From: Enorma burkinafasonensis
GTDB lineage: Bacteria > Actinomycetota > Coriobacteriia > Coriobacteriales > Coriobacteriaceae
DNA length: 64,000 nt
Assembly (NCBI RefSeq): GCF_902150035.1
Contig: NZ_LR597502.1
Location: forward strand, 62,001-126,000
Direction of reading: 5' to 3'
Part shown: positions 1-64,000 of the stretch, piece by piece
How positions within the stretch are numbered: the stretch's first letter is position 1
How the letters are laid out: every line of letters begins with the position of its first letter
Position numbers and translations under genes: made by a program
Notes under the pieces: model-generated
What the model was told of the DNA's origin: nothing
Database searches by the model: none
The model's input: the letters and a program-made list of their open reading frames with translations, nothing else

Positions 1-735
1 GTGCAGGAGCATGTTGGTGACGCATAGCAGATAGGGCAGCTGTTTCTTTTCAACGCCGTAGATAGAGTGCGTGTAGAGCTCCTGGTCGGCCGGCGTTTTC
101 ACCTGCTCCGCGAGAATCTTGAGTGCGCTCGTGAGGAAACCTCCGGTGCCACAGGCGAAGTCGGCGACGCGCTCACCGAGCCTCGGAGCGAGCGCCTGCG
201 CCATGAAGTCCGTGACGGCGCGCGGTGTGTAGAACTCGCCCGCGTTGCCAGCCGATTGGAGATCCTTGAGGATTGTTTCGTAGATCTCGCCGAAGGCGTG
301 GCGCTCCTTGTACTCGGTGAAGTCCACGGCGTTATCTATCTCGTTGACTACCTGGCGCAGGAGGATGCCGTCCTTCATATAGTTGTTTGCGTCGGTGAAG
401 GCCGCCTTTACCACGACTTGCCGTAGAGGAGCGTTGGGCGAGAGCTCGAGATTGGGCAGCGTCTTGAACAGGTCGTTGTTCACGAAGTCGAGAAGCGCAT
501 CGCCGGTGAGGGCCTTGCCGTCCTTATGGTCTACCGCCCAGCTGTGCCACCGCAGTCTCTCGGGGATGATCGACTCATAGGAGTCGTCGTGGAACTCCCA
601 CTCTTCCTCCTTGGCATCGTAGATTTTGAGAAAGAACAGCCAAGTCATCTGTTCGATGCGCTGGGCGTCGCCGTTGATGCCTGCATCCTTGCGCATGATG
701 TTCTGAAGGGTCTTAACAAGAGTTCCGAGGGCCAT
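1..735 (-). CDS. hsdM: Type I restriction-modification methyltransferase HsdM, N-terminal part (partial at window edge)
   Basis: The frame reads from an ATG at 735 to the first base of the window without a stop, giving the first 245 residues of a protein that continues to the left. HsdM is the N6-adenine methyltransferase of a type I system; it works in a complex with HsdS and HsdR. Residues 1-140 match the helical HsdM N-terminal domain. The AdoMet-binding region follows, with EFYTPR at about 167-172 and DFACGTGGFL at about 192-201. The usual family sequence is DPACGTGGFL, so a Phe replaces the Pro. It lies 18 bases downstream of hsdR on the same strand, so the two are probably one operon; hsdS is expected beyond the left edge. 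Confidence 0.93.
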   Translation of the reverse strand, partial: MALGTLVKTLQNIMRKDAGINGDAQRIEQMTWLFFLKIYDAKEEEWEFHDDSYESIIPERLRWHSWAVDHKDGKALTGDALLDFVNNDLFKTLPNLELSPNAPLRQVVVKAAFTDANNYMKDGILLRQVVNEIDNAVDFTEYKERHAFGEIYETILKDLQSAGNAGEFYTPRAVTDFMAQALAPRLGERVADFACGTGGFLTSALKILAEQVKTPADQELYTHSIYGVEKKQLPYLLCVTNMLLH

Positions 736-753
736 GTAGCGCTCTGCCTTTCG

Positions 754-3078
754 CTATGCGACGTAGAGCTCGTTCTCGAGCTTGCGGGTCGCCTGAATGT
801 ATTCCTGTTTTCCGCCAAACGCCTTGACGATCTTCATCGGGCTCCCGAAGCGGCGGAACTCCTCCAAGTCGAGCACGCGGGTGTCGTCGAGATCAACAAG
901 GTTGGAGGTCGCGAACTTGTCGAGAAGCGTCTCAAGGACCTCGCGAGCCACTCCCGAGTACTCGTAGAGGATGCCTTTTTTCTTGACGTTGTTTGCGCGC
1001 TCGCTCCGGGTGAGCGGCTTCTGGTCGTAGGCGATGTGACAGATGAGGTCGAAGTCGCTCATCTGGTCCTGCCCGGACTCTCGGCGCAGCTCATCGAGAA
1101 AGACGCCGTGGGCGCGCAGCTCGTCGATGATGGCCTGCTTCCGGTCCTCGGCGCTCCATGCGACGAGGAAGTGATCGAGGGTGTCAAACTCGCCGAGAAT
1201 GTTTTTACGCGTGTAGTCCTTTAAGCTCTCCGTCACGAGCTGGCCGTCGGAGGAATAGTATTCCACACGCTCTGAAACGATATGGACATCCACGCCGTGG
1301 ACGTGATACTTGATGCGTTTCTTCTCGGCATCGCCGCCCGGGCCGTCGGGCCAATCGGGAGGTGGCGTCACGTCGGGAGGGGAGTCGGGTTTATCCTCAT
1401 CGGGTACCATGGGCCCGTCGGGCGCCGGCTCGAAGATCACGGCGGGTTCCCCGTCGAAGTCGGGGTCGGCGAAGAGGCGCGACGCATCTCGGAAGTCGAG
1501 GATGGTGAAATAGCGCTTATCGTATTCCTCACATATGCGCGTGCCACGTCCGACAATCTGCTTGAACTCGGTCATGCCGTGCTCGCCGAACTTGTTGTCG
1601 AGCACGACGACCTTGCACGTCTTGCAGTTCACGCCCGTGGTGAGGAGCTTGGAGGTGGTGACGATGGTCGGGAACCGCTCGTCGGGGCCAATGAAGTTGT
1701 CGAGCTGTGCCTTGCCCTCTTTGTCGTCCCCCGTGATTTTCATCACGTAGGTCGGGTGGTCCTTGACGATGTCGGCGTTCTCGTTGACGAGCGCCCTGCG
1801 CATGTTCTCTGCATGCTCGATGTCAACGCAGAACACGATGGTCTTTGCGTAGCGGTCGGTTTCCTTGAGGAACTGCGTGATCTTCTTGGCAACCTGCTCG
1901 TTTCTCTCCTTGATGACGATCTCGCTGTCGAAGTCCTGCTTCTCATAGACCCGGTCGGGAAGCTCCTCGCCCCGGTCGTCGATCTTTCCGGCTTCGGGGC
2001 GGTATCCGTAGACGTCCACGTTCATCTTGGGTCGGATGACCTTGTAAGGGGCGAGGAACCCATCCTCGATACCCTGCTTGAGTGAGTAGGTATAGACGGG
2101 CTCTCCGAAGTAAGTGATGTTCGAAACGTCCTTTGTCTCCTTGGGTGTTGCGGTCATGCCGATTTGGATGGCGCAGTCGAAGTACTCGAGAATCTTGCGC
2201 CAGGCGGAGTCTGCCGCTGCGCTTCCCCGATGGCACTCGTCGACGATGATTAGGTCGAAGAACTCGCGATCGAACTCACGGAAGATCTCCTCGCCCTTCT
2301 CGCCCACGAGCTGCTGATAAAGCGAGAAATAGATTTCGTACGCGGGGTCGAGCTTTCTGTTCTCGACCTTAGTGGTTACCTTCTTGAGCGGCTTGAAGTC
2401 GCCGTCGATGGTTTGGTCAACGAGGATGTTACGGTCGGCGAGATAGAGAACCTTGGCGACCTCGGTCGTCATACGCAGACGATGGACGATTTGGAAGGCG
2501 GTGAAGGTCTTGCCTGTGCCCGTCGCCATAACGAGGAGGATGCGATCCTGTCCCCGCGCAATCGCCTCAAGGGTCTTGTTCACGGCGTTCCGCTGGTAGT
2601 AACGCGGAGCGTTCCCGCTGTGCTCCTGGTAATAGGGGGCGGTAACAATTTCCTGGGCATGCTCGTGCTCCAGCCCCTTAGCCTTCGAGTAACGTCCCCA
2701 AAGCTCTTCGGGTGTTGGAAACTCGTCCATGGCAAGGCCGCGCTCCTTGCCAGTGAGGAAGTCGTGCTCGATGAAGCCCTTTCCATTTGTGCTATAGGCA
2801 AAGGGAACGTTGAGAGCTTGGGCGTATCCCATGCCCTGTTGAAGGCCTGCCGAGATCGTATGCTCGGTGTCCTTAGCCTCGACTATGGCGATGGGGATGT
2901 TGGGGGCGTACATGAGGAGGTAGTCGGCTTTCTTCCTTTCCTTGCGAGTCACGAAGTTACCGCGCACGATGATCTCGCCGTCGGTGAAGTAGTACTCGGT
3001 AAAAACCTGTCGATCTCTGTCCCACGACTTCATGATCGCAGGATCTATGAGTTTCAATCTTGTGTCTGATTCGTTCAT
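754..3078 (-). CDS. hsdR: Type I restriction enzyme R subunit HsdR
   Basis: 774 residues from ATG at 3078. This subunit translocates DNA and cuts it when the site is unmethylated. An N-terminal PD-(D/E)xK nuclease is visible with D52 and E67-A-K69. The superfamily 2 helicase motor follows: Walker A ATGTGKT at 185-191, DECH at 280-283, TATP at 309-312, and a motif VI-like QIVGRGTR further on. The C-terminus is a helical region presumed to contact HsdM. The length suits the shorter EcoR124/EcoAI-like HsdR families. No strong Shine-Dalgarno is seen before the ATG. The gene is intact and is followed by hsdM on the same strand. Confidence 0.95.
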   Translation of the reverse strand: MNESDTRLKLIDPAIMKSWDRDRQVFTEYYFTDGEIIVRGNFVTRKERKKADYLLMYAPNIPIAIVEAKDTEHTISAGLQQGMGYAQALNVPFAYSTNGKGFIEHDFLTGKERGLAMDEFPTPEELWGRYSKAKGLEHEHAQEIVTAPYYQEHSGNAPRYYQRNAVNKTLEAIARGQDRILLVMATGTGKTFTAFQIVHRLRMTTEVAKVLYLADRNILVDQTIDGDFKPLKKVTTKVENRKLDPAYEIYFSLYQQLVGEKGEEIFREFDREFFDLIIVDECHRGSAAADSAWRKILEYFDCAIQIGMTATPKETKDVSNITYFGEPVYTYSLKQGIEDGFLAPYKVIRPKMNVDVYGYRPEAGKIDDRGEELPDRVYEKQDFDSEIVIKERNEQVAKKITQFLKETDRYAKTIVFCVDIEHAENMRRALVNENADIVKDHPTYVMKITGDDKEGKAQLDNFIGPDERFPTIVTTSKLLTTGVNCKTCKVVVLDNKFGEHGMTEFKQIVGRGTRICEEYDKRYFTILDFRDASRLFADPDFDGEPAVIFEPAPDGPMVPDEDKPDSPPDVTPPPDWPDGPGGDAEKKRIKYHVHGVDVHIVSERVEYYSSDGQLVTESLKDYTRKNILGEFDTLDHFLVAWSAEDRKQAIIDELRAHGVFLDELRRESGQDQMSDFDLICHIAYDQKPLTRSERANNVKKKGILYEYSGVAREVLETLLDKFATSNLVDLDDTRVLDLEEFRRFGSPMKIVKAFGGKQEYIQATRKLENELYVA

Positions 3079-3189
3079 AGGTGACGCGCCCTTCGAAACA
3101 GCGACACATTTCGCGAGCCCTACACGTTGAGTCTATCATTACGTGTTGTAGTAGAGTCCGAATTGGTGGTCCGCGGGCTTCGCCGAAGT

Positions 3190-4062
3190 GCATCGAGGAG
3201 ACGCCCGGTGCCGATAGCTATGACGAGGTCTTCGACGAGTTCCTCCGCAACTGGCCCACGGTCATCAACGCCCCAGCCAGCACACCACTCGCGACGTGTA
3301 CTGCCTGTTCAAGCGTCATGTGACCGACAACGGGTCCGACAGGCCCGGACAGATGGCAAACCTCCTCAAGGTGATCCGTCGCTTTGCCGGGCATTACGTC
3401 TGCATTACTGATGGTGCCTGTGAGGATAAGGAGCTCCGCGTTCTTCTCGCCCGCATACGTGCGCTCGATATCTCCGTGGTGAACCCGCTACTCATGTCCT
3501 TCTTTGAAGACCTATGTCAGCGGCCCCTCCTCACATGACGACTTTGTCTCCATGCTAAGGTCCGCGGAGAGCTATCTTTTCTGCTGAACCGTGCGTGACA
3601 CCGCGACGAACAGTCTGAACAAGTTCTCCTCGTCCGGGATTGCGCGGCTGAACGTGGTGAGGGCGACGGCGGCAACATCCGCGAGACTTACGAGGCTATC
3701 CTCTTGGGCGAGGAGGGGCGGCGCGGCGCATACCGAGCGATGCGGAGTTTGAGCGGGCGCTCAGGACGCGCGACTGCTACGCGTTCAAGAGGGGCTTCAA
3801 CCTGCTCACCACGATCGAGAACAGCTGGCACGCGAAGGGCCTGCTGGGCTTCTCGGGTGGCTCCTTCTCCATCGAGCACATCATGCCGCAGAACGCACTC
3901 GACAGTGTGGAGTGGCGCGAGATGCTCGGGGACGACTGTGAGCACGTCTACGAAGAGCTCATCAACACGCTGGGCAACCTCACGCCTACGGCGTACAACC
4001 CCGAGCTCTCGGATGCGCCCTTTGCGGAGAAGAAGGCGCATCTTAAAGGGGGTCAACAGGTT
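3190..4062 (+). pseudogene. Decayed DUF262/DUF1524 (GmrSD-like) modification-dependent nuclease gene
   Basis: Pieces of one protein can be read across several frames. Near 3220-3320 there is YDEVFDEFLRNWP. At about 3296-3520 there is FKRHVTDN, then a helical stretch ending in NPLLMSFFEDL. At 3567-3620 there is ESYLF, an in-frame TGA stop at 3585-3587, then TNSLNKF. From 3730 one open frame carries a DUF1524 HNH-like end, with SIEHIMPQ, INTLGNLTPTAYN and FAEKK. These are characteristic of DUF262/DUF1524 type IV restriction proteins. The frame then runs into unrelated sequence, so the 3' end is lost as well. At least two frameshifts, a stop and a truncated end make it non-functional. It lies next to the type I locus, as expected for a defence island. 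Confidence 0.8.
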
Positions 4063-4067
4063 TGCTG

Positions 4068-4103
4068 TTGCGGGCCGGAACGCGTGAGGGCCCCGGCCCG
4101 CAA
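4068..4103 (-). terminator. GC-rich hairpin downstream of the SDR gene
   Basis: An 11-bp perfect inverted repeat (4068-4078 and 4093-4103) with a 14-base loop lies just past the stop of the SDR gene on the minus strand. No T-run follows on that strand, so it may be a weak or factor-assisted terminator rather than a classical intrinsic one. Confidence 0.45.
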
Positions 4104-4114
4104 CGCGCGGCTCC

Positions 4115-5005
4115 TTAGGACGCCTGTTTTGCGAGCATCTTCTGGAAGAACTTGGTGTTGTAGAGGGGGAGCGCAGCCGGAACGTCGAGCTGGTTCTTTG
4201 CCATGCCCAGGACCTTCTCTCCGTTGTGTCCCATGTCGGCGATGAACATGAGTCCTGAGACGAAGCTCGCCATATCGGAACCGAGATACACGATGGGGTC
4301 TGCCATCTCACGCGACGTGGCAAGGCGCCCGATGGCCCCGTTCTCCTTGAGGAGCTTGTCGGCGCCGCCCGCCATTTTCTCGAACTCTGCCTTCATGCCC
4401 GTGTCGGTCGACCCGGGCAGCACGGCGTTGACGCGAATGCCGCGGCTGCCGTACTCGACCGCCTTGAGCGTCGTGTAATAGTTCATGGCGCGCTTGGAGA
4501 GCGTGTAGGCCATGATGCCGACGCCGTTTCTCGGCGAGACGCGCTTCATGAAGGCGACCATCTCGTCCCAGGTGGCGCAATCCATGATCTTCACGTACTC
4601 GCGCTTCCACTTCTCCCACATAAGGCCGCCCGTCGAGGTCACGTAGACGATGGCTCCGCCCGCGGCCATGCGCTTATCGAGATGGGTATCGGTGATGTAC
4701 TTGTTGGCGATGAAATTGACCGTGAAGGTGGTCCAGTAGTCGGTCTTCGCGCCCGAGAGGCCGGCTACACCGAAGAAGCAGTCGATATGGCTCGGGATCG
4801 CGGTAAACGCCTCGTCGATGCTTTGCTTGTTGGAAAGGTCGCACGTGAGGAACGCCTTCGATCCGGGAAGCTCGACGATGTTTCTGTCGAGTGCGTACAC
4901 CTCGGCACCGAGCTCGATGAGCAGCTCGCAGGTCGCCTTGCCCATGCCGCTTGCCGCTCCGGTAACCACGCACGTCTTGCCCTGATATCCCAGCAGATCG
5001 TTCAA
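4115..5005 (-). CDS. Short-chain dehydrogenase/reductase, possibly a hydroxysteroid dehydrogenase
   Basis: 296 residues from a TTG start at 5005. The TTG is preceded at good spacing by AAGGAGGG. The frame stays open further upstream, but that part overlaps the divergent TetR gene and has no family signal. The Rossmann motif TGAASGMG is at 15-22, an Asp at residue 40 ends beta strand 2 (suggesting NAD rather than NADP), and the catalytic Ser124, Tyr167 and Lys171 are present. A longer than usual segment lies between the catalytic Ser and Tyr. The layout resembles 3-alpha-hydroxysteroid and related alcohol dehydrogenases of gut bacteria, but the substrate cannot be read from sequence. The divergent TetR-type gene is its likely regulator. 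Confidence 0.85.
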   Translation of the reverse strand: MNDLLGYQGKTCVVTGAASGMGKATCELLIELGAEVYALDRNIVELPGSKAFLTCDLSNKQSIDEAFTAIPSHIDCFFGVAGLSGAKTDYWTTFTVNFIANKYITDTHLDKRMAAGGAIVYVTSTGGLMWEKWKREYVKIMDCATWDEMVAFMKRVSPRNGVGIMAYTLSKRAMNYYTTLKAVEYGSRGIRVNAVLPGSTDTGMKAEFEKMAGGADKLLKENGAIGRLATSREMADPIVYLGSDMASFVSGLMFIADMGHNGEKVLGMAKNQLDVPAALPLYNTKFFQKMLAKQAS

Positions 5006-5110
5006 GATGCCCTCCTTCGAAATGAGACAAATGTATATTGACCATAGGGCAGGGCTCCCCCGCGGGTAGGTGGCGGTGGGCAAAATGAGACAGAAGGGGC
5101 GAGTATTCTC
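5006..5110. promoter_or_regulatory. Divergent promoter region with 10-bp direct repeats
   Basis: The sequence aaatgagaca occurs at 5020-5029 and again at 5083-5092, in the same orientation and 63 bp apart (about six helical turns). One copy lies close to each divergent gene. This is a candidate binding site for the TetR-family protein, although TetR operators are usually palindromic and no good palindrome was found. An AT-rich TATACA-like stretch on the minus strand near 5030-5040 could be the -10 of the SDR promoter. Confidence 0.4.
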
Positions 5111-5614
5111 ATGAGACGGAGCTATGTGAAAGAGAGCCTTACCCAAGCGTTGCTGCGCCTGCTCGAACGAAAGCGTTTGGACGAGATCAGCGTGAGCGAG
5201 CTTGTCGCGGAGGCGGGGGTGTCGCGCGCGTCGTTCTACCGGAATTTCATCTCCATTCGGGATATCGCCGACAGATTCGTCGCCGATCGGTTCGCCGAGC
5301 TCTTCGCTCGCAACACCATGACAGCTAAGAACGTATCCCAAGTTGTCGAGTGGATCTTCCAAGGGATTTATTCATATAGACGCGAGTTCACGGTGCTGTA
5401 TCGAAGAGGCCTGCTTGCCGGGTTGGACGATCTGTTCTATGTGTGGACTGTTGAGCAGATCGAGCGCTTGGGGGTTCTCAACAACCGCTACCAACCTCAT
5501 TACTTCGCGGGCGCTTCGTCCGCTTTGGTGAAGGCGTGGATAGGATACGGCTTTGAGGAGAGTCCGTGCGAGATGGCGCGCATTTTCGCCCGGTCGCTGG
5601 AGGGGTATCTCTAG
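5111..5614 (+). CDS. TetR/AcrR-family transcriptional regulator
   Basis: 167 residues starting at ATG 5111. Residues 1-50 form a TetR-type helix-turn-helix, with VSELVAEAGVSRASFYRNF as the recognition segment. The remaining helical part is a typical ligand-binding and dimerisation domain. It is divergent from the SDR gene with 105 bases between starts, the usual arrangement for a local repressor whose ligand is related to the enzyme's substrate. The ligand is not predictable. Confidence 0.88.
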   Translation: MRRSYVKESLTQALLRLLERKRLDEISVSELVAEAGVSRASFYRNFISIRDIADRFVADRFAELFARNTMTAKNVSQVVEWIFQGIYSYRREFTVLYRRGLLAGLDDLFYVWTVEQIERLGVLNNRYQPHYFAGASSALVKAWIGYGFEESPCEMARIFARSLEGYL

Positions 5615-5811
5615 GAAAACAACCTCTCGCCGGCGTGTGCCGAGCGGCTCCGGGGGCTCGGTCTCGATGAACCAGTGGTCCTCAAGATAATCGCGGATGT
5701 AGACCCCTTGCTGCTTGCTTTGCGCTGCTCGCGAAATAGATGATGTGCGAGCCCGCGAGCGACTGCTCGCGAATAGGGGTGCCCGGACCAGGGTGCCTCC
5801 TCGAGGACGGG

Positions 5812-5924
5812 GTTAGGTGCAGTCGATTTCGCGTTAGGTGCAAATGGTCTGAGAAAAAACTCGAGGGCGCCTGAGATGTCCCTGCTGGTTTGCACCTAAC
5901 GCGAAAAGAGGCGCACCCAACGGG
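5812..5924. repeat. Intergenic element 1: 18-bp inverted repeat plus flanking partial copies
   Basis: A perfect 18-bp inverted repeat occupies 5827-5844 and 5889-5906 around a 44-base centre. Its core word gttaggtgca occurs once more outside the left arm (5812-5821, 20 bp away), and a degenerate copy (cgcacccaacggg) follows the right arm near 5912-5924. Similar designs with different words occur at 26906-27020 and 29519-29615. Function is unknown; a folded RNA, a protein-binding array or a mobile-element remnant are all possible. Confidence 0.6.
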
Positions 5925-6025
5925 AAAAGGGGGGCGCGGAACGGGGGATGCGGGGTCCCGCGCTGCGGGGGAGAGGCCTGCCATGACCGCATCAAATATG
6001 GAGATAGGCGGGTATGGAGATTCTG

Positions 6026-6055
6026 CTGGCATTTCGCACGCGAGACGCGTATCAT
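6026..6055 (+). promoter_or_regulatory. Possible promoter for the truncated spc operon
   Basis: A CTGGCA (6026-6031) and TATCAT (6050-6055) are separated by 18 bases, about 140 bases upstream of rplE. The -35 matches consensus at four of six positions. It is the best sigma-70-like candidate found in the gap and would be needed if rplE is really the first gene of its transcript. Confidence 0.35.
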
Positions 6056-6191
6056 ACCGACCTGTATTGACCGGCTCCTGTCGGCTATTCGTCATGCCCC
6101 GGGGCAGCCATCCCGGGACGCGGCGCGGCAGGAGGCACGAGGACAACCCAGTGTGGCCAAGCCCCGTGCTTAAAACCCCAAAGGAGTTGAC

Positions 6192-6749
6192 ATGGCTGAG
6201 GAGAAGTACGTCCCGCGTCTCAAGACCAAGTACCAGAACGAGGTCCGCAAGCAGCTGCAGGACAAGTTCCAGTACAAGAACGTCATGATGATCCCGAAGA
6301 TCGAGAAGATCGTCGTGAACATGGGTGTCGGCGAGGCCGCCACCGATTCCAAGGCTATCGACGGCGCCGTGCGCGACCTGCGCGCCATCACCGGCCAGCA
6401 GCCGATGGTCACCCGCGCCCGCAAGTCCATCGCGTCCTTCCGCCTGCGCGCCGGCATGCCGATCGGCGCCAAGGTCACCCTGCGCGGCGACCGTATGTGG
6501 GAGTTCCTCGACCGCCTCACCGCCGTCGCGATCCCCCGTATCCGCGACTTCCGCGGCATCTCGCCCAAGAGCTTCGACGGCCGCGGCAACTTCTCCATGG
6601 GCGTGACCGAGCAGCTCATCTTCCCCGAGATCGATTTCGATTCCGTGGACCACACCCGCGGTATGGACATCACCATCGTCACCACCGCCCAGACCGACGA
6701 AGAGGGCCGCGCCCTGCTCGACGGTTTCGGCTTCCCGTTCAAGAAGTAA
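6192..6749 (+). CDS. rplE: 50S ribosomal protein L5
   Basis: 185 residues from ATG 6192, with AAAGGAG upstream. L5 binds 5S rRNA in the central protuberance of the large subunit. [13 protein letters not shown] near residue 38 and the [10 protein letters not shown] segment near the end are typical. The length is standard. It is the first ribosomal gene of the window; rplX, normally immediately upstream, is absent, so transcription must start from a local promoter or read in from elsewhere. Confidence 0.98.
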
Positions 6750-6767
6750 CTTTTTGCCTCGCACCCG

Positions 6768-6792
6768 GGCGGCGGGCACCGAGCCCGCCGCC
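6768..6792 (+). other. Hairpin between rplE and rpsZ
   Basis: A perfect 10-bp GC stem (6768-6777 with 6783-6792) closes a 5-base loop in the 78-base gap between the two genes. A T-run precedes it instead of following it, so it does not look like an intrinsic terminator. It could be an RNA-processing or attenuation structure. Confidence 0.5.
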
Positions 6793-6827
6793 TGCGGGGC
6801 ATGTGGATATCTACGTAAGGAGGAAAT

Positions 6828-7013
6828 GTGGCTAAGAAATCGATGATCGCCAAGCAGCAGCGTGAGCCGAAGTTCTCGACGCGCGCGTACACCCGTTGCC
6901 AGCGTTGCGGCCGTCCGCATTCGGTCTACCGCAAGTTCGGCCTGTGCCGTGTCTGCTTCCGCGAGCTGGCGCTCAAAGGCGAGCTTCCCGGCATCAAGAA
7001 GGCCAGCTGGTAA
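6828..7013 (+). CDS. rpsZ: 30S ribosomal protein S14, zinc-binding type Z
   Basis: 61 residues from GTG 6828, preceded by AAGGAGG. This short S14 form carries a zinc ribbon with Cys24-x2-Cys27 and Cys40-x2-Cys43, so it is the zinc-dependent type and not the longer cysteine-free one. It is a 16S rRNA-binding protein of the small-subunit head. Its place between rplE and rpsH is canonical. Confidence 0.97.
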
Positions 7014-7133
7014 GTCACTGCCAGTGTCCGGGTAGTGCAGCCCGGGCAGGGAAGAGCGTGCACGGCAGGCTCGACCGCTATGGGTGGCCGAGGACCGGTT
7101 GCACGAGTTCATCTAGAACGAAGGAGAATCTGC

Positions 7134-7532
7134 ATGAACCTCACTGACCCGATCGCAGACATGCTTACGCGTATCCGTAACGCGAATGCTGCGAACAAGG
7201 CCACGGTCTCGATGCCGAGCAGCAAGAAGCTCGTCGAGATCGCGCGCGTTCTGTATGAAGAGGGCTACATCGAGAGCTACACCGTCGAGGATACGGTGCC
7301 TCAGAAGACCCTCGACATCACCCTTAAGTACGGCCCCAAGAAGCAGAAGGTCATCTCCGGCATCAAGCGCATCTCCAAGCCCGGTCTGCGCAAGTACGCC
7401 GGCGTCGGCGACCTTCCCCGCGTGCGCGGTGGTCTTGGCACCGCCATCGTTTCCACCAGCAAGGGCGTCATGGCCGACCGCGACTGCCGCAAGGCCGGCG
7501 TCGGCGGCGAGATCGTCGCGTTCGTCTGGTAA
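7134..7532 (+). CDS. rpsH: 30S ribosomal protein S8
   Basis: 132 residues from ATG 7134, with AAGGAG at 7121-7126. The frame is open upstream, but only this ATG has a ribosome binding site and gives the standard N-terminus [17 protein letters not shown]8 binds helix 21 of 16S rRNA and in E. coli represses spc operon translation. A 120-base gap with a small hairpin (CCGGG/CCCGG near 7030-7050) precedes it. Confidence 0.97.
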
Positions 7533-7564
7533 GACGACTGGCGAGTAGAAGGAAGGAGAACACC

Positions 7565-8101
7565 GTGTCCCGTATCGGTAAGAAGCCTGTCCAGATTCCC
7601 GCCGGAGTCGACGTGGCAGTCGACGGTTCGCATGTGACCGTCAAGGGCCCCAAGGGCCAGCTCGAGCTTGACATCTACAGCAAGCTCTCCATCTCCATCG
7701 AGGAGAACGTGCTCACCGTGATCCGCCCCGATGACGAGCGCGAGACCCGCGCCCGCCACGGCCTCACGCGCGCGCTCATCCAGAACATGGTCACGGGCGT
7801 GTCCGAGGGCTATACCAAGTCCCTCGAGCTCGCCGGTGTCGGTTACCGCGTGCAGCTCAAGGGCAAGGACCTCGAGCTCTCGCTCGGTTACTCGCATCCC
7901 GTGAACTACCCTGCTCCCGAAGGCATCACCTTCGAGGTGCCCGACAACACGCACATCCACGTGAAGGGCATCGACAAGCAGCAGGTCGGCCAGGTCGCCG
8001 CGGAGATCCGCACCAAGCGTCCGCCGGAGCCCTACAAGGGCAAGGGTATCCACTACGTCGGCGAGCACATCCGCCGCAAGCTCGGCAAGGCCGCCAAGTA
8101 G
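7565..8101 (+). CDS. rplF: 50S ribosomal protein L6
   Basis: 178 residues from GTG 7565, preceded by GGAAGGAG. The N-terminus [14 protein letters not shown] and the C-terminal [12 protein letters not shown] segment are diagnostic. L6 binds 23S rRNA near the sarcin-ricin loop. The length is normal and the gene follows rpsH by 32 bases. Confidence 0.98.
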
Positions 8102-8123
8102 TAGGTACGCCCGACTGGTAAGA

Positions 8124-8145
8124 CCAGCACCCCGTCAGGTGCTGG
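8124..8145 (+). other. Hairpin between rplF and rplR
   Basis: An 8-bp perfect stem (ccagcacc 8124-8131 with ggtgctgg 8138-8145) and a 6-base loop lie in the 69-base rplF-rplR gap. No T-run follows. It may be an RNA stability or regulatory structure, like the one after rplE. Confidence 0.45.
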
Positions 8146-8170
8146 CAAGATCCTCTAAGGAGATTCAAGG

Positions 8171-8533
8171 ATGGATAAGAACAAAGCGAAGCTCGCCGGC
8201 CTCAAGCGTCGCCAGCGTCGCGTCCGCGGGAAGATCTTCGGCACGCCCGAGCGTCCGCGCCTGCGCGTGACCCGCACCAACGCAAACATCTACGCGATGA
8301 TCGTGGACGACACGAAGGGCCACACCCTCGTCTCGGCCTCGACCCTCGAGCCCGAGTTCAAGGGCACCCACACCTCGAACAAGGAGGCTGCCGAGAAGGT
8401 CGGTAAGCTCGTTGGCGAGCGCGCCATCGAGGCCGGCATCAAGGCCGTCACCTTCGACCGCGGTGGCCGTATCTACCATGGCCGCGTCAAGGCCCTCGCC
8501 GACGGCGCCCGCGCCGCCGGTCTCGAGTTCTAG
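8171..8533 (+). CDS. rplR: 50S ribosomal protein L18
   Basis: 120 residues from ATG 8171, with AAGGAG upstream. It is a 5S rRNA-binding protein that acts with L5. The basic N-terminus, [20 protein letters not shown] and the terminal [20 protein letters not shown] match the family at its usual length. Its place between rplF and rpsE is canonical. Confidence 0.98.
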
Positions 8534-8544
8534 GAGGTTTGAGC

Positions 8545-9075
8545 ATGGCTCGTAATCGTGACAACAAGCAGCGCGAGGCCTCCGAGTTCGAGGAGCGCGT
8601 CGTCTTCATCAACCGTGTGGCCAAGACCGTCAAGGGTGGCCGCCGCATGTCCCTCGTGGCGCTCGTCGTCGTCGGCGACGGCAAGGGCAACGTGGGCCTG
8701 GGTATGGGCAAGTCCGCCGAGGTGCCCCTGGCCATCTCCAAGGCCTCGCTCGACGCCAAGAAGCACATGTTCCACGTGCCCGTCACCGAGACCGGCACCA
8801 TCCCGCATGAGGTCGAGGGCCACTTCGGCGCCGGCCGCATCATCATCAAGCCCGCTGTCGAGGGTACCGGCGTGATCGCCGGCGGCGCCGTGCGCCCCCT
8901 CTTCGAGCTTGCCGGCATCAAGAACGTCCTCTCCAAGTCGCTCGGCACCGATAACGGCCTGAACATCATCAAGGCCGCCGCCGAGGGCCTCAAGGAGCTC
9001 TCGAGCCCTGAGGATGTCGCGGCCCGCCGCGGCATCACGGTCTCCGAGATGTTCGTGGGCAAGAAGGAGGCTTAA
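8545..9075 (+). CDS. rpsE: 30S ribosomal protein S5
   Basis: 176 residues. ATG 8545 is chosen over an in-frame TTG at 8539 because AGGAGG at 8532-8537 is correctly spaced from the ATG. S5 takes part in decoding accuracy and forms part of the mRNA entry tunnel. The double-stranded RNA-binding domain ([20 protein letters not shown]) and the second beta domain are complete. It starts 11 bases after the rplR stop. Confidence 0.97.
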
Positions 9076-9077
9076 AG

Positions 9078-9260
9078 ATGGCAGACACCATCAAGGTCAA
9101 GCAGGTCCGTAGCACCAACGGCTGCAAGCAGGATCAGGTCAGGACCATCAAGGCCCTCGGCCTCGGGAAGATCAACCGTGTTCACGAGCTTCCCGACAAC
9201 GAATCTGTCCGCGGAATGATCTTCAAGGTCAAGCACCTTGTTGAGATTGTAGAGGAGTAG
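9078..9260 (+). CDS. rpmD: 50S ribosomal protein L30
   Basis: 60 residues from ATG 9078, only two bases after the rpsE stop. The two-strand, two-helix fold is recognisable in [19 protein letters not shown] and the [16 protein letters not shown] end. The presence of rpmD as a separate gene between rpsE and rplO is standard. Confidence 0.96.
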
Positions 9261-9262
9261 CA

Positions 9263-9712
9263 ATGCAGCTTCATGACCTCACCCCCGCGCCGGGGTCGAC
9301 CCACAGGCGCAAGCGCATCGGCCGCGGTAACTCCTCCGGCCATGGCACCACGGCCGGTCGCGGCCAGAAGGGCCAGCTTTCCCGCTCCGGTGGCGGCAAG
9401 GGCTCGGGCTTCGAGGGCGGCCAGACGCCGCTCGCGATGCGTCTGCCCAAGCTCCCGGGTTTCCGTAACCCCCGCCGCATCGAGTTCGCGGCCGTGAACA
9501 TCGCCCGCCTGGACGAGAAGTTCGAGGACGGTGCCGTGATCGACGGCGCCGCGCTCAAGGCCGCTGGCATCATCAAGAAGGAGTTCCAGCCCGTGAAGGT
9601 TCTTGCTGAGGGCGAGACCACCAAGAAGTTCACGGTGCGCGTCGACAAGGTCTCGGCTGCCGCCAAGGCCAAGATCGAGGCGGCTGGCGGAAAGGTCGAG
9701 CTCCCGTGCTAA
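9263..9712 (+). CDS. rplO: 50S ribosomal protein L15
   Basis: 149 residues from ATG 9263. The N-terminal Gly/Arg/Lys-rich extension ([20 protein letters not shown]) that threads into 23S rRNA is clear, followed by the globular domain. Its last codons overlap the GTG start of secY, which suggests translational coupling. Confidence 0.98.
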
Positions 9713-10974
9713 CTGGCCTGAAGAACGCGTTCCGTGTCAAAGACCTCCGGGATAAGATTCTCTTCACCATAGCGATGCTCGTCGTGTACCGCATCGGTGC
9801 ACACGTTCCCGTGCCCGGTGTCCCCTTCCAGGGGATGCTGGGCCTTTTCGGCGACTCGGGCGCTATGTCGCTGCTGAATCTGTTCTCCGGCGGGGCCCTG
9901 AGCTACGTCTCGGTGTTCTCCCTCGGCATCATGCCCTACATCACGAGCTCCATCATCATGCAGCTTTTGCAGAGCGTGATCCCGAGCCTGCACGAGCTCG
10001 CCCGCGAGGGCGAGGTCGGCCAGACCAAGATCACCCAGTATTCTCGCTATCTGACGCTCGGCTTGGGTATCCTCAACTCCATCGGCTACCTGTTCCTGTT
10101 CAAGAGCTACGGGATCAGCTTCGCCGACGCGGGCGCGCCCGAGATCATCTTCGACATCATGATCGTCGGCACGCTCACCGCGGGCGCGATGCTCATCATG
10201 TGGATCGGTGAGCTCATCACCCAGCGCGGTATCGGCAACGGCATGTCGCTCATCATCTTCGCGAACATCATGGCCGGTCTTCCGCAGTCCATCGTCGCCT
10301 CCATGTCGGAGGGCTCGATGGGCCTCGCGATCACCGCGCTCATCCTCGTGGTGATCCTCTGCGTCATCCCGTTCATCGTGTACCTCGAGCGCGGCCAGCG
10401 CCGCATCCCGGTGCAGTACGCCAAGCGCGTCGTGGGCCGTCGCATGATGGGTGGCCAGTCCACCTACCTGCCGATCAAGGTCAACACCGCGGGCGTCGTG
10501 CCCATCATCTTCGCGAGCGCGCTTCTGTACTTCCCGGCGCAGCTGGCGGTCTTCTTCCCCAGCGTCGGCTGGGTGCAGGCCGTCGCCAACGCGCTCGCCA
10601 CGGGCTGGATCAACTGGATCCTTAACGTGGTGCTCATCGTGTTCTTCGCGTACTTCTACACGTCGATGATCTTCAACCCCGATGAGACGGCCGAGAACCT
10701 GAAGCGCCAGGGTGGCTTCATCCCCGGCGTGCGCCCGGGACGCGCCACGGCGAACTACATCAAGAACGCCCTCAACAAGATCACGCTCCCGAGCGCGATC
10801 TTCCTGGCGCTCATCGCCATCGTCCCGTCGATCGTCTTCTCGGCGACCGGCAACCAGCTCATCCAGTCGTTCGGCGGCACGTCCGTCCTCATCATGGTGG
10901 GCGTGGTCCTCGATACCATCGACAAGGTGGAGGGCCAGCTCAAGATGTACGACTACGATGGGTTCTTCAAGTAA
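9706..10974 (+). CDS. secY: Preprotein translocase channel subunit SecY
   Basis: 422 residues from GTG 9706, overlapping the end of rplO by 7 bases. SecY forms the protein-conducting pore of the inner membrane with SecE and SecG. About ten hydrophobic segments are visible, with the plug region after [11 protein letters not shown], the cytosolic loop containing [10 protein letters not shown], and the [12 protein letters not shown] loop. Position between rplO and adk is canonical. Confidence 0.98.
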
Positions 10975-10992
10975 GTGAGAGAGGAGTCACCC

Positions 10993-11619
10993 ATGAACAT
11001 CGTTCTGTTGGGAGCCCCCGGTGCCGGCAAGGGCACCATGGCCCAGAAGCTCGTCGCCGAGTTCGGCGTCGCGCACATCTCGACGGGTGACCTGCTCCGC
11101 GCCGCCGTCAAGGGCGGCACCGAGCTCGGTGTCCAGGCCAAGAAGTACATGGACGCCGGCGAGCTCGTGCCCGACCAGCTCGTGATCGACCTGGTCAAGG
11201 AGCGCCTCGCCGCCGACGACGCCCAGCGCGGCTTCATCCTGGACGGCTTCCCCCGCAACACGGTCCAGGCCGTGACGCTCGACTCCGAGCTCGCGGGCAT
11301 GGGCCGCTCCATCGACTGCGCCCTGCTCATCGACGTGGAGCCCAAGGTCATCATCGACCGCCTCTCCGCCCGCCGCACCTGCCGCGCCTGCGGCTACACC
11401 GGCACCGCCGCCGACGCGGTGTGCCCCTCCTGCGGTGGCGAGATGTACCAGCGTGATGACGACAAGCCGGAGACCATCCAGAACCGCCTGGACGTCTACC
11501 AGAACTCGACGGCCCCGCTCGTCGAGTACTACCGTGGCCAGGGCCTGCTCAAGGCTGTCGACGGCGCCCGCGCCATCGACGAGGTCTATGCGGACGTCAA
11601 GGAAGCGCTCGGTCTATGA
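10993..11619 (+). CDS. adk: Adenylate kinase with zinc-binding lid
   Basis: 208 residues; ATG 10993 is preferred to an in-frame GTG at 10975 because GAGAGGAG lies just ahead of the ATG. It interconverts ATP plus AMP and two ADP. The P-loop GAPGAGKGT is at 7-15, and DGFPRN at about 84-89 binds AMP. The lid carries Cys130-x2-Cys133 and Cys144-x2-Cys147, a structural zinc site common in Gram-positive enzymes. The stop overlaps the map start (ATGA). Confidence 0.97.
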   Translation: MNIVLLGAPGAGKGTMAQKLVAEFGVAHISTGDLLRAAVKGGTELGVQAKKYMDAGELVPDQLVIDLVKERLAADDAQRGFILDGFPRNTVQAVTLDSELAGMGRSIDCALLIDVEPKVIIDRLSARRTCRACGYTGTAADAVCPSCGGEMYQRDDDKPETIQNRLDVYQNSTAPLVEYYRGQGLLKAVDGARAIDEVYADVKEALGL

Positions 11620-12404
11620 TCAAGATCAAATCCGAGCGTGAGATCGAGGAGATGAAGAAGGCCGGAGCGCTGTCCAAGATGGCGCTCCGCCACGTTGGCG
11701 CCATGGTGCGTCCCGGCGTCTCCACCTTCGAGCTCGACCAGCTCGCCGAGCAGATCATCCGCATGCACGGCGGCAAGCCGGCCTTCAAGGGCTACGGCGG
11801 GTTCCCGGGGACCATCTGCGCGTCGCTCAACGACGCCGTGGTCCACGGGATCCCCAACCCCGACGTGATCCTGCGCGACGGCGACATCCTGTCCGTCGAC
11901 ACGGGAGCGGTCGTGGACGGCTGGGTGGGCGACAACGCCTGGACCTTCTACGTGGGCAACCCCGCGCCCGAGGTGAAGGCGCTCTGCGAGTGCACCCTCG
12001 ACTGCCTGAAGGCGGGCATCGCCCAGGCCGTGCCGGGCAACCGTATCGGCGACATCGGGCACGCCATCCAGTCGCTCGCCGAGTCGAACGGCTACGGGGT
12101 GCTGCGCGAGTACGTGGGCCACGGCGTGGGCCGCGTGATGCACGAGGAGCCCAACGTCCCCAACTTCGGCAAGAAGGGGAGGGGCGTGCGCCTCGAGGTG
12201 GGCATGGTCATCGCGATCGAGCCCATGATCACCTTGGGCACGCACCACGTCTCGACCGGTCCCGACGGCTGGATCGTCACCACGAACGACCACCTGCCTG
12301 CCGCGCACTACGAGAACACGATCGCCATCACGGCGGACGGTCCCGTGGTCCTCACGCAGGATGCCCAAGGGCCGTGGTGCTCGCTCCGGGGCGGGGTCAT
12401 GTAA
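11616..12404 (+). CDS. map: Methionine aminopeptidase, type I
   Basis: 262 residues from ATG 11616, overlapping the adk stop by four bases. It removes the initiator methionine from nascent proteins. His77, Asp95, Asp106, His169 and Glu202, plus a final Glu near residue 233, are in the positions of the substrate-binding His and the metal ligands. The secY-adk-map-infA order is the usual Gram-positive one. Confidence 0.96.
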   Translation: MIKIKSEREIEEMKKAGALSKMALRHVGAMVRPGVSTFELDQLAEQIIRMHGGKPAFKGYGGFPGTICASLNDAVVHGIPNPDVILRDGDILSVDTGAVVDGWVGDNAWTFYVGNPAPEVKALCECTLDCLKAGIAQAVPGNRIGDIGHAIQSLAESNGYGVLREYVGHGVGRVMHEEPNVPNFGKKGRGVRLEVGMVIAIEPMITLGTHHVSTGPDGWIVTTNDHLPAAHYENTIAITADGPVVLTQDAQGPWCSLRGGVM

Positions 12405-12527
12405 GCCCAAGTGCCACCTCCCGCGCGGCTGCGGGGGAGTTATGAAGTCATTACGAAAAATCCACGGTACAGCACGAAGTGTTGTATCATTCGCTGTTGC
12501 TGTCGTTTCCTAGAGAAAGATGTGCCT

Positions 12528-12746
12528 GTGAAAAAGGAAGATGCAATCGAACTCGAGGGTAAGGTCACCGAGCCGCTCCCCAATGCGATGTTCCGCGTCG
12601 AGCTCGAGAACGGTCATTCGGTGCTTTGCTCCATCTCGGGCAAGATCCGCATGAACTACATCCGTATCCTCCCGGGCGACAAGGTCGTGGTGGAGCTCTC
12701 CCCCTATGACCTCACGCGCGGGCGCATCACGTATCGCTACAAGTAG
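12528..12746 (+). CDS. infA: Translation initiation factor IF-1
   Basis: 72 residues, exactly the family length, starting at GTG 12528 with AGAGAAAG eight bases upstream. A GTG two codons earlier (12522) is possible but too close to that site. It is an OB-fold protein that occupies the A site during initiation; [21 protein letters not shown] and [16 protein letters not shown] are typical. A 123-base gap after map contains TATCAT at 12485-12490, a possible -10, but no convincing -35. Confidence 0.96.
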
Positions 12747-12850
12747 CGACAGCCCCGCCCGCTGAGCGGGCATTCCAGCTTTGGGTATTCACGTCTGCGG
12801 CTGGACGAGTAGATAGTAGGCAGTGTTTCGCGTATCCGAAAGGAAGCATC

Positions 12851-12964
12851 ATGAAGGTACGTCCTTCGGTCAAGAAGATGTGCGACAAGTGCAAGATCAT
12901 CAGGCGCCATGGCAAGGTGCTCGTCATCTGCGAGAACCCGCGCCACAAGCAGCGTCAGGGTTAA
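12851..12964 (+). CDS. rpmJ: 50S ribosomal protein L36
   Basis: 37 residues, from ATG 12851 to TAA 12962-12964, preceded by GAAAGGA. The sequence begins [15 protein letters not shown] and ends NPRHKQRQG. The zinc ligands are Cys11, Cys14, Cys27 and His32, so this is the zinc-binding form. A short hairpin (gcccgc/gcgggc near 12757-12771) lies in the infA-rpmJ gap. It is followed 16 bases later by rpsM. Confidence 0.96.
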
Positions 12965-12980
12965 GAGAGGAGATTGAAAG

Positions 12981-13355
12981 TTGGCCCGTATCAATGGTGT
13001 CGACCTTCCGCGCGAGAAGCGCGTCGAGATCGGTCTGACCTACATTTACGGCATCGGCCGCACCACCGCGTCTAAGATCTGCGCGGAGACTAATATCAAC
13101 CCGGACACCCGCGTCCGCGACCTCACCGACGAGGAGGTCGACGTCCTCCGCAAGTACATCGACGAGAACCACCTCATGGTGGAGGGCGACCTCCGTCGTG
13201 AGCGCAACCAGAACGTCAAGCGCCTTATGGACATCGGTTGCTACCGTGGCCTGCGCCACCGCAAGGGCCTGCCGGTCCGCGGCCAGCGCACGCACACCAA
13301 CGCTCGCACCCGTAAGGGCCCGAAGCGTCAGATCGGTGCAAAGAAGAAGAAGTAA
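12981..13355 (+). CDS. rpsM: 30S ribosomal protein S13
   Basis: 124 residues from a TTG start at 12981, with GAGAGGAG upstream. The N-terminus [20 protein letters not shown] and the basic tail [20 protein letters not shown] are typical. S13 contacts the P-site tRNA and bridges to L5. The TTG start is unusual for such a highly expressed gene, but no ATG or GTG fits. Confidence 0.96.
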
Positions 13356-13365
13356 GGAGCGCTAG

Positions 13366-13773
13366 ATGGCTACTGCAAAGAACAAGCGCGGCGCTGTCAC
13401 CCGTATCAAGCGCGCCGATCGCAAGAACATCGCCGTGGGGCAGGCGCACATCCGCTCCACGTTCAACAACACGATCATCTCGATCACCGATCCCCAGGGG
13501 AATGTCATCGCGTGGCGTTCCGCCGGCCAGGTGGGCTTCAAGGGCTCCCGCAAGAGCACGCCCTTCGCTGCCCAGATGGCCGCCGAGGCCTGCGCCAAGG
13601 CCGCCATGGAGCACGGCATGCACAAGGTCGCCGTGTTCGTGAAGGGCCCCGGCTCCGGCCGCGAGACCGCCATCCGCTCGCTCCAGGCCGCCGGCCTCGA
13701 GGTCACGAGCATCCAGGACAAGACCCCCATCCCGCACAACGGCTGCCGCCCCAAGAAGCGTCGCCGCGTGTAA
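13366..13773 (+). CDS. rpsK: 30S ribosomal protein S11
   Basis: 135 residues from ATG 13366, 10 bases after rpsM. The conserved [19 protein letters not shown] segment and the C-terminal [13 protein letters not shown] are present. S11 lines the platform and contacts mRNA upstream of the P site. It belongs to the alpha operon block. Confidence 0.98.
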
Positions 13774-13792
13774 CTGAAAGGATCGCATTACC

Positions 13793-14389
13793 ATGGCAAT
13801 CGACAGGACTCCTGTTCTTAAGCGCTGCCGCCAGCTCGGGGTCGATCCCGTTGAGCTGGGCTACAGCAGCAAGAAGGAATCGAAGCGTCAGCCCAAGCGC
13901 CGCCGTAAGGAATCCGAGTACGGCATGCAGCTGCGCGAGAAGCAGAAGGCTAAGTTCATCTACGGTGTGCTCGAGAAGCAGTTCCACCGCTACTTCGAGC
14001 GTGCCCGCCGCATGAAGGGCGTCACGGGCGACAACCTCATGACCCTTCTGGAGAGCCGCCTCGACAACGTCGTGTTCCGTCTCGGCTTCGCCCGCACGCG
14101 TCGCGAGGCCCGTCAGACCGTCACCCACGGCCACTTCACCGTGAACGGCGTGCGCGTCGACATCCCCTCCTACCAGGTCAAGCCCGGCGACGTCGTCGCC
14201 GTCGGCGAGAAGTATCGCGACCTCCTTCCCATCAAAGAGGCCCTCATCCAGTCCGAGCGCTTCGAGGTGCCCGGCTGGCTCGAGGTCGATATCGAGAAGC
14301 TCTCCGGTAACGTGCTCTCGCTGCCCACGCGCGAGCAGATCAGCACTGATATCCAAGAGCAGCTCATCGTCGAGCTCTACTCTAAGTAG
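13793..14389 (+). CDS. rpsD: 30S ribosomal protein S4
   Basis: 198 residues from ATG 13793. S4 nucleates small-subunit assembly. The S4 RNA-binding domain ([18 protein letters not shown]) and C-terminal domain are intact. The N-terminus lacks the zinc-ligand cysteines seen in some S4 forms (only Cys11 is present near the start), so this is the zinc-free type. Confidence 0.97.
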
Positions 14390-14422
14390 TCCATCCGGGC
14401 TGCTGAGGCTGGAGGTTAATAC

Positions 14423-15367
14423 ATGTCAGAATTCATTAGGCCTCAGGTTCAAGTCGAGGAGATCGATGCGACGTCCGCTCGCGTCTCCGTTGAGCCGCTC
14501 GAGCGCGGGTACGGCGACACGCTGGGCAACTCCCTGCGTCGCGTGCTCCTGTCCTCCCTGGAGGGCGCCGCGGTCGAGGCGATTCAGATCGATGGAGCCC
14601 AGCATGAGTTCATGACCATCCCCAACATGGTCGAGGATGTCACCGATATCGTCCTCAACGTGAAGGGCCTGGTCTTCCGTGCGCTGGGCACCAGTGCGGG
14701 CGAGGGTACGGCCACCATCTCCGTCGATGGTCCGTGCGAGGTCACCGGTGCGGATTTCTTCATCCCCTCCGAGTTCGAGCTCGTCAACCCAGAGCAGCAC
14801 ATCGCCACGCTCAACGAGGGCGGTCACCTCACCATGAGCATGCGCATCGGCTACGGCCGCGGCTATGTGTCCTACGAGGGCAACAAGCGCGATAACGACC
14901 CGATCGGCGTCATCCACGTCGACTCGCTGTTCTCGCCCGTGCGCCGCTGCGCCAAGCTCGTCGAGGCGTGCCGCGTCGGCCAGCACACCGACTACGACCG
15001 CCTCGTCCTCGAGATCGAGACGAACGGCGCCATCGCCCCGCGCGACGCCGTGGTCCAGGCTGCGAACATCATCAACCAGCACATGAGCGCGTTCATGAAC
15101 CTCGCCGAGACCCCCGAGGTCGAGGAGGAGGCTTCCATCTTCGCTCCCGAGGTCACGAGCGATAACGCCGAGCTCGACAAGCAGATCGAGGATCTCGATC
15201 TCTCGGTGCGCTCCTACAACTGCCTGAAGCGCGCGAGCATCCACTCCGTGCGTCAGCTGGTGGAGTTCTCCGAGAACGATCTGCTTAACATCCGCAACTT
15301 CGGCGTTAAGTCGATCGAGGAAGTCAAGGATAAGCTTGAGTCGATGGGTCTGAGCCTCAAGGCATAG
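14423..15367 (+). CDS. rpoA: RNA polymerase alpha subunit
   Basis: 314 residues from ATG 14423, preceded by GGAGG. The N-terminal assembly domain (residues 1 to about 230, with LERGYGDTLGNSLRRVLLSS) is followed by an acidic linker and the C-terminal UP-element and activator domain (about 245-314, with LKRASIHSVRQLVEFSEND). It is followed by rplQ as in most bacteria. Confidence 0.98.
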   Translation: MSEFIRPQVQVEEIDATSARVSVEPLERGYGDTLGNSLRRVLLSSLEGAAVEAIQIDGAQHEFMTIPNMVEDVTDIVLNVKGLVFRALGTSAGEGTATISVDGPCEVTGADFFIPSEFELVNPEQHIATLNEGGHLTMSMRIGYGRGYVSYEGNKRDNDPIGVIHVDSLFSPVRRCAKLVEACRVGQHTDYDRLVLEIETNGAIAPRDAVVQAANIINQHMSAFMNLAETPEVEEEASIFAPEVTSDNAELDKQIEDLDLSVRSYNCLKRASIHSVRQLVEFSENDLLNIRNFGVKSIEEVKDKLESMGLSLKA

Positions 15368-15395
15368 GCTCTGCACATAGAGGAGAAACGAGACC

Positions 15396-15914
15396 ATGCG
15401 TCACAACAAGAAGAAAGGCCTGAAGCTCGGCACCGACGCGAGCCACACCAAGGCCATGAAGAAGAGCCTTGCCAAGGCGCTCTTCGAGAACGACCGCATC
15501 AAGACCACCGAGACCCGCGCCAAGGCGCTGCGTGGCTACGTCGAGCCCATCATCACCTGGGCCAAGAAGGGCGACCTGCACTCCCGCCGCCTGGCCATCG
15601 CCAAGCTCGGCGACAAGCAGCTCGTCGCGGAGGTCTTCGACAAAGCCGCCCAGGGCATGTGGGCCGACCGTGACGGCGGCTACACCCGCATCATGAAGCT
15701 CGGTCCCCGCAAGGGCGACAACGCCCGCATGGTGATCATCGAGATCGTCAGCGAGCCCGTGGTCAAGAAGGCCGCCAAGGCCGCGCCCAAGAAGGCCGTC
15801 GCCCCCAAGAAGGTCGAGAAGGTCGAGGAGGAGGCCGCTCCCGCCGAGGAGGAGGTCGTCGAGACCGAGACCGCCGAGGTCGTCGAGGAGGCTGCCGAGG
15901 AGACCGCCGAGTAA
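15396..15914 (+). CDS. rplQ: 50S ribosomal protein L17 with long Lys/Ala/Glu tail
   Basis: 172 residues from ATG 15396. Residues 1-120 are a complete L17 (RHNKKKGLKLGTDASHTKAM to the IVSEPV strand). The remaining roughly 50 residues are a low-complexity tail that goes from Lys/Ala/Pro-rich to strongly Glu-rich. Tails of this kind occur on actinobacterial L17. It closes the operon and is followed by a strong terminator. Confidence 0.97.
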   Translation: MRHNKKKGLKLGTDASHTKAMKKSLAKALFENDRIKTTETRAKALRGYVEPIITWAKKGDLHSRRLAIAKLGDKQLVAEVFDKAAQGMWADRDGGYTRIMKLGPRKGDNARMVIIEIVSEPVVKKAAKAAPKKAVAPKKVEKVEEEAAPAEEEVVETETAEVVEEAAEETAE

Positions 15915-15937
15915 CCGGCTGCCACAAGGTTTTGGCA

Positions 15938-15965
15938 AGGGCCCCGCAAGGGGCCCTTTTTCTTT
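15938..15965 (+). terminator. Intrinsic terminator after rplQ
   Basis: A strong GC stem (aggGCCCC at 15938-15945 with GGGGCCCt at 15950-15957) has a GCAA tetraloop and is followed by a T-rich run (tttttcttt). It ends the ribosomal protein transcript. Confidence 0.9.
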
Positions 15966-16138
15966 GCGCGGGTGCCTCGGAGGTATCCTGACCGGGCCCG
16001 GCGGGGCATTGCTGGGGAATCTCTGCATGACGCGCGGGCCGGGCGCGCTGTCTGCGCGTTCTGCTATCGTTGCGGGGGCACGTACAAACGGCGGCGACCC
16101 GGTGCGCGGGCGCCCGGACCATGAGGGCGAGGTTGGCC

Positions 16139-18631
16139 ATGCTCGAGGTCATCGACGCGACCGTGACATACGGCGACGCCGCGCTCGAGGGCGCAGGCGA
16201 GCGGGAGCGCCGTGCGCCCGCGCTCGCCGGCGTCAGCGCGGGCGTGGCGCCGGGGGAGCTCGTGGCGCTCATCGGCCGTAACGGCTCGGGCAAGTCGACG
16301 CTCGCACGGGTGCTCTGCGGCGCTCAGGCGCTCGATACGGGCACGGTGCGCGTCACCCGGGCAGGCGCCGCCCCGATTGAGGATACGGACGGAATACGGC
16401 ATCTGGTGGGCCTGGTGGGCCAGAACCCCCATGACCAGGCCGTGTCGACCGAGGTGCTCGACGAGGTGGCCTTCGGCCCCAGGAACCTCGGCCTCGATGA
16501 GGGCGAGGTCCGCCGCCGCGTGGAGCGTGCGCTCGCCGCGGCGGGCATCGAGGGCCTCGCCGGGCGGCAGGTGGCCTCGCTCTCGGGCGGGGAGCTGCAG
16601 CGCCTGGCGCTCGCGGGGATCCTCGCCATGCAGCCGGAGTACCTCGTGCTCGACGAGGTGACCGCCCAGCTCGACAGCGCCTGCCGCCCGGCCCTGAGGA
16701 GGCTCTTCCGCGCGCTCGCCGAGGGTGGCGCGGGCGTGGCCCTGGTCACGCACGACCCCATCGAGGTCTTGGCCTGCGACCGTGTGGTCGCGCTCGATGG
16801 CGGCCGCGTCGTCTGGGAGGGCTCGCCGCGCGAGCTGCTCATGGGCGCGGGCGGCGGCCTCTGGGACGCGACGCTCATCGCCAACCCCTATATCGACGCC
16901 GTGCGCCGCTGCGTGGAGCTCGGCTACGACCTCGCGCGCGGCACCGAGCCCGAGGACCTGACCGTGTGGCTTAGCGAGGACGCCCCGCGCGGGGCGCGGG
17001 AGGCTGTGCTCGGCGCCTGCGGGGGCGTGGCGGACGGGCCGCTCGCGGCCCCCGGGGAGGCCTGCGGCGCCATCCGGGTCGAGGGCGCGCGCGTGGAGCT
17101 CGGCGGCACCATCGTGCTCGAGGACGCCGACCTCGCGGTCGGCGCGGGCGAGGTGCTCCTCGTGGCCGGGCGCTCGGGCGCGGGCAAGACCACGCTCGCG
17201 TGCCTCGTCGCGGGGCTCGTCGAGCCCTCGGCGGGTACGGTCGAGGTCCTGGGCGAGCCTCCCCGCCCGGGGGACGTGGGCCTCGCCTTCCAGAACCCCG
17301 AGCAGCAGTTCTTCCTGGAGAGCGTCGAGGCGGAGCTCGCCTTCGCGCCGCGCAACCTCGGTCTTGGGGAGGACGAGGTGGCCGCGCGCGTGGCGGACGC
17401 CGCGGCGCGCCTGGGGCTCGACGTGCCGCTTGCGGCGGACCCCTTCGCGCTCTCGGGCGGGCAGGCGCGGCGCGTGGCGCTCGCGAGCGTCGTCACCATG
17501 GGGCCGGGGGCGCTCGTGCTCGACGAGCCCACGGCGGGCCTCGACGCGACATCGCGCGCGTCGCTCCATCGGCTCGTCGCCTCCTTCGCCCGCGCGGGCC
17601 TGCCGGTCATCGTGGTCAGCCATGACCTGGAGGAGTGGCTGCCCGAGGTCGACCGCGTCGCGGTGCTCGCTCAGGGGCGCATCGTCTGGGCCGGCGTGCC
17701 GCGGGAGCGCGCGGGCGCTGCGGCGGCCTTCCGCCGCGCCGGCATGGAGCCGCCCGAGTCGTGGCGCCTCGCCGAGGCACTCGACGGCATCGCGGCGCCC
17801 GCCGCCGCGACGGCGCCCGAGGCCGCGCCGGTGCAGGACCGCCCGCAGCACGCCGCCGGCACCCCCGCGGCGCCCCCGCTCGGCCGCATCGACGCCCGCG
17901 TGAAGATCGTGCTCCTGCTCATCGCCACGGTCGCGGTCTTCGTCGCCCACGCACCCTGGGCGCTCGCGTTCTGGGCCGTCCTCGTGACGGCGGCGCTCGC
18001 CGCCTCGGGCGCATCGCTCAAGAGCCTCGCGCGCACGCTCAGGCCGGTCGCGGTGCTCCTCGTCTTCATCGTCTGCGCGAACCTGGTGTCGTGCGACGGC
18101 TCGGGGGACATCGCGCTCACGGGCCCGGTGGGGCTCAGCACGGCGGGCGCGGCGCGTGCCGGCGGCGCGGTCGCGCGCATCGTGCTGCTCGTCTGCCTCG
18201 CGCTCGCGGTATCGTCCTCGACGACCCCCACGGCCCTCGCCGAGGGGTGCGTGCGGCTCATGCGGCCGCTCGCCCGGGTGGGCGTGCCCGTGGGCGATGT
18301 GGGCCTCATGCTCTCGATGGCGCTCCGCTTCATCCCGCTCGTCAGCGAGGAGGTGCAGCGCATCCGCCTAGCCCAGGCGGCGCGCGGCGCCGCCTTCGAC
18401 GAGGGCTCGGTCCTGCGGCGCGTGCGGGCGTGGGCGTCGGTGCTCACGCCGGTGGTCGTGGGCCTCTTCAGGCGGGCGGACCGCGTGGCCGAGTCGATGG
18501 ACGCGCGCCTGTACGGCTCGTCCGCGCGGCGGGGCCCCCGGCCGATGCCGCTCGACGGTGCGAGCCGTGCGGTGCTCGCCTTGGGCGTCGCGCTCATGGC
18601 GCTCGCGGTTATCATGTCCTGGATAGGGTAG
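16139..18631 (+). CDS. Energy-coupling factor transporter, fused EcfA-EcfA-EcfT
   Basis: 830 residues from ATG 16139, with GGGCGAGG upstream; in-frame ATG 16121 lacks a site. Three ECF-module parts are in one chain. The first ATPase has Walker A GRNGSGKST at 46-54, LSGGE at 148-152 and LVLDE near 170. The second has GRSGAGKTT at 344-352, LSGGQ at 438-442 and LDEPTAGLD. From about 582 there is a T subunit with several membrane segments and the coupling motif QAARGA. The second coupling motif, normally ARG, reads ARL here. The module energises vitamin or metal uptake with separate S subunits. The position between rplQ and truA matches ecfA1-ecfA2-ecfT of Firmicutes, so the fusion arose in place. 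Confidence 0.93.
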   Translation: MLEVIDATVTYGDAALEGAGERERRAPALAGVSAGVAPGELVALIGRNGSGKSTLARVLCGAQALDTGTVRVTRAGAAPIEDTDGIRHLVGLVGQNPHDQAVSTEVLDEVAFGPRNLGLDEGEVRRRVERALAAAGIEGLAGRQVASLSGGELQRLALAGILAMQPEYLVLDEVTAQLDSACRPALRRLFRALAEGGAGVALVTHDPIEVLACDRVVALDGGRVVWEGSPRELLMGAGGGLWDATLIANPYIDAVRRCVELGYDLARGTEPEDLTVWLSEDAPRGAREAVLGACGGVADGPLAAPGEACGAIRVEGARVELGGTIVLEDADLAVGAGEVLLVAGRSGAGKTTLACLVAGLVEPSAGTVEVLGEPPRPGDVGLAFQNPEQQFFLESVEAELAFAPRNLGLGEDEVAARVADAAARLGLDVPLAADPFALSGGQARRVALASVVTMGPGALVLDEPTAGLDATSRASLHRLVASFARAGLPVIVVSHDLEEWLPEVDRVAVLAQGRIVWAGVPRERAGAAAAFRRAGMEPPESWRLAEALDGIAAPAAATAPEAAPVQDRPQHAAGTPAAPPLGRIDARVKIVLLLIATVAVFVAHAPWALAFWAVLVTAALAASGASLKSLARTLRPVAVLLVFIVCANLVSCDGSGDIALTGPVGLSTAGAARAGGAVARIVLLVCLALAVSSSTTPTALAEGCVRLMRPLARVGVPVGDVGLMLSMALRFIPLVSEEVQRIRLAQAARGAAFDEGSVLRRVRAWASVLTPVVVGLFRRADRVAESMDARLYGSSARRGPRPMPLDGASRAVLALGVALMALAVIMSWIG

Positions 18632-18668
18632 GCGCCCCGTGCGCGGGCGGAAGGAGCAGGTGGTTCAC

Positions 18669-19487
18669 ATGGCACTCGACGCGGTCGACCTCTCGGCGGG
18701 CACGGTGGTGCTGCGCGTCGCGTACGCGGGCGGCGCCTACAGCGGCTTCGCCGAGCAGCCCCAGCCCGGCGTGCGCACCGTCGCCGGTGAGCTCAGGCGC
18801 GCGCTCGAGACCTTCCTGCGCCGGGGCGTGGAGCTCACCTGCGCCGGCAGGACCGACGCGGGCGTGCACGCGCTCAGCCAGTACGTGAGCCTCGCCGCCA
18901 CGGCCGCCGAGCTCGAGATCCCCTCCCGCCGGTGGCTGCGCGCCATGGACGCGCTGCTGCCGCGCGACATCGCCGTGAGCGCGGTCTTCCACGCCGCGCC
19001 GGGCTTCTCCGCGCGCTTCGACGCCGAGGCGCGCACCTACGCCTACCGCATCGCCGACCGCCCCGAGCGGCCGGTCCTCACGCGCGATAGGGTCTGGTGG
19101 CTGCGCACCCCGCTCGACGACGGGGCGATGCGCCGTGCGATGGGCTGCCTCGTGGGCGAGCACGACTTCAAGAGCTTCTGCAAGGTCGCCTCGGCGGCGG
19201 GCAAGCCCACCTGCAGAAACGTCATGGAGGTGGGGCTTTCGCGCACTTGCGAGCTCGACGAGGAGCTGCTCGAGTTCACCATCACCGGCAACGCCTTCCT
19301 GCACTCCATGGTTCGCACCATCGTGGGGACGCTCGCCGAGGTGGGACAGGGCCGCCGGCAGCCCGAGTGGGTCGCCGAGGCGCTGGCCGCGCGCGACCGC
19401 GCCGCCGCAGGCCCCACGGCGCCCGCGGACGGGCTGGTCTTCCGCGCCGTGCGCTACCCCGAGGGCGCGCTCAAGCCGGCTCCCTAG
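18669..19487 (+). CDS. truA: tRNA pseudouridine(38-40) synthase TruA
   Basis: 272 residues, taken from ATG 18669; in-frame GTG 18660 is also possible, and AAGGAG at 18651-18656 is 12 or 3 bases away respectively. TruA converts U38-U40 of the anticodon arm to pseudouridine. The catalytic Asp lies in CAGRTDAGVHALSQ. The C-terminal half has the GNAFLHSMVRTIVGTL segment. It lies 37 bases after the ecf fusion and is probably co-transcribed with it. Confidence 0.95.
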   Translation: MALDAVDLSAGTVVLRVAYAGGAYSGFAEQPQPGVRTVAGELRRALETFLRRGVELTCAGRTDAGVHALSQYVSLAATAAELEIPSRRWLRAMDALLPRDIAVSAVFHAAPGFSARFDAEARTYAYRIADRPERPVLTRDRVWWLRTPLDDGAMRRAMGCLVGEHDFKSFCKVASAAGKPTCRNVMEVGLSRTCELDEELLEFTITGNAFLHSMVRTIVGTLAEVGQGRRQPEWVAEALAARDRAAAGPTAPADGLVFRAVRYPEGALKPAP

Positions 19488-19652
19488 CGGCATGCCCGCC
19501 GAGCTGCGCTTTTCCTCATCGCACACCTGTCTGTGCCCCGCGGAATAATGGACATGGCGTGCAGCCGGCCGCGCCGGCGCCCGGGCATTTTCCGGGTGCT
19601 ACCATAACGGATATCAGGCTGGTCGTTCCTTGTGAGGGGAGGCTCGGGTCCC

Positions 19653-20726
19653 GTGTCGCGCCGCGCTGCCAAGCAACCGTTCGTGTCCGTCGTGATGGCG
19701 GTCCGCGATGCCGAGCGGCATATCTCCCGCGCGGTCGACAGCGTGCTCACCCAGGACTGCCCCGACATCCAGCTCGTCGTCGCCGACCGCGCCTCGCGCG
19801 ACGGCACGCTCCGCATCCTCACCGGCATCGCCGAGCGCGAGATCTCCCTCGATGTCATAGCCTGCGACGACGCCGACGGGGACGCCGCCCTCGATGCCGC
19901 CGTCGCCGCCGCGCGCGGCCGCTACGTGCTCGTCATGGAGCAGGACGACTGGCTTGCCCCGCACGCGCTCGCCGCGCTCACCCGCGCGCTCGCCGCGGGC
20001 GACCTCGAGCTCGGCATCATGGCCCTCTCGATCGACACCTACGTCGGGCACGGCGAGCGCATCTCGCAGATGCTCGACGTCCCGCTTTCCGCCACCTCGT
20101 CGAGCGCGGCCTTCCGCGCCGCCGCGGCCCCGCTCATCGAGGAGGGCATGCTGAGCCTCCTCAAGGGCAAGGCGCTTCTGCGCTCGCGCATCGACGCGCT
20201 GGGACTGCGCATGGCGCTCTGCGCGAGCCAGGTCTCCTACCTCGCCTCCTACCTCGAGGACGTCGCGCGCGTCGCGGTCGTGCCCGAGGCGGTCTACCAC
20301 GCCACCGCGGTGCCCGAGGGCGCCGAGCTCGCCGGCGGGGCCGGCCTCGCGCGCCGCGAGCGCGACCACGAGCGCCTGCTCGGCCTCATCGCCAGCTGGC
20401 ATATGGAGGACGACCGCACGCTGTCCGGCGCCGTGCACCGGCTGCACCTCCGTCAGATCGTCGCCGCCATCGAGCGCATCGTGCTCGCGCGCGGGATCTC
20501 GTCGATCGAGCGCACCGAGCGCGTCCGCGACATCCTCGAGGCGCCGAGCACCCAGCGCACGATCCAGGCCCTCGACAAGGGCAAGGGCCCTGTGGGCCTC
20601 ATGTACCGGCTCGTCGCGCGCCGCAACGTCATGGGGTGCTGCCTGGGCGCGCACATCGGCAAGCTCGCCCGCGTCTCGCACCTGCCGCTCGCGCGCCATC
20701 CCTTGAGCATGCTCGGCCTTATGTAG
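19653..20726 (+). CDS. Family 2-like glycosyltransferase
   Basis: 357 residues from GTG 19653, with GGGGAGG at 19636-19642; an earlier GTG (19632) has no site. The N-terminal GT-A fold is clear: VSVVMAVRDAERHISRAVDS, then ADRASRDGT, and MEQDDWLAPHALAAL as the DxD-like nucleotide-sugar site. The C-terminal half is helical and does not resemble a familiar subfamily. No membrane segment is seen. It stands alone without other polysaccharide genes, so the acceptor is unknown. Confidence 0.85.
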   Translation: MSRRAAKQPFVSVVMAVRDAERHISRAVDSVLTQDCPDIQLVVADRASRDGTLRILTGIAEREISLDVIACDDADGDAALDAAVAAARGRYVLVMEQDDWLAPHALAALTRALAAGDLELGIMALSIDTYVGHGERISQMLDVPLSATSSSAAFRAAAAPLIEEGMLSLLKGKALLRSRIDALGLRMALCASQVSYLASYLEDVARVAVVPEAVYHATAVPEGAELAGGAGLARRERDHERLLGLIASWHMEDDRTLSGAVHRLHLRQIVAAIERIVLARGISSIERTERVRDILEAPSTQRTIQALDKGKGPVGLMYRLVARRNVMGCCLGAHIGKLARVSHLPLARHPLSMLGLM

Positions 20727-20789
20727 GGGAGCCCCCGCGCTTTTGCGCCGCATTTCCGCCCGCTCACCTCATCTGTTTGTTAACGAACG

Positions 20790-20817
20790 TTTACGCGGGG
20801 ATATTACGGGATAATAT
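20790..20817 (+). promoter_or_regulatory. Promoter upstream of argR
   Basis: TTTACG (20790-20795) and TAATAT (20812-20817) are separated by 16 bases in an AT-rich island about 85 bases upstream of the argR start. This is one of the clearest sigma-70-like promoters in the window. Confidence 0.65.
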
Positions 20818-20900
20818 TCATGGCAGCGCCCTATTTTGAGTAAGATATGCAAAATCGGGTTGTACCGTCAGGTGCTCGGACGTCGCGATGGGAGTGCGCT

Positions 20901-21338
20901 ATGGCAAAGAAGCGGAACGGTCGTCAGGATGCGATCAGGGAGATCGTGCGCAACAAGAACGTCCGCACGCAGCGCGTTCTCGTGGAGGAGCTCAAGGCGC
21001 TCGGTTTCGACTGCACGCAGGCGACCGTCTCGCGCGACATCGCCGACATGGGCCTGCGCAAGCTCCCCGAGGGCGTCTACGTGCTCGCCGAGGACCTGCA
21101 CCTGCAGCGCATGGTGTCCGAGCTCGTGGTCGAGGTCGTGCACGCCGGCAACCTGGTCATCGTGAAGGCCCAGCCCGGCACGGCCTCCGGCATCGCCGCC
21201 GCCATCGACGCCGCGGAGCTGCCCGAGGTCCTGGGGTCGCTCGCCGGCAACGACACGATCCTCGTCGTCACCAGCACCGACGAGGACGGCGCGCGCCTGG
21301 AGCAGATCATCTCCAAGCTCTGCGACCCGCGCTACTAG
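20901..21338 (+). CDS. argR: Arginine repressor ArgR/AhrC
   Basis: 145 residues from ATG 20901; an in-frame ATG at 20847 would add 18 unsupported residues. The N-terminal winged helix (RQDAIREIVRNKNVRTQRVL, CTQATVSRDIADMGL) binds ARG boxes. The C-terminal domain carries the hexamerisation and arginine-binding segment, with GNDTILVVTSTDEDG and ASGIAAAIDA. It represses arginine biosynthesis when arginine is abundant. No arginine genes are adjacent, so it acts at distant sites. Confidence 0.95.
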   Translation: MAKKRNGRQDAIREIVRNKNVRTQRVLVEELKALGFDCTQATVSRDIADMGLRKLPEGVYVLAEDLHLQRMVSELVVEVVHAGNLVIVKAQPGTASGIAAAIDAAELPEVLGSLAGNDTILVVTSTDEDGARLEQIISKLCDPRY

Positions 21339-21427
21339 GGGAGGCGGGAGGGCCCGACCGGGCCGCCCGCGCGCCCCGGCGAGGCGCGGCCCCAAGTGGC
21401 ATCCAGAGCGCGGCCATCATAGCCAGG

Positions 21428-21459
21428 AAAAAGGCCACCGGCGCGATGCCGGTGGCCTT
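21428..21459 (-). terminator. Intrinsic terminator of the penicillin-binding protein gene
   Basis: A perfect 12-bp stem (21431-21442 with 21448-21459) and a 5-base loop are followed on the minus strand by a run of Ts (A-run 21428-21432 on the plus strand). It lies 28 bases past the stop of the minus-strand gene and may also end argR in the other direction. Confidence 0.88.
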
Positions 21460-21487
21460 CGTCGTCACAGCTGCGTCTCGCGCCACG

Positions 21488-23671
21488 TCACTGCGTGGCG
21501 TTGCCGGTGCCGTCCCCCGTGTTCCCGGGGGGCGTCGTGGAGGTGACGGGCGGGTTGGGATCGGTTGTGGATGCGGGCGGCGTGGGATCGGTCGTGGACG
21601 CTGGCGGGTTCGGGTTCGAGGGCGAGGTGACGGGCGCGTTCGGCTCCGTCGCGGGCTGCTCGGTGGTCGGGACCTCCTCGGTCTCCGGTTCCTCGGTCTC
21701 CGGTTCCTCCGTCTCGGGCTGCATGCTCAGGAGCGGCTCGCCGTCGACCTCCCACACGTCGTCGTCCTTGTAGGTGGGGGTGCCGCCCTCGGGGAACTCC
21801 TCGTGCTCCACGCCCTCGAGCGCGGCGTTCAGGAAGTCGCGCACGATCGGCAGCGGGAGGTCGGCCGTGGTGGCCTGGCGGCCCCAGACGGTGATCTTGG
21901 TCGAGCCGCCGCTGTGGCCGCACCACACGGCGACCGAGTACTGCGGTGTGTAGCCGCAGAACCAGAGGTCTGACGGCAGGTCGGTCGTGCCGGTCTTGCC
22001 GGCGAAGGGCTGGTTCACCGAGAGGCGCGCCGTGGTGGCGGTGCCGCGGGAGACGACGCCCTCGAGGATCTCGGTCACGGTCGAGGCGACGTCGGCGTCG
22101 AGCACGCGCTCGGAGGTGTCCTCGCTCTCGTAGATGGTCTCGCCGTCGCGGTTCTCGATCGAGGTGATCGCGATCGCATCGCGGTGGATGCCGCCGGTGG
22201 CGAAGGTGGAGTAGGCCTCGGCCATCTGGAGGGTCGAGAGCGACTGCGTGCCGAGCGTGAGCGACGAGTAGGCGTTCATGTGGTCCTCGATGCCGAGGTT
22301 GTGGCACATGTCGACGATGTTCTGCACGCCGATGGCCTTGGCGACCTGCACGTAGCCGGTGTTCGAGGAGACCTCGGTCGCGCGGGCGAGTGAGATGTAG
22401 CCGTAGTTGTGGTTGCCGTAGTTCTGGACGGGGTAGGAGCCGTCGTCGAAGGTCATGGGCGAGCCGCAGTTGATGGTGATGTTGGGGTTCATGCCCTCGT
22501 CTATGGCGGTCGCGAGCGTGAACGCCTTGAAGGCCGAGCCGGTCTGGCGCTGCGCCGTGGCGTGGTTGATGTGCTTGGAGTCGGCGTAGTAGTCCTTGCC
22601 GCCCACCATGGCGACGATGCCGCCGGTCTCGTTGTCGATGACCGTCATGCCGGCATCGAGGTCGGGCTCGTCGTAGACGGCGAGCCGCTCGGTGACCGCC
22701 GCCTCGGCGGCCTGCTGCACGTCGGGGTCGATGGTGGTGTGCACCGTGAGGCCGCCCGAGAAGATCTGGTCGTAGCCGAACTCGTCCTCGAGCAGGCTGC
22801 GCACGTAGTCGACGAAGTAGGGGTAGGCGTTGATGTTCACGCCGGTGTCGGACATCTCGGTGACGTTGAGCTCGAGCGGCGCGGCCTGCGCGGCGTCGTG
22901 CTCCTCCTGCGAGATGCAGCCGTTGCGCAGCATGCGGTCGAGGACCGTGTTGCGGCGCTGGACGGCGAGGTCGGGGTTGACCGTGGGGTCGTACTGCGAC
23001 GGCGCGTTGGGCAGGCCGATGAGCAGCGCGGCCTCGGCGAGCGTGAGGTCGGCGGCGCTCTTGGAGAAGTAGGTCTGCGAGGCGGCCTCGATGCCGTAGG
23101 CGCCGTGGCCGTAGTAGATGGTGTTCAGGTACATCATCAAGATCTCCTCTTTCGAGTAGATCTCCTCGACCTTGAGGGCGAGGTAGGCCTCGCGCACCTT
23201 GCGCTCGAGGGTGATGTCGAACTGCTCGTCGGAGAGGATCGTGTTGCGCACGAGCTGCTGCGTGATGGTGGACGCGCCCTCGGAGCCGCCTGTGAGCTGC
23301 ACCATCACGGCGCGCATGATGCCCACGAAGTCGACGCCGTTGTGGTCGTAGAAGCGCTCGTCCTCCGTGGCGACGGTGCCGTCGAGGACGTACTTCGACA
23401 CCTGGTCGATCGAGATGGTCGAGCGGTTCTGGGTATAGAAGCTCGCGATCTCGTTGCCGTCGGCGTCGAGGATGACGGTCGGCTCGCTGTTGAGGTACAG
23501 GTCCGCGTTCTCATAGTCGGGCAGATCCTGCAGCCAGGTCTCGACGACGCCGATCATGCCCACACCGAACGCGATGCCGGTGAGGAGCAGGAAACCGAAG
23601 ATCGAGGCGACGATCATCGATGTGGCGTGCGTCTTCGCGCGCGAACGCATATTGCGCTGACGTGGGCCCAT
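21488..23671 (-). CDS. Class A penicillin-binding protein (glycosyltransferase-transpeptidase)
   Basis: 727 residues from ATG 23671, with AGGAGG upstream. A bifunctional peptidoglycan synthase anchored by one N-terminal membrane helix (about 18-42). The GT51 domain has EDERFYDHNG at 103-112 and the TITQQLVRN segment. The transpeptidase has the S379-x-x-K382 active site, S435-S-N437 and K559-T-G. The last 90 or so residues form a Glu/Thr then Pro/Thr/Ser-rich low-complexity tail (repeated ETEEPETEE and PPASTTDP units) that probably reaches into or through the wall. The architecture resembles PBP1a of Gram-positive bacteria. Confidence 0.95.
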   Translation of the reverse strand: MGPRQRNMRSRAKTHATSMIVASIFGFLLLTGIAFGVGMIGVVETWLQDLPDYENADLYLNSEPTVILDADGNEIASFYTQNRSTISIDQVSKYVLDGTVATEDERFYDHNGVDFVGIMRAVMVQLTGGSEGASTITQQLVRNTILSDEQFDITLERKVREAYLALKVEEIYSKEEILMMYLNTIYYGHGAYGIEAASQTYFSKSAADLTLAEAALLIGLPNAPSQYDPTVNPDLAVQRRNTVLDRMLRNGCISQEEHDAAQAAPLELNVTEMSDTGVNINAYPYFVDYVRSLLEDEFGYDQIFSGGLTVHTTIDPDVQQAAEAAVTERLAVYDEPDLDAGMTVIDNETGGIVAMVGGKDYYADSKHINHATAQRQTGSAFKAFTLATAIDEGMNPNITINCGSPMTFDDGSYPVQNYGNHNYGYISLARATEVSSNTGYVQVAKAIGVQNIVDMCHNLGIEDHMNAYSSLTLGTQSLSTLQMAEAYSTFATGGIHRDAIAITSIENRDGETIYESEDTSERVLDADVASTVTEILEGVVSRGTATTARLSVNQPFAGKTGTTDLPSDLWFCGYTPQYSVAVWCGHSGGSTKITVWGRQATTADLPLPIVRDFLNAALEGVEHEEFPEGGTPTYKDDDVWEVDGEPLLSMQPETEEPETEEPETEEVPTTEQPATEPNAPVTSPSNPNPPASTTDPTPPASTTDPNPPVTSTTPPGNTGDGTGNATQ

Positions 23672-23841
23672 GAAGACCTCCTGAGTGGATGGGCCGCCGC
23701 GGGTGCGCGGCGGGGCGGGTCGTCAAACATACATGCTCACACAATACCGCAACACATGCTCACGCGGCGTCGTGTATCCTTGTCCGAGGTAAATTACAGA
23801 CCTGCTGCATACCTGGCACGCGCCGTCCGCGATGGGAGCCT

Positions 23842-25491
23842 ATGGAGACCGAGCTGGAACATACCCCTACCGTCGCCGCGCACGCGGCTGCTGCCGCCCC
23901 GGCGCATACGGGGCCCGCTGCCGGACGCGGGGCGCACGGCGCGCCGGCGCATGCCCGCCGCGTGGACCCCATCGCCGTCCTCGCCTGCGCGCTCTGCCTC
24001 GTCACGGCGGTCGCGCTCGGCGTCATGGTCGCGATCTCGGCCTTCGACCACAGCTTCGCGGACGACTGGCACTACGGCGTCGACGCCCATCTCGCGCTCG
24101 AGGCGGGGGAGGGCCTCGCGGGCGCCGTCGCCGCCGCGCTGCAGCAGACGATCGACACGTTCGGGACCTGGCAGGGCACCTACTCGGCGATCTTTCTCAT
24201 GTCGCTCCAGCCCGGCGTGTTCTCCGAGTCGCTCTACGGGCTGGGCGCGGTCCTCATCATGGCCTCGCTCGTGCTCGCGACCGCCTATGCGGTGAGCATC
24301 GCGGTGCGCGGCGGGCGCGGCGGCGACCGCGCGTCGTGGCTCGCGCTCACCTGCCTCGTCCTTCTGCTCCAGACCCAGCTCGTGCCGAGCCCCGTCGAGG
24401 CGTTCTGGTGGTACAACTCGGCGATCTACTACACCTTCTACCATGCGCTCATGCTCGTGGGCGCGGGGCTCTCCGTGCGCCTGCTGCGCGGCCGCACGCG
24501 GCGCGGGGAGCTCTCGGGCGCGGGCACGGCCGTGCGCACGCTTTTGCTCGCCGTCGTCGCGTTCGTGGTTGCGGGCGGCAACTTCGTGACGGGCATCGTC
24601 TGCGTGCTCGCGCTCGCCGCGGCGACGGCCGCGGGTATCTGGCGCGTGCGCGGCCGGGCGCTCGCGCTCGTGCCGGCGCTCGTCATCCTCGTGGCGGGAT
24701 TCGCGTGCTCCATGGCGGCGCCGGGCAACGCGGCCCGGCAGGAGACGCAGTTCCCGGGCGACGGCGCAGGCGTCGTCGGCACAATCGTGCGGAGCGGTCT
24801 TGCAGGCGTCGAGTACAGCGTGCTGTGGGTGAACGGCCTGCTCGTGGTCGCGCTTCTGCTCGCCATCCCCGTATTCTGGCGCATCGCGCGCCGAGGGAGC
24901 GCCTCCTTCCGCCTGCCCGCCGTGCCCGCCGCCGTCGCGCTCGCGCTCTTCATGGCGAGCTTCACGCCGACCTTCTTCTCGATGGGCAACGTCGGTCCCG
25001 GCCGCGTGCAGAACATCCGCTACGACTTCTTCGTGCTGGCGGTCTTCTTGTGCGCGGGCTGGCTCGTGGGCTGGCTCGCCCGGCGGCGGGAGCGCTCGTG
25101 CGCGGACGCGGCGGTCGCGGGGCCGAGGGCGCGCAGCCTGCCGCCTTCTCGCGCGCTTCCCGCCTACCTCGGCGCGGTCATGCTCGCGCTTGCGGTTGCG
25201 ATCGCGGCCTTCGCCGTCGACGAGCGGCACCGCGACGACCTCACCTCGCTTTCCGCCGCCGCGTCGCTCATCTCGGGCGAGGCGGCAGACTACGACGAGC
25301 AGGTGCGGGCGCGCCTCGCCTACCTCGAGGAGTCGCCCGAGCGCTCGGTCGAGGTCGCGTACTACACGGCGGGGCCCAAGGTGCTCTTCATGGGCGATAT
25401 CCGCGACAACATGGACAACTACATGAACTTTCGCCTGGCGCAGTGGTACGGCAAGGATTCCGTGATCGGGTACAACCCCGACCTGCGCTAG
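23842..25491 (+). CDS. Polytopic membrane protein, DUF6056-like
   Basis: 549 residues from ATG 23842. After a cytosolic Ala/His-rich N-terminus (about 45 residues) there are roughly ten membrane helices. A first extracytoplasmic loop carries FADDWHYGVDAHLALEAG, and a later loop carries EAFWWYNSAIYYTFYHAL. The short C-terminal domain includes YYTAGPKVLFMGDI. The pattern of DDW in the first loop and many helices resembles membrane glycosyltransferase-like DUF6056 proteins that use polyprenyl-linked sugars; this is a resemblance, not proof. The gene is divergent from the penicillin-binding protein. Confidence 0.7.
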   Translation: METELEHTPTVAAHAAAAAPAHTGPAAGRGAHGAPAHARRVDPIAVLACALCLVTAVALGVMVAISAFDHSFADDWHYGVDAHLALEAGEGLAGAVAAALQQTIDTFGTWQGTYSAIFLMSLQPGVFSESLYGLGAVLIMASLVLATAYAVSIAVRGGRGGDRASWLALTCLVLLLQTQLVPSPVEAFWWYNSAIYYTFYHALMLVGAGLSVRLLRGRTRRGELSGAGTAVRTLLLAVVAFVVAGGNFVTGIVCVLALAAATAAGIWRVRGRALALVPALVILVAGFACSMAAPGNAARQETQFPGDGAGVVGTIVRSGLAGVEYSVLWVNGLLVVALLLAIPVFWRIARRGSASFRLPAVPAAVALALFMASFTPTFFSMGNVGPGRVQNIRYDFFVLAVFLCAGWLVGWLARRRERSCADAAVAGPRARSLPPSRALPAYLGAVMLALAVAIAAFAVDERHRDDLTSLSAAASLISGEAADYDEQVRARLAYLEESPERSVEVAYYTAGPKVLFMGDIRDNMDNYMNFRLAQWYGKDSVIGYNPDLR

Positions 25492-25539
25492 GGGTGCGCC
25501 GCGCGGCGCCTTGAAATCCGCGAAAAGGCGGCGCCGGCC

Positions 25540-25568
25540 TTGGTCGGGATGCGAAACTCGGCTACACT
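25540..25568 (+). promoter_or_regulatory. Promoter of tyrS
   Basis: TTGGTC (25540-25545) and TACACT (25563-25568) are spaced by 17 bases, 73 bases before the tyrS start. The leader of roughly 65 bases contains a GC hairpin (gcccggcgg/ccgggc near 25592-25610), too short for a T-box. Confidence 0.6.
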
Positions 25569-25641
25569 GGAAAAGTTGCCAATCCAGCACCGCCCGGCGG
25601 CTTCCGGGCGAGGGCGCTAGATACGAGCAGGAGGACCAACC

Positions 25642-26856
25642 TTGCTTTCAGTCGACGAACAGATGCGCATCATCACCTCGGGCGCCGCGCAGATCGTGCC
25701 CGAGGCGGACCTCAAGAAGAAGCTCGAGCGCGGTGTGCCCCTGAACATCAAGCTCGGCGTCGACCCCACCTCGCCCGATCTGCACCTGGGGCACGCGGTG
25801 CCGCTGCGCAAGATGCGCCAGTTCCAGGACCTCGGCCACAAGGTGACGCTCATCATCGGCAACGGCACGGCGATGATCGGCGACCCGTCGGGCAAGAACT
25901 CCACGCGCCCGCAGCTCTCGCAGGAGCAGGTCGAGGCCAACGCGGCCACCTACGTGAGCCAGGCCATGAAGATCCTCGACCCCGAGAAGACCACCATCGT
26001 CCATAACGGCGACTGGATCCTCTCGCTCGACCTCAAGGGCATGCTCGAGCTCTGCAGCAAGTTCACCGTGGCGCGCATCCTCGAGCGCGACGACTTCACC
26101 AAGCGCTACCAGTCGCAGACGCCCATCGCCCTGCACGAGTTCCTCTACCCGGTGATGCAGGCGTTCGACTCCGTCCAGATCAAGGCGGACGTGGAGATGG
26201 GCGGCACCGACCAGCTCTTCAACCTGCTCGCCGGCCGCGAGCTCATGGAGAAGATGGGCATGGAGCCGCAGGTGGCGCTCACGATGCCGCTCCTCGAGGG
26301 CACCGACGGCGTGCGCAAGATGTCCAAGAGCTACGGCAACTACATCGGCCTCACCGACGAGCCGGCCGATATGTTCGGCAAGACCATGTCGATCCCGGAC
26401 GAGATGATCGGCAAGTACTACCGCCTCGCGAGCTCCAAGACGCCCGATGAGGTCGACGCCATCGAGGCCGCGCTCGCCGACGGCTCGGCCGACCCCTACG
26501 AGCTCAAGCGCGCGCTCGGCCGCGACCTGTGCGACACCTACCACGGCGCCGGCGCCGGCGACGAGGCCCAGGCCGAGTTCGACCGCGTGTTCAAGGAGTC
26601 ACAGCTGCCCGAGGACATCGCCGAGGTCGCGGTCGACCTCACGCCCAACGCCGAGGGCCTCGTGTACCTTGCGGGCGTGCTCAAGGAGGCCGGGCTCGCG
26701 CCGTCCGCGGGCGAGGCGCGCCGCCTCATCGACGGCGGCGGCGTGAAGATCGACCAGCAGCCCGTGGCGCCCAAGAGTTACAACGTGGACCCGGCGCTGC
26801 TGCATGCGGGAGCCGTGCTCCAGGTGGGCAAGCGCAAGTTCGCGCGCCTGGCGTAA
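25642..26856 (+). CDS. tyrS: Tyrosyl-tRNA synthetase
   Basis: 404 residues from TTG 25642, with CAGGAGG at 25628-25633; the next ATG lies past the conserved start. Charges tRNA-Tyr. The class I signature is HLGHAVPLRKM (HIGH type) near residue 49, and the KMSKS loop is RKMSKSYGNYIGL. The C-terminal S4-like RNA-binding domain (EARRLIDGGGVKID) is present. The sequence is of the longer, TyrRS-2-like (TyrZ) kind. Confidence 0.96.
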   Translation: MLSVDEQMRIITSGAAQIVPEADLKKKLERGVPLNIKLGVDPTSPDLHLGHAVPLRKMRQFQDLGHKVTLIIGNGTAMIGDPSGKNSTRPQLSQEQVEANAATYVSQAMKILDPEKTTIVHNGDWILSLDLKGMLELCSKFTVARILERDDFTKRYQSQTPIALHEFLYPVMQAFDSVQIKADVEMGGTDQLFNLLAGRELMEKMGMEPQVALTMPLLEGTDGVRKMSKSYGNYIGLTDEPADMFGKTMSIPDEMIGKYYRLASSKTPDEVDAIEAALADGSADPYELKRALGRDLCDTYHGAGAGDEAQAEFDRVFKESQLPEDIAEVAVDLTPNAEGLVYLAGVLKEAGLAPSAGEARRLIDGGGVKIDQQPVAPKSYNVDPALLHAGAVLQVGKRKFARLA

Positions 26857-27222
26857 GCGCCGCCGCGTCCTTGCGGTCCCGGACCCCTCGTCCGATCGTT
26901 GAGGAGGGGATCTGCGGACGCGGGAGGGGACCTGCGGACGCGAGAAGGGCATCTGCGGGCAGGATTTAGCAGGAAACGGTCTTGGAAACACCCTTTTCTT
27001 GCTATTTTGCGCCCGCAGATTCGTTCCCGTAGACGGGACTCACGGAACCGGTCGCCGGGTTGGCGGCCGGTTTCGCCTGGTCCTGGGGTAGGGTGGCTCC
27101 ATAGTACACGACGCGCGGGCGACTTTCCGGTGGGGAGGCCGCCCGCGTCGCGTTTGCGGGGTTCTGCCGGGGTGCGGCGGCGTGCGCGGGAGCTTCCCGC
27201 CGGGGCGCCGCGCCGTGCGGCG
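26857..27222. other. Intergenic region between tyrS and the VOC gene
   Basis: 366 bases without a gene. The first half holds intergenic element 3 (listed separately). The second half is GC-rich with a bulged inverted repeat (gcgggcg near 27114-27121 and cgcccgc near 27140-27146) that could end transcription from either side. No ribosome binding site with an open frame was seen. Confidence 0.5.
26906..27020. repeat. Intergenic element 3: direct word repeats ending in a long hairpin
   Basis: The word (t/c)ctgcggacg occurs at 26911, 26931 and, as tctgcgggca, at 26952, with spacings of 20 and 21 bases. The last copy (atctgcgggc, 26951-26960) is perfectly inverted at 27011-27020, making a 10-bp outer stem that continues imperfectly (ttagcagg opposite a ttgctatt segment). 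The centre contains caccctttt. Design parallels elements at 5812 and 29519. Function unknown. Confidence 0.55.
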
Positions 27223-27594
27223 CTAGCCCTCGTAGTCGTGCAGGACCGCCTCGATGTTGTTGCCCTCGGGGTCGTGCACGAAGCAGGCGTAGTAGCCGGG
27301 ATGGTAGTCGCGCGGGCCGGGTGCGCCGTTGTCGGTCCCGCCGTCGAGCGCGGCGTCGTAGAACGCCTGAACCTCGTCGGTCGTCTTGGCGCGCCACGCA
27401 AAATGGCTCGGCGTCGGCGCCTGACCCTCCTCCGCGGCCGAGATCCACACCGAGTCGCCGGTCGCGTCATCGACGAACTGCGTGCCGCCGGGGTACTCGA
27501 CGCCCTTGCGGTAGCCGAGCGTGCCGAGCACACGCCCGTAGTAGGCCGCCATGGCCTCGGGGTCCGCGGCGTGGATGGTCAGATGGTCGAGCAT
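27223..27594 (-). CDS. VOC-family (glyoxalase/dioxygenase fold) protein
   Basis: 123 residues from ATG 27594, with GGAGGAGACATG overlapping the site. Begins MLDHLTIHAADPEAMAAYYG, a single-module vicinal oxygen chelate start, and ends in FVHDPEGNNIEAVLHDYEG with the usual metal-ligand Glu. The His near position 4 to 7 is the other potential ligand. Members include glyoxalases, antibiotic-modifying enzymes and many without known substrate. Nothing nearby indicates the substrate. Confidence 0.85.
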   Translation of the reverse strand: MLDHLTIHAADPEAMAAYYGRVLGTLGYRKGVEYPGGTQFVDDATGDSVWISAAEEGQAPTPSHFAWRAKTTDEVQAFYDAALDGGTDNGAPGPRDYHPGYYACFVHDPEGNNIEAVLHDYEG

Positions 27595-27702
27595 GTCTCC
27601 TCCTTGCTCTCGGGCGCCGTTGCCGCCATTGTGCCCGCGTGCCGGCGCGCGCTTGCACCGCTATCGGCGAGCGGTACGTCCGGGAGAGGTTCCGGAGGGC
27701 GC

Positions 27703-28836
27703 CTACTCCGCCTCGAGGGAGACGTGGATGTAGGCGGAGCTGTACTCGCCGAAGTCCTCCTCGGAGTCGGTGTAGAACGCGACGATGAGATCGCACGGGT
27801 CGCCGTCGCTCTCGTCGAGGACGCTCATGAAGATCTCCTCGTAGGGCGAGCCGGCGAGGTAGGCCTGGCGGAACTCCTCGGGCAGGGTGTCGAAGGACGC
27901 GAGCTCGTCTGCCGACACGGCGACGCCGCTCTCGGCGATGAGCGGGGCGAGAGCGGCGAGGTCCTCCTCCGCGCGGGCGAGGCTCTCCTCCAGCGGCAGG
28001 GTGACGTCGATATCGAGGGTGTAGGTCACGTCGCGCACGACGCCGTCGGGGTCGACGGTGGCCGTCACGGTGGGGTCCAAGGGCGAGTCGTAGTCGAGCA
28101 GGTGCCCGGTCACCAGGTACCCGTCATCGTCGTAGCTCTCCTCGGGGTCGTTAGCCGTGGTCCAGGAGCAGGCACTCGCGAACGTGCGCTCGAGGTCGTG
28201 GACGGGGCCTGCGGCCTGCGCGCGCTCCTGGCGGATGCCGGCGATCCGGCCGACGTAGCCCGGGACGAACGAGAGCGCGAGCACGGCAGCCACGGCCAGC
28301 ACGGCCGCGCGCCCGCGGGCCTTCGCGTTGGGCAGCGGCACGCCGAGGCGCCCCGCGACGGCAGCGATGTGCCGCTCGAAGGCGGCGAGCATCGAGGACG
28401 CCCACCGGATGCTGTCGACGGAGCCGGCGAGCACCGCGGCGTCACCCAGGTTGTCGAGGGCGGGGTCGGCCGATCCCCGCATCATGCTGCCCATCGCCGC
28501 CGTCGCGCGCCCGCGGGCGATGCCCATCTGCTGCTCCGCGAGGTCGGGGACGGTGCCGCGCGCCCGGTCGACGAGTGCCCGCCAGGGCTCCTTCTGCAGA
28601 CCGGTCCTAAGCGAGACCATGCCGTAGCAGCAGTAGATAAGGGCGCCCGCGACCAGGGCGAGCATGGCGACGGTACCCGGGACGTAGAGGCGGTGCGCGG
28701 TGAGCACCAGGTCGTCCACCATGACGAGCACGATGAACTCGATGAGCAGGATGCCGATCGCCCCCATCATGCTCCGCGAGAGGCGGGCGCGCGTGTAGTA
28801 GCTCTGGATCAGCTTCTGCTCTCCGGCGGTGACCAT
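27703..28836 (-). CDS. Membrane protein of unknown function with large extracytoplasmic domain
   Basis: 377 residues; ATG 28836 is chosen because GGGAG precedes it, while the in-frame ATG at 28881 has no site. Two membrane helices lie in the first 80 residues, with a third at about 190-210. The cytosolic part between them includes ALVDRARGTVPDLAEQQMG and helical segments. The C-terminal 150 residues are acidic, probably outside, with YLVTGHLLDYDSPLDPTVTA and a Glu-rich end. I do not recognise the family. It has no operon partner. Confidence 0.75.
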   Translation of the reverse strand: MVTAGEQKLIQSYYTRARLSRSMMGAIGILLIEFIVLVMVDDLVLTAHRLYVPGTVAMLALVAGALIYCCYGMVSLRTGLQKEPWRALVDRARGTVPDLAEQQMGIARGRATAAMGSMMRGSADPALDNLGDAAVLAGSVDSIRWASSMLAAFERHIAAVAGRLGVPLPNAKARGRAAVLAVAAVLALSFVPGYVGRIAGIRQERAQAAGPVHDLERTFASACSWTTANDPEESYDDDGYLVTGHLLDYDSPLDPTVTATVDPDGVVRDVTYTLDIDVTLPLEESLARAEEDLAALAPLIAESGVAVSADELASFDTLPEEFRQAYLAGSPYEEIFMSVLDESDGDPCDLIVAFYTDSEEDFGEYSSAYIHVSLEAE

Positions 28837-29002
28837 GGGGCGCTCCCGGGTGTCGAGGGGGGTTACATTTGCATCTCCCATTATGCCAAACCGCGCGGGC
28901 ATGCGCCTGAGCGCTCCGATGAGCGACGCGCGGGCCGTCCACGGGGCCGCGTTCCGTCGTATACTGCTGGGCGTCCGGCGCGGCGCGACGACAGGAGGGA
29001 CC

Positions 29003-29509
29003 ATGGCGGAAGCGCGCACGCTCTATATCGATGCCGACGCGTGCCCGGTCACGCGCGAGGCACTCGCCTGCGCCCGGCGCGCCCGCGTGCCCGTCGTCAT
29101 CGTCGGCAACACCACGCAGAACCTCGAGCGGCATATCCGCCGCGACGACCCGCGCGACGCCGCAGATGCCCGCGGGCGCGACGGCGCCCATGCCGGGTTC
29201 TGGGTCGAGGTGCTCGACGTCTCGGTGGGTGCCGACAGCGCCGACTTCGCGATCGTCGAGCGCCTGAAGCCCGAGGACGTCGTGGTCACACAGGACATCG
29301 GCCTCGCGAGCATGGTGCTCGGCCGCGGCGCGGCGGCCATCGGCGTGCGCGGCCGCGTCTACACGAAGGCGACGATCGACATGGACCTCTTCATCCGCCA
29401 CGAGGAGAAGAAGGTGCGTCGCGCGGGCGGGCGCACGCGGGGTCCGGCGGCCTTTACCGCTGAGGACCGCGAGCGCTTCAGCCGCAACCTCGCCGAGCTG
29501 CTGCGGTGA
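29003..29509 (+). CDS. YaiI/YqxD-family (DUF188) protein
   Basis: 168 residues from ATG 29003, with AGGAGGGA just upstream. The family has a PIN-like fold; the acidic cluster YIDADACPVT at the start and VVTQDIGLASMVLG in the middle are typical. A 15-residue insertion rich in Asp, Arg and Ala (near residues 49-64) is longer than in E. coli YaiI. Biochemical role not established. A TATACT at 28960-28965 may be the -10. Confidence 0.85.
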   Translation: MAEARTLYIDADACPVTREALACARRARVPVVIVGNTTQNLERHIRRDDPRDAADARGRDGAHAGFWVEVLDVSVGADSADFAIVERLKPEDVVVTQDIGLASMVLGRGAAAIGVRGRVYTKATIDMDLFIRHEEKKVRRAGGRTRGPAAFTAEDRERFSRNLAELLR

Positions 29510-29518
29510 TGCCGTTGT

Positions 29519-29615
29519 ATCGAGATACTGTCTGGTGGACGGTTTTGCCGTCTTTTTGGGCCGATTCTGTCCATCTGGCAGTATCTCGGTGAAATCAACT
29601 GAAATCGAGATACTG
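29519..29615. repeat. Intergenic element 2: inverted and direct copies of one 10-12 base word
   Basis: The word cgagatactg is found at 29521-29530 and 29606-29615 (as the 12-mer atcgagatactg in both cases), and inverted at 29579-29588. The first and inverted copies form the ends of an imperfect 20-bp hairpin that contains a smaller terminator hairpin. Same layout as the elements at 5812 and 26906 but a different word. Confidence 0.55.
29538..29557 (+). terminator. Intrinsic terminator after the YaiI-like gene
   Basis: gacgg (29538-29542) pairs with ccgtc (29548-29552) across a ttttg loop and is followed by five Ts. It lies 28 bases past the stop codon, inside element 2. Confidence 0.6.
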
Positions 29616-29699
29616 AAATCCGTACACCCTGAGGGGCAGCCGGTGTCGGCGGGTCCGCGCGCGGGCGGCTTCCCACGGGGCATGCGCGACCCCGGCGCC

Positions 29700-31301
29700 T
29701 CACATGCTGCGGAAGACGAGGAACGACACCGCGAGGGCCACGGCCCAGAAGCCGGCGGCATACCAGGCCGCGGGCGCGAGCGCGGCGACGAGGACGCACG
29801 CGACTGCGACGATGGCGGTGGCGGCCTCGCAGGAGAGGCGGATGCGCCCGCGCGCGGGGTCCGCCGCGGAGGCCGCCCCGCAGAGCGCGAGCGCGAGGTC
29901 GAGCGCGGCGGAACCAAGGAAGAGCTCAAGGGCGTCGATGGCCGGCATCCCGAGCGCCATGACCGCCGCCGAGACCGCGCCGGACGCGACCAGCGCGACC
30001 GCGAGGGCGGGGAGCGTCGCGAACGCGAAGAGGGCGGGCGTCGACACGGGCAGGTGGTCGCGGATGAAGCGGTTCCGGGCATCGGCGATGAACACGCGGG
30101 CGAGCGCGCGCTGCACGTCGGCGCCCTGCACCGCGAGCATGATCCAGCTCGCGGTGCCCATGACGCGCGCGCCGATCTCGCCGCCGAGCAGGCCGAGCGC
30201 CGCGCTCTGGCTTGCGAGCGCGCCCGAGAGCAGCAGGGCGCCTAGCGGCGCGACGAGCGCCCCGGCGAGCAGCAGCTGGGGCAGCGTCTCGTAATGGCGG
30301 ACCGTCGAGATGGCGGCGCGCGCCAGGACCGCGGCGCTTCCGCGGGCGCGCGGCATGCGGCCGAAGGGGCGTCGCGCCGCCGAGCGCTGGCTCCTGACGA
30401 GCGAGCGGTAGAGCTTGGGGTCGTAGACGGCCATGCGGCGCACCGCGTAGAGCGAGGCGTCGGCGGCGGCCACGCGGGTGAGCTGCGCCGGCGTGATGCG
30501 CCGCGCGAAGAGCAGACTCGCCGCGATGCAGATGCCTGTCGCCGCGCCCGTGGCGAGGACGATGGCAGCACCTCCGCCCGTGCCTTCCAACAGCATGCCC
30601 GCCGCCGCGACGAGCTGCGGGAACGCTATGACGGGCAGGGCCGCGAGCGCGATGGCCGCCGCGCCGGCGACAGCGAGCGGCACGCGGCGCCCCTCTCTGC
30701 CCGCGCGTATGCGCGCCTCGCCCGCAAGCCAGGCGAGCGCGTGGACCGCACTGACACCGAGCCCCATGGCGAGCGCGTAGGGCAGGCACGCGCTGGGGCC
30801 GGCCCCCAAGCCGCAGGCCGTCGCGGCATAGGCGGCGACGAGGTAGCCGAGAAGACCGCCGACGACACCGCGCACGAGCAGGCGGGGGACGAGCTCGCAG
30901 GCGCTCCAGCCCGCGACCGGTACCGGCAGCTGCGCGAGCCAGGCGGCGTCGGGGGCCGTGGGCACCCAGGGTGCGCGCCACGCGGCCCTCACGAGCTCAA
31001 CGGCGCCTATCCAGGCAGGGATCGCGATCGCCGCGCCGGCGGCCAGGCGCGCGAGGTCCGCGGTGAGCGCCGCCATCTCGGCGCCCTCGACCTCGGCCGC
31101 ACCGCATACGAGGCCGAGCAGCCAGAGCCAGCAGGCGCCGGCGGCCGCGGCGGCGATCGCCACGATGTAGAGCAGGTAGATGCGCTCCATGGCGTCGCGG
31201 GTGTCGTCGAGGTCGGCGCCCGCGGCCCAGAGCCAGAAGTTGAGCTCCGCGCGTAGGTGCCTGCCCTTCAACCAGAGCACGGTTGCAAGTCCCCGGAACA
31301 T
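29700..31301 (-). CDS. ABC transporter membrane subunit (large, unassigned family)
   Basis: 533 residues from ATG 31301, seven bases after the end of the ATPase gene. About 10-12 hydrophobic helices in two halves, separated by a cytosolic stretch with RVAAADASLYAVRRMAVYDPK and an Arg-rich loop. The end (ALAVSFLVFRSM) has no extra domain. It resembles Gram-positive exporter permeases of the two-gene ATPase-permease type, but I cannot name the family. Very Ala-rich codon use. Confidence 0.75.
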   Translation of the reverse strand: MFRGLATVLWLKGRHLRAELNFWLWAAGADLDDTRDAMERIYLLYIVAIAAAAAGACWLWLLGLVCGAAEVEGAEMAALTADLARLAAGAAIAIPAWIGAVELVRAAWRAPWVPTAPDAAWLAQLPVPVAGWSACELVPRLLVRGVVGGLLGYLVAAYAATACGLGAGPSACLPYALAMGLGVSAVHALAWLAGEARIRAGREGRRVPLAVAGAAAIALAALPVIAFPQLVAAAGMLLEGTGGGAAIVLATGAATGICIAASLLFARRITPAQLTRVAAADASLYAVRRMAVYDPKLYRSLVRSQRSAARRPFGRMPRARGSAAVLARAAISTVRHYETLPQLLLAGALVAPLGALLLSGALASQSAALGLLGGEIGARVMGTASWIMLAVQGADVQRALARVFIADARNRFIRDHLPVSTPALFAFATLPALAVALVASGAVSAAVMALGMPAIDALELFLGSAALDLALALCGAASAADPARGRIRLSCEAATAIVAVACVLVAALAPAAWYAAGFWAVALAVSFLVFRSM

Positions 31302-31308
31302 GGCGCAC

Positions 31309-31992
31309 CTACAGCGAGGCCCAGAGGGAGGCGTCGCGCACGGCCGCGCCGTCGAGCTCCTCGATGGCGCCGTCGCCCAGCTTGAGCACGCGGCGGGGTT
31401 CGAGGACCTCGAGCTCGCGGTGACAGCTCATGAGGATGGCGCACCCGCGCGACGCGGCCGCGGAGAGCTCCTCCTCGAGGATGGCGGCCGAGGAGGGGTC
31501 GAGCGGACCCGTGGGCTCGTCGAGCAGCAGGCAGTCGGGTGCAAGGGCGAGCGCGAGCGCGCAGGCGAGCTTCTCGCGCATGCCTCGGGAGAAGCTCTGC
31601 GGGTACTGGTCGCAGAAGCGCGCGATGCCGAAACGCTCGAGCAGCCGGTCCGCCTCGTCCCAGCGCGCGTCGTCCCACAGGTTCGCTCGGCCGAGCAGCT
31701 CGACGTGCTCGTAGGCGGTGAGGTCGTCGTAGAACGCGGGAACGTCGGCGATGAACGCCATGCGGCTGCGCTCGGCGGGGGAGAGCGCGTCGAGCGGCTC
31801 GCCCCGGAACGCGACCGTCCCGGCGCGCAGGTGCTCCCAGCCGGCGAGACAGCGCAGGAGCGTGGACTTGCCGGCGCCGTTCGCGCCTACGAGTAGGGCG
31901 ACCTCGCCGGGCTCGAGGGAGAACGACACGTGCTCCCACACGTTGGCGCGGCCGTAGCCGAACGCTATGTCGCGGACCTCGAGAACGCCCAT
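31309..31992 (-). CDS. ABC transporter ATP-binding protein
   Basis: 227 residues from ATG 31992, preceded by GTGAGGGAGG. Walker A GANGAGKST is near residue 38. The signature reads SFSRGMREKLA (LSGGQ replaced by FSRGM, as in many exporter ATPases), and Walker B is CLLLDEPTGPLDP. The D-loop follows, and the switch is MSCHRELEV. It partners the permease encoded immediately downstream. The substrate is unknown; small ATPases of this kind energise export of peptides or drugs. Confidence 0.9.
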   Translation of the reverse strand: MGVLEVRDIAFGYGRANVWEHVSFSLEPGEVALLVGANGAGKSTLLRCLAGWEHLRAGTVAFRGEPLDALSPAERSRMAFIADVPAFYDDLTAYEHVELLGRANLWDDARWDEADRLLERFGIARFCDQYPQSFSRGMREKLACALALALAPDCLLLDEPTGPLDPSSAAILEEELSAAASRGCAILMSCHRELEVLEPRRVLKLGDGAIEELDGAAVRDASLWASL

Positions 31993-32173
31993 CGCGGCCT
32001 CCCTCACCATCGTCCCGCAGCGCAGCGCGCCGCGGCGTGTTGGCGACATGATACCCCCTTGGTGCCGGACGGAAACCGGTCGCGAACATGCGAGCGCGCC
32101 TCGGCGTGCCGTCTCGTCACGATGCGGCGAACGCCTCGAGCACGGCGATGCGCGGGCGCAAAACATTTCGAGG

Positions 32174-32587
32174 TCAGCGCCGGCTGTCCCGGAACCGCCG
32201 CAGCGCCCATCCGCAGACGAGGCCGATGACGCCGGGGGCGAGCCCCATGAGGAAGGCAGCGAGGCCGACGGGCGCGATGTTCGCGATGCCGAGGGCGGTG
32301 GAGAGGCTGAACGTCAGCAGCAGGGCCGCGACGTAGAGCACGGCTCCGGCGAGCGGCGCGACGAGGCGAGCCGCCCCGAGCTCCCGGCGCCAGCCCGCCA
32401 GCGCGCAGGCGACCGTGGCAGCGCTGGGCAGCACCAGGTAGTACACGACAAGCGTGTAGGCGAAGATCCCGCCGCCGGAAAACGGCATGCCCAGCCAGAA
32501 CCAGAGGATGCATGCCAGCCAAAGGAGCGCATAGACGATGGCTGCGATGGAAAGCGCCCGTCCGGCGCGTGCGAGCAACGCCTTCAT
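32174..32587 (-). CDS. Small membrane protein, four predicted helices
   Basis: 137 residues from ATG 32587. Four hydrophobic segments (about 12-33, 40-62, 75-97, 101-125) and a basic C-terminus RRFRDSRR. No recognised domain. It is separated from the ABC ATPase gene by 181 bases and probably has its own promoter. Function unknown. Confidence 0.65.
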   Translation of the reverse strand: MKALLARAGRALSIAAIVYALLWLACILWFWLGMPFSGGGIFAYTLVVYYLVLPSAATVACALAGWRRELGAARLVAPLAGAVLYVAALLLTFSLSTALGIANIAPVGLAAFLMGLAPGVIGLVCGWALRRFRDSRR

Positions 32588-32684
32588 ACCCGATCACCCC
32601 CGGTGGTCGTATGGACCCTCAGTCGGATGATACCCTCATCGAACCGGGGGCGATCAGGCACGAGTACGTACGGGGCCGAGCGCG

Positions 32685-32957
32685 TCACGGCGCGACGGGA
32701 GCCTCCGGCGCCTCGGGCGCGGCGATGCCGGAGGTATCGATCTCGCCCAGCTCCGCGAGCTGCTCGATGAGGGGGAGCCCCGTCGGGTCATCCACCTCGA
32801 CGCCGCCAAGGACGATGCTGTCGTCGCGCGTGTCGATCTGCGTCGAGAACACGGCCGGGTCGAACCCTGACGCGATGAACCCCATGGCCGCGATGACGAT
32901 GCCCGCAGCGACGAGCCCGCCGGCCACGGCGAGGAAGGTCTTCTTTGCGATGCTCAT
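32685..32957 (-). CDS. Small single-pass membrane protein in the PadR operon
   Basis: 90 residues from ATG 32957, with AGGAGGGG at ideal spacing. One N-terminal membrane helix (about 8-28) after MSIAKKTF, then an acidic extracytoplasmic part ending in a Pro/Glu/Ala repeat (APEAPEAPVAP). It lies 10 bases after the DUF1700 gene. In many PadR-DUF1700 operons the third gene is a DUF4097 beta-helix adhesin-like protein; this may be a drastically shortened relative, because the start looks similar but the repeat domain is absent. Confidence 0.7.
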   Translation of the reverse strand: MSIAKKTFLAVAGGLVAAGIVIAAMGFIASGFDPAVFSTQIDTRDDSIVLGGVEVDDPTGLPLIEQLAELGEIDTSGIAAPEAPEAPVAP

Positions 32958-32967
32958 GGTTCCCCTC

Positions 32968-33660
32968 CTAGTTATGTGCCATGACAAGATGGCCGCTGTG
33001 ATCTGCATCCGCTTCGCTTGCGGGACCGCTCTCCCTGATAAGGGAGGTGTAATGGCGTCCGCCACCATCGCCGTTCCGGTCCTTCCAGAAGGGCGAGACG
33101 GCCTTTTTCACCCAGAGCGCCGAGATGCGCGCGATCTGCTTGGAGATGACCCATGCCGCGGCACCGACGAGCAGCGCGCCGCCGATGAGGGCGAGCCCCG
33201 AGCCGAGCATGGCGAGCGCGTACGGCACGTTCCCGATGGCGATGCCCGCGGCCACGAGCGCGAGGACTGCCAGCCCCACGGCGCCGAGCGCGGCGGCGAC
33301 GACCCACACGCAGAGCGCCAGCGCCCAGATGCACACGTATACGCTCAGCGCCACGGCGGCAAAGGCGACCAGCAGCGAGAGCCACACGGGCGACCCCAGG
33401 ATCACGAGCACCCAGAGCAGCACGTTGCTGCGCCGGCGCGTCCGCGCGATGGCGCGCGGCACGGCGGGCAGGTCGTCGAGCGTGGCCTCGGCCACCTCGC
33501 CGGGCGTGCCCAGGGCCGCTACCGCCTCCTTTTCGGTCATGCCGTCCTCCATGCGGTCGGCGATGGCCTCCGCGTAGAACGCCTTGGTGTCCTCGATCTG
33601 CTCGGCCGGCAGACAGGCGAGCAGCTCGCCCAGCCGGTTCAGGAACTCTTCCCTCGTCAT
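32968..33660 (-). CDS. DUF1700/HAAS-domain membrane protein
   Basis: 230 residues from ATG 33660, with GGAGGGAG upstream. Residues 1-65 form the helical HAAS domain (MTREEFLNRLGELLACLP, then DRMEDGMTEKEAVAALGTP). Three to four membrane helices follow and a short cytosolic tail. Its start overlaps the padR stop (ATGA), so the two are translationally coupled. PadR-DUF1700 pairs commonly respond to envelope stress, with the HAAS protein thought to signal to or sequester partner proteins. Confidence 0.85.
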   Translation of the reverse strand: MTREEFLNRLGELLACLPAEQIEDTKAFYAEAIADRMEDGMTEKEAVAALGTPGEVAEATLDDLPAVPRAIARTRRRSNVLLWVLVILGSPVWLSLLVAFAAVALSVYVCIWALALCVWVVAAALGAVGLAVLALVAAGIAIGNVPYALAMLGSGLALIGGALLVGAAAWVISKQIARISALWVKKAVSPFWKDRNGDGGGRHYTSLIRESGPASEADADHSGHLVMAHN

Positions 33661-33968
33661 GATCGCGCTCCCTCCACGTAGCGGTAAATCTCCTGCACGG
33701 ACGGCCACTCGGCGAGAAACTCGTCGATACGTGCCCGGCCGGCATCGGTGATGCGGTAGTACTTGCGCAACCGCCCGTTGTGCTCGGCGGAGCGCGCCGC
33801 GATGCATCCGGCCTTCTCCAGGCGCTTCAAGAGCGGGTAGAGCGTGGACTCCGTGAGCCCCATGCTCGCCGGCACATCCTTGACGATCTGGTAGCCGTAG
33901 GACTCCTCGTCGCGTAAGGCCGCGAGCACGCATGCCTCGAGGAACCCGCGCTTCATCTGGGCTTCCAT
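33657..33968 (-). CDS. PadR-family transcriptional regulator
   Basis: 103 residues; ATG 33968 has AAGGAGG seven bases upstream, while an in-frame GTG at 33974 is too close to it. A winged helix of the short PadR-s2 type: KRGFLEACVLAALRDEESYG, then TESTLYPLLKRLEKAGCI. It probably represses its own operon through the inverted repeat just upstream, and is released by an envelope or drug signal. Confidence 0.92.
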   Translation of the reverse strand: MEAQMKRGFLEACVLAALRDEESYGYQIVKDVPASMGLTESTLYPLLKRLEKAGCIAARSAEHNGRLRKYYRITDAGRARIDEFLAEWPSVQEIYRYVEGARS

Positions 33969-34003
33969 CCGCACACCTCCTTTCGTCCTATACTGTACGA
34001 CGC

Positions 34004-34024
34004 ATACTATACGCTACATAGTAT
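34004..34024. promoter_or_regulatory. Palindromic operator upstream of padR
   Basis: A perfect 7-bp inverted repeat, atactat (34004-34010) and atagtat (34018-34024), with a 7-base spacer lies 36 bases before the padR start in an AT-rich island. ATACT-AGTAT type repeats are typical PadR operators, so autoregulation is likely. Confidence 0.6.
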
Positions 34025-34095
34025 ATGACGTCAACAGTTGTGCGAAAGGAAAATGATTCAGTTCGGGAGGGGGGAGAACGGGCCTCTCCGTGGCG

Positions 34096-34506
34096 CTACG
34101 CCTCGCTATCGTGGTGCATGATCTGGACGAGGGCGAGGCACGCGACACCGATGCCGAGAAGCCCAAGCGCGTTTCTCGGATCCACCTCGTCCATGACGGT
34201 GAGCGCGGTCACGCCCACGCCCATGGCGAGCGCGACCGCCTTGAGGACGAGCTCCACGAGCGCGGGCACGCGGGACCCCGCCGGCTTCTCCTGCGCGGCC
34301 GTCTTCACCTCGAGCAGCTCATCCACCGAGGTGCCGAGAACCTCGGCCAGTTTGGGCAGCGATGCCACGTCGGGAAACGACAGGTCGCGCTCCCACTTGC
34401 TCACGGCCTTGTCCGTGACGCCCATCTGCCGGGCGAGATCGAGCTGCGTCATGTCCTTCTCCTTGCGGAGGGCGGAGATGGTGGCGCCGAAGGTCTGCTT
34501 GGTCAT
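34096..34506 (-). CDS. XRE-family regulator with C-terminal membrane segments
   Basis: 136 residues from ATG 34506, with AAAGGA upstream. Residues 1-65 are an HTH_3 domain (TQLDLARQMGVTDKAVSKWERDLSFPDV). A linker follows, then two hydrophobic segments (about 82-105, 112-130). It resembles small membrane-tethered XRE regulators of Gram-positive bacteria. It is divergent from the toxin-antitoxin pair, but 495 bases separate the starts. Confidence 0.85.
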   Translation of the reverse strand: MTKQTFGATISALRKEKDMTQLDLARQMGVTDKAVSKWERDLSFPDVASLPKLAEVLGTSVDELLEVKTAAQEKPAGSRVPALVELVLKAVALAMGVGVTALTVMDEVDPRNALGLLGIGVACLALVQIMHHDSEA

Positions 34507-35001
34507 GGTGGTCCTTTCGCTGGGATTCGGCTGGCAGGCTCATCTTCACGCGACGCCGTCTCGCACTCAACCGACCGTCAGTTGAGCCGGCTCGATCGTT
34601 GGTAGAGTCCCAGTTTACGACAGGTAACCTTGCGAAGCCGTTAGGGGAGCGTAAGCCCGGGCGATGGGGCGCCTGGCGGGTGAGAAGGACGATGGTCCTG
34701 TTACTGACGCAGCACGAAAGGAGCTGCCCTGGCGTCGCGCTGAGCAATGTCTAGCGCTGCGCGCGCGACTGCTTATGCCTCATGCTTGTGCGCCAGCTCG
34801 CAGGTGGCGTGCCGGACGAGGTGCTTCCCGCCATCGCGGACGGCTCGGTCGTGGACGCGCTCGGGCTTCTCGCCCTGTACTACCTGCTCCGCGTCCGTGA
34901 GTACTCGCGCCTACTATGCTGCCGAATAGACTACATGATGGTCTAATGTGGTATAAATAGAATCATACGATGACACTTGGACAATCTGAAGGGGAGGTCC
35001 C
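34507..35001. other. Gap between XRE gene and toxin-antitoxin pair, with possible coding remnant
   Basis: 495 bases with no intact gene. On the plus strand around 34785-34915 one frame reads a convincing protein-like stretch (RQLAGGVPDEVLPAIADGSV, then DALGLLALYYLLRVREYS). It has no start or ribosome binding site and ends abruptly, so it may be a leftover gene end. The first part near 34560-34620 holds a small inverted repeat (caaccgac/gtcagttg-like) near the XRE promoter. The AT-rich end carries the toxin-antitoxin promoter. Confidence 0.4.
34927..34957 (+). promoter_or_regulatory. Toxin-antitoxin promoter with short palindrome
   Basis: An inverted repeat tagac (34927-34931) and gtcta (34941-34945) sits next to TATAAA (34952-34957), about 45 bases before the antitoxin start. 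Antitoxins of this class normally bind such a palindrome and repress the pair. Confidence 0.45.
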
Positions 35002-35292
35002 ATGGCAACGACAATGACGTCGCTCAACACCAAGCTGAGCGCCGAGGAGAAGGACGCCTTCGTCAGAAACACCGCTGCCCTGGGCCTGACGCCGTCCGCT
35101 GCCATCAAGGTCTTCGTCCACATGTTCAACGAGTGCGGTGGTTTCCCATTTGAGGTTCGCAGGCAGGTGAGCGATGAGACCACGACCTACCTCTCCGCGG
35201 ACGACTACGGGCGCTTTGTGAATGCCCTCGACTCCGCCGTTCCCGCGGCCACCCGCGAGCTGCTCGATCGCGAGTTCTCATGGGAGGACTAG
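35002..35292 (+). CDS. RelB/DinJ-like antitoxin
   Basis: 96 residues from ATG 35002, with AAGGGGAGG upstream. The N-terminal ribbon-helix-helix region (TSLNTKLSAEEKDAFVRNTA, GLTPSAAIKVFVHMF, then GGFPFEVR) matches the DinJ/RelB family. The C-terminal half is the presumed toxin-binding arm. The last 13 bases overlap the start of the GNAT gene, giving translational coupling. Such antitoxins usually partner RelE/YafQ RNases; here the partner is an acetyltransferase. Confidence 0.8.
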   Translation: MATTMTSLNTKLSAEEKDAFVRNTAALGLTPSAAIKVFVHMFNECGGFPFEVRRQVSDETTTYLSADDYGRFVNALDSAVPAATRELLDREFSWED

Positions 35293-35765
35293 CGTTTCGT
35301 CGCATCCGCCCGCTTCTCGACGAGGAAGATGTGAGCGGGTTCTTCTCGGGCAACAGTGACAATGACGCCTGGCTCAAGGAGCGCGCACATCGTGCGATGC
35401 GCGACGGGACGGCACGGGTGTACGTCCTGCCCCTCGCTACGGGTGAGATTTGCGGCTTTTATGCCCTGAGCGCCCATGCGGTCGCGCGGGTCGGGACGGT
35501 TGCTGGGTCGTTGCGCCGAAACGCCCCGAACCCTATTCCCTGTACGCTGCTTGGCCAGCTCGCTGTCGACGAGCGCTATCAGGGAGAGTCGGCAGGAGCT
35601 CGACTGCTGCAGGACGCCATTCGCCGCGCGGCCGCGGCGTCGCGCATCGTTGCGTCGCGGGCGCTTGTCGTCGACCCGGCCGACGAGCACGCGGAGGGCT
35701 TCTACGCCCACTTTGGGTTCCAGCGCCTGGCGAGCGATTCCCATCGCATGTTCGTGCGGCTCTAG
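35280..35765 (+). CDS. TacT-like GNAT acetyltransferase toxin
   Basis: 161 residues from ATG 35280. The features match toxins that acetylate aminoacyl-tRNA (TacT/AtaT group): YALSAHAVAR, LRRNAPNPIP, LLGQLAVDERYQGESAG, then RALVVDPADEHAEGFYAHFG. Tyr142 is in the position of the catalytic tyrosine. The acetyl-CoA loop, normally Q-x-x-G-x-G, reads Q101-G-E-S104-A-G106, with Ser for the first Gly, which could weaken CoA binding. Operon with and downstream of a DinJ-like antitoxin. Confidence 0.82.
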   Translation: MGGLAFRRIRPLLDEEDVSGFFSGNSDNDAWLKERAHRAMRDGTARVYVLPLATGEICGFYALSAHAVARVGTVAGSLRRNAPNPIPCTLLGQLAVDERYQGESAGARLLQDAIRRAAAASRIVASRALVVDPADEHAEGFYAHFGFQRLASDSHRMFVRL

Positions 35766-35783
35766 GGTAGGGAGTAGATCTTC

Positions 35784-35811
35784 GGTTGACCGCGTACGCG
35801 AAACGTCAACC
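35784..35811. repeat. Inverted repeat between the toxin and XRE-TPR genes
   Basis: Perfect 7-bp arms ggttgac (35784-35790) and gtcaacc (35805-35811) around 14 bases. The left arm contains TTGAC, which could be a -35 of the next gene's promoter, so the repeat may be its operator. Confidence 0.4.
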
Positions 35812-35884
35812 AGCACTCCTTTGATTCCACTGCTGCTCGACCTCATACTGGAGGTGTCAGTCGGTCGCAGCGTTAAGGGGAGCC

Positions 35885-37066
35885 ATGAGCGAGATCGTAA
35901 ACATTAGTCGTACCATCGCGCGGGAGCGCCGCCGCAAGGGCGTCACGCAGGAGGCCCTCGCCGCCCACCTGGGTGTCTCGAAGGCCGCCGTGAGCAAGTG
36001 GGAGCTCGGGCAGAGCCTCCCGGACGTGAGCCTGTTGCCGCGCATCGCCGCGTACTTCTCGCTCACCCTGGACGAGCTCTTCGACTGGCGTGACGAGCTT
36101 TCTAGTGAGGAATCTGCCACGCTCTACGCCGAAGTCTATGCATTGGGCGAGAAGGACCTCGGCGCTGCGCACGAGCGGCTGCGCGCGCTTGCTACGGAGC
36201 ATTACTCAGACGCGAGCCTACTGCTCATGCTTGCCTCGCTTCTCACGATCTGGGCGGCTGGCATGGCAACGCCGTTCTCGCCGGCTGACGAGAAGGACGG
36301 CGTGCCTGATGCCGACGCGCTCACCGACGAGGCAATTGCCCTGCTCGACCGTGTCCTCGAGGTGGCGACGGACCCCTCGAACCTGTATCTCGCGCAGCAG
36401 CAGAAGGCCACGACGCTCTTCCAGGCAGGTCGCTACGAGGAGGCCGCCTCGCTGCTGGAGCCGCTCGTGCGCCGACAGGACGCGGGTGCCCCTACGATGC
36501 TTCTCGCCTCCGCCTACCGCAAGCTGGGCCGCGACGACGAAGCCCTCGACCTTTTGCAGGCGGAGCGCCTAAGGGCTGCGAGCTTCGTGCTCTCGTCGCT
36601 CATGCAGGAGGTTGGGATGCGGGGCGACGCTGCGTTCGCGCGGACGGCCGGAGATGCCGCGGAGACGGTCTACGCCGCGCTCGACATGGGCGCGGTGAAC
36701 CCGTTCTTCTCGGCAACGATGTCCCTTGAGGTTGCAGAGACCCTACGACGCGCCGGCGAGAAGGACGGTGCGCTCGATGCTCTTGTTCGCGCCGCCGACG
36801 CCATGCGCGCGGTCCCGGCGCACCCGGCCCCGTCCGGCTCTCTGCTCTGGGATCGGATGGCCGACCGTCTCGACCCCGCCCAGGCCGGAGAAGCTTGGTC
36901 AGCCCACAAGGCGCACCAAGCGGACGAGGCGGCATCGCTCATGCACCAGGCGTTCGCCGAGCGGGTGTCGTCTTCCGAGTGGCGCGAGCTCGCGGGCGCC
37001 GATCCACGCTTTCTGAGCGTGCTTGCGGCAGCCGAGAAATGGTCAGCTTCCGAGGACAGCGCCTAG
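35885..37066 (+). CDS. XRE-family regulator with C-terminal TPR-like helical domain
   Basis: 393 residues from ATG 35885, with AAGGGGAG upstream. Residues 1-65: HTH_3 (RKGVTQEALAAHLGVSKAAV, then SKWELGQSLPDVSLLPRIAA). The remaining 320 residues are helical pairs of TPR type, e.g. LYLAQQQKATTLFQAGRYEE and AYRKLGRDDEALDLLQAERL. Peptide-sensing regulators (Rgg/PlcR-like) share the HTH-plus-TPR plan, but this length and the tail are closer to a common Gram-positive family annotated only as HTH-TPR. Ligand unknown. Confidence 0.85.
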   Translation: MSEIVNISRTIARERRRKGVTQEALAAHLGVSKAAVSKWELGQSLPDVSLLPRIAAYFSLTLDELFDWRDELSSEESATLYAEVYALGEKDLGAAHERLRALATEHYSDASLLLMLASLLTIWAAGMATPFSPADEKDGVPDADALTDEAIALLDRVLEVATDPSNLYLAQQQKATTLFQAGRYEEAASLLEPLVRRQDAGAPTMLLASAYRKLGRDDEALDLLQAERLRAASFVLSSLMQEVGMRGDAAFARTAGDAAETVYAALDMGAVNPFFSATMSLEVAETLRRAGEKDGALDALVRAADAMRAVPAHPAPSGSLLWDRMADRLDPAQAGEAWSAHKAHQADEAASLMHQAFAERVSSSEWRELAGADPRFLSVLAAAEKWSASEDSA

Positions 37067-37322
37067 CGCGTCGCGCCTGTCGCAAAGGGCTCAATCCATG
37101 GCAACCTCTCAGACAGACGCGCCGTCTTTGCGATTCTGGTACGGCTGCCCTCGTCAGAGACCCGTTGGGTCGGGAGAATCTTAGCACAGGCGCGGGGAAA
37201 CGAGGGGCGTGCGTCCGGCTGGGTTCCCGACTATTACTTGGCCGCGCAACGGGTTGTTTCTTGTGCGGCTTCGGGCACGCAGCGACAATGGCCTTACCGA
37301 GAGATCCGAGCAAGGAGGACCC

Positions 37323-38150
37323 ATGGCCATCAAGGACGTCATCGCCGCCATCCGCAAAGAGGCGAACATCACGCAGGAGGAGATGGCGCGCAGGCTCTAC
37401 GTGACGCGGCAGGCTGTGAGCCGGTGGGAGACGGGCGAGACCGCGCCGGGGATCGACATGGTGAAGCTCATCTGCGTCACCTTCGGCGTGCCGCTCGAGC
37501 GCTTCTTCGACATGCCCATGAGCTACTACTGCCAGTGCTGCAGCATGCCCATCCCCGACGAGGAGATGCACGGCACCGAGGCGGACGGCTCCCGGAGCGC
37601 GGACTTCTGCAAGTACTGCTACGACCACGGCGACTTCACCGCCAAGGGCATGACGATGGACGAGTTCATCGAGGCCACAGCCCCTATGGAGGCGAAGGCG
37701 CTCGGCATCTCGCTCGACGAGGCGGTCTCGCTCATGGCCACGCTGCTGCCGCATCTCAAGCGCTGGCGCGAGGTGGAGGAGAACGAGGAGGCCTTTGGCG
37801 AGGAGGTTCGGGCTGCCTACGGCGACGAGGTGATGGACGCCGCCAACGAGAAGTACGTGGCGATGGGGGAGGCGGCGCACCTGCAGGCTGATGAGCTGGC
37901 ACTGGCTATCAACGAGCAGCTGCGCCGCGCGATGGAGGCGGGCGACCCGGCCGGCCCGGAGGCGCGCAGGCTCGTGGCGATGCACGGCCACTGGCTGCGC
38001 ATGTACTGGCCGGACGGGCTCTACACGCCCGAGGCCCACAGGGGCCTGGCCGACGGCTACGTCTCCGACGAGCGGTTCCGCGCCTACTACGAGAAGGTGG
38101 CCCCAGGCGCCGCTCAGTTCCTGTGCGACGCGATCCACGCGTGCGCGTAA
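37323..38150 (+). CDS. XRE regulator with zinc ribbon and TipAS-like sensor domain (copy 1)
   Basis: 275 residues from ATG 37323, with AAGGAGG upstream. Three modules. Residues 1-60 are an HTH_3 domain (TQEEMARRLYVTRQAVSRWE). Residues 68 to about 160 are a putative zinc ribbon with C70-x2-C73 and C96-x2-C99 and the GTEADGSRS loop. Residues 165-275 resemble the TipAS antibiotic-recognition domain (LVAMHGHWLRMYWPDGLYTP, then GLADGYVSDERFRAYYEK). The C-terminal part is almost identical to the gene at 48268, while the first 160 residues are clearly different. It probably senses a small molecule, possibly a thiopeptide-like or other drug. Confidence 0.85.
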   Translation: MAIKDVIAAIRKEANITQEEMARRLYVTRQAVSRWETGETAPGIDMVKLICVTFGVPLERFFDMPMSYYCQCCSMPIPDEEMHGTEADGSRSADFCKYCYDHGDFTAKGMTMDEFIEATAPMEAKALGISLDEAVSLMATLLPHLKRWREVEENEEAFGEEVRAAYGDEVMDAANEKYVAMGEAAHLQADELALAINEQLRRAMEAGDPAGPEARRLVAMHGHWLRMYWPDGLYTPEAHRGLADGYVSDERFRAYYEKVAPGAAQFLCDAIHACA

Positions 38151-38202
38151 TCAGGTCTTCCTATCCCACCTCGGGGAGTATGCATCATGTCAGACAAGGT
38201 GT

Positions 38203-38712
38203 TCATCCGTTGGATGCGACAATGCGCGCGGCGAGCTCATGCGGCATGAGGCCGGTGGTGTCTATGAGCTCCGTGTCGAGGTCGCGATAGCGCGGGAGGT
38301 AGGAGAGCGAACGTGCCACCGCCTCTTCGTCGCGCAAGCCCGCGCGAACGTCCCCCTCGATGCGCCGGCGTAGCTCGTCCTCGTGGGCAATCAGGGAGAT
38401 GACTCGGAGCTTGGCGCCGCACTCCTCGATAGGCAGTCGTTCGAGTATTTCGTCGATGATAGCGCGCTCGTGCATGACCCAGCAGAGGATGACGTTCTCG
38501 TACGCGCTGCAGCGCAGGAAGTTGCCGAGCAGGTGGCAGATGTTGTCGAGCACCATGAGCTTGGTCTCCGGGGTCACCTGGAACGGGTCGGCGCACCAGC
38601 ACCAGTCCCCGTCGAGCATGACGGAGGCGGGCAGCATCCGGTTGAGCTCGCGGCAGACGGTGGTCTTGCCCACGCCCATGGGACCGCCGATGAGGTACAG
38701 GGTCTTTGCCAA
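38203..38712 (-). CDS. P-loop nucleotide kinase-like ATPase
   Basis: 169 residues from TTG 38712, with GGAGGGA six bases upstream; the longer reading frame has no site. Begins AKTLYLIGGPMGVGKTTVCR, with the P-loop GGPMGVGKTT, and has a later DGDWCWCADPF segment and an arginine-rich lid (DELRRRIEGDVRAGLRDEE). It resembles AAA/shikimate kinase-like small-molecule kinases that sit next to regulators, but the substrate cannot be named. Confidence 0.75.
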   Translation of the reverse strand: MAKTLYLIGGPMGVGKTTVCRELNRMLPASVMLDGDWCWCADPFQVTPETKLMVLDNICHLLGNFLRCSAYENVILCWVMHERAIIDEILERLPIEECGAKLRVISLIAHEDELRRRIEGDVRAGLRDEEAVARSLSYLPRYRDLDTELIDTTGLMPHELAARIVASNG

Positions 38713-38746
38713 GTGAGTCCCTCCGAGACGCTTGGATAGTCGTAGC

Positions 38747-38775
38747 ATATTACTGCAGGTAATCAAGCCTGTAAA
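38747..38775 (-). promoter_or_regulatory. Promoter of the kinase-like gene
   Basis: On the minus strand TTTACA (38770-38775) and TAATAT (38747-38752) are 17 bases apart, 35 bases upstream of the TTG start. A TATACT at 38782-38787 on the opposite strand may serve the divergent XRE gene. Confidence 0.6.
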
Positions 38776-38851
38776 CCACTTTATACTGCATCATGGACCC
38801 CCCCCTCGGCTACGTTGGGAGCGTCGAAGAGGCCGCAGCGGAAGGAAACGC

Positions 38852-39675
38852 ATGGACGTCGGAAACCAGATCAGGGAGCGCAGGCAGGCGCTCGGGCTCT
38901 CCCAGGAGGAGCTCGCGCAGCGGCTCTACGTGAGCCGCGTCACGGTGAGCCACTGGGAGACCTCGAAGACCCTGCCCGACGTCCAGAGCATGCTCCTGCT
39001 CGCGAACCTCTTCGGCACCACGATCGACGAGCTGGTGAGAGGGGACGTGGACGAGATGCGCGAGATGGTCGAGAAGAACGAGCGGAGGACGAGGACCCTC
39101 GCGGTGGCGCTGGCCGCGGTCGAGGTTGTCGTGGTCACGGCGCTCGCCGTGACGGCGGTCGCTGGGCGCGAGTACCTGGAGCCGGCGCTGCGCCTGCTGC
39201 TCGCGGTGCTGGCGCTGGCGTTCTCGGTGGCCGTTCTGGCGGCGCGGCGCGGGAGGGGGGCGAGGACGCGAGGAGCGCCGCCGAGCTTCTCGGCGCGGCC
39301 ACGGGCGAGCCCGTGGAGGCCGCCCGCGCGAGCGGCGCCGCCCTGGGGATGCGGGTCGTCCTGCAGGTCTTTGTCGGCCTCGCAGTCGGCGTCGGCGTGC
39401 TCGTGGCGGCAGACGTCCTCCTCGACCCCGTGACGTTCCGAAAGCTGGCGGTCGTTCTCGCCGTCGCCGTCGTGCTCGCGGGCTCCTTCGCCCTGGGGCG
39501 CCTCGCCCGCCCGGCCTGGACGGCGGCCGTCCTGCCGGCGCTCTGGGTGGCGGGCGCCGTCGCCCTCGGCGCCGCGACGGGCGGCCTCGGCACGCCCCGG
39601 GACTGGTTCACCGTCGTGGGCGGCGCGGTGGTGCTCCTCGCGTTCTATGCGATCGGGCGGAGCCGCCGCGGGTAG
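38852..39675 (+). pseudogene. XRE regulator with membrane tail, interrupted by a frameshift at a G run
   Basis: The reading frame starts at ATG 38852 (GGAAGGA upstream): HTH_3 (residues 1-65, LSQEELAQRLYVSRVTVSHW), then two membrane helices up to ALAFSVAVLAARRG. It then shifts in a six-G run at 39255-39260; the continuation lies in the next frame (EDARSAAELLGAATGEPVEA, then four membrane helices to AIGRSRRG). Adding one G restores a single 274-residue protein. It could be a real mutation, a sequencing error or a phase-variable tract. Similar in plan to the gene at 56841. Confidence 0.8.
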
Positions 39676-39691
39676 GCGTGGCATCGTCCCG

Positions 39692-39734
39692 TTGCCCCGC
39701 CTGGCTCCGCGTGCGAGAATGTAAGAAATACATT
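39692..39734 (+). promoter_or_regulatory. Promoter with overlapping palindrome before the small XRE gene
   Basis: TTGCCC (39692-39697) and GAGAAT (39715-39720) are 17 bases apart. A perfect palindrome, aatgta (39718-39723) and tacatt (39729-39734) with a 5-base spacer, covers the end of the -10 and the start site, the expected place for an autorepressor. Confidence 0.55.
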
Positions 39735-39765
39735 CCACGGCAGGCAAGAGAGGGGGGGTGCGGCG

Positions 39766-39987
39766 GTGGCCAAGCAGAGGTACGCCTTCGAGAGCAAGAT
39801 CCACGTGTACCGCGCCACGCGGCGCATGACGCAGGCCGAGCTCGCCGAGGCCGTGGGCGTCTCGCGCCAGACCATCGTCCAGCTCGAGCGCAACCGCTAC
39901 AACCCCTCGCTCCTGCTCGCCTACAGCATCGCGCGGGTCTTCGGCGTCGCGGTCGAGGATCTCTTCGACTTCAGGGAGGCCGATTGA
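39766..39987 (+). CDS. Small XRE-family regulator
   Basis: 73 residues from GTG 39766, with GAGAGGGGGG upstream. It is almost entirely an HTH_3 domain (AKQRYAFESKIHVYRATRRM, QAELAEAVGVSRQTIVQLE), of the YozG type. Its stop TGA overlaps the ATG of a small membrane protein, a common pair in Gram-positive bacteria in which the membrane partner is thought to affect the regulator. Autoregulation through the palindrome upstream is likely. Confidence 0.88.
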   Translation: MAKQRYAFESKIHVYRATRRMTQAELAEAVGVSRQTIVQLERNRYNPSLLLAYSIARVFGVAVEDLFDFREAD

Positions 39988-40319
39988 TGGACGCCCTCGG
40001 AACCGCCATGTACCAGCTGCTCGACAGCGTTCTCGCGCTCAACGTGGGCGCCTGGTTGTGCCTGCCGCTCTCCGTCGCCGTGATCGTCATGGTCGCCCGG
40101 CCCAAGAACCGCGACGAGCGCGGGTGGCAGATCTTCGGCAAGGCGGGGGTCGTCGCCTTCGCGGTGTTCTTCGTTGCGGTGAACCTCATCGCCAAGTCCT
40201 CGGGCGGCGTGCCGATGGAGATCTCCTACGTCTTCTACGCAAGCACGCTCCAGTGGCTCTACAACCTGGTGCTCGCCGTGTGGATCGTGGCCGTCCTGGT
40301 GCTGCGCCGCGTCATGTAG
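39987..40319 (+). CDS. Small three-helix membrane protein, partner of the XRE gene
   Basis: 110 residues from ATG 39987, overlapping the regulator's stop (TGATG). Three hydrophobic segments (about 20-38, 50-68, 83-105). The N-terminus LLDSVLALNVG and the RDERGWQIFGKAG loop are also found in the protein at 40866, so the two are paralogues. Function unknown. Confidence 0.75.
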   Translation: MDALGTAMYQLLDSVLALNVGAWLCLPLSVAVIVMVARPKNRDERGWQIFGKAGVVAFAVFFVAVNLIAKSSGGVPMEISYVFYASTLQWLYNLVLAVWIVAVLVLRRVM

Positions 40320-40326
40320 CGTCTCC

Positions 40327-40354
40327 GGCTCCGCTGCGGCGGAGCCATCTCTTT
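40327..40354 (+). terminator. Intrinsic terminator after the XRE-membrane pair
   Basis: ggctccgc (40327-40334) and gcggagcc (40339-40346) form an 8-bp stem with a tgcg loop, followed by atctcttt. Confidence 0.6.
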
Positions 40355-40375
40355 CACTCAGGATGACAGAAATAA

Positions 40376-40404
40376 TTGACATGGAGCGAGAAATACCGGA
40401 TACT
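40376..40404 (+). promoter_or_regulatory. Strong promoter upstream of a small membrane protein gene
   Basis: TTGACA (40376-40381) and GATACT (40399-40404) are spaced by exactly 17 bases, 50 bases before the next start. Confidence 0.7.
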
Positions 40405-40453
40405 CCGGCCATGGACAGACAGCCCGGAAGGGCGCGAAAGAAAGGAGCCACCC

Positions 40454-40789
40454 ATGGCCGAGACCACCGCAGCAGCCATCGAGAAGGACGTCGAGAGGGG
40501 CGCTGCCACCGAGGACCCGCGCCCGGCGGACCTCTTCGTCGTCGGCGCCGTCCTCGTCGCCGCGCTCGCGGCCTTCGCCCTCTACTTCTGGCGCCTCGCC
40601 GTGGGCGACGCCGCCGGGGCGAACAGCGTCACGCCGCTCCTCTTCGCCCTCAGCTGCGTGTACCTGTGCTTCGAGGCGCCGCGCCGCCGCACCGCCAGCG
40701 TGCGGGCGGTGAGCGCGCTCGCGGGTGTGGACGCCGTGCTCCTCTGCGCCTGGGCGCTCGTCCAGGTCGTGCAGGTGGCGCTCTCGTAG
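40454..40789 (+). CDS. Small membrane protein
   Basis: 111 residues from ATG 40454, with AAAGGAG upstream; the frame extends further up but across the promoter. Cytosolic Glu/Ala-rich start, then three hydrophobic helices (about 28-48, 56-75, 85-108). The FEAPRRRTASVRAVSALAGV loop is basic. No recognised domain. It has its own promoter and lies between two paralogous small membrane proteins. Confidence 0.65.
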   Translation: MAETTAAAIEKDVERGAATEDPRPADLFVVGAVLVAALAAFALYFWRLAVGDAAGANSVTPLLFALSCVYLCFEAPRRRTASVRAVSALAGVDAVLLCAWALVQVVQVALS

Positions 40790-40799
40790 GCGCGGCGAT

Positions 40800-40828
40800 T
40801 TGCCCCAGGGTGCGGGCGATGGGATAAT
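40800..40828 (+). promoter_or_regulatory. Promoter before the second paralogous membrane protein
   Basis: TTGCCC (40800-40805) and GATAAT (40823-40828) are 17 bases apart. A start of transcription near 40835 excludes translation from the ATG at 40827, supporting the TTG start at 40866. Confidence 0.55.
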
Positions 40829-40865
40829 GGACGCGTCTGCACGCGGCGTCTGGAAGGAGTCGGCC

Positions 40866-41189
40866 TTGGACACGATCGCCGCCCTGCTCGACAGCCCCCT
40901 CGCGCTCAAGGTCAACGTGGGCGTCGGCGTGGCGCTGTTCGTGGCCTTCCTCGTCTACTGGTTCTCCCGCGAGGGGCGCGACGAGCGCGGCCGCAGGGTC
41001 GTCTCCGTCGCGGCCCTCGCCGCCTTCGTCATGCTGTTCGCCGCCCTCAACGCCTTCGGCGTGCTGTACCCCTGGATGGTCGAGGGCGGCTGGGTCCGCG
41101 TGGCGAACTGCCTCCAGCTCGCCTACGGCGTCGTGCTCCTCACGGCGGACGCGGCCATCCTCGTCGCCCGCCGCTCGAGGTTGGAGTAG
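40866..41189 (+). CDS. Small three-helix membrane protein, paralogue of the 39987 gene
   Basis: 107 residues from TTG 40866, with GGAAGGAGT upstream. It begins with LLDSPLALKVNVG and has a RDERGRRVVS loop, then three membrane helices, closely paralleling the protein at 39987, but without a regulator gene in front. A tandem duplication within 1 kb is likely. Function unknown. Confidence 0.72.
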   Translation: MDTIAALLDSPLALKVNVGVGVALFVAFLVYWFSREGRDERGRRVVSVAALAAFVMLFAALNAFGVLYPWMVEGGWVRVANCLQLAYGVVLLTADAAILVARRSRLE

Positions 41190-41232
41190 GCGCGCCGCAG
41201 GGGGTTGCCCCCTCTTGCTCAGAGGTGCCATC

Positions 41233-41265
41233 GGGCGCCCCGTGGGAGCCTCCCGCGGGGCGCCC
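41233..41265 (+). terminator. GC-rich hairpin in the gap after the small membrane protein gene
   Basis: A perfect 10-bp stem (gggcgccccg 41233-41242 with cggggcgccc 41256-41265) with a loop that folds again (gggag/ctccc). No T-run follows. It probably ends the preceding transcript. The rest of the 256-base gap holds TACAAT at 41301-41306, a possible -10. Confidence 0.5.
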
Positions 41266-41445
41266 TCGCGTCTCCATGCATCTATATCGCTTTTCACGGG
41301 TACAATCGCATCGATGTAGCCGCACAAGGAGACGCGTATGACGACTTCCCTCTAGCCGACCAGCCTGACAGCAGTGCGGGCCGCTCTCCCCGGCGACGCC
41401 GGGGCGGTTCCTCGTGGCCTGCAATCGGATAGAGAGAAGAAAGCC

Positions 41446-42105
41446 ATGGCCAAGAACGCCAACACCTTCGCTTCAATTCATCCCGTCCCGTTCCCGCAGG
41501 CGCGCGCAGCGGCCCTGCGGGTGCTGACCGCGCCCGAGTTCGCCGGGAGGGCTTTCCTCGAGGGCGGCCTCGTCCCCTGGGTTGCCTCCGGACGCGACTC
41601 GGGGCGCCTTCACGGTGACGTGGACATTTCGGTTCGCATGGCCGACATGCCGGCCGTGCGCGCATGGCTCGCCGCCGAGGGCCTGTACAATCCCGCACTC
41701 GACTCGCTCAACCTCCCGTGCAACGCGGATCACGGGGACTTCGGCGTCCATGCCGTGGCGGGCGGCGTGCTCGTGAGCTTCTGCCCGTTCCGCTTCGAGG
41801 GCGGCGATCTCCGCCAGCGCAACGCCGCGCTCGCGGCGACCGACGGCTTCGACGCCCTGCTCGAGGCGACCGTCCCCGGCGCCGCGGAGGGCGACCTCTT
41901 CGAGGTGCGCGCGCTGCCGGGCGGAGCCGTCGTCGGCTGCGCCACGCTCGAGTCCGTCCGCGCCGCCAAGGTCGCGAGCGGGCGCGAGAAGGACGCGACC
42001 GACATCGCCGAGATCGACCGCATCGGGTACGACCCCGCGCGGTACACCCGCGTCGCCGCCGCCTACGCTGCCATGCGCATCGAATGCGTCGCCCACGGGG
42101 AGTAG
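41446..42105 (+). CDS. Nucleotidyltransferase-fold protein
   Basis: 219 residues from ATG 41446. The nucleotidyltransferase core is visible: FLEGGLVPWVASGRDSG, then LHGDVDISVRM with Asp58 and Asp60 as metal ligands. Later helices (LPCNADHGDFGVHAV, then ESVRAAKVASGREKDATDIA) resemble the aminoglycoside and lincosamide nucleotidyltransferase group and related uncharacterised families. It may modify a small molecule; resistance activity is only a possibility. Confidence 0.7.
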   Translation: MAKNANTFASIHPVPFPQARAAALRVLTAPEFAGRAFLEGGLVPWVASGRDSGRLHGDVDISVRMADMPAVRAWLAAEGLYNPALDSLNLPCNADHGDFGVHAVAGGVLVSFCPFRFEGGDLRQRNAALAATDGFDALLEATVPGAAEGDLFEVRALPGGAVVGCATLESVRAAKVASGREKDATDIAEIDRIGYDPARYTRVAAAYAAMRIECVAHGE

Positions 42106-42154
42106 GCGACCCTCTGGTACAATCTTTTCTCCAACGAATCAGGGGGTGCGCCTT

Positions 42155-42922
42155 GTGAAGCCCGTTACCGCGCAGATGGCCAAGCAGGTGCTCGGCCTCA
42201 TCTACATGGCCGTCCGTTACGACGACCGTCTGCCCGACCCCGCGACGGGTGCGTCGTCGGTCGCGTACTCGTTGCCGTTCTCGGGCGCGTGGACCGTGCT
42301 CAACGGCGGCGTCGACGAGGCGACCTCCCACTCCTGGGACGTCTACACGCAGCGCTACGCCTACGACTTCGTGGTCGTCGGGGAGGACGGGCTCACCTAC
42401 GCGGGCGACCCCGCCGACGTCCGGTCCTACCTGTGCTACGGTCTCTCCGTCCTTGCGCCTGCCGACGGCGAGGTCGTCTGCGCGCGCGACGCCGACCGGG
42501 ACACGCCTCCCGCGCCTGAGGGCGGGGAGCCGGGCTGCGCCGGTGACGATATCAGGGGCAACTTCGTTCTCATCCGCCACGCGCCCGGCGAGTACTCGTG
42601 CCTCGCGCACCTGGCGCCCGGCAGCGTTGCGGTCGAGGCCGGCCAGCGCGTGGCGCGCGGCCAGGAGGTCGGGCGGTGCGGATGCTCCGGCAACAGCTCG
42701 GAGCCGCACCTCCACTTCCACGTCCAGGCGGGCGAGAGCTTCTACACGTCGCCCGGCGTGCCCGTGAGGTTCCCCGGCATCGACGCCCGCCCCGCTCCGG
42801 GCTACGACCGTATCGACCCGCGTCCGCAGCCGGCCGACCCTCTCGCCGCCTTCCCACCCTTCATCGCGCGCGGGCTCGTCGTGTCGAACGGAGTGAGGCC
42901 GCCATGGACCTCTCTCGCATAG
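42155..42922 (+). CDS. M23-family metallopeptidase
   Basis: 255 residues from GTG 42155, with AGGGGGTG six bases upstream and an extended -10 (tggTACAAT, 42115-42123) ahead. LytM/M23 zinc site: H59 in SHSWDVYTQRYAYDF with D71 the likely second ligand, His152 (CLAHLAPGS), and H185-L-H187-F-H189. No signal peptide or membrane helix is visible, so it is cytosolic or released by another route. The family usually cuts peptidoglycan cross-links. Its end overlaps the YjbR start by 19 bases. Confidence 0.85.
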   Translation: MKPVTAQMAKQVLGLIYMAVRYDDRLPDPATGASSVAYSLPFSGAWTVLNGGVDEATSHSWDVYTQRYAYDFVVVGEDGLTYAGDPADVRSYLCYGLSVLAPADGEVVCARDADRDTPPAPEGGEPGCAGDDIRGNFVLIRHAPGEYSCLAHLAPGSVAVEAGQRVARGQEVGRCGCSGNSSEPHLHFHVQAGESFYTSPGVPVRFPGIDARPAPGYDRIDPRPQPADPLAAFPPFIARGLVVSNGVRPPWTSLA

Positions 42923-43287
42923 ACGCCCGCCTGCTCTCGCGCCCCGGCGCCACCAAGGCCCTCCACGAGAAGTGGGGATGGATGGTCTACTGGGTGGGCG
43001 GCAGGCAGTTCGCCTGCGAGCTCACGGCCTCGCCCGAGGCCAAGCCGCCCTACGCGGGGCGCCACCTGCTCTCGCTCAAGTGCGACCCCGACCGCATCCT
43101 GGAGCTGCGCGCCGAGCACCCGGAGGCCGTGCTGCCCGGCTACTACTCCGACGGGCGCACGTGGGTCTCCGTCGACCTGGACGCAGACCTGCCCGAGGAA
43201 CTCGTGCTCGGCCTGTGCGAAATGAGCTACGACCTCGTCTTCTCCAAGCTGTCCAAGCGAGTTCAGCGGGAGCTCGCGGGCGTGTAG
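42904..43287 (+). CDS. YjbR/MmcQ-family DNA-binding-like protein
   Basis: 127 residues from ATG 42904, with GGAGTGAGG upstream and inside the end of the M23 gene. The MmcQ/YjbR (CyaY-like) fold is indicated by LHEKWGWMVYWVGGRQFACE, LSLKCDPDRILELRAEHP, PGYYSDGRTWVSVDLDA and the C-terminal helix SYDLVFSKLSKRVQREL. Role unclear in all bacteria. A truncated second copy lies at 47926-48186. Confidence 0.88.
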   Translation: MDLSRIDARLLSRPGATKALHEKWGWMVYWVGGRQFACELTASPEAKPPYAGRHLLSLKCDPDRILELRAEHPEAVLPGYYSDGRTWVSVDLDADLPEELVLGLCEMSYDLVFSKLSKRVQRELAGV

Positions 43288-43289
43288 CG

Positions 43290-43790
43290 CTACCCCGCGA
43301 GCGCGCGCAGCGAGTCGGCTGCCGCCCGCGACGTGATGTGGAGCCTGAGGCCGATGGGGCTCACCTCGAGCTCTACGACGGGTGACCCCTCGTAGGTGGT
43401 GACCTCGAGCACCTTGACCTCGTCGAGGTCGTCGGCGCTCTGTCCGAGCCTCTGCGTCTCGGGCTGCCACAGCTCGAAGGCGTACTCCGCGTCGGCGTCC
43501 GGCTCCGCGGCCAGTCCGTTCTCGTCGGAGAGCGGGTCGAAGGCGCCCTCGATCTGGTCTTGGTCGGTCAGCTCGCGCACGACCTCGCCGGTCCTCGCGT
43601 CCCTCACGACGAGGCGGGAGATCTTGCCCCAATCGACGCCCGAGAGCGTGTCGGCGAGCTCCTGCGCCTGCGAGGCGAAGTCCTCCGCCTGGTCAGCGAT
43701 GTCAACCGGCGCGGGCAGGCCGAAGCACCCCGCGAGGGGCAGCGCGACGGTCGCGGCGAGCAGGGCGGCGATGGCGGTGCGTGCTCTCAT
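43290..43790 (-). CDS. Putative lipoprotein
   Basis: 166 residues from ATG 43790, with AAGGAG upstream. Signal peptide with lipobox LPLAGC (Cys22), so it is lipid-anchored to the outer face of the membrane. The mature part has a helical linker and a small beta domain (ISRLVVRDARTGEVVRELTD) suggesting a binding module of unknown ligand. The stop is two bases from the convergent YjbR stop. Confidence 0.82.
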   Translation of the reverse strand: MRARTAIAALLAATVALPLAGCFGLPAPVDIADQAEDFASQAQELADTLSGVDWGKISRLVVRDARTGEVVRELTDQDQIEGAFDPLSDENGLAAEPDADAEYAFELWQPETQRLGQSADDLDEVKVLEVTTYEGSPVVELEVSPIGLRLHITSRAAADSLRALAG

Positions 43791-43913
43791 TGGTCTCCTT
43801 CCGGCGGGGCTCCCGCCTATTCTACCCCCCGGGGCCGCCCCCGCGGGACCTCTCCCACGGGGGCGTCTCGCCCAGGGGCCGGGGCTCGTGGGGACTGTCT
43901 TTTGGGCCCTGGC

Positions 43914-44675
43914 CTAGTTGTCCCGGGCGAGCCTGCGGTAGAGGGCCGCGAAGACCGCGGCGCCGGCGACGGCCCACGCGATCGTCACCGCCATCGGGGC
44001 CAGGGAGTCGGACGTGAGGAGGCGGCCGTCGGCGGCGAGGCCGAGCAGGTCGTAGACGCCCCCGAGCGGCGTGAACGCGGCGATCGCGTCGACGGCGTCG
44101 TTCGCCATCCCGAAGGTGGGCACGAGGGCCAGCAGCAGCACGGGCACGCTGTAGAAGCCCGCCGTCATCTGGTCGCGCGAGGCGAGCCCGAGCACGAGCG
44201 ACACGAGCACCACGGGCACGGCGCCCAGCGCGGTGAGGGCGAGGTAGGCGGGCAGCAGCGCGGGGTCGCCGCCCGCGACGGCGAAGCACGCCGCGCCGAC
44301 CGCGACCACCGCGGCGAGCGTCACCCCGCCCTTGGACGCGGCCACCTCGCCGGCTCCGACGTTGGCGAGCATGAGGGTGCGCAGGGTGTGCTTCTCCTTC
44401 TCCTCGGCGATGCCGTAGATGAGCACCATCGAGGCGACCATCCCGACGCTCATACAGAGCCCGGAGCCGAGCAGGAACTTCTGGAACTCGCCCTCGACGG
44501 CGGCGAGCCCCGCGCCGGCGAGTCCCGCGTCCGCCGCCGTGTCGCCGATGACGAGGCGGAACAGCAGCATGAAGCCGATGGGCATGAGCAGCACCACGAG
44601 CATCGTGGGGTTCTTGAAGAGGTCGGCGAGGTCCTTCGCGGCGAGCGCGCCGATGCGCCTCATCGTGGCGTCCAT
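43914..44675 (-). CDS. ABC-2-like transporter permease
   Basis: 253 residues from ATG 44675, one base after the ATPase stop. Six hydrophobic segments; starts MDATMRRIGALAAKDLADLF, then KNPTMLVVLLMPIGFML. EEKEKHTLRTLMLANVGAGE on the second cytosolic loop is the coupling segment typical of ABC-2 permeases (Nod/DrrB-like). With the ATPase it forms an exporter of unknown substrate. The gene at 47045 is a paralogue (VMAEERERGAYVTLAEAGVV). Confidence 0.88.
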   Translation of the reverse strand: MDATMRRIGALAAKDLADLFKNPTMLVVLLMPIGFMLLFRLVIGDTAADAGLAGAGLAAVEGEFQKFLLGSGLCMSVGMVASMVLIYGIAEEKEKHTLRTLMLANVGAGEVAASKGGVTLAAVVAVGAACFAVAGGDPALLPAYLALTALGAVPVVLVSLVLGLASRDQMTAGFYSVPVLLLALVPTFGMANDAVDAIAAFTPLGGVYDLLGLAADGRLLTSDSLAPMAVTIAWAVAGAAVFAALYRRLARDN

Positions 44676-44676
44676 C

Positions 44677-45531
44677 CTACAGCTCCCTTCCGGTCAGCTC
44701 GAGGAAGACCTCCTCGAGGTCGGGCTCGTCCGAGTGTATCGAAAGCACCTCGTCGGCGGCGAAGAGCTCGCGCGCGGCGTCGGCGGACGCGGCGTCCTTC
44801 GTGAGCTCGACGGCGCCGCGGGTGCGCGTGGCCACCACGACGCGGTTGCGCGCGTGCTCCATGGTGAGCTCCGCGGGCGCCCCCGTCGCCGCGATGCGGC
44901 CCTCGTTGAGGATCGCCAGGCGGTCGCAGCAGCCCTCGGCCTCGGCCATGTCGTGCGTGGTCAAAAAGACCGTGGTCCCGGCGCGGCGGAGCTCGGCGAG
45001 CATCCGGTGCACCTCGGTGCGGGCCGCCGGGTCCAGGCCGCTCGTCGGCTCGTCCAGAAAGACGAGCTCCGGGCTGTGGACGAGGGCCGCGAGCAGCGCC
45101 GCCCTCTGGCGCATGCCCTTCGAGCAGTTCTTGACGAGCGTCTTGCGGTCCCGCTCGAGGCCCACGCGCTCGAGGAGCGCCGGTATGCCGCGCTCGCCGC
45201 GACCGCGCACCTTCGCGTAGAGGCGCAGGTTCTCCTCGATGGTGAGCCGCTCGTAGAGGGCGCTCGTGTCCGAGAGGATGCCGATGCGGTCGTAGTCGGC
45301 GCCCGACGCGTTCTCGATGGGCCTGCCAAAGAGGGTGATGCGCCCGGTGTCCGCCGAGAGCTGGCGGGTGAGCAGCTTGATCGTGGTGGTCTTGCCGGCG
45401 CCGGAGGGGCCGAGGAACCCGAAGCACTCGCCGCGCGCGACGGCGAAGGTGAGCCCGTCGAGCACGCGCTTGGCGCCGAAGGAGAGGCAGACGCCCTCCA
45501 TCGAGAGCACGGGGCTATGCGTCGCAGCCAT
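44677..45531 (-). CDS. ABC transporter ATP-binding protein
   Basis: 284 residues from ATG 45531, with AAGGAGGG upstream. Walker A GPSGAGKTT (about 40-48), signature CSKGMRQRAAL (degenerate LSGGQ), Walker B LVFLDEPTSGLDP, switch LTTHDMAEAE. The extended C-terminus (LSIHSDEPDLEEVFLELTG) is of the drug/lantibiotic-exporter type. It overlaps the end of a 50-residue membrane protein gene and is followed directly by the permease. Confidence 0.93.
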   Translation of the reverse strand: MAATHSPVLSMEGVCLSFGAKRVLDGLTFAVARGECFGFLGPSGAGKTTTIKLLTRQLSADTGRITLFGRPIENASGADYDRIGILSDTSALYERLTIEENLRLYAKVRGRGERGIPALLERVGLERDRKTLVKNCSKGMRQRAALLAALVHSPELVFLDEPTSGLDPAARTEVHRMLAELRRAGTTVFLTTHDMAEAEGCCDRLAILNEGRIAATGAPAELTMEHARNRVVVATRTRGAVELTKDAASADAARELFAADEVLSIHSDEPDLEEVFLELTGREL

Positions 45532-45667
45532 CGTCGCCCTCCTTCCGGGGAGCCTCCCCGCTCCCGCCCCTCTCGTCCTTCCGGTCCTTCTTGCGCCTGC
45601 CGGTCTCGAACACGCCGGCGGCGAAGCAGCACGCGATGATGATGACGCCCATGATCGCGGGGTCCAT
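45515..45667 (-). CDS. 50-residue single-helix membrane microprotein
   Basis: ATG 45667 to TAG 45515-45517. One hydrophobic helix near the start (MDPAIMGVIIIACCFAAGVF), then a Lys/Arg/Asp/Glu-rich tail (TGRRKKDRKDERGGSGEAPR). The start is one base after the stop of the preceding gene (45669), and its tail overlaps the ATPase start by 17 bases. This tight four-gene packing argues that it is translated. Function unknown; it could be an accessory subunit of the ABC system. Confidence 0.65.
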   Translation of the reverse strand: MDPAIMGVIIIACCFAAGVFETGRRKKDRKDERGGSGEAPRKEGDDGCDA

Positions 45668-45668
45668 G

Positions 45669-45887
45669 CTACATCGCCTCCCTCGCGGTGCGGTTGCCGG
45701 CGGCGAGCGCGGCCTCGAGGCTCTTGATGCGCTTCTCGGCGCGGGCGATCTGGTAGCCGAGCCCCGCGGCGAGGAGCACCGTCGCGATGGCGAGCACCAT
45801 GAGGAGCGCGGAGAGCTGCTCCAGCGTGAGCGGTGCGTTGGGCCCCAGCGCGTCGGCCACGATGTCGAGGATCTGCTGTTCGGTCAT
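45669..45887 (-). CDS. Small membrane protein, first gene of the ABC operon
   Basis: 72 residues from ATG 45887, with AAGGG upstream. A short amphipathic start (MTEQQILDIVADALG) is followed by one membrane helix (ALLMVLAIATVLLAAGLGYQ) and a charged C-terminal coil (ARAEKRIKSLEAALAAG). No recognised domain. Ends one base before the 50-residue microprotein. Confidence 0.68.
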   Translation of the reverse strand: MTEQQILDIVADALGPNAPLTLEQLSALLMVLAIATVLLAAGLGYQIARAEKRIKSLEAALAAGNRTAREAM

Positions 45888-46057
45888 GGCGTTTCCCTTC
45901 TCGTCTCCCCGGCGCCCCCTCGGGCGGGGCCGGGTGCCTTTCCGATGGCACCATCCTCGCCGGCGCGACGCGCCGCCTCAAGGGGTTTCGACCATCAGGA
46001 GCTGCGGAAACGACGAGAGGAGCAATAGGGGCCACGAGAGGAGCGCCGGGGGCGCGC

Positions 46058-46990
46058 CTACCTCCACCCGTAGCGGTCGCGCATGGCCTCGGCGCGCCCC
46101 TTGGCGAGCGGGATCTGCGTCGCGGCCGCGTCGGCCAGCGTGAGGTTGAAGCTGTTGCGCGTGAAGCGCTCGACCTTGGCGACCTTCTGGACGTTCACGA
46201 TGTAGGAGCGGTGGCAGCGGAAGAAGCCGTAGCGCTCGAGCTCGGCCTCAAGCTCGTCGAGGGTCATGCTCACGGGGTAGAGCTCCCCGCGCACGGAGGC
46301 GAAGTTGGCGCGGTTCACGCTCTCCACGAAGTCGACCTCGCGCGGGTCGAACAGCAGCGTCGCCCCGTCGGACCTCGCCGGGACCTTGAAGACGCGGACC
46401 TCGTCGCCGGCGAACCCCGCGCCGTCCTCCTCGTCCCCCTCGACGGCCGTCTTGGCCTCGCGGATGAGGCCGTCCTCCTCGTAGAACGCCGTGCCGGGCA
46501 TGAGCAGCGCCTCGCGCAGCGGCTCGCCCGCGGTGATGAGGACGCCGCCGGCGTCCGCGACCTGGCCCATCCACGCGGTGACGAGGCCGCGCGTGGCGGG
46601 CGTCACGTCGGCGAGCGGGCGCTCGCAGAAGACCACCTCCGGCTCGGAGAGGCTCATGCGCGCGAAGTTGAGCAGAGCCCGCTGCTCGCTCGTGAGGTTC
46701 TTGACCTGCGTGCGCGCCGCCGGGGCCAGCCCGAAGTGGGCCATGGCGTCCTCGGGCGCGACGGCGCCGCCCGCGAGGCGCGAGAAGAGCCTGAGGTAGG
46801 AGCGCACCGTCTCGCGGTCGAAGCCGCGGTCGGTGCTCACGTAGAACGCGCACCGGCGCCGGGCGTAGCGCCCGTGCACGAAGCGCACGGCGCGGTCCAC
46901 CGTCTCGCGGCGGCACTCGAGGTGGACGCTCTCGCCCTCGCGGTCCGCGAGCAGGTCCTCGACGGTCTCGTACGATGCTGTGTCCGGCAC
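46058..46990 (-). CDS. LytTR-family regulator with degenerate ABC-ATPase-like N-terminal domain
   Basis: 310 residues from GTG 46990, with GGGAGGGG upstream. Residues 1 to about 205 resemble an ABC ATPase with its nucleotide-binding parts lost: no Walker A, a vestigial signature (NLTSEQRALLNFARMSLS) and a Walker-B-like VVFCERP. The C-terminal 100 residues are a LytTR DNA-binding domain (VDFVESVNRANFASVRGELY, then RYGFFRCHRSYIVNVQKVAK). LytTR regulators with an ABC-like N-terminus are known from Gram-positive bacteria next to ABC genes. Upstream of the minus-strand ABC operon and divergent from another permease, it probably controls both. Confidence 0.85.
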   Translation of the reverse strand: MPDTASYETVEDLLADREGESVHLECRRETVDRAVRFVHGRYARRRCAFYVSTDRGFDRETVRSYLRLFSRLAGGAVAPEDAMAHFGLAPAARTQVKNLTSEQRALLNFARMSLSEPEVVFCERPLADVTPATRGLVTAWMGQVADAGGVLITAGEPLREALLMPGTAFYEEDGLIREAKTAVEGDEEDGAGFAGDEVRVFKVPARSDGATLLFDPREVDFVESVNRANFASVRGELYPVSMTLDELEAELERYGFFRCHRSYIVNVQKVAKVERFTRNSFNLTLADAAATQIPLAKGRAEAMRDRYGWR

Positions 46991-47044
46991 GTGCCCCTCC
47001 CGGTCCCTCGTCCAATGGAAAGTAAACCAAGTATATCGGGTATC

Positions 47045-47809
47045 ATGGGGCGCATGGGAACAAGCGCACTCCGAAACATACGCGCGCTCGTCGCGCGCGA
47101 CCTCCTCGACGCCGTCCGCAACCCCACGACGCTCATGTCGTGCGCCGCGGGCGCGCTCATCGCCGCGTTCTTCGGGCGCGTGGTCGCCGGCGCGCCCAGG
47201 CTCTCCGCCGCCGAGGGCGACGCGTTCGCGCTCGTCGCGGCCCTCTGCATCGCCCCGGCGTTCGCCGGCTGCGTGGTGGAGCTCTACGTCATGGCGGAGG
47301 AGCGGGAGCGCGGCGCCTACGTCACGCTCGCCGAGGCGGGCGTGGTCCCGGGCGAGATCGCCGCCTCCAAGTGGGCCTCCGGAACCATCGCCACGCTCGC
47401 CACCCAGGCGGCCTCGTGCCTGCTCCTGGGGCTCCCGCCCGCGACCGCGGCCGCGCTCCTCGCGCTCTCCGCCGCGGGCGCCCAGCCCCTCCTGCTCGCC
47501 GGCCTCGCCGCCGGGCTCTCCGCACGCGAGCAGATGGCCTCGAGCCTGCTCGCCGTGCCGCTCACGGTCGTCGCCGTCGCCCCCGTCCTCTCGTTCGTCT
47601 CCGGGACGGTCCGCTCCTTCACCTGGTTCTGGCCCCTGGGCCCCGCCGCCGAGGCGGTGCGCGCCGCATGCGGCGCGGGCACCGCGGCGCCGGCCTCCGC
47701 GCTCGCCGCCCTCGCGGTCGCGTGGACGGCAGCTGCCGCCGCGCTCGCCGCGCGGGGGTGCCGCCGTTTCGCCCGTGAGCTCGCCGCCGAGCGCGACCGG
47801 CTGGCGTAG
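47045..47809 (+). CDS. ABC-2-like permease, divergent from the LytTR gene
   Basis: 254 residues from ATG 47045 (ATG 47054 possible; no clear ribosome binding site for either). About six membrane helices. The start ALRNIRALVARDLLDAVRNP and the loop EERERGAYVTLAEAGVVPGE match the permease at 43914, so it is a paralogue. It has no adjacent ATPase on its strand and may share the one at 44677. Confidence 0.82.
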   Translation: MGRMGTSALRNIRALVARDLLDAVRNPTTLMSCAAGALIAAFFGRVVAGAPRLSAAEGDAFALVAALCIAPAFAGCVVELYVMAEERERGAYVTLAEAGVVPGEIAASKWASGTIATLATQAASCLLLGLPPATAAALLALSAAGAQPLLLAGLAAGLSAREQMASSLLAVPLTVVAVAPVLSFVSGTVRSFTWFWPLGPAAEAVRAACGAGTAAPASALAALAVAWTAAAAALAARGCRRFARELAAERDRLA

Positions 47810-47925
47810 GTGCCGGCACAGGCGAGACCCGCTGTCGACCGAAGTGGCGCCAGAGACGCACGCCCCAAGCCTATGCTCCCCGTCGAGCAGCAGATTGCCC
47901 ACATGAGGGGAAGGCATAGCGTTCG

Positions 47926-48186
47926 GCCTCGCCAGACCCCAGGCCGCCCTACGCGGGGCGCCACCTGCTGTCGCTCAAGTGCGGCCCCGATCGCATCCCG
48001 GAGCTGCGTGCCGAGCACCCAGACGCGGTGCTGCCCGGCTACTACTCCGACGGGCGCACGTGGGTCTCCGTCGACCTGGACGCCGACCCGCCCGAGGGTC
48101 TCGTGCTCGACCTCTGCGACATGAGCTACGACCTCGTCTTATCCAAGCTGCCCAAGCGCGTGCAGCGGGAGGTCGCCGGCGAGTAG
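47926..48186 (+). pseudogene. Truncated YjbR/MmcQ-family copy
   Basis: The last 86 codons closely match the YjbR gene at 42904-43287 (PYAGRHLLSLKCGPDRIPEL, PGYYSDGRTWVSVDLDAD, SYDLVLSKLPKRVQREVAGE). The first third is missing; an in-frame TAG at 47917-47919 lies just upstream and no start codon is near. It is a decayed duplicate whose DNA is still very similar to the intact copy. It lies 82 bases before the second XRE-TipAS gene. The preceding 115 bases show nothing recognisable. Confidence 0.8.
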
Positions 48187-48267
48187 CCGTGCAACGATCT
48201 GTTTCTCGACGGGCGGTCCGGCCTCAGGGACAATGGGCGAGAAGGATCCAGACGAGAGGAGCTCCCG

Positions 48268-49092
48268 ATGATCATGCTCAAGGACGCCCTCGCCCGCCTT
48301 CGCCGCGAGCGCGGGCTCACCCAGGAGGAGCTGGCGCGCCGGCTCTATATCACCCGCCAGGCCGTGAGCCGCTGGGAGACCGGCGCCACCGAACCCGGCA
48401 TCGACATGCTCAAGCTCATCGCCCGCGAGCTGGACGTGCCCGTGACCGCCCTTCTCGACATGCCCGAGCACTACTGCCAGAGCTGCGGCATGATGTTCAC
48501 CGGCCCCGGCCAGCGCGGCCACGAGGCCGACGGCTCCGAGGCAGAGGATTTCTGCCGCTGGTGCTATGAGAACGGCGTCTACACGTACGAGACCTCGATG
48601 GACGAGATGATCGAGGATTGTGCGCCGCGCATGGCCGAGGCGATGGGCTGGACCGTAGACGAGGCGGCGTCGCTCCTGGGCGCGGTGTTGCCGACACTCC
48701 GCCGCTGGCGCGAGGTTTCCGAGAACGAGAAGACTTACGGCGAGGAGACTCGCGCGGCCTACGGCGACGAGGTGATGGACGCCGCCAACGAGAAGTACGT
48801 GGCGATGGGCGAGACGGCGCACCTGCAGGCAGAAGAGCTGGCGCTCGCCATCAACGAGCAGCTGCGCCGCGCGATGGAGGCGGGCGACCCGGCCGGCCCG
48901 GAGGCGCGCAGGCTCGTCGCGATGCACGGTCACTGGCTGCGCATGTACTGGCCGGACGGGCTCTACACGCCCGAGGCCCATAAGGGCCTGGCGGACGGCT
49001 ACGTCTCCGACGAGCGGTTCCGCGCCTACTACGAGAAGGTGGCTTCGGGCGCCGCGCAATTCCTGCGCGACGCGATCCACGCGTGCGCGTGA
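48268..49092 (+). CDS. XRE regulator with zinc ribbon and TipAS-like sensor domain (copy 2)
   Basis: 274 residues from ATG 48268, with AGGAG upstream. Same three modules as the gene at 37323: HTH (TQEELARRLYITRQAVSRWE), zinc ribbon (HYCQSCGMMF, FCRWC) and TipAS-like C-terminus. From about residue 162 to the end it differs from copy 1 by about six residues, and the DNA is about 94% identical by hand count, while the N-terminal 160 residues are roughly half identical. This pattern suggests gene conversion of the sensor domain between copies. Confidence 0.85.
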   Translation: MIMLKDALARLRRERGLTQEELARRLYITRQAVSRWETGATEPGIDMLKLIARELDVPVTALLDMPEHYCQSCGMMFTGPGQRGHEADGSEAEDFCRWCYENGVYTYETSMDEMIEDCAPRMAEAMGWTVDEAASLLGAVLPTLRRWREVSENEKTYGEETRAAYGDEVMDAANEKYVAMGETAHLQAEELALAINEQLRRAMEAGDPAGPEARRLVAMHGHWLRMYWPDGLYTPEAHKGLADGYVSDERFRAYYEKVASGAAQFLRDAIHACA

Positions 49093-49113
49093 TGGGGATT
49101 CGGTGGCTTTCGG

Positions 49114-49119
49114 TATAAT
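49114..49119 (+). promoter_or_regulatory. -10 box of the SASA-type esterase gene
   Basis: A perfect TATAAT at 49114-49119, 36 bases before the GTG start at 49156. A good -35 is not seen 17 bases upstream (gatggg). The box makes the earlier ATG at 49123 an unlikely start. Confidence 0.5.
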
Positions 49120-49155
49120 CCCATGGCACCCACCAGCATCTTCGAAGGGAATCCC

Positions 49156-49996
49156 GTGAAGTCGGTACTGCTCGTCGGACAATCCAACATGGCCGGTCGC
49201 GGCTACTTGGACGATGTTCCCACCATCTGCAACGAGAACGCGTTCATGCTGCGCAACGGCCGTTGGCAGCTCATGACCGAGCCGATCCATTTCGACCGGT
49301 CCATCGCAGGGGTCGGCCCTGCGGGCTCGTTCGCCGCTCTGTGGTGCCAGGACCATCCGGGCGAGCAGATCGGCCTCATCCCCTGCGCCGAAGGGGGAAG
49401 CTCTATCGACGAGTGGACACCCGAGGGCACCCTGTTCCGCCACGCGGTGAGCGAGGCCCGCTTCGCGCTCGAGAGCTCCGAGCTCATCGGCATCCTCTGG
49501 CATCAGGGCGAGAACGACGCGCGTGGGGGCGGGTACCGCACGTACCGCGAGCGCCTGGCCGGGGTGGTGCGCGCTGCGCTCGGAGCTCGGGGCGGAGGGC
49601 CTGCCGTTCGTGATGGGCGAGCTGGCCGATTTCCTGGGCAAGAGCGGATTCGGGCTCAGTGCCTCGGAGCACGAGCGGATCAACGGCGAGCTGCGCCGCT
49701 TCGTCGAGGAGGAGCCGGGGTGCTACCTCGTCTCCGCCGAGGGGCTCACGTCCAACCCCGACGGCATCCACATCGACGCTGCGTCCCAGCGCCGCTTCGG
49801 GGTGCGCTACTACCGGGCGTTCGCGGAGCGGCGTAACGTCGCCTCCGCCCTTCCGGATGAGGACGAGCTGCTCGATGCGTGCATCAACCGCCACGTCTTC
49901 ACGCGGACCGAGCAGCTGAACCTCGATATGACCGCCTTCGTCAAGGGACGCATGTCCTTCGAGGACCTTGCAGCGAGGTTGAAGCCGTCGGCGTAG
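49156..49996 (+). pseudogene. SGNH/SASA-type carbohydrate esterase, frameshifted
   Basis: The start GTG 49156 has GAAGGGA upstream. It reads KSVLLVGQSNMAGRG (SGNH block I) and ILWHQGENDARGGG (block III/V) to about 49575, then the frame changes near 49570-49585; the remainder (LRSELGAEGLPFVMGELADF, NPDGIHIDAASQRR and a C-terminal helical part) is in the next frame up to 49996. A two-base loss or one-base gain explains it. The family deacetylates sialic acids or other sugars. Intact length would be about 280 residues. Confidence 0.78.
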
Positions 49997-50000
49997 GTGC

Positions 50001-50020
50001 CCCCGGCAAGATCGCCGGGG
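50001..50020 (+). terminator. Hairpin after the esterase gene
   Basis: ccccggc (50001-50007) and gccgggg (50014-50020) form a 7-bp stem with a 6-base loop just past the stop; only a weak T content follows. Confidence 0.45.
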
Positions 50021-50039
50021 ACGATTCTCATAATAGTCA

Positions 50040-50067
50040 CGAACACGTGTTCGGTTTATGATATAAT
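50040..50067 (+). promoter_or_regulatory. LexA-type SOS box and promoter upstream of the RhuM-Fic gene
   Basis: The perfect 14-bp palindrome cgaacacgtgttcg at 50040-50053 fits the Gram-positive LexA box (CGAAC-N4-GTTCG). It is followed by an extended -10, TGATATAAT, at 50059-50067 on the plus strand, so LexA would cover the -35 region. Transcription would enter a leader of about 200 bases before the ATG at 50278. In the leader only a very short frame (GTG 50122, nine codons) with GGAGG 13 bases ahead was seen, so the leader could encode an unrecognised small RNA or peptide. Confidence 0.65.
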
Positions 50068-50277
50068 CCCCCCTAAGGTACGAGGACGAGCAAGAGCCGG
50101 CACGGAGGCCCCCACTGGTACGTGTCGGCGGGTATGCCAGATACCGCCTAGAGCAAAGAGGCTGGCTGCACTGGTTCGACCTCGGGCGGTGTAGCGCTCC
50201 CGCTCCCCGGCGCCCGTCAATGCCGGGGCTCACAAGTTGGTATGTTTGGAAACCGACGATGGGACGGGTGATTCGCT

Positions 50278-51243
50278 ATGGCGCATGAGGAATTCGGGCA
50301 TCTCGATCAGACGCATGGGAACGCGGACGACCAGCGTATCGTGCTGTTCGAATCGCAAGACGGGGAGGTGGCCCTTTCCGTCAATGTGGAGGAAGAAACC
50401 GTTTGGCTCACGCAGGCTCAGATGGCTGAGCTGTTCGGACGCACGCAACCTGTTATCGCGCGGCATATCTCGAACGTATTCAAAGAAAAAGAGCTGGTAA
50501 AAGAGGGTAATATGCATTATTTGCATATTGCTTCCTCGGCTAGGCCGGTCGCGCTTTACAGTCTCGACGTCATCATCTCGGTGGGCTATCGCGTGAAGTC
50601 CCAACGCGGCGTCGAGTTCCGCCGCTGGGCGACCGAGGTGCTCAAGCGCTATATCCTGAAAGGCCATGCAGAGAACGAGGGGCGTCTGCGCCAGCTCGGC
50701 GAGATCGTCCAGATCATCGAGCGCCTCCCCGGAGAGCTCGGGTCGCGCGAGATCCTCGATATCGTGGAGAGCTATACGGATGCGTACGAGCTGCTCGATG
50801 CCTACGACCGCGAGGCGGTGCCGCGCCCGAAAGGCGAGCGGTCGACGTACGTTCTCGATTACGACGAGTGCACGTCGCTCATCGCGCAGATGCGCCCGCG
50901 GTTCGCGAGCGACATCTTCGGCCGCGAGAAGGATGACTCGTTCCGCAGCAGCATCGCTGCCATCTACCAGTCGTTCGGCGGCGAGGAGCTCTATCCATCC
51001 CTCGAGGGGAAGGCTGCCAACCTGCTGTACTTCATCATCAAGAACCACTCGTTCGTCGACGGCAACAAGCGGATCGCGTGCAGCCTCTTCCTCTATTTCC
51101 TCGACCGCAACGGTGCGCTGTTCCGCGGCATCGAGAAGCGCGTATCCGACAGCATGCTCGTGGCGATGGCGCTCATGATCGCCGAGTCGCGTCCCGAGGA
51201 GAAGGAGACGATGGTCTCGCTCGTGATGAACTTCCTTGTGTGA
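50278..51243 (+). CDS. RhuM-type N-terminus fused to a Fic/Doc domain
   Basis: 321 residues from ATG 50278 (weak GGGACGGG site). Residues 20 to about 130 match virulence protein RhuM (ESQDGEVALSVNVEEETVWL, QAQMAELFGRTQPVIARHIS, RRWATEVLKRYI). The C-terminal part has a Fic motif, H257-S-F-V-D261-G-N-K-R265, typical of AMP- or phosphate-transferring Fic/Doc enzymes; the D after F-x- suits AMPylators and some Doc proteins. RhuM-Fic fusions occur widely next to defence and mobile genes. Target unknown. A LexA box lies about 225 bases upstream. Confidence 0.88.
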   Translation: MAHEEFGHLDQTHGNADDQRIVLFESQDGEVALSVNVEEETVWLTQAQMAELFGRTQPVIARHISNVFKEKELVKEGNMHYLHIASSARPVALYSLDVIISVGYRVKSQRGVEFRRWATEVLKRYILKGHAENEGRLRQLGEIVQIIERLPGELGSREILDIVESYTDAYELLDAYDREAVPRPKGERSTYVLDYDECTSLIAQMRPRFASDIFGREKDDSFRSSIAAIYQSFGGEELYPSLEGKAANLLYFIIKNHSFVDGNKRIACSLFLYFLDRNGALFRGIEKRVSDSMLVAMALMIAESRPEEKETMVSLVMNFLV

Positions 51244-51390
51244 GGTTTTACGTGCACGCGCGCTGCGCGCAAGCGCATTGGACAAGATGGTAGATGGATT
51301 TGCTGGCGCGATGATGCGCTCTTCGAGAGAATGGGGGAGGCGGGGTTCTCGACAGGAGGGCCTTGCCTCCCGATCGGAGGAGGGCCGACG

Positions 51391-51867
51391 ATGATAGCAG
51401 ACAAGCTGCTCGCGCTGCGCAAGCGCTCGGGTTTGAGCCAGCAGGAGGTCGCGGCCGCCATCGGCGTGACGCGGCAGACAATCAGCAACTGGGAGCTCGG
51501 GCAGGGCTCGCCCGCGCTCGACAAAGCCGCCGAGCTCGCCCGGCTCTACAGGGTATCGCTCGACGACCTTGCGAGCGATGAGGTGGACGTGGTCAGCTCC
51601 GGCAAGGCAGCGCGCATCCGCGACCTCCATGTCGTGGAGGGGCTCGTGGGCAAGGTCGCGACGGTGGAACTCGCAGACGGCGAGGGCGCCCTCACGCACG
51701 CGCTCATCCGGGGCGTGGGTGCCGGTTGGATCCGGCTGGAGTGCGACGCGCCCCGGGCCGTCTTCCCGACGCCCATTCTGCGCGAGAAGGAGCCGCCGCG
51801 CCGCGTCCTCAAGCTCGTCGACCTCGCCGATGTCGCCGGCTTCACAATCGAAGGGGGCGCTAGCTGA
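51391..51867 (+). CDS. XRE regulator with small C-terminal beta domain
   Basis: 158 residues from ATG 51391, with GGAGGAGGG upstream. HTH_3 at 1-65 (SQQEVAAAIGVTRQTISNWE), then a domain with IRGVGAGWIRLECDAPRAVF and RRVLKLVDLADVAGFTIE. Its stop overlaps the start of the next gene (TGATG). The C-terminal domain resembles that of the downstream small membrane protein (TVLDVDDEWVLMECPDKK, then LKALRIALVEGVE), so the two proteins may share one fold. Confidence 0.82.
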   Translation: MIADKLLALRKRSGLSQQEVAAAIGVTRQTISNWELGQGSPALDKAAELARLYRVSLDDLASDEVDVVSSGKAARIRDLHVVEGLVGKVATVELADGEGALTHALIRGVGAGWIRLECDAPRAVFPTPILREKEPPRRVLKLVDLADVAGFTIEGGAS

Positions 51868-52199
51868 TGGAGTACACGATCCTCGCGATGGCGGGCGCGA
51901 CGTTCGCCATGGTCGTCTACATCATGGCATCCATGCCGACGAAGAAGGACCTGCGGAAGCTCGCGGATGATGCGCGCCCGCGCGAGGCCGAGCTCGAGCG
52001 GATGCTGCGGGAGCGGATCGGTTCTGTGTGTGAGCTCGTCCTCGCCGAGGCGGGCGTCACGGCGGGAGGCATGCGCCTTGCCGGCACGGTCCTGGATGTC
52101 GACGACGAGTGGGTGCTCATGGAGTGCCCAGACAAGAAGGGCGGGGCCCAGCTCAAGGCCCTGCGAATCGCGCTCGTGGAGGGCGTCGAGTCTGCCTGA
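51867..52199 (+). CDS. Single-pass membrane protein coupled to the XRE regulator
   Basis: 110 residues from ATG 51867. One N-terminal membrane helix (MEYTILAMAGATFAMVVYIM), then a charged helix (KKDLRKLADDARPREAELER), then a beta domain like that at the end of the upstream regulator. It could hold or release the regulator at the membrane; that is inference from the shared domain and coupling. Confidence 0.7.
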   Translation: MEYTILAMAGATFAMVVYIMASMPTKKDLRKLADDARPREAELERMLRERIGSVCELVLAEAGVTAGGMRLAGTVLDVDDEWVLMECPDKKGGAQLKALRIALVEGVESA

Positions 52200-52263
52200 T
52201 GTGGGCGGTTATAATTCGATCTGCATTCAGCAGTCGAATCGAACGCTATGCAAGAGGAGGGGA

Positions 52264-53559
52264 ATGGCTGAACCAATGGACCGGGACCGCTCTGCAGGAG
52301 CTTCGAGATCATGGATCACAAAGCTCGCCTTCGTATGGGGCGGCGAGCTCGTGTCCGTGCTCACGAGTTCCATCCTGCAGATGGGCTTCGTGTGGCACAT
52401 CACCATCACCACCAACTCGGCGAGCATGCTCTCGCTGGCGTCGCTCGCTGGTTTTCTGCCGCTGGCGCTCATCGGCACCTTCGCGGGGACCATCGTGGAC
52501 CGCCTGCCGCTCAGGGTCACGCTCGTCGGGGCGGACCTCTTCATCGCCGCGGTGAGCGCCGTCGTGGCTGCGGTCTCGCTCACGGGGGCGCTCCCCGTGT
52601 GGGTGGTCATGGCCGCGCTCTTCGTGCGGGCGATCGGAAGCGCCTTCCACACGCCCGCCTTCCAGGCGCTCACGCCGCTCGTGGCGCCGGCCGAGCACCT
52701 CACGCGCCTTTCGGGCGTGACACAGGCCGTCCAGTCCGGCGGCTACATCCTCGGTACGGCCATCGCGGCGGTGATCTACCCGCTCTGGGGGCTCACGGCC
52801 ATGATCGCGCTCGACGTCTTGGGCGCGCTTTTCGCCACGGTCGCGGTGCTGGCGGCGCGGCTCGACGTGGGCGGCTCGGCCAAGGACGCTTCGGCGGACG
52901 AGGGGAGCCTCGGTCTTCGCGACCAGGTTCGCGCCCTCGCGGCGGAGACGGCCGACGGCTATCGCGTTCTGCGCGGGTACCGCGGGCTCTTCGCGCTGCT
53001 CTGGTGCGGCTTCGTATTCACACTCGTGTTCTCGCCCATCTCGGCACTCTTCCCGCTCATGACGCTCGACCACTTCGGTGGCACGACGGGCGACGCCGCT
53101 ACGGCGGAGATCGTGTTCGCGGTGGGCATGATCGCGGGCTCGGCGCTTCTTGCCGGCTGGGGCGGGTTCAGGAACCGCGCGCTCACCGTCTGCTTCGCCA
53201 CGGCGCTCTACGGTTTCGCGACGCTGGTCGCAGGTTCCGCGAGTCCGAGTGCGGGCGGTATGCAGCTCTTCTTCGTGATGAGCTTCCTCATGGGGTTCAG
53301 CTCGCCGTTCTACTCCGGCCCGCAGACCGCCCTCATGCAGGAGAAGGTTCCGGCAGAGTACCTAGGGCGCGTCTTCGGCCTCTACGGCGCCATCATGTCG
53401 TGGGCGATGCCGCTGGGGCTTGCGTTCTCGTCGCTTTTCGCGGATGCGGTGGGCGCTCCGGCGTGGTTTGCCGGCGCGGGCGCCGCGATGGTCGTTCTCG
53501 CCTGCGTTACCTGGGCGATTCCCGCTATCCGCCATATCGAGAGCGCGGCCATCGGGTAG
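52264..53559 (+). CDS. Major facilitator superfamily exporter
   Basis: 431 residues from ATG 52264, with AGAGGAGGGGA upstream. Twelve predicted membrane helices, with a loop DRLPLRVTLVGADL resembling motif A and a central cytosolic loop. The general pattern (WGGELVSVLTSSILQMGFVW, then TGAL and multiple Gly/Ala helices) is that of the MefA/enterobactin-exporter-like group, often linked to macrolide or drug efflux. The substrate is not predictable. Confidence 0.88.
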   Translation: MAEPMDRDRSAGASRSWITKLAFVWGGELVSVLTSSILQMGFVWHITITTNSASMLSLASLAGFLPLALIGTFAGTIVDRLPLRVTLVGADLFIAAVSAVVAAVSLTGALPVWVVMAALFVRAIGSAFHTPAFQALTPLVAPAEHLTRLSGVTQAVQSGGYILGTAIAAVIYPLWGLTAMIALDVLGALFATVAVLAARLDVGGSAKDASADEGSLGLRDQVRALAAETADGYRVLRGYRGLFALLWCGFVFTLVFSPISALFPLMTLDHFGGTTGDAATAEIVFAVGMIAGSALLAGWGGFRNRALTVCFATALYGFATLVAGSASPSAGGMQLFFVMSFLMGFSSPFYSGPQTALMQEKVPAEYLGRVFGLYGAIMSWAMPLGLAFSSLFADAVGAPAWFAGAGAAMVVLACVTWAIPAIRHIESAAIG

Positions 53560-53565
53560 GGCGTC

Positions 53566-53940
53566 ATGCAAGGGAAACTCACCCATAGCGACTACGCCCG
53601 CTTCGCGCGCCAAACGCCCGAGGAGCTGCTGCGGGACTGCACGGTCCAGGTGTTCCGAGCGACCGGTCCCGGAGGCCAGGGCGTGAACACCACGGATTCG
53701 GCGGTCCGCATGACCCATGTCCCCACGGGCGTGACCGTCGTGTCGCGCGAGACGCGCAGCCAGCACAGGAATCGGGAGCGCTGCCTGGAGAAGCTCATCG
53801 AGATCCTGCGCCGCCGCTCGCATCCGCCCAAGCGCCGCATCAAGACGAAGGTGCCCGCGCGCGCCAAAGAGAAGCGCCTGAGCCAGAAGCGCAAGCAGGC
53901 GGAGCTCAAGCGGCTCCGGCGCCGCGTCGAGGCGGAGTAG
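53566..53940 (+). CDS. Peptide chain release factor-like protein (GGQ domain, ArfB/YaeJ-like)
   Basis: 124 residues from ATG 53566, six bases after the MFS stop. A single release-factor catalytic domain with [20 protein letters not shown] (GGQ motif) and a long basic tail ([20 protein letters not shown]) that in ArfB occupies the mRNA channel. Domains for codon recognition are absent. It could rescue stalled ribosomes by hydrolysing peptidyl-tRNA. Probably co-transcribed with the MFS gene. Confidence 0.87.
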
Positions 53941-54046
53941 GCCGGCGGCTCTACGTTCCGTAGGTGGCGCGAGCGGGCGCGCGCCCGCATACTGTGGGCG
54001 ACAGGGAAAGGCGCCGGAGAGCGGCGCGCTACCGAAAGGACCCATC

Positions 54047-54646
54047 ATGGCAGCCTATCTGACCTCAGAGACCATCAAGAGCCTCCGCGAGCGGCGCGGG
54101 CTCACGCAGCGCGCCCTCGCCGATGCCGTGGGTGTGACCGACAAGGCGGTGAGCAAGTGGGAGTCCGGTCGTGGCCTTCCCGACATCTCGCTCGTGGAGC
54201 CCCTTTCCTCCGCGCTCGGCATCTCGGTCGCCGAGCTTCTGACCGGCGACGTTCGCCAGAACGCCAACCGTTCGGCCAACCTCATGCGCTCCAAGTTCTA
54301 CGTGTGCCCCGTCTGCGGCAACGTGGTCCACGCCTTGGGCGAGGGGTCGTTCTCGTGCTGCGGCGTGCAGCTCGTGCCCTGCGAGGCGGAGGAGCCCGAC
54401 GTCGACCACGCGATCGCCGTCGAGCGCATCGAGGACGAGTGGTACGTCACGCTCGACCACCCCATGACCAAGGACCACTACATCAGCTTCATCGCCTACG
54501 TGACTACCGGCGGCATCACGTTCGCCAAGCTCTACCCCGAGCAGGAGGCAGCCGCCCTCTTCCGCGCGGGCATGTCCGGCGCGATCTTCGCGTATTGCAA
54601 CCGGCATGGGCTCTTCCGGGTCCCCACGCCCCGTCGGGCGCGGTAG
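54047..54646 (+). CDS. XRE regulator fused to a desulfoferrodoxin-like iron domain
   Basis: 199 residues from ATG 54047, with GAAAGGA upstream. Residues 1-68 are HTH_3 (TQRALADAVGVTDKAVSKWE). Residues 80-110 have a desulforedoxin-like Cys4 site (C87-x2-C90, C104-C105). Residues 115-190 resemble superoxide reductase: His121, HPM with His138, His144, then Cys184-N-R-His187, i.e. the four His and one Cys of the active iron centre. It is therefore a candidate redox- or superoxide-sensing regulator. The FMN reductase gene follows. Confidence 0.85.
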   Translation: MAAYLTSETIKSLRERRGLTQRALADAVGVTDKAVSKWESGRGLPDISLVEPLSSALGISVAELLTGDVRQNANRSANLMRSKFYVCPVCGNVVHALGEGSFSCCGVQLVPCEAEEPDVDHAIAVERIEDEWYVTLDHPMTKDHYISFIAYVTTGGITFAKLYPEQEAAALFRAGMSGAIFAYCNRHGLFRVPTPRRAR

Positions 54647-54718
54647 GTTCGACCGCCGATGTGGGTAGAACCGTTAGCGACCCTATCGGTTCCCCGGACA
54701 TCCAACGAGGTGGAAACC

Positions 54719-55270
54719 ATGAAGCATATCCTGCTCGTCGTCGGCTCCCTGCGCCGCGCATCGTTCAACCGCCAGCTCGCGGAAGAGGCGTCATCGGCGC
54801 TCGACGGCCGCGCGACCGTCGAGTTCCTCGACTACGCCGACCTGCCCTTCATGAACCAGGACATCGAGTTCCCTGCGCCCGAGGCGGTCGAGCGCGTGCG
54901 CCGATCCGTCACCGCCGCCGACGGCCTGTGGATCTTCAGCCCCGAGTACAACTACAGCTACCCCGCCGCGCTCAAGGACCTCATCGACTGGCTGAGCCGC
55001 CCGGTGGTGGCCGGCGACCGCTCGACGGCGGTGATCGCGGGCAAGAAGGTGGCACTCAGCTCGGCTGCGGGCAGTTCAGCCGGTGCCGGCACGCGCGGCA
55101 TGCTCGCCAAGCTCATGGCCGCCGTGAACGCGCAGCTCATGGAAGAGCCGCAGACCGGCGTGAGGCTCGACCGCACGGCGTTCGAGACGGACGTACTCGC
55201 GCTTTCGGAAGACGACCGCCGCGCGCTCGCCGCCGAGGCGGACGCGTTCCTGGCGTTTCTGGAGCGCTGA
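54719..55270 (+). CDS. NAD(P)H-dependent FMN reductase
   Basis: 183 residues from ATG 54719, with GAGGTGG upstream. Flavodoxin-like fold of the chromate reductase/ArsH-like group: LLVVGSLRRASFNRQLAEEA (FMN phosphate loop), ADGLWIFSPEYNYSYPAALK and DWLSRP. It reduces FMN or quinones with NAD(P)H. Adjacent to the XRE-desulfoferrodoxin gene, it may be its target in an oxidative stress response. Confidence 0.9.
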   Translation: MKHILLVVGSLRRASFNRQLAEEASSALDGRATVEFLDYADLPFMNQDIEFPAPEAVERVRRSVTAADGLWIFSPEYNYSYPAALKDLIDWLSRPVVAGDRSTAVIAGKKVALSSAAGSSAGAGTRGMLAKLMAAVNAQLMEEPQTGVRLDRTAFETDVLALSEDDRRALAAEADAFLAFLER

Positions 55271-55488
55271 CCCCGGGTGCGCGGGCGGCGCCCCGCCCGG
55301 CGCGATCCCGCATCCGGGGCCACGGCCACGCCCGCGCGCGACCCTTACATAAACGTTAGCCGCGCGTAAGGTATATCGATGGCAGGGATGCCACCCGTTC
55401 CGGACAATGGTGCCGTGCCGCTCCGGGCGCGTGCTCGCGCCTGTGGGCGGCTGGCTCAAGAACCGGTTCCGGCTCTCGGGAGGCGCCC

Positions 55489-56835
55489 ATGCTCATCAAG
55501 CTCGCCTTAGGGAACGTGCGCCGCAGCGTGCGCGACTTCTCGATCTACTTCGCGACGCTCGTCTTCGCCGCCTGCCTTCTGTACTCGTTTTTCGCATCGA
55601 CCGACTACCTGCTCGCCCTCGACCTCACGGCCGGCCAGCGCGGGGCGTTCGCGCGGGCGGGTGAGGTGCTGCGGGCGTTCGCCGTCTTCATTGACGTGAT
55701 CTTCTGCTTCCTTCTGGGATACGCGAACGCCTTTCTGCTCAAGCGCCGCAAGCGCGAGTTCGGGACCTACCTCCTGCTCGGTATGGGGCGGCGCCATGTG
55801 GCGCTGGTGCTTGTCGCCGAGTTCGCCCTCGTGGGCGCGGCGTCGCTCGCATGCGGCCTGCTGCTGGGGTGGGTGCTCTCGCCGCTCGCCTCGCTCGTGG
55901 CGGCGTTCGTGTTCGGGGCGCCGTGGGCGCCCGCGCTCGTCTTCTCGTGGGCGGCTGCCGGGCAGTGCGTCTGCTCGTTTGGCGCGATCAGCGCCCTCGC
56001 CGCGCTCGCGGCGGTGCGCTCCGTCTGGAGGCGCCCACTCGTCGAGCTCATGCGCGCCGCCCGCGTGCCCGAGCGGCGGCACCTCGCGGGCACCGTGGCG
56101 CTGCGCGCGCAGAAGGTCGCGGCCGCGCTGCTGCTCGGGCTCGTCTGGGGCACCTGCCTGCTCAACCCCGGCTACTTCATGGTCTTCATCATCCCTCTGG
56201 GCTTCGTGGCCCTGTTCGGCTCGTACTTCCTCATCCGCGCGGTGGCGGCCTCCGCTCCCGAGCGGCTGCGCGCCCGGGCGGAGCACTACTGGACGGGGCT
56301 CGTCCCGTTCACGGTGCGCCAACTCGAGGCGCACGCCGAGACGGGGAGCATGGCCGCGGCGGCGGAATGCGTGCTTCTGGCCGCCTCGATCTGCATGACG
56401 GTCGCCGGCCTCGTCTTCAGCGTGGGGCTGCGCACGGGCGAGCTCGCCGACGGGGGCCAGGCGCTGCTGCCCGTCGCGTACTCCTGCGTCTTCTACGGGG
56501 CGGCGTTTCTCGTCGCGGCCGCCGCCGTGCTGGCCCTGCAGCAGCTCTCGCGGGCGGTCGATGCCGGGCGGAGCTACCGTGAGCTCGCGGTTCTCGGCGC
56601 CCCGGGCGGGATGGTCCGCGCCTCCGTGCGGTGCGAGGTGGGCGTCTGCTTCGGGGTGCCCGTGGCGCTCGCGCTCGTCCACTGCGTCTTCGGCTTCGTG
56701 CTCATCGGCGTGCTCGGCATCATGTTCGGCGCGGAGGGGGTCCTCGCGTTCATGGGCGGCACGATCGTGCTGACGCTCGGCATCCTGGCGCTCTACTACC
56801 TCGGCACCGTCCGCGCGATCGAGGCGCGCCTCTAG
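55489..56835 (+). CDS. FtsX-like ABC permease (BceB-related), without adjacent ATPase
   Basis: 448 residues from ATG 55489. Ten or so membrane helices with two FtsX-like regions and the start LIKLALGNVRRSVRDFSIYF as in BceB/VraG. A first FtsX domain ends in the RRPLVELMRAARVPER coupling loop. It is shorter than typical BceB (about 650 residues) and lacks the large extracellular domain. No BceA-type ATPase or BceRS pair is next to it. The convergent gene at 56841 ends five bases away. Confidence 0.8.
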   Translation: MLIKLALGNVRRSVRDFSIYFATLVFAACLLYSFFASTDYLLALDLTAGQRGAFARAGEVLRAFAVFIDVIFCFLLGYANAFLLKRRKREFGTYLLLGMGRRHVALVLVAEFALVGAASLACGLLLGWVLSPLASLVAAFVFGAPWAPALVFSWAAAGQCVCSFGAISALAALAAVRSVWRRPLVELMRAARVPERRHLAGTVALRAQKVAAALLLGLVWGTCLLNPGYFMVFIIPLGFVALFGSYFLIRAVAASAPERLRARAEHYWTGLVPFTVRQLEAHAETGSMAAAAECVLLAASICMTVAGLVFSVGLRTGELADGGQALLPVAYSCVFYGAAFLVAAAAVLALQQLSRAVDAGRSYRELAVLGAPGGMVRASVRCEVGVCFGVPVALALVHCVFGFVLIGVLGIMFGAEGVLAFMGGTIVLTLGILALYYLGTVRAIEARL

Positions 56836-56840
56836 GGCCG

Positions 56841-57470
56841 TTACCCGATGATCGCATCCATGAGCGCGGCTCCCCAGTAACCGGCGAAGGCGCCGACGGC
56901 CATCGCGAGGAGCGTCCAGCCGACCGTGCGGACGGCCCTCATCCAACACGGGATGAGCCGCTCGCGGCGGCCGCGCGGCGTGTCGCGGTCCACCGGCTCG
57001 CCCTTCCAGTAGGCGAGGATCTCGCCGTAGGTGATGAGGTCGTGCGACTTCTTGATGCGCTCCACCCAGCAGGCGGCGAACATGGCGATGCCCCAGAGCA
57101 CGAGGGCGAGCACGAAGGTGGGCACCATCTGCTCGAGCGGCCAGTCCCAGGCGAACGCCTGCACGGCGATCCATATCACGGCGCCTATCATGAGCAGCAG
57201 AAAGGCGAGCATTACGTAGCTCAGGCGCTTCATGGTCTCGATGTCGCGGTCGATGGTCTCGTTCATGGTGTCCACGTCTCCTTTGATGAGGGAGTCCACG
57301 GTCGCACCGAAGATCTCGGAGAGCAGGAGCAGGCTCTGGACGTCCGGGTAGGTCCTGTCGTTCTCCCAGGACGAGATCGTCTGGCGGCTCACGTACACGC
57401 GCGCCGCGAGGTCGTCCTGCGACATCCCCGCCCGCGTGCGCCGCTCGCGGATGCGCTGCCCGACTTCCAT
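56841..57470 (-). CDS. XRE-family regulator with C-terminal membrane helices
   Basis: 209 residues from ATG 57470, with AAGGAGGGG upstream; the open frame further up has no site. HTH_3 (MSQDDLAARVYVSRQTISSW), then ENDRTYPDVQSLLLLSEIFG, and a membrane part with about four helices. It is the same kind of protein as the frameshifted gene at 38852 and the general 'helix-turn-helix plus membrane' regulators of Firmicutes. Convergent with the FtsX-like permease gene, which it may control. Confidence 0.85.
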   Translation of the reverse strand: MEVGQRIRERRTRAGMSQDDLAARVYVSRQTISSWENDRTYPDVQSLLLLSEIFGATVDSLIKGDVDTMNETIDRDIETMKRLSYVMLAFLLLMIGAVIWIAVQAFAWDWPLEQMVPTFVLALVLWGIAMFAACWVERIKKSHDLITYGEILAYWKGEPVDRDTPRGRRERLIPCWMRAVRTVGWTLLAMAVGAFAGYWGAALMDAIIG

Positions 57471-57719
57471 GGCCCCTCCTTCCCGGTCTCGATGCGGCCC
57501 TTGCGGCATCGACCATGCCACCGTGTGCCGCATCGTACCATCAAATGGGGCCGACACGGCGTCCGCTCGAGCCCGATGCGCGTGTCAAGAGTTCTTGACA
57601 GCCCGTCTACCTGCAGAGATGAGCGTGCGGAGCCGCCCTGCCGGACCGATCGCCCCGGGGTGCGGCAGCTTCCGTGCGGCACCCGTCGCCCGCGGTCGCG
57701 ATGGCCTTGGGAACGTGCC

Positions 57720-59198
57720 CTACAGCTCCCGCACGGCGCCGTCGCGTACCTCCCAGGTGCGGCCGGTGCAGGCGGCGAGGAACGCCCGGTCGTGGCTCAC
57801 GAGCACGAGCGCACCCGGGTAGGCGGCGAGCGCGCGCTCGAGCGCCTCGACGGAATGCAGGTCGAGGTGGTTGGTGGGTTCGTCCATGACGATGAGGACG
57901 GGTGCGCGCAGCATGCCGAGGGCGATCATGAGCTTGCGGAGCTCGCCGGGGCTCGTGCTGCCGCCCTCGAGCAGGCGGTCGGGCTCCGAGTTGAGCTGCG
58001 CCACGGTGGAGAGCACCCGGCCGCGGTCGGCGGGGGAGAGGCCGCGGGCATCCTCGATGACGCGCGAGCGCTCGCCCGCATCGAGCTCCTGGGGGATGTC
58101 GAGCACGGAGAGGTCGCCGGCGATGCGCGTGCGCAGGTGCGCGAGCAGCGTCGACTTGCCCGCGCCGTTGGGTCCCACAATGCCGATGTGGTCGGTGTTG
58201 CCCACGTAGAGTTCGGGGATCTCGAGCGCGCCCTCCCCGCAGGGGATGCTCGCCGCCGGGACACGGAGGAGCGTCTTGCGCGGGCTGGGCTCGGCGTCGA
58301 GCCAGAGGTCCCCGTCGTAGCGCTTGTGCACGTACGCGCCGGCGACCCGCTCGCGCGCCGCCGCCATGCGAGCGTCCATCTGCGCCGAGAGGCGTCCCGC
58401 CTGGCCGTCCTTGCCGGTGTACACCGCGAGGTCGATCTTGGCCTTGGCGGACTTGTCGCCGGGGTCGAGGTGCCGCTTGCTGCGCCGCGCCTGGGCGCGG
58501 GCCGCCTCGTGGTCGCGGCGGCTCCGCTCGGCGGCGAGACGGGAGAGCTCGGCCTTCGCCTCCGCGCGCTCCCGCACGGTCGCGGTGCGCTCGAGCTCAG
58601 CCTGCCTGCGCGCTGCGGTGTAGCCGCCTGGCCGCACGACGAGCGCGCCGCCGGGCTCGAAGGAGGCGCAGCGGCCGGCGAGGGCGTCCAGGAGCTCGCG
58701 GTCGTGGCTCACCAGGATCCCGATGCCGCGGAACCGCGCGAGCGCCCGGGCGAGCTCGGCGCGGGAGTCCCCGTCGAGGTGGTTGGTGGGCTCGTCGAGG
58801 GCGAGCACGTCGGGCGCGGCCCAGAGCGCGCAGGCGATCTGCAGCTTCTTGCGCTCGCCGAAGGAGAGCTCCCCGAAGCGCCAGGGCATGTCGTCCTCGA
58901 TGCGGAAGGCCTCGCGGAGCATCCGGGCGTCACGCCCGAAGTCGAGCGCGAAATCGGCGAGGTTTCCGGGCGCCACGTCGGCATCCTGCGGGCAGAGCGC
59001 CGAGACGAGCCCGCGCGTCACCGAGCCGGCGTCCGGCGCGAGCTCGCCGCAGGCGATGCGCACGAGCGTCGACTTGCCGCAGCCGTTGTCGCCCAGAAGG
59101 CCGGTCCAGCCCTCGGGGAACGCGACGGTCACGTCGCGCAGGATCGGCTCCGTGGCCGCGGGATAGGTGTAGGTGATATGGGATAGCAGCAGCTGCAT
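57720..59198 (-). CDS. ABC-F family ATPase (ribosome-associated, possible antibiotic resistance)
   Basis: 492 residues from ATG 59198, with GGAGGACATACC upstream; a 46-codon upstream extension has no ribosome binding site. Two ABC domains and no membrane segment: Walker A GDNGCGKST (36-44) and GPNGAGKST, signatures LSFGERKKL and SPGELRKL, and two LDEPTNHLD-type Walker B/D-loops. A charged linker between them (AAERSRRDHEAARAQARRSK) is the interdomain region that reaches the ribosomal P or E site. Length and linker suit the Lsa/Vga-like resistance group, but the target drug is unknown. Confidence 0.92.
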   Translation of the reverse strand: MQLLLSHITYTYPAATEPILRDVTVAFPEGWTGLLGDNGCGKSTLVRIACGELAPDAGSVTRGLVSALCPQDADVAPGNLADFALDFGRDARMLREAFRIEDDMPWRFGELSFGERKKLQIACALWAAPDVLALDEPTNHLDGDSRAELARALARFRGIGILVSHDRELLDALAGRCASFEPGGALVVRPGGYTAARRQAELERTATVRERAEAKAELSRLAAERSRRDHEAARAQARRSKRHLDPGDKSAKAKIDLAVYTGKDGQAGRLSAQMDARMAAARERVAGAYVHKRYDGDLWLDAEPSPRKTLLRVPAASIPCGEGALEIPELYVGNTDHIGIVGPNGAGKSTLLAHLRTRIAGDLSVLDIPQELDAGERSRVIEDARGLSPADRGRVLSTVAQLNSEPDRLLEGGSTSPGELRKLMIALGMLRAPVLIVMDEPTNHLDLHSVEALERALAAYPGALVLVSHDRAFLAACTGRTWEVRDGAVREL

Positions 59199-59374
59199 GG
59201 TATGTCCTCCGTTGACGTGCCGGACGCTCCTTCGCCGCGCGGCCGCCCGATGGGGCCCTACCGCGTCGTGTTCTCTTGCGTCTAACGGATGCGCACCTGC
59301 TCCTGCCTTTCCGCCCGTCCGATGGCGTCGCCACACGCGCTGCGGGCCCAGCTGCCCACTCGGCGAGCGCCCCC

Positions 59375-59404
59375 AGTATAGGCCATGGGTCCAGGCCGTG
59401 CCAA
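59375..59404 (-). promoter_or_regulatory. Promoter of the ABC-F gene, giving a long leader
   Basis: On the minus strand TTGGCA (59399-59404) and TATACT (59375-59380) are 18 bases apart. Transcription would start near 59368 and leave a GC-rich leader of about 170 bases before the ATG at 59198. Antibiotic-resistance ABC-F genes often carry attenuators in such leaders, but no clear leader peptide with its own ribosome binding site was found. Confidence 0.6.
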
Positions 59405-59476
59405 GGGGTGAGGGACGCTTTGGGTATGGGGTGCGCGGGCGCTCGGGGTCCCTGGGTGCCCGCGAGATCGGTGCGC

Positions 59477-60001
59477 CTACAGCTCCTTGATGAGGAAGCG
59501 GTCCATGGTGCTGTGCGCGGTGGGGACGGGCTGCTCGATCCGCCGGTAGCCCAGATGCCCGTAGAACCCCACGGCCGTCGCCAGGCTGTGATGCGTTTCC
59601 AGGTAGATGCGCCGGTAGCCGAGCCCGCGGGCGCGCGCCTCCACGGTCTTAAGCAGCGCGCGGCCGAGGCCTCTGCCCTGGAGGTCATCGATGAGGTAGA
59701 TCTTCTGCAGCTCGCAGCAGCCCTCGACCCCGGGGAACTCCGCGAGGCCCGCCCCGCCGCCCACGCTGCCGTCGGGGCATTCGAGAATGAAGTAGGAGCG
59801 CTCTTCCGGCCGCTCGCCGTAGTAGGCACTCAGATGGTCGAGCTCGGGGTCGAAGTAGGCGGTCCCGGGAATCGCGAGGCCGTGCGCCGAGAGGCACGCG
59901 CGCACGATCGCGGCGATGGCGGCATCGTCGGCGGGCCCGATGGGGCGTATGCGAAAGCCGCCCTCGAGCGAGCGGGCGGCGGTTGCGGCGGTGGGTGCCA
60001 C
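59477..60001 (-). CDS. GNAT-family N-acetyltransferase
   Basis: 174 residues from GTG 60001, with GGAGG upstream. GNAT fold: FRIRPIGPADDAAIAAIVRA at the start, KIYLIDDLQGRGLGRALLKT with the CoA loop Q-G-R-G-L-G, and the later GFYGHLGYRRIEQPVPTAHS. Substrate not identifiable. Confidence 0.88.
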   Translation of the reverse strand: MAPTAATAARSLEGGFRIRPIGPADDAAIAAIVRACLSAHGLAIPGTAYFDPELDHLSAYYGERPEERSYFILECPDGSVGGGAGLAEFPGVEGCCELQKIYLIDDLQGRGLGRALLKTVEARARGLGYRRIYLETHHSLATAVGFYGHLGYRRIEQPVPTAHSTMDRFLIKEL

Positions 60002-60255
60002 GGGATCCTCCAGATGACGGTTCGGGTCGGAGTTGCCGGGCCCGCGCGGCGCCCGACGGCTCCACGCTAGCAGATTCCCGGCCGGCCGGCGTCCCGCCAC
60101 AGAAACTCAACCGCATGTTGCTCGTTGGGTGGTCGCCGCGACCGCGGCGCCTGTGTACATCGCGCGCTGCTATAGTCGAGACGATGCGCGGCAGGTGCGC
60201 AGCGATGCGCCCGCCCACGCGGCGCACGGTAACCCTTTCGGGAGAGGAGACCCCT

Positions 60256-60954
60256 ATGAGATGCACCCTAACCGGCGATTCCGATTGCCCCATCGCCCGC
60301 ATCGCCCTTTCGCAGGGCGAGTCGGTCAAGACCGAGAGCGGCAGCATGGTGTACTCGCGCGGAGTCGAGATCACGGGCGGTCTCAACTCCAAGAAGAAGG
60401 GCATCGGCGGCGTGCTCGGCGCCATCGGCCGCAGCATCACGAGCGGCGAGTCGATGTTCATCACCACCGCGACCGGCACCGCCCCGACGGGCGAGATCGC
60501 GGTCGCGCCGCCGGTCCCGGGCAAGATCGTCCAGCTCCCCATCGATGATGCGCACCGGTACCGCCTCAACACGGGCGCGTTCCTCGCCTGCGACGAGACC
60601 GTCGAGTACACGATGGTGAGTCAGGGCATCTCCAAGGCGGTCTTCGGCAACACGGGAGGCCTGTTCGTCATGGAGGTCGGCGGCCAGGGAACGCTTCTGG
60701 TGTCCGCCTTCGGCGACATCCTCGCGCTCGACGTGGCGCCCGACATGCCGCTCACGGTCGACAACGAGCACGTCGTCGCCTGGGACGCCGCGCTCGACTA
60801 CCACATCGAGGCCGCGAGCGGGATCTTCGGCTTCACGACGGGCGAGGGCCTGGTCAACACGTTCACCGGCGCGGGTCGGGTCTACATCCAGACCAGGAAC
60901 CTCGCCAACCTCGCGCAGGCGATGCATCCCTACCTGCCTACGAGCTCGAACTGA
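60256..60954 (+). CDS. AIM24-family (TIGR00266) protein
   Basis: 232 residues from ATG 60256, with GAGAGGAG upstream. Beta-rich double domain: SVKTESGSMVYSRGVEITGG and GGVLGAIGRSITSGESMFIT, then VDNEHVVAWDAALDYHIEAA, characteristic of the family. Bacterial function unknown; the yeast relative acts in mitochondrial inner membrane organisation. No membrane helix. Confidence 0.9.
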   Translation: MRCTLTGDSDCPIARIALSQGESVKTESGSMVYSRGVEITGGLNSKKKGIGGVLGAIGRSITSGESMFITTATGTAPTGEIAVAPPVPGKIVQLPIDDAHRYRLNTGAFLACDETVEYTMVSQGISKAVFGNTGGLFVMEVGGQGTLLVSAFGDILALDVAPDMPLTVDNEHVVAWDAALDYHIEAASGIFGFTTGEGLVNTFTGAGRVYIQTRNLANLAQAMHPYLPTSSN

Positions 60955-61145
60955 CGCGGGCCCTGCCGCTATGGAACGGGCGCCCGGGAGATCGGATTGA
61001 CCCCCGGGTGCCCGTGCGCTGCATCCCGGATGTAAACAACCTATTGACACACAACACCTAGCGCGCTCGCGCGCCGCCGGTGCCCGTGCTTTTCGGGGGC
61101 GCTTCGGGTAGAGTTTCCCTGAGTTCGCGACGAGAAGGGTTCGAG

Positions 61146-61670
61146 ATGGACATATCGATTGTCGAGGTGCCGAGCGCGGCGCGCGACGGCGCGCTTGTGG
61201 CCGGCCTCTTCGCCGTGTGGGAGGCCTCGGTGCGCGCCACGCACGATTTCCTGCCGGCGGGCGAGGTCGAGCGCATCGGCGCCATGGTTCCCGAGGCTAT
61301 CGCCGGCGTCCCGACGCTGCTCGTCGCGTACGCGGGAGGCGAGCCGGCTGAGGCGGCGGCGCTTCCCGCGACGGAGCCGGCGGCGCCCGCGGAACTGCCC
61401 TCAGGATGCGAGCCGGTCGGCTTCCTGGGGCTCGACGGGGCCTTTATAGAGATGCTCTTCATCGAGCCCGGGCGGCGCGGCGGCGGGATCGGTCGCGCGC
61501 TGGTGGAGTTTGCCCGGGACCGCTACGGTGCGGACGAGGTGTCCGTCAACGAGCAGAACCCCCAGGCGGTCGGGTTCTACGAGCACATGGGGTTCCGGGC
61601 CTATCGCCGGACCGCGACCGATGCCGAGGGCGGCCCCTACCCGCTGCTCTATATGCGCCGCGACGCCTAG
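61146..61670 (+). CDS. GNAT-family acetyltransferase
   Basis: 174 residues from ATG 61146, with GAAGGG upstream. VWEASVRATHDFLPAGEVER at the start, then an Ala/Pro/Glu-rich insertion (residues about 65-92) and a CoA loop GRRGGGIGRALVEFARDRYG followed by NEQNPQAVGFYEHMGFRAYR. The N-terminal pattern is that of YjaB-like acetyltransferases. The insertion looks like local low-complexity expansion. Confidence 0.88.
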   Translation: MDISIVEVPSAARDGALVAGLFAVWEASVRATHDFLPAGEVERIGAMVPEAIAGVPTLLVAYAGGEPAEAAALPATEPAAPAELPSGCEPVGFLGLDGAFIEMLFIEPGRRGGGIGRALVEFARDRYGADEVSVNEQNPQAVGFYEHMGFRAYRRTATDAEGGPYPLLYMRRDA

Positions 61671-61758
61671 GGCGCACCCGTCGCCCCGTGCGGGCCCCGG
61701 CGCCGGGTGCCCGGGCATCATGAGGGTACCTGGTGGCGTCGGCGCGAGAGGGGGCGGC

Positions 61759-62598
61759 ATGCGCGTCATCATCGAGACGCAGGGGCGCGTCCGCGCGCGC
61801 GGCCGCCGGCGCTTCAAGCGCCTCGCGCGCCGTGCGTTCTGCCTGCTCGCCGGCGTGCCGATCGAGCTTCCGCCCGACTCGGTGACGTTTCGCCATACGT
61901 CCCGCCTCCGTGCGCGCGTGCGCGACCTCGTGCCCGATCCGCTCGTGGCGAACCGCCGGGCGCAGGCGATGGTCCTAGGGCTCGTCTTCGGGGTCTTCCA
62001 CGTTGCCTTCGCGCTTGCGAACGTCGTGCTCGGGCTCATCGTCCGCTCGCTGTGGACGATCTCGGTCGGGGTGCTCGTCGCCGTGCTCAACGCCGGAAAA
62101 TCGTATCTCGCCTCGGGCGCCCTCATGGGAGGCGCCCTGGGCCGCGGCCCCGAGTCCACCGAGTCGCTGCGCCGCTGCCGCAACGCCGGGTGGGGACTCG
62201 CCCTCGGGGTGATCGCGCTGTCGGGCACGGTCGCGCGCCTCGTGGTCGAGGGCACCGGCCGGCCGTATCCCGGAGCGCTCGTCTACGGGTACGCTGCCTA
62301 CGCGCTCGTGCAGGTGACGCTCGCGCTGGTGAACCTCGTCCGCACGCGGCGCGAGGAGCTCGTCGCGGTCAAGGGCGTGCGCGCGTTCAACCTGGCGTGC
62401 GCCCTTGTGTCGATCTTCGCGCTGCAGGCGGTGCTGCTCTCGCACGTGGCGTGGGGGAGCCTGCCTGTCGCCGTGTCGCGCGGGCTCGTGGAGACCGCGC
62501 TCGGCGGTATCGTCTGCCTGTGCATCATGGGGCTCGGGTTTTGGCTCGCCCGAGCTGCCGGAGCGCGCCTGGCCCGGCGGCGGGGCGACGCGGCGTGA
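61759..62598 (+). CDS. Polytopic membrane protein of unknown function
   Basis: 279 residues from ATG 61759, with GAGAGGGGGCGG upstream. A basic N-terminus (ETQGRVRARGRRRFKRLARR) and about six membrane helices (e.g. MVLGLVFGVFHVAFALANVV and FNLACALVSIFALQAVLLSH), with cytosolic loops rich in Arg. No recognised family. Confidence 0.72.
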   Translation: MRVIIETQGRVRARGRRRFKRLARRAFCLLAGVPIELPPDSVTFRHTSRLRARVRDLVPDPLVANRRAQAMVLGLVFGVFHVAFALANVVLGLIVRSLWTISVGVLVAVLNAGKSYLASGALMGGALGRGPESTESLRRCRNAGWGLALGVIALSGTVARLVVEGTGRPYPGALVYGYAAYALVQVTLALVNLVRTRREELVAVKGVRAFNLACALVSIFALQAVLLSHVAWGSLPVAVSRGLVETALGGIVCLCIMGLGFWLARAAGARLARRRGDAA

Positions 62599-62688
62599 GA
62601 GGTCGGGGTGAGCTTGCCCCGGCCGCCGGGTGCCGTGCGGCCCGGGACGGCCCGCGGTGTGCCCTCGCGCGCCGCGCGGACGGCGCCG

Positions 62689-63177
62689 CTACAGGGCGAC
62701 GACCCGCACGGGCGCGCCGGCCGCCCGCAGCACATCGATAAGGTCACCGGTCGCGACGAGCACGGTCGCCGTGTTGTCGCAGGGGTGCACGGCGACGCGC
62801 CCGAGGTCCACGAGCTTTTGGTCGATGATCACCTGGACCGCATGCTCGGCGTCGTTGAGCGCACCGAGCGGGGTCACCGCCCCCGGTATCAGCCCGAGCT
62901 TGCGCTCGAGGTCGTCCGCCGAGGCGAACGAGAGCCGCCGCGAGCCGATGGCGGCCTGGATCCCCTTCAGGGGCACCTGCTTTTCGTCGGGCATGGTCAC
63001 CAGGTAGTAGGCGCGCTTCTTGTCGTCGCGCAGGAAGAGGTTCTTCGCCCCGAAGGGGGCGAAGGGGACGCCTACCGCATGCGCCTCCTCCACGGTGAAG
63101 ACCGCGGGATGCTCGGCCAGCTCATAGCGTGCGCCGGCGCGCTCGAGCGCCGCGAGCGCCTTCTCTCGCCCGGACAA
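62689..63177 (-). CDS. YbaK/ProX-type aminoacyl-tRNA deacylase
   Basis: 162 residues from TTG 63177, with GGAG nine bases upstream. The YbaK/prolyl-tRNA editing fold: FTVEEAHAVGVPFAPFGAKN, YYLVTMPDEKQVPLKGIQAA and IPGAVTPLGALNDAEHAVQV. PrdX/ProX relatives hydrolyse misacylated Ala-tRNA-Pro or similar. The start lies three bases after the stop of the MBL gene, so the two form an operon. Confidence 0.92.
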   Translation of the reverse strand: MSGREKALAALERAGARYELAEHPAVFTVEEAHAVGVPFAPFGAKNLFLRDDKKRAYYLVTMPDEKQVPLKGIQAAIGSRRLSFASADDLERKLGLIPGAVTPLGALNDAEHAVQVIIDQKLVDLGRVAVHPCDNTATVLVATGDLIDVLRAAGAPVRVVAL

Positions 63178-63180
63178 GCC

Positions 63181-63837
63181 CTATCGCTCCATCTTCTCCG
63201 CGACCTCGATCGCGGGGTCGACGGCGGCGGCGAAGGCGTCGAAGTCCTCGGGCGCGCCCACGACGCTGCCGTAGTGGGTCGGTATCGCGACCTCGGGCCG
63301 GATCTCGTTCACGAACGCCGCCGCCTGCGCGGGGTCCATGGTGTAGGTGCCGCCGATGGGGACGAGCGCCACGTCGCAGGAGACCCGGGCGTTGTCGGGG
63401 TTGCGGTCGGTGTCGCCGGCGATGTAGACGCGCGTCCCGTCGACCGTAAGCACGTAGCCCAGCCAGGCGTTCGCCTGGGGATGGAGCCCGAGGCGCCCGG
63501 GCTCGACGTTGTAGGCGGGCACGGCCTCGATCGCGATGCCCGCGACCTCGATCCGCTCGCCGGCGCGCATGGGGTGGACCGCCGTCATGCCGAGGCCGGC
63601 GACCTCGTCGGCGAGCGACGCGGGCGCGACGAGCTCGGTTGCCGCCTGCGCCACGCGGGCGATGTCCTCGGGCGAGAGGTGGTCGTAGTGTCCGTGCGTC
63701 ACGAGGACGAGGTCCGCGTCGTGCGCGGCGTCGGCATCGGTGAGGTCGAACGGGTCGGCGTAGACGACGGTGCCCGCCGACGTCTCGATGCGAATTGCGC
63801 TATGGGTGATCACGCGGATGCGGTCAAGTGCCTCCAT
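63181..63837 (-). CDS. UlaG-like metallo-beta-lactamase-fold hydrolase
   Basis: 218 residues from ATG 63837, with CAGGAGG upstream. The metal site starts with VTHGHYDHLS (HxHxDH) near residue 47; other ligands are the Asp in YIAGDTDRNP and the His in IPTHYGS. It resembles UPF0173/UlaG-type lactonases. Substrate unknown. It forms an operon with the deacylase downstream. Confidence 0.9.
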   Translation of the reverse strand: MEALDRIRVITHSAIRIETSAGTVVYADPFDLTDADAAHDADLVLVTHGHYDHLSPEDIARVAQAATELVAPASLADEVAGLGMTAVHPMRAGERIEVAGIAIEAVPAYNVEPGRLGLHPQANAWLGYVLTVDGTRVYIAGDTDRNPDNARVSCDVALVPIGGTYTMDPAQAAAFVNEIRPEVAIPTHYGSVVGAPEDFDAFAAAVDPAIEVAEKMER

Positions 63838-63860
63838 GGGCTGCCTCCTGCCGGTAGCTG

Positions 63861-64000
63861 CTAGAACGTGACGGTGCGCGGTTCCGCGGTGAACGAGCAG
63901 AAGGTCGCCGTCGCGTTCTCCAGCGCGAAGACCTCGCAGTTCCCGTCATCGGCGGCGTACATGCCCTGGAGATCGGGGTACTCGTCGAGCACCGCCTGGC
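63861..64000 (-). CDS. C-terminal end of an unidentified gene entering from the right
   Basis: A frame without stop from the window edge to TAG at 63861-63863 gives the last 45 residues (ending EPRTVTF; with QAVLDEYPDLQGMYAADDG near the start). It looks like a real coding end that includes NCEVFALENATATFCSF. Too little is present to name it. It lies 23 bases upstream of the MBL gene on the same strand. Confidence 0.6.
   Translation of the reverse strand, partial: QAVLDEYPDLQGMYAADDGNCEVFALENATATFCSFTAEPRTVTF

Follow-up and report, generated by a model that had tools for sequence, protein, structure and literature searches.

Family-wide separation of rplX from rplE and a candidate ribosomal protein leader RNA before rplE in Coriobacteriaceae

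Background

The spc operon of E. coli is controlled from the beginning of rplE, where S8 binds (PMC10931766). The same source calls the regulation of spc in subtilis or other species unknown, and its phylogeny not advanced. Lineage-restricted, covarying 5' UTR elements before ribosomal protein (r-protein) genes, such as the L31 leader of Coriobacteria, were described by Eckert and Weinberg 2020 (PMC7247131). Within the literature collection searched, no paper on a split between rplX and rplE in Coriobacteria came up. Here we describe such a split in Enorma burkinafasonensis and its relatives, together with a structured RNA element that precedes rplE.

Results

The stretch analysed (64,000 nucleotides, G000:C16:62001-126000, hereafter the window) belongs to a genome of 48 contigs that is 99.96% complete. 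In it, rplE (L5; 6192-6749, plus strand) is the first gene of the spc unit. The rest of the spc-alpha block, from rpsZ to rplQ (6828-15914, plus strand), runs rpsZ(N), rpsH, rplF, rplR, rpsE, rpmD, rplO, secY, adk, map and infA, and is completed by rpsM, rpsK, rpsD, rpoA and rplQ. No rplX and no other ribosomal gene was found 5' of rplE in the window. The original prediction that spc starts at rplE, with neither rplX nor the S10 block upstream, was therefore borne out. The genes identified there are a TetR-family regulator (5111-5614, plus strand, Pfam TetR_N 2.8e-7), a short-chain dehydrogenase (SDR; 4115-5008, minus strand, Pfam adh_short_C2 6.7e-27) and hsdR, a type I restriction subunit of a strain-specific island (754-3078, minus strand, Pfam ResIII 1.3e-41, EcoEI_R_C 5.5e-34 and HSDR_N_2).

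The sole rplX of the genome was located at G000:C27:64835-65146 (minus strand), deep within a 153.6-kb contig, so that no copy stands beside rplE in this assembly. It is the final gene of an intact S10 operon, which answers the earlier question of where these genes had gone. About 33 nt past it there is a terminator-like hairpin (GGAGCCGG...CCGGCTCCTTTCTT), followed by rpiB and rpe on the opposite strand, an order shared with the related genome G002. Both junctions, at rplX on C27 and at rplE on C16, are more than 60 kb from the contig ends. As a separate observation, the insert region downstream of rplX carries Cas-like genes (G000:C27:43855-45655; Cas7e-like by eye).

The separation was compared among 60 relatives, 36 of which belong to the same family, among them Collinsella and probably Coriobacterium genomes. 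In all 36 the two genes were apart, either by 1.7-61 kb or on different contigs. Where both were on one contig, order and strand were nearly always kept, with gaps ranging from 1.7 kb (G007) to 61 kb (G006). Among the genomes from other families of the order in which both genes were found, they were adjacent in 21 of 22; in the remaining one (G052) the contig stops just behind rplX and the leader described below. In a further Collinsella genome (G188) the two genes lie on a single contig 0.87 Mb apart, rplX at 1.611 Mb of contig C3 on the plus strand and rplE at 0.739 Mb on the minus strand. There, ispF- and cysS-like genes adjoin the S10 side and an ispD-like gene adjoins the spc side, the arrangement expected after an inversion with a breakpoint in the rplX-rplE insert.

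These comparisons bear on the alternative that the contig is a misjoin, in which the spc block was fused in error to the restriction island while the true position of rplX is beside rplE. The number of contigs speaks for it, as does the loss of colinearity between C16 and the sister genome G004 upstream of position 68021, where the adjacent glycolysis block is 0.85 Mb off in G004. However, rplX and rplE are separate in all of the family relatives, even where one long contig carries both genes. In addition, the rplX of C27 is followed by its terminator and rpiB/rpe in the same order as in G002, and the rplE junction has no repeat beyond about 110 diverged bases that could drive misassembly. A misjoin could alter only which genes sit upstream of 6020; it is superfluous for explaining the missing rplX, and we consider it very improbable. 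That the operon is truly split at rplE, the other possibility raised originally, is supported by the family-wide pattern.

The content of the insert between rplX and rplE differs among the family genomes. Most constant is a pair of genes on the opposite strand, which encode an RluA-type pseudouridine synthase and a U32+DUF3656 protein (L145-L160 and others). Further residents are genes for a PatB-like aminotransferase, RidA, PTS EIIA and xanthine permease, and xdhC genes. Several of these gene names are presumptive, being assigned from sequence; the U32+DUF3656 protein and the RluA-type synthase look like rRNA-modification enzymes (RlhA/RluA-like).

The rplX-leader gaps were also tabulated class-wide from the listed genomes, with coordinates transcribed by hand. 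In the sister family, 41 genomes with coordinates for both rplX and the leader gave 26 gaps of at most 1 kb, 9 of 1-3 kb and 6 of 5-28 kb, and a few additional genomes carry rplX and rplE on different contigs. This family is probably Atopobiaceae, judging from named loci with the same leader type, such as Olsenella SIG37 (L073) and Atopobium F0209 (L074), which have inserts of 1 kb and 6 kb, respectively, at the rplX|rplE joint. All 20 genomes of a third family, probably Eggerthellaceae, and all 18 genomes from other families were closed at this joint. Another opening of the S10 operon was seen in Anaerotardibacter muris (L102:2553-5443), which has three predicted genes between rplW and rplB.

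Comparison of the junction with sister genomes, as had been proposed, showed that identity to G004 begins at C16:68021 (window position 6021) and extends into the spc block, whereas the DNA upstream differs. C27 matches the S10 side of G004 and, at a greater distance, sequence found on the far side of the spc block in G004. The spc block of the window's genome (C16:68021-88856) adjoins the restriction island and the glycolysis genes that are 0.85 Mb off in G004. This indicates that spc/alpha was relocated with a breakpoint within the old insert.

It could be asked whether the separation is real but the position of the restriction island, SDR and TetR genes beside rplE reflects an assembly error inside a variable insert. 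None of the other loci compared contained the island genes, and the island holds an inverted hsdS pair of 144-413 bp, both of which would suit such an error. Nevertheless, some 7-10 kb separate these repeats from the rplE junction, they are the only sizeable ones detected, and G188 shows a comparable relocation on a 1.7-Mb contig. An error of this kind is thus improbable. The inverted copies in the hsdS region (G000:C16:57455-58387 and 60126-61094, shortly before the window begins) are 92-97% identical and likely form an invertible, phase-variable type I specificity locus.

The 577 bases before rplE had been described as non-coding and decayed. A part resembling decay was found at 5615-5745, where a minus-strand ORF remnant (QQGVYIRDYLEDHWFIETEPPEPLG...) that extends as far as the TetR gene's end has the appearance of a degraded gene terminus. 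The description does not hold for the gap as a whole, which also contains a palindromic repeat (5812-5921) and, at 6026-6191, a promoter and a leader RNA; from 6021 on, 87% identity to G004 likewise speaks against uniform decay. The palindrome (GTTAGGTGCA...TGCACCTAAC) has 33-nt arms, 79% complementary and 44 nt apart. It has short diverged matches of approximately 70-84% identity on contigs C29 and C19 and is possibly a small dispersed element.

Promoter and leader occupy the last approximately 165 bases of the gap. The predicted promoter of the spc/alpha transcription unit, CTGGCA-18-TATCAT (equivalently TGGCAT-17-TATCAT; 6026-6055, plus strand), is the sole promoter-like site that a scan of 5600-6300 detected, with 0.1 expected. 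Across 30 distinct family sequences, TGGCA...TATCAT is conserved at each position. With a predicted terminator after rplX and a predicted, conserved promoter before rplE, spc/alpha has the features of an independent transcription unit.

The candidate r-protein leader RNA covers 6072-6180 (plus strand; covariance model R2, 57.7 bits, E 1.7e-10) and ends near the ribosome-binding site of rplE. Its minimum-energy fold contains two hairpins: P1 (6075-6134, arms 6075-6083 and 6126-6134) and, abutting it, P2 (6135-6168, arms 6135-6142 and 6161-6168), which has an A.C mismatch. A conserved tail with the ribosome-binding site follows (UUAAAACCCC and GGAG at 6183-6186; 6169-6187) and can, in the same type of fold, form a small hairpin over that site. 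The 36 distinct family leaders have in common GGCTCCTG...CAGGAGGCACGAGGACA...CCCCGTGCTTAAAACCCC-RBS-ATG, and the compact leaders of other families likewise show two abutting hairpins. A third pairing, YGG/CCR, that would close the P1/P2 junction is suggestive only. On its own the window leader was no more stable than shuffled sequence (z -0.07), so the support for it is comparative.

When all leaders were aligned directly with MAFFT, P1 was misplaced, so a small seed and covariance models were used instead. R1, built on a seed of 8 compact sequences, recovers the family leaders, including that of the window (29 bits). Across the class it matched 120 of 248 genomes, nearly always once and just before rplE; it missed the other 128, so the leader is documented for some families rather than for every one. 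R2, built from 52 sequences, has its sole match in the window's genome at E<=0.01 at 6072-6180. Across the phylum it matched 11 of 246 genomes, all of them Coriobacteriia and from two families, and the other sampled classes of Actinomycetota gave zero matches to the covariance models. No family of the Rfam 15 covariance models matches the leader.

In an alignment fitted to the covariance model, 97.9% of the pair cells were standard, and 78 double-change cells were counted, against 16.3 in shuffles (0/500) and 5-20 when the pairing was slid. P1 showed changes on both sides in 6 of 7 consensus pairs. For P2, 99.7% of the cells were paired and 5 of 7 pairs were compensated. In a sequence-only alignment P2 still had 99.2% of its cells paired and 20 double-change cells, against 4.6 in shuffles (0/500). 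The element therefore combines a 5' UTR position directly before rplE across species with a covarying secondary structure, as expected for an r-protein leader.

The families also differ in how closely rplX and rplE adjoin. In family f6 (locus L020) the two genes overlap and there is no leader. In f9, f4 and f8 the gap is 64-117 nt, without a terminator, and the leader is present (by model match in L006, L012 and L017, by eye in L019 and L027). Families f5, f10 and f3 have larger gaps, mostly with a terminator-like site. Relatives whose rplX-rplE gaps measure 64-620 bp carry the leader and, in part, the terminator. Since the leader is already there where the two genes are still neighbours, leader, promoter and S10 terminator appear to be older than the split. 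It had been argued that the spc half, if divided off, must have gained its own promoter. A predicted promoter of its own does exist and is conserved in the family; that it was gained as a consequence of the split is made improbable by the leader, and often the terminator, between the still-adjacent genes of relatives. We accordingly regard it as quite unlikely that the split came first and that promoter and leader followed, even though a divided operon obligatorily needs a promoter.

Discussion

Because the leader lies at the point where S8 acts in E. coli, the start of rplE, autoregulation is the best reading, and the element is most likely an autoregulatory r-protein leader. Alternatively it might be a transcript-stability or ribosome-standby element, or another sensor, which we consider possible but unlikely. 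The ability of the tail to pair over the ribosome-binding site would fit such a role, as would the failure to recognise an rRNA mimic: a string search of the P2 and tail motifs in 23S/5S regions gave no obvious one. Class-wide covariation, the unique placement before rplE and the control exerted at rplE in E. coli favour r-protein regulation instead. Mimicry of the S8 site was also considered, and 16S h21 of these species, inspected by eye, gave no clear match to P2; a short, unscored GGC/AACC resemblance was noted near the junction. By our own estimate, S8 is a tentative candidate for the ligand, at somewhat less than an even chance; another spc/alpha protein, or none, is given about one chance in three, and L5 is a less likely choice. 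Transcription start, protein binding and ligand identity are what we infer.

As the whole explanation we consider it probable that a family-wide division between rplX and rplE, an independent spc/alpha unit, an r-protein leader and later insertion and relocation together produced the locus. In Coriobacteriaceae the S10-spc-alpha cluster would be permanently divided at this joint. rplX would close the S10 unit, usually via a strong predicted intrinsic terminator, and rplE would open a separate spc/alpha unit that has a promoter of its own and a structured leader of 110-170 nt (P1-P2-UUAAAACCCC-RBS). When in excess, a protein encoded by the unit, S8 as the E. coli case suggests or else L5, may bind P1/P2 and block translation of rplE and the coupled genes. 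With control of the downstream half starting only at rplE, the joint could open without loss of regulation. After opening, other genes would accumulate at the joint, and a rearrangement that broke within the insert would have moved spc/alpha elsewhere on the chromosome in some species, the present one among them. We infer the order of these steps (leader, terminator, inserts, relocation) from their distribution, not from a tree.

We lean, with some reservation, towards the broader view that an uncatalogued class of r-protein leader controls spc from rplE across much of Coriobacteriia and made rplX|rplE a regulatory fracture point, with a permanent opening in Coriobacteriaceae and repeated openings in the sister family. 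The leader would then be a concrete RNA element for spc regulation beyond E. coli. Moreover, the relatives form a graded series, from overlapping genes through a leader in a short gap, a leader with terminator and promoter, a small insert and a large insert to full relocation. It offers a picture of the break-up of a gene cluster that ranks among the most conserved in bacteria, and it suggests that an operon gives way at a point where its halves are already under separate regulation.

Like the E. coli S8 site, the element is a candidate cis-acting mRNA element at the start of rplE and would be expected to control spc translation from L5 on (PMC10931766). The E. coli site is internal to an mRNA that carries rplN and rplX ahead of rplE, and it is a mimic of 16S h21, whereas the element described here lies in a dedicated leader with its own predicted promoter, and its P1-P2 architecture is not obviously h21-like. 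With the leaders of Eckert and Weinberg 2020 (PMC7247131) it shares lineage restriction, covariation and position in the 5' UTR of an r-protein gene, but their text and table name no L5, S8 or L24 leader. In published accounts of ribosomal-cluster insertions, small gene insertions likewise open the cluster, which can later disconnect fully; examples from Proteobacteria and Bacilli concern the joints rpoBC|str, str|S10 and rplL|rsmC. In Coriobacteriaceae, by contrast, the joint is rplX|rplE, and its opening is fixed in a whole actinobacterial family.
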